DNA from: Bacillota bacterium
Lineage (GTDB): Bacteria; Eremiobacterota; SpSt-956; JAKJGF01
Length of the DNA: 5,795 nucleotides
Direction of reading: 5' to 3'
NCBI GenBank assembly: GCA_029555925.1
Contig: JAKPQU010000580.1
Coordinates: forward strand, 1 to 5,795
The notes below the pieces were generated by a model. That model did no database searches, had not been told where the DNA came from, and saw nothing but the letters and a program-made list of their open reading frames with translations. The position numbers and the translations under genes are program-made. Positions 1 through 5,795 of the stretch are shown here, in pieces (position 1 is the stretch's first letter; each line of letters opens with the position of its first letter).

Positions 1-566
1 CAGTCCGGAAGTTTATAGGAAGTAAGTATTACTCCTGTTTCAGGATCAAGAGCAAAGATTTCTCCTTCTACAACATCGAGAGTCCATAAATATTTTCCGT
101 CATGACAGAGTCCTCTGCAGGAATAGGTAGGAGCATCAAAGGTTTCTGCCTGAATATGGCGGGGAAATTTTATGACGGAAATCTGATTATTTGCAACTGT
201 AAATTCAGGCTGATCAGGTGAAATTATCCACAGAATCTTATCCCTGCAGGTCATTCCGAGATACGGCCTAGTCACTCCCGGTATTTTTCCTATAAGGACA
301 CAATTATTATCTGTAATACGGCGTTTGTAAAGATTGCATGTTTCTTCATCATATTCCCAGAGATATTCGCCGTCATAACTTATAGTCTGGGGACGCCTCA
401 CTACAGATTTTACTCTGTCTATTATATCTCCCTTATAAGGATCCAGAAGAATTAATTCTCCCGTTTCTATATCTGCTATCCATACACCCTTTTCATTGAA
501 TGCTATGGACGCAGGACTGCATACAGGCACTTTTATGCGGTTTATGAGTCTTACAGGCTTTTTCAT
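1..566 (-). CDS. Beta-propeller-like repeat protein (YncE/WD40-like), 3' part beyond the window
   Basis: The minus strand is open from ATG at 566 to the window edge, giving 188 codons and no stop, so the C-terminus is missing. The translation shows a repeated pattern of a beta strand ending in Trp (W29 in VWIAD, W70 in LWEYD, W113 in LWIIS, W161 in LWTLD) spaced 41-48 residues apart. The first and fourth units continue into ILLDPYKGDII and IFALDPETGVI. This 'DG-x-YLW-x-x-D ... LDP-x-TG' pattern is typical of WD40-like/YncE and glutamine-cyclotransferase-like propeller blades. The start at 566 is preferred over an in-frame ATG at 590 because AAAGGGA (minus strand 579-573) lies six bases upstream. 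No signal peptide is visible, so it is probably cytoplasmic unless a missing C-terminal part says otherwise. Such blades usually form binding or scaffold surfaces; the specific role is unknown. The gene is divergent from the rest of the window. Confidence 0.82.
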   Translation of the reverse strand, partial: MKKPVRLINRIKVPVCSPASIAFNEKGVWIADIETGELILLDPYKGDIIDRVKSVVRRPQTISYDGEYLWEYDEETCNLYKRRITDNNCVLIGKIPGVTRPYLGMTCRDKILWIISPDQPEFTVANNQISVIKFPRHIQAETFDAPTYSCRGLCHDGKYLWTLDVVEGEIFALDPETGVILTSYKLPD

Positions 567-572
567 GATTAT

Positions 573-579
573 TCCCTTT
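573..579 (-). promoter_or_regulatory. Ribosome binding site deciding the start at 566
   Basis: AAAGGGA on the minus strand ends six bases before the ATG at 566. The alternative in-frame ATG at 590 has no comparable purine-rich site in front of it, so the shorter start is preferred. Confidence 0.6.
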
Positions 580-588
580 CTAACAGAC

Positions 589-660
589 ATGACCGGAGCG
601 GTCACAACCAAATATGAAAATCAACATCCAGTGAAGGTGCAAACTTCATCATTTTCATAT
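589..660. repeat. Hairpin element, copy 1
   Basis: The element opens with ATGACCG, including the perfect small inverted repeat GACCG-GAG-CGGTC (591-603), then CACAAC, then a 10-bp perfect stem, ATATGAAAAT (612-621) pairing with ATTTTCATAT (651-660). Inside the loop a second stem, TGAAG (632-636) with CTTCA (644-648), can form. The first ~33 bases closely match positions 5360-5392, where the outer stem is also kept although one base pair differs. It lies in the likely 5' untranslated region of the minus-strand propeller gene, so it could act as a leader RNA structure there. It may equally be a dispersed repeat. No function is recognised. Confidence 0.6.
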
Positions 661-700
661 AAATATACTCTGGTGAGTATAGATAGTACATAACTGCTCT

Positions 701-721
701 CGTAACGCGTAAAGCGTGACG
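701..721. repeat. Heptamer array, three units
   Basis: Three consecutive 7-mers, CGTAACG, CGTAAAG and CGTGACG, match the consensus CGTNACG that recurs in the other large gaps of the window. The first unit is the reverse complement of CGTTACG, the unit at 5410-5430. Confidence 0.55.
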
Positions 722-735
722 GGAGAAAAACCTTT

Positions 736-765
736 ATTACAAGTTTTATGCTCATATAAATTCAA
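736..765 (-). promoter_or_regulatory. Possible sigma-70-type promoter for the propeller gene
   Basis: On the minus strand TTGAAT (765-760) and TGTAAT (741-736) are separated by 18 bases and resemble -35 and -10 boxes. Transcription starting near 729 would give a leader of about 160 bases containing the heptamers at 701-721 and the hairpin element. In AT-rich DNA such matches occur by chance, so this is tentative. Confidence 0.3.
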
Positions 766-840
766 AAATTATAGCAAAAGTCCTGCTGAAGGAAATTTAT
801 ATAATACGGAGAATAAAGTATTCTATATTAAGGGGGGAAG

Positions 841-861
841 TGTCGGGCGTGACGGGTGATG
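841..861. repeat. Short degenerate heptamer array
   Basis: The 7-mers TGTCGGG, CGTGACG and GGTGATG follow one another. The middle one equals a unit at 715-721 and fits the CGTNACG consensus of the other arrays. Only the middle unit is a clean match, so this array is weaker than the others. Confidence 0.4.
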
Positions 862-906
862 GGAAAAATTTTTTATTTAGTAAACATTAATACTCGAGTC
901 AATAAT

Positions 907-912
907 AAGGAG
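907..912 (+). promoter_or_regulatory. Ribosome binding site of the small ORF
   Basis: AAGGAG lies eight bases before ATG at 921. It is the same hexamer that precedes the downstream exported enzyme gene, and it is the main reason to take the 28-codon ORF seriously. Confidence 0.6.
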
Positions 913-920
913 AAATTATT

Positions 921-1007
921 ATGAACCTGGAAGTAGTAATCTGCAAAAGAGGAACCACTTTAATCCTGAGTAAAAATCAGGAAAATTATAATAAAGGAGA
1001 TGGGTAA
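921..1007 (+). CDS. Small ORF of 28 codons coupled to the next gene
   Basis: ATG at 921 follows a strong AAGGAG site (907-912) at eight-base spacing and reads 28 codons (MNLEVVICKR..., ending NKGDG) to TAA at 1005-1007. The stop is one base before the ATG at 1009 of the exported enzyme, and that gene's SD site lies inside the last codons of this ORF. This is the arrangement expected for translational coupling. The peptide has one Cys, no membrane segment and no motif I recognise. It could be a real small protein, a leader peptide controlling translation of the downstream gene, or the remnant of a decayed gene. The SD, spacing and stop/start arrangement are visible; function is unknown. Confidence 0.5.
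   Translation: MNLEVVICKRGTTLILSKNQENYNKGDG
994..999 (+). promoter_or_regulatory. Ribosome binding site deciding the start at 1009
   Basis: AAGGAG ends directly against an in-frame ATG at 1000, leaving no room for initiation there, but sits nine bases before ATG at 1009. The start at 1009 is therefore preferred. It also gives a cleaner signal peptide beginning MKK. Confidence 0.65.
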
Positions 1008-1008
1008 A

Positions 1009-1878
1009 ATGAAAAAAATATGTTTCTTGACTATTTGTATGGTAATCTTAACTTCCATTATTGTTCAGGCCAGGCCTATCTTAGTATTGACTACCGACTT
1101 CGGACTTAACAATGAAGCAGTGGGGCTCTGTCATGGAGCAATACTGGCAATAAATCCGGATATAGAAGTAGTCGATCTCTGCCATAATGTTAAAGCTTTT
1201 GATGTAAAACAGGCATCACTCATACTTAAAGGGACTGAATGCTTTCCAAAGGGAACCGTTTTTGTATCTGTAATAGATCCAGGAGTTGGAACAGATAGAG
1301 GAGCAATAGCTATAAAAACAAAAAAAGGATTATATTACATAGCTCCCAATAACGGACTTCTGACATATGTTATAGAGGAACAGGGGCTTGAAGCGGTCTA
1401 CGAACTGGATACAAAAAAAGTTAACCCTCAGTGGAGCAGAGGAACATTTGACGGCCGCGATCTTTTCAGCCCTGCAGGAGCAATCCTTGCCACAAACAAC
1501 GGCAAAATGGACTCAATAGGACATGAAATAAAACAGGAAGCTATAGTTATGTTTATGGTGTTACAGGCAAAAATTCATGAAGGTACCATATCAGGAGTAT
1601 ATGTTCAGGAAGATGAGCCTTTCGGGAATGCATGGACAAATATCACAGAAGAAGATCTGAAGAAAATCTCAGTAAAACCCGGTGATAAACTCCACGTCAC
1701 TGCAGCAGGTCTTGAAATAGATCTACCTCTCGTAATTACATTCGGAGAAGTAAAAAAAGGGGAACCTCTTGCCTATATGAACAGTGAAGGAACACTTGCT
1801 TTTGCAATAAATCAGGGAAATTTTACCCTTACCTATAATTTGAAAGAAGGCATGGAAATAAAAGTGAAAAAACAGTGA
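1009..1878 (+). CDS. Exported SAM hydroxide adenosyltransferase family protein (DUF62)
   Basis: This 289-residue protein belongs to the family that converts S-adenosylmethionine and water to adenosine and methionine, related to fluorinase and chlorinase. Visible family landmarks are LTTDFG (27-32, N-terminal Asp30), DPGVGTDR (90-97), APNNGLL (112-118), TFDGRDLF (146-153), FGN..TNI (205-212) and a C-terminal NQGN. The hydrolase catalytic triad is Asp-Arg-His (from memory Asp68, Arg75 and His127 in the Pyrococcus enzyme). Asp90 and Arg97 are present with the right seven-residue spacing, but the His position is Asp148 (codon GAC at 1450-1452). An N-terminal MKK, a hydrophobic stretch and VQA before Arg22 look like a Sec signal peptide. 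Cytosolic homologues begin almost directly at the TTDFG strand, so this is an added export signal, odd for an enzyme using a cytoplasmic cofactor. Start 1009 is chosen by SD spacing over ATG at 1000. It is probably coupled to the small ORF upstream. Family confidence is high; activity and substrate are uncertain. Confidence 0.92.
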   Translation: MKKICFLTICMVILTSIIVQARPILVLTTDFGLNNEAVGLCHGAILAINPDIEVVDLCHNVKAFDVKQASLILKGTECFPKGTVFVSVIDPGVGTDRGAIAIKTKKGLYYIAPNNGLLTYVIEEQGLEAVYELDTKKVNPQWSRGTFDGRDLFSPAGAILATNNGKMDSIGHEIKQEAIVMFMVLQAKIHEGTISGVYVQEDEPFGNAWTNITEEDLKKISVKPGDKLHVTAAGLEIDLPLVITFGEVKKGEPLAYMNSEGTLAFAINQGNFTLTYNLKEGMEIKVKKQ

Positions 1879-1964
1879 AGAGCGAATGGTGAGTAGTGAA
1901 AAGTGAATAGTGAGTGGATATGCATCACGCATTACGAACCACCCGTGATGCGTTACGCGTCACG
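1874..1964. repeat. Thirteen-unit degenerate heptamer array overlapping a stop codon
   Basis: The sequence divides without slippage into thirteen 7-mers. The first six (1874-1915) follow RGYGARN, for example AGTGAAT and AGTGAGT. After GGATATG come CATCACG, CATTACG and AACCACC, then CGTGATG, CGTTACG and CGTCACG. The first unit contains the TGA stop (1876-1878) of the exported enzyme. GCATCACG (1922-1929) pairs perfectly with CGTGATGC (1944-1951), and 1944-1964 is itself an imperfect palindrome, so transcripts could fold here. Nothing suggests a Rho-independent terminator because no T-run follows. Confidence 0.65.
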
Positions 1965-1993
1965 ATTTAAAGAAAGGAAAGTGAATTTATTAC

Positions 1994-3538
1994 ATGATCG
2001 AAGTAGAAGTATTAAACTCTTCCATATCTGAAATAGAAGCAGATGCAGTACTTACAGGCGTTTTCGAAGATGCTTGTACAGTAGAAAGGCTCTGTGGAAG
2101 AGATGAAAAATTTAAATATATGGTAAAAGACCTTATTGAAGAAGGTGAAATCAACGGTAAACTTGCCGGAACAACGCTGGTTCACAGCCGCGGAGAGATT
2201 AAACCGCGAAGAATATTAATCGTTGGCCTGGGGAAAAAAGAGAATCTTTCTCTGGACAGGTTACGTGGTATGGCAGCAGTGTCAGGAAGGTTGCTTCGTG
2301 ATATTCAATGTCAGAAAATAGGCATACATCTTGGTTTTTTACCATCTGGATTTCGCTATAAAGATACTGCAATGGCAGTTATAGAAGGATTTTTCCTGGG
2401 GCAGTACAGTTTTACAAAATACAGGCATGAAGAGAAAAAACCGGAGGTTACGAAATTTGGTATCTATTTTCCTGAAGAAATAAAATTTGATACAGATTTA
2501 ATCTCTCACGCCATAAGAACAGGTGCATTTGTAGCAAAAGCCACCAATTTGAGCCGCGATCTATGCAATGAACCGGCAAATGTACTTACACCTGTAAGAC
2601 TCGGTAAAATTGCAGAGAAACTGGCAGAAGAATACGGATTAAAATCACATATTATTGATGAAAAAGAAATGCAGTCTCTGAATATGAATCTTATGCTTGC
2701 AGTTTCAAGAGGCAGTAAAGAGGTTCCTCGTCTCATAGTCCTTGAATACCGGGGGGCAGGAGAAGGGGAACCTGTATATGGATTACTCGGAAAAGGAGTA
2801 ACCTTTGACAGCGGAGGAGTATCACTGAAGGATCAGGCTGCCATGAATCATATGCACCTGGATAAAACAGCCGGTGCCGTAGTCATAGGCATTTTAGCAG
2901 CTCTTTCGTCTCTTAAAGTAAAGATAAACCTTACAGGGGTCATACCTGCCGTTGAAAATATGCCAGGTGGCAATGCCTATAAACCCGGAGATATTATTAA
3001 AGCCATGTCAGGTAAAACAGTAGAAATAACAAATACCGATGCAGAAGGAAGACTGATTATGGCAGACAGTCTCACCTATATGCAGCAGATACTGAAGATC
3101 GATAATATTATAGATTTCGCCACACTTACAGGAGGCTCAAAAACTGCCCTGGGAACAGATATTATCCCGGTATTTTCTAAAGATAAAGACATGGTAAACC
3201 TGTTCAAGGAATCCTGCTGGCACAGTGGCGAAGTATGCTGGGAAATGCCTCTTTACAGAAACTATTTGAAACTTCTTAAAAGCCATGTTGCAGATATAAA
3301 GAATATGGTAAAAGATTCTCCTTCTACTCTGCTGGGAGCTTTATTTCTAGGAGAATTTATAGACAATCATACAAAGTGGATGCATTTAGATATTGGAGGT
3401 CATGAATTCAGAGAAGAAGAATTTTCCTATCAGGCCTATGGTGCTACTGCACTTGGCATGAGATCCCTTATAAGATACTATCTCCATCTGGCAGGTGAAG
3501 ATATAGGCACAGATATGGAGGACTGGAAAATTTTATAG
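1994..3538 (+). CDS. pepA: Leucyl aminopeptidase, peptidase family M17
   Basis: This cytosolic two-zinc aminopeptidase removes N-terminal residues from peptides and typically works as a hexamer. Residues 1 to about 165 form the M17 N-terminal domain (LIVGLGKKENL at 75-85), and about 175 to 500 the catalytic domain. CNEPANVLTP (191-200) is the conserved linker motif. Metal and catalytic residues fall at a constant offset of three from E. coli PepA numbering: K267, D272 (GKGVTFDSGG), K279, D290, D349 and E351 (NTDAEGRL) and R353. All are present, so activity is expected. After D290 the sequence is DKTAGAVV where many members have DMGGAAAV. The length, 514 residues, is near that of E. coli PepA (503). 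ATG 1994 is the only sensible start: an in-frame TGA at 1982 closes the frame upstream. AAAGGA (1973-1978) is 15 bases away, further than usual. It lies 115 bp after the exported enzyme gene and may share its transcript. Confidence 0.95.
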   Translation: MIEVEVLNSSISEIEADAVLTGVFEDACTVERLCGRDEKFKYMVKDLIEEGEINGKLAGTTLVHSRGEIKPRRILIVGLGKKENLSLDRLRGMAAVSGRLLRDIQCQKIGIHLGFLPSGFRYKDTAMAVIEGFFLGQYSFTKYRHEEKKPEVTKFGIYFPEEIKFDTDLISHAIRTGAFVAKATNLSRDLCNEPANVLTPVRLGKIAEKLAEEYGLKSHIIDEKEMQSLNMNLMLAVSRGSKEVPRLIVLEYRGAGEGEPVYGLLGKGVTFDSGGVSLKDQAAMNHMHLDKTAGAVVIGILAALSSLKVKINLTGVIPAVENMPGGNAYKPGDIIKAMSGKTVEITNTDAEGRLIMADSLTYMQQILKIDNIIDFATLTGGSKTALGTDIIPVFSKDKDMVNLFKESCWHSGEVCWEMPLYRNYLKLLKSHVADIKNMVKDSPSTLLGALFLGEFIDNHTKWMHLDIGGHEFREEEFSYQAYGATALGMRSLIRYYLHLAGEDIGTDMEDWKIL

Positions 3539-3622
3539 GTGAGAAATGAGTCGTGTTTCGTAGTACGTGATATGCAATCGAAATATGTAATTTCACAACT
3601 CACGGCTCACGACTCACTACAT
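3539..3622. repeat. Heptamer-phased array filling the pepA to FlhA-like gap
   Basis: The 84 bases directly after the pepA stop divide into twelve 7-mers. The left ones begin GTGA or similar (GTGAGAA, ATGAGTC, GTGATAT). The right part carries TCAC at seven-base steps: ATTTCAC, AACTCAC, GGCTCAC, GACTCAC (3590-3617). The two halves are in opposite orientation, and TGAGTCGTG (3547-3555) pairs perfectly with CACGACTCA (3608-3616). The array ends two bases before the next ATG. No SD site is visible in it. Confidence 0.6.
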
Positions 3623-3624
3623 TT

Positions 3625-5322
3625 ATGAATTTCAATGATAACTTAAAAAAACAACTCCATAATTTATTTTCCAGACATACAGAGTCATTAATTTCAGAAG
3701 AAATTAAATCTCATATAAAGCTCATTATTTACCTCTTAAATTCCCTGCCTCAGGAAGAGATATCTGTGGCAGGGAATTTATATAATATTGTGTCTCTTAA
3801 AGAATGGAAAAAAATCATATATAATACCGAAGGGTTTACCTTCAAATTAAGAGCCTGTTCCGGCGGTAAAATAACATGCCAGATATCGCCAGATATGGAT
3901 TTAACTATAGAAGAAAAACCTGATAAACACAGAATAATATTAAAAGTTCCTGCCACAGGAAAAATCTCCATTTTTTTATCACCTGTAGAATCTGCCGGAG
4001 AATCTGCCGGCATTGTTTTATTATTCCCTTCTTCTTTTCTGGCATGTTTATATTTAAAGAAAGGAATTACAGTTTTCTGGGGTTCCATTCATGGTATATC
4101 CCATAAAATCCTTCTCTCACTCCATGTAACCTCTTCAACCAATCTTATTTTGTTACGAAAATCTAAAACGTTAAAAGATTTAACCTCTTTTTTATCTGCC
4201 ATATATCACAGAGAAGATAAAATGATTGATAATCCAGAAAGTAACAGTGCTCTACTGGAAAAAGATCCCCAAAAAGATGAAAATCTTTCCGAACAAACTA
4301 TTACGATAAACCAGGTAGATGCCATATCTGTCGAAGTCGGCTTAAATCTTCTTACTCTTATAGATCCCAGGCTGGATCCTCCGCCTCTTCTCAATGCTAT
4401 GACACAGTATAGAAAGAGCTTTTATGAAATATTCGGTTTTAATCTCCCGGGAGTCAGGTTCAGGGATAACCTTACCCTGAAGCATAATCAGTATATAATT
4501 AAAATTAAAGATAATACTGTTGCCACAGGAGAAATAGTAAAGGATCGTTTACTTGCTCTCGGGCTGGAAAATGATCTGACAGAACTTACAGGACCTGCCT
4601 ATGGGCCGGATGAAGTATATGGCTTAAAAGGCATATGGATTGAAAAATCTTTTCGCGAGATAGCAGAAAGACAGGGGTGTCTTATTATGGAAGCCGGGGA
4701 AGTTATATGCACCCATATACAGGAAATATTCTCTAACAATCTGGAGAAATTTATGATACTCCAGGTGACGGAATTATTACTGGAAAATTTTATGACTGTA
4801 GATCCTGAGAAAGTCAATGAAATAAAAGACAATCTCGGTCTGGCAAAAATAAACAGGATATTTAAATACATGGTCAGTGAATGGCTTCCCCTTGCAGACC
4901 ATGAATTTATCATTCAGAATATATATGAAATCTCTCAAAAAGAAAAACATCCGGGGAAAATTTACGAAGAACTGCGCAAACGATTTCTGCCTTACATATT
5001 ACATAAAACAAATCTGGATATAAGTGACTGTTTTACCGTATCAAATAAAACTGAAGAAACTCTTCTTAAATTCTCAAAAAAAATAAAAGCAGGTTACAGT
5101 ATAAATATGCCTTTTTCTGTAAAAGAACGCTTTTTTAAAGCTGCAATAAAGCTTCTCTACAGAGATCATATTAAAAGCAGAGCAGCGCTCTTCTGTTCAT
5201 CACCGGTAAGACCATTATTGCTACAGATTTTAAGAGAAAATTTTCCTGAAATAAAAATTTTTTCTTATGATGAAATACCTGACACGTTTCCGTTAAAATT
5301 TCGTGGAGAATTTAATATATAG
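3625..5322 (+). CDS. Orphan FlhA/SctV cytoplasmic-domain protein with a new N-terminal region
   Basis: Residues from about 231 to 565 match the cytoplasmic domain of the FHIPEP family (flagellar FlhA, type III secretion SctV), which normally forms a nonameric ring that docks substrates and chaperones. Landmarks in order are AISVEVGLNLLTLIDP (233-248), VRFRDNLTLKHNQYIIKI (277-294) with ATGEI (300-304), VYGLKGIWIE (331-340), VICTHIQEI (360-368), LPLADHEFIIQNI (421-433), and the C-terminal SPVRPLLLQILRENFP (526-541) with FSYDEIP (546-552). About 335 residues is close to the whole FlhA C-domain. The usual ~350-residue N-terminal half with eight membrane helices and the FHIPEP loop is absent. Residues 1-200 are instead a soluble-looking, unrecognised region (helical 1-40, then strand-rich), followed by a charged linker (about 196-228). 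A 12-bp tandem repeat encodes ESAG twice (122-129). ATG 3625 is the first start after an in-frame TGA at 3568, yet no SD site precedes it. No other secretion or flagellar gene is nearby. Family membership of the C-terminal part is confident; the role is unknown. Confidence 0.9.
   Translation: MNFNDNLKKQLHNLFSRHTESLISEEIKSHIKLIIYLLNSLPQEEISVAGNLYNIVSLKEWKKIIYNTEGFTFKLRACSGGKITCQISPDMDLTIEEKPDKHRIILKVPATGKISIFLSPVESAGESAGIVLLFPSSFLACLYLKKGITVFWGSIHGISHKILLSLHVTSSTNLILLRKSKTLKDLTSFLSAIYHREDKMIDNPESNSALLEKDPQKDENLSEQTITINQVDAISVEVGLNLLTLIDPRLDPPPLLNAMTQYRKSFYEIFGFNLPGVRFRDNLTLKHNQYIIKIKDNTVATGEIVKDRLLALGLENDLTELTGPAYGPDEVYGLKGIWIEKSFREIAERQGCLIMEAGEVICTHIQEIFSNNLEKFMILQVTELLLENFMTVDPEKVNEIKDNLGLAKINRIFKYMVSEWLPLADHEFIIQNIYEISQKEKHPGKIYEELRKRFLPYILHKTNLDISDCFTVSNKTEETLLKFSKKIKAGYSINMPFSVKERFFKAAIKLLYRDHIKSRAALFCSSPVRPLLLQILRENFPEIKIFSYDEIPDTFPLKFRGEFNI
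3988..4011 (+). repeat. 12-bp tandem repeat inside the FlhA-like gene
   Basis: GAATCTGCCGGA at 3988-3999 is followed by GAATCTGCCGGC at 4000-4011. The pair adds the in-frame duplication ESAG-ESAG (residues 122-129) in the unrecognised N-terminal region. It probably lies in a surface loop between predicted strands, and it keeps the frame. Confidence 0.75.
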
Positions 5323-5359
5323 ATTCTAATTAGTTATAACGATTATAATACCAACAACT

Positions 5360-5440
5360 ATGACCGATTCGGCCACAACGAAGTATGAGAATTTGTTCTT
5401 CCCGTAACGCGTTACGCGTTACGCGTTACGATTCTCATAT
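5360..5440. repeat. Hairpin element, copy 2
   Basis: The opening ATGACCG, CGGCCACAAC and TATGAGAAT (5384-5392) match copy 1 at 589-621 with few substitutions. TATGAGAAT pairs perfectly with ATTCTCATA (5431-5439). Copy 1 has an A-T pair where this copy has G-C, so the stem is kept by a compensatory change. Here the loop holds a heptamer palindrome instead of the small inner stem of copy 1. It lies 37 bases downstream of the FlhA-like stop codon. Confidence 0.6.
5403..5430. repeat. Four-unit heptamer array and palindrome
   Basis: CGTAACG is followed by three exact CGTTACG units. Because CGTAACG is the reverse complement of CGTTACG, the array has 10-bp inverted arms (5403-5412 with 5421-5430) around an eight-base loop. 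This is the cleanest heptamer array of the window, and it sits exactly between the stem arms of hairpin element copy 2. Confidence 0.75.
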
Positions 5441-5442
5441 AA

Positions 5443-5672
5443 AATTGCTTTAATTAAACCAAATAATTCAAATAATAGGTAAATACCGTCCGCCTGTCTG
5501 ATGCTCCTCCGAAAAAAATCTAAACTGCAACGTTTATAACAGTTACAGCTTATACCAAATTGCTTTAATCAAACTGAACAATTTGAATAACAGGTAAATA
5601 CTGTCTGCCTGCCTGATGTTCCTCCGAAAAAAATCTAAACTGGAACGTTTATAACAGTTACAGCTTATATCA
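5443..5672. repeat. 115-bp tandem direct duplication
   Basis: Unit A (5443-5557) and unit B (5558-5672) both begin AATTGCTTTAAT and align without gaps over 115 bases with 13 differences, 12 of them transitions. Both keep TCCTCCG followed by seven A (for example 5621-5633), and both keep AACTG and CAGTT, which could pair across a 12-base spacer. Unit A abuts the right arm of hairpin element copy 2. Translation of the minus strand gives similar short peptides in both units, but without start codons. Confidence 0.85.
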
Positions 5673-5752
5673 TGCTACTTTACATTATAATTCAATAAAA
5701 TATACCTGTGTTGCCGTGATATTTTTTTCTCCGGAACACCAGGCAGGCAGAC
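5603..5752. repeat. 32-bp inverted repeat linking the duplication to the window end
   Basis: The 32 bases at 5603-5634 (start GTCTGCCTGCCTG, end A7-T) are the reverse complement of 5721-5752 (start A-T7-C, end AGGCAGGCAGAC) at 28 of 32 positions. The mismatches are a three-base block and one single base. The arms flank 86 bases. The inverted arm matches unit B better than unit A. It may be a partial inverted third copy of the repeat unit or the end of a small element with inverted ends. Confidence 0.7.
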
Positions 5753-5795
5753 TACTATGTCTAAAGCTAAATAGTATTACATCTTTTTTAATACT

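What the first reader, a model, noticed from the sequence alone, without database searches (positions are those of the whole stretch)
3625..5322. Membrane-less FlhA/SctV cytoplasmic ring domain fused to an unknown N-terminal region
The export-gate cytoplasmic domain is complete (about residues 231-565), but the family-defining transmembrane half and FHIPEP loop are replaced by about 200 soluble-looking residues. FlhA-C normally works only when tethered to the export gate. A soluble version outside any flagellar or secretion operon suggests a new use of the ring: a chaperone or substrate hub, a decoy regulator of a secretion system elsewhere in the genome, or part of an unrelated assembly. The long intact reading frame with well-kept C-terminal motifs argues against a pseudogene.
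Basis: partly seen in the sequence, partly recalled or inferred. Interest (0 to 1): 0.82.

Follow-up and report, generated by a model that had tools for sequence, protein, structure and literature searches.

The report
Membrane-less flagellar export-ring protein fusion
An uncultured bacterium carries a real, conserved gene in which the cytoplasmic ring domain of a flagellar export gate has lost its membrane half and gained a new soluble domain, probably turning a fixed export part into a free docking hub.

Summary
ORF 3625-5322 (565 aa) carries a complete FlhA-type cytoplasmic domain (residues about 226-556; Pfam FHIPEP 179 bits) behind about 200 residues that are not a membrane half: no transmembrane-grade stretch and no match to a FlhA membrane-half profile (best -1.0 bits of 7 members; 32 of 32 ordinary FlhAs left out in turn score at least 173.9). 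Eight proteins on different contigs share the domain, seven complete and one a fragment, so this is not a recent truncation. They form one clade, about 4.3 changes per site from 32 ordinary FlhAs. The N-region is predicted as an alpha-plus-beta-meander domain of unassigned fold. The neighbouring aminopeptidase points to Candidatus Eremiobacterota. The genome is not held, so flagella or a full FlhA in the host are unknown. Constraint has moved: D1, best kept in FlhA, is relaxed; D4, normally least kept, is protected. An Armatimonadota genome has another membrane-less FlhA-C behind an antitoxin-like domain, beside a normal FlhA. Best reading: a soluble docking hub made from FlhA-C. The function is inferred.

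The parts
3625..5322 (+). 565-aa ORF: N-region plus FlhA-type cytoplasmic domain, no membrane half
3625..3783 (+). residues 1-53: predicted N-terminal helices (3-17, 21-28, 31-39), low confidence
   Evidence: N-region model, 10-residue blocks at pLDDT 46-62
3784..4218 (+). residues 54-198: predicted meander of antiparallel strands followed by a helix at 186-197; no confident fold match
   Evidence: (blocks of residues 61-170 at pLDDT 74-87 except 59 for 121-130)
4219..4299 (+). residues 199-225: variable linker (2 of 21 aligned residues identical to P0008)
4300..5292 (+). residues 226-556: FlhA-C domains D1 (226-306, 355-376), D2 (307-354), D3 (377-456), D4 (457-556); boundaries transferred from recalled Salmonella numbering
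5293..5319 (+). residues 557-565: family-specific tail with F-x-GEF-x-I invariant in the 8 members (P0004 has one residue more after it)

Best explanation
The gene encodes a soluble partner-docking protein derived from the flagellar export-gate protein FlhA. Shown: the cytoplasmic domain is complete and homologous, the membrane half is absent, and a conserved N-region stands in its place in a small deep clade. Inferred: the C-domain still binds a protein ligand (an export chaperone with its substrate, or a descendant of one) in the cleft between D2 and D4, and oligomerises, probably as a ring, through D3 and D4. The N-domain replaces the membrane tether as the part that places or reads out the ring. 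Free from the export gate, it would act as a cytosolic hub or sensor, as a paralogue beside an export system or after such a system was lost.
For: Complete FlhA-C homology. No TM-grade stretch in 8 of 8 members, one of them a fragment. N-region unrelated to the membrane half: at most -1.0 bits in 7 of 7 N-regions, hhalign probability 0.2%, against 173.9 bits (a 143-residue fragment) and at least 346.7 for the other 31 FlhAs left out in turn. As a further control, in 80 of 80 ordinary loci the frame with the C-domain also carries the membrane half. Fusion conserved on different contigs. Constraint shift: scaled divergence of D4 is 0.97-1.04 in the family against 1.02-1.72 in 36 disjoint FlhA pairs (mean 1.47), and of D1 0.99-1.01 against 0.40-1.02 (mean 0.64); in relative identity 0 of 1914 ordinary pairs reach the family's D4 value. 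Published work puts chaperone binding in the SD2-SD4 cleft and stalk or YscX-tail binding in the SD4-SD4 cleft, needs SD3 and SD4 for the ring, and reports concentration-dependent nonamers of the soluble domain (passages of PMC7584215, and PMC9163089). Dimple positions D456, L461, V487 keep their residue in 8 of 8 and T490 in 7 of 8; F459 is Y in 8 of 8. A second membrane-less FlhA-C with another N-domain exists in a genome that also has a 723-aa FlhA.
Against: No host genome, so no partner or export system is shown. Only 34 of 55 strongly conserved FlhA columns are kept; D3, part of the ring interface, keeps 5 of 16, mostly by conservative swaps. By commonest residue the dimple is kept in only 4 of 9 sites, no better than background, and P0008 has C for T490. 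D2 is not unusually protected: its value lies inside the ordinary 5-95% range at deep divergence and, apart from one pair above it, at shallow divergence, and 30% of ordinary pairs reach it. A flat divergence profile is also what partly relaxed selection would give. The shift rests on few members and essentially one deep branch. The full-length model was poor (pLDDT 43.7), so there is no ring model.
Confidence: 0.48

Rival explanations
1. Split export gate: the host's FlhA is divided into a separately encoded membrane half and this cytoplasmic half, rejoined in trans by the N-domain, within a working flagellar or type III system.
For: C-domain complete and under constraint; no full-length FlhA could be shown in the host.
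Against: No split FlhA with two intact halves was established in the sampled phyla, though the match lists were cut: partial pieces looked at were contig ends, G364 reads as a frameshift, and G314 has a lone membrane-half fragment without a C-domain nearby. The long stem and relaxed D1 are not expected of a gate still under full export duty.
Confidence: 0.18
2. Regulator: the N-domain binds or senses something else (DNA, a small molecule, another protein) and the FlhA-C part reads free export chaperones, as a decoy or feedback regulator of an export system elsewhere in the genome.
For: The Armatimonadota protein in L090 has a Phd/YefM antitoxin-like N-domain (28.7 bits, just under the cut-off of 29.8) before FlhA-C, in a genome with a 723-aa FlhA.
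Against: The window's N-region has no convincing match to a DNA-binding family: HicB reached E 0.0028 in the better of 2 of 7 N-regions and 0.0091 and 0.04 in two of the full proteins, the latter below cut-off. The L090 protein has itself changed 5 of 9 dimple sites.
Confidence: 0.2
3. Slowly decaying relic of a lost flagellar system, fused by chance to an upstream gene.
For: Flattened domain constraint; no Shine-Dalgarno-like sequence before the start.
Against: Open frames in 7 complete members down to 49% identity; N-region 35% and C-domain 63% identical between the window and P0008.
Confidence: 0.1

Closest known systems
FlhA (flagellar export gate), Pfam PF00771, NCBIfam TIGR01398
   Same: Homologous four-subdomain cytoplasmic domain; positions G368, R391, D456, L461 and V487 kept in 8 of 8; best PDB hit is FlhA 3mix.
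   Different: No membrane half; a new N-domain; far below the equivalog cut-off; no flagellar neighbours in the window; constraint shifted from D1 to D4.
SctV (injectisome export gate; CdsV, YscV, MxiA, InvA)
   Same: Same cytoplasmic domain by sequence.
   Different: Scores lower than FlhA (101.6 against 178.8 bits); no membrane half. No known SctV was put in the tree.
Phd/YefM-FlhA-C protein of an Armatimonadota genome (L090:7632-9014)
   Same: Intact membrane-less FlhA-C behind a soluble N-domain (best 19-residue mean 1.34).
   Different: Unrelated N-domain; the protein scores only 35.7 bits to the window family profile and 223 to the FlhA-C profile, which suggests a separate origin (inference).

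Membership tests
FlhA/SctV (FHIPEP) family | Homologous cytoplasmic domain D1-D4 | tested here: met
   Pfam 179 bits against cut-off 29.1; PDB FlhA-C hits to E 2.7e-28
FlhA/SctV (FHIPEP) family | N-terminal membrane half with several helices and the FHIPEP loop (recalled definition) | tested here: not met
   No TM-grade stretch; at most -1.0 bits to a membrane-half profile of a kind that finds 32 of 32 left-out FlhAs
FlhA/SctV (FHIPEP) family | Full-length equivalog score (TIGR01398 at least 772.1, TIGR01399 at least 692.25) | tested here: not met
   178.8 and 101.6 bits
FlhA/SctV (FHIPEP) family | Encoded with flagellar or injectisome genes | tested here: inconclusive
   None in 5.8 kb; larger context not held
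FlhA/SctV (FHIPEP) family | Nonameric ring | not testable with these tools
   No usable full-length model; complexes are not predicted by the tools at hand
FlhA/SctV (FHIPEP) family | Chaperone-binding dimple (438, 440, 442, 456, 459, 461, 482, 487, 490 of Salmonella FlhA; positions from PMC10965912) | tested here: inconclusive
   8 of 9 sites hold a residue also seen in 25 of the 32 ordinary FlhAs, 4 of 9 the commonest one
Lipocalin/FABP/LolA-like meander barrels (for the N-region) | Matching fold | tested here: inconclusive

The most novel reading that the evidence does not exclude
FlhA-C has repeatedly been cut loose from the export gate and reused as a soluble, probably ring-forming ligand-docking module: once with a new alpha/beta domain in an Eremiobacterota-like lineage, and once with an antitoxin-type domain in Armatimonadota. 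It would sense export chaperones or a new cargo with no role in translocation.
Probability: 0.3. Interest if true: 0.75.

Novelty: new variant of a known kind. Interest (0 to 1): 0.55.

Why it matters
As far as I know (recalled; the listings showed nothing else), FlhA-C and SctV-C occur only as parts of a membrane export gate. A conserved natural version without the membrane half shows which parts of the ring are useful on their own, and gives a soluble system for asking what the D2/D4 cleft and the ring do apart from translocation. If the host has a flagellum, it may be a new feedback layer; if it has none, it is exaptation of a nanomachine part.

Tried and rejected
Own-genome search: no genome held. 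Attempts to reach the host's phylum through loci at hand failed: phylum of G006 (148 genomes sampled, no M17 match at E 1e-90; one search places G006's FlhA with Ignavibacteria loci) and phylum of G012 (45 genomes, best M17 identity 40%).

Short FlhA-C or membrane-half frames that run into a contig end: G181:C74, G274:C175, G541:C162, G183:C135 and C115, G327:C121, G277:C107; G342:C182's frame runs into the start of the stretch fetched, which is the start of the contig. G506:C88 is FlhA in several broken frames near a contig end. G364:C348 is two overlapping frames of one gene, read as a frameshift. Further partial matches (among them G163, G182, G251, G260, G253, G269, G401) were not followed up. 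The match lists were cut, so no rate of membrane-less FlhA-C in Armatimonadota can be given. In one search, 18 of 61 genomes matched, all in frames of 681-755 aa, 23 of 64 matched, 21 of them in frames of 681 aa or more. The N-region profile A2 found nothing in 291 Armatimonadota genomes, with no positive control in the set.

The N-region gave nothing firm in Pfam, NCBIfam, PDB sequence, PDB fold or viral fold searches. Absence of the Salmonella linker residues E351, W354, D356 was considered as evidence of lost gating and dropped, because they are not conserved in the 25 ordinary FlhAs aligned, and the linker alignment itself differs. An earlier idea that D2 is specially protected was dropped. 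Literature searches for membrane-less FlhA: nothing in the titles and abstract starts listed describes one (listings only; one search returned no paper; the library lacks most subscription papers).

Full report
What is there. The ORF at 3625-5322 encodes 565 aa. Its C-terminal part, about residues 226-556, is a complete FlhA-type cytoplasmic domain: Pfam FHIPEP 179 bits, NCBIfam FlhA 178.8 against SctV 101.6 bits, and solved FlhA cytoplasmic domains as best PDB matches. The first about 200 residues are different. They have no transmembrane-grade stretch (8 of 8 members at most 1.62, 38 of 38 ordinary FlhAs at least 2.73). They do not match a profile of FlhA membrane halves (best -1.0 bits of 7, hhalign probability 0.2%). 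The same kind of profile, with one sequence left out each time, finds 32 of 32 ordinary FlhAs, the lowest at 173.9 bits for a 143-residue fragment and the next at 346.7 for P0045, itself a fast-evolving FlhA with an end branch of 3.17. In 80 of 80 loci from the genome scan the C-domain frame also carries the membrane half.

A real family. Two protein searches of 5.8 billion sequences return 8 members of this type, counting the window's own protein (each scored only the about 8000 candidates sharing most words, so more distant members may be missed). Seven are complete and one, P0007, is a fragment that starts inside the N-region. Identity to the window is 78-90% for P0002-P0007 and 49% for P0008 in the search table (51% in the alignment). 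N-region and C-domain are both conserved: from the window, 72-85% and 84-93% to the close members, 35% and 63% to P0008, with the linker at 17% (P0007 left out of that count). In a tree of 40 cytoplasmic domains the 8 form one side of a branch with 100/100 support; the branch that separates them is 3.55 plus 0.71 changes per column on the two sides of a midpoint root, about 4.3. No known SctV was put in that tree, and P0008 has an unusual letter make-up, so the place of the clade among FlhAs is open.

Host. The aminopeptidase at 1994-3538 is 95% identical to a protein named from a Candidatus Eremiobacterota bacterium, 75% to one from Candidatus Eremiobacteraeota, and 67% to one from candidate division CSSED10-310 (names as the sources give them). 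The host is therefore most likely an Eremiobacterota-type uncultured bacterium; the class is not settled. A cultured member of that phylum, Vulcanimicrobium alpinus, showed no flagella and lacks a flagellin gene (passages of PMC9758169); its genome has 68.4% G+C (same passages) against 37.2% for the window, so this says little here.

N-region. Folded alone with 7 sequences it gave a usable model (mean pLDDT 70.5, pTM 0.70): weak helices first, then a long run of strands, then a helix. Foldseek and VIA found no match above what unrelated models give. Its fold is best called unassigned. The full-length model was too poor to use.

Where selection acts. Among ordinary FlhAs, D1 is the slowest subdomain and D4 the fastest. 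In this family the two are about equal. At deep divergence (three family pairs, all with P0008) the scaled D4 value is 0.97-1.04 against a mean of 1.48 over 1974 ordinary pairs, and D1 is 0.99-1.01 against 0.62; at shallow divergence, in five family pairs, D4 is 0.88-1.16 against 1.58 and D1 0.79-1.32 against 0.44 over 343 ordinary pairs. In 36 disjoint ordinary pairs D4 spans 1.02-1.72 and D1 0.40-1.02, so the family sits at the edge of both ranges. D2 is the slowest subdomain of the family at deep divergence (0.71-0.83) but lies within the ordinary range (5-95%: 0.71-1.04) and is not slow at shallow divergence (0.61-1.41); D3 is rather fast (1.11-1.21) at deep divergence. Published structures place chaperones in the cleft between D2 and D4, and the stalk protein CdsO or the YscX tail between neighbouring D4 domains (passages of PMC7584215 and PMC9163089). 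My reading is that duties tied to D1 (linker, membrane side, FliJ-contact residues) have been relaxed and partner binding through D4 kept or gained. Partly relaxed selection would also flatten the profile, which is the main weakness.

Conserved sites. Of 55 columns at least 85% conserved in ordinary FlhAs, the family consensus keeps 34: D1 19 of 23, D2 5 of 10, D3 5 of 16, D4 5 of 6. D1 against D3 differs with Fisher p 0.002. The known chaperone dimple (positions from PMC10965912, first of eight parts of its text read) holds a residue also seen in ordinary FlhAs in 8 of 9 sites but the commonest residue in only 4 of 9.

An independent case. In Armatimonadota, genome G216 has an intact 460-aa FlhA-C preceded by a Phd/YefM-like domain (just under the Pfam cut-off), with no membrane half, inside its contig, and also a 723-aa FlhA. 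Five of its nine dimple sites are changed. The other short frames that I checked were contig ends, broken frames or, in G314, a lone membrane-half fragment; some were not checked. Membrane-less FlhA-C is therefore uncommon in what I saw but not unique to the window's clade.

Verdict. The functional claim is inference: a soluble docking hub made from FlhA-C is the most economical reading, at about even odds.

Noticed in passing
L090:7632-9014 (-), genome G216, Armatimonadota: Intact 460-aa membrane-less FlhA-C behind a Phd/YefM antitoxin-like domain, between two metallo-beta-lactamase-fold genes, in a genome with a normal 723-aa FlhA.
   Followed up: partly
L111:4999-6279 (+), genome G314, Armatimonadota: A 427-aa frame in a 3.1-Mb contig that holds only the start of a FlhA membrane half (184 bits) and no FlhA-C in the 11 kb around it; perhaps a relic.
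   Followed up: partly
window 5434-5663 and 5721-5752: A 115-bp unit repeated head to tail at 87% identity, with a 32-nt stretch of it repeated in inverted orientation at 5721-5752, downstream of the ORF.
   Followed up: no
window 699-726, 1942-1969, 5401-5428, and about 3598-3619: Dispersed intergenic repeats of the CGTAACGCGTTACG kind; a CTCACGGCTCACGACTCAC stretch lies directly before the fusion's start codon, where no Shine-Dalgarno-like sequence is seen.
   Followed up: no
window 921-1007: A short ORF with a purine-rich sequence before it overlaps the start region of the SAM hydroxide adenosyltransferase gene (read by eye), a possible leader peptide; no Rfam family reaches its gathering score in the window.
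   Followed up: no
window 1000-1878: SAM hydroxide adenosyltransferase with what looks like an N-terminal signal peptide (read by eye), unexpected for an enzyme of a cytosolic substrate.
   Followed up: no
L092, genome G364: FlhA gene in two overlapping frames, probably a frameshift (sequencing error or real).
   Followed up: partly
Armatimonadota genomes: A second class of full-length FHIPEP proteins scoring about 315-475 bits, in some genomes beside a high-scoring FlhA, perhaps SctV-like.
   Followed up: no
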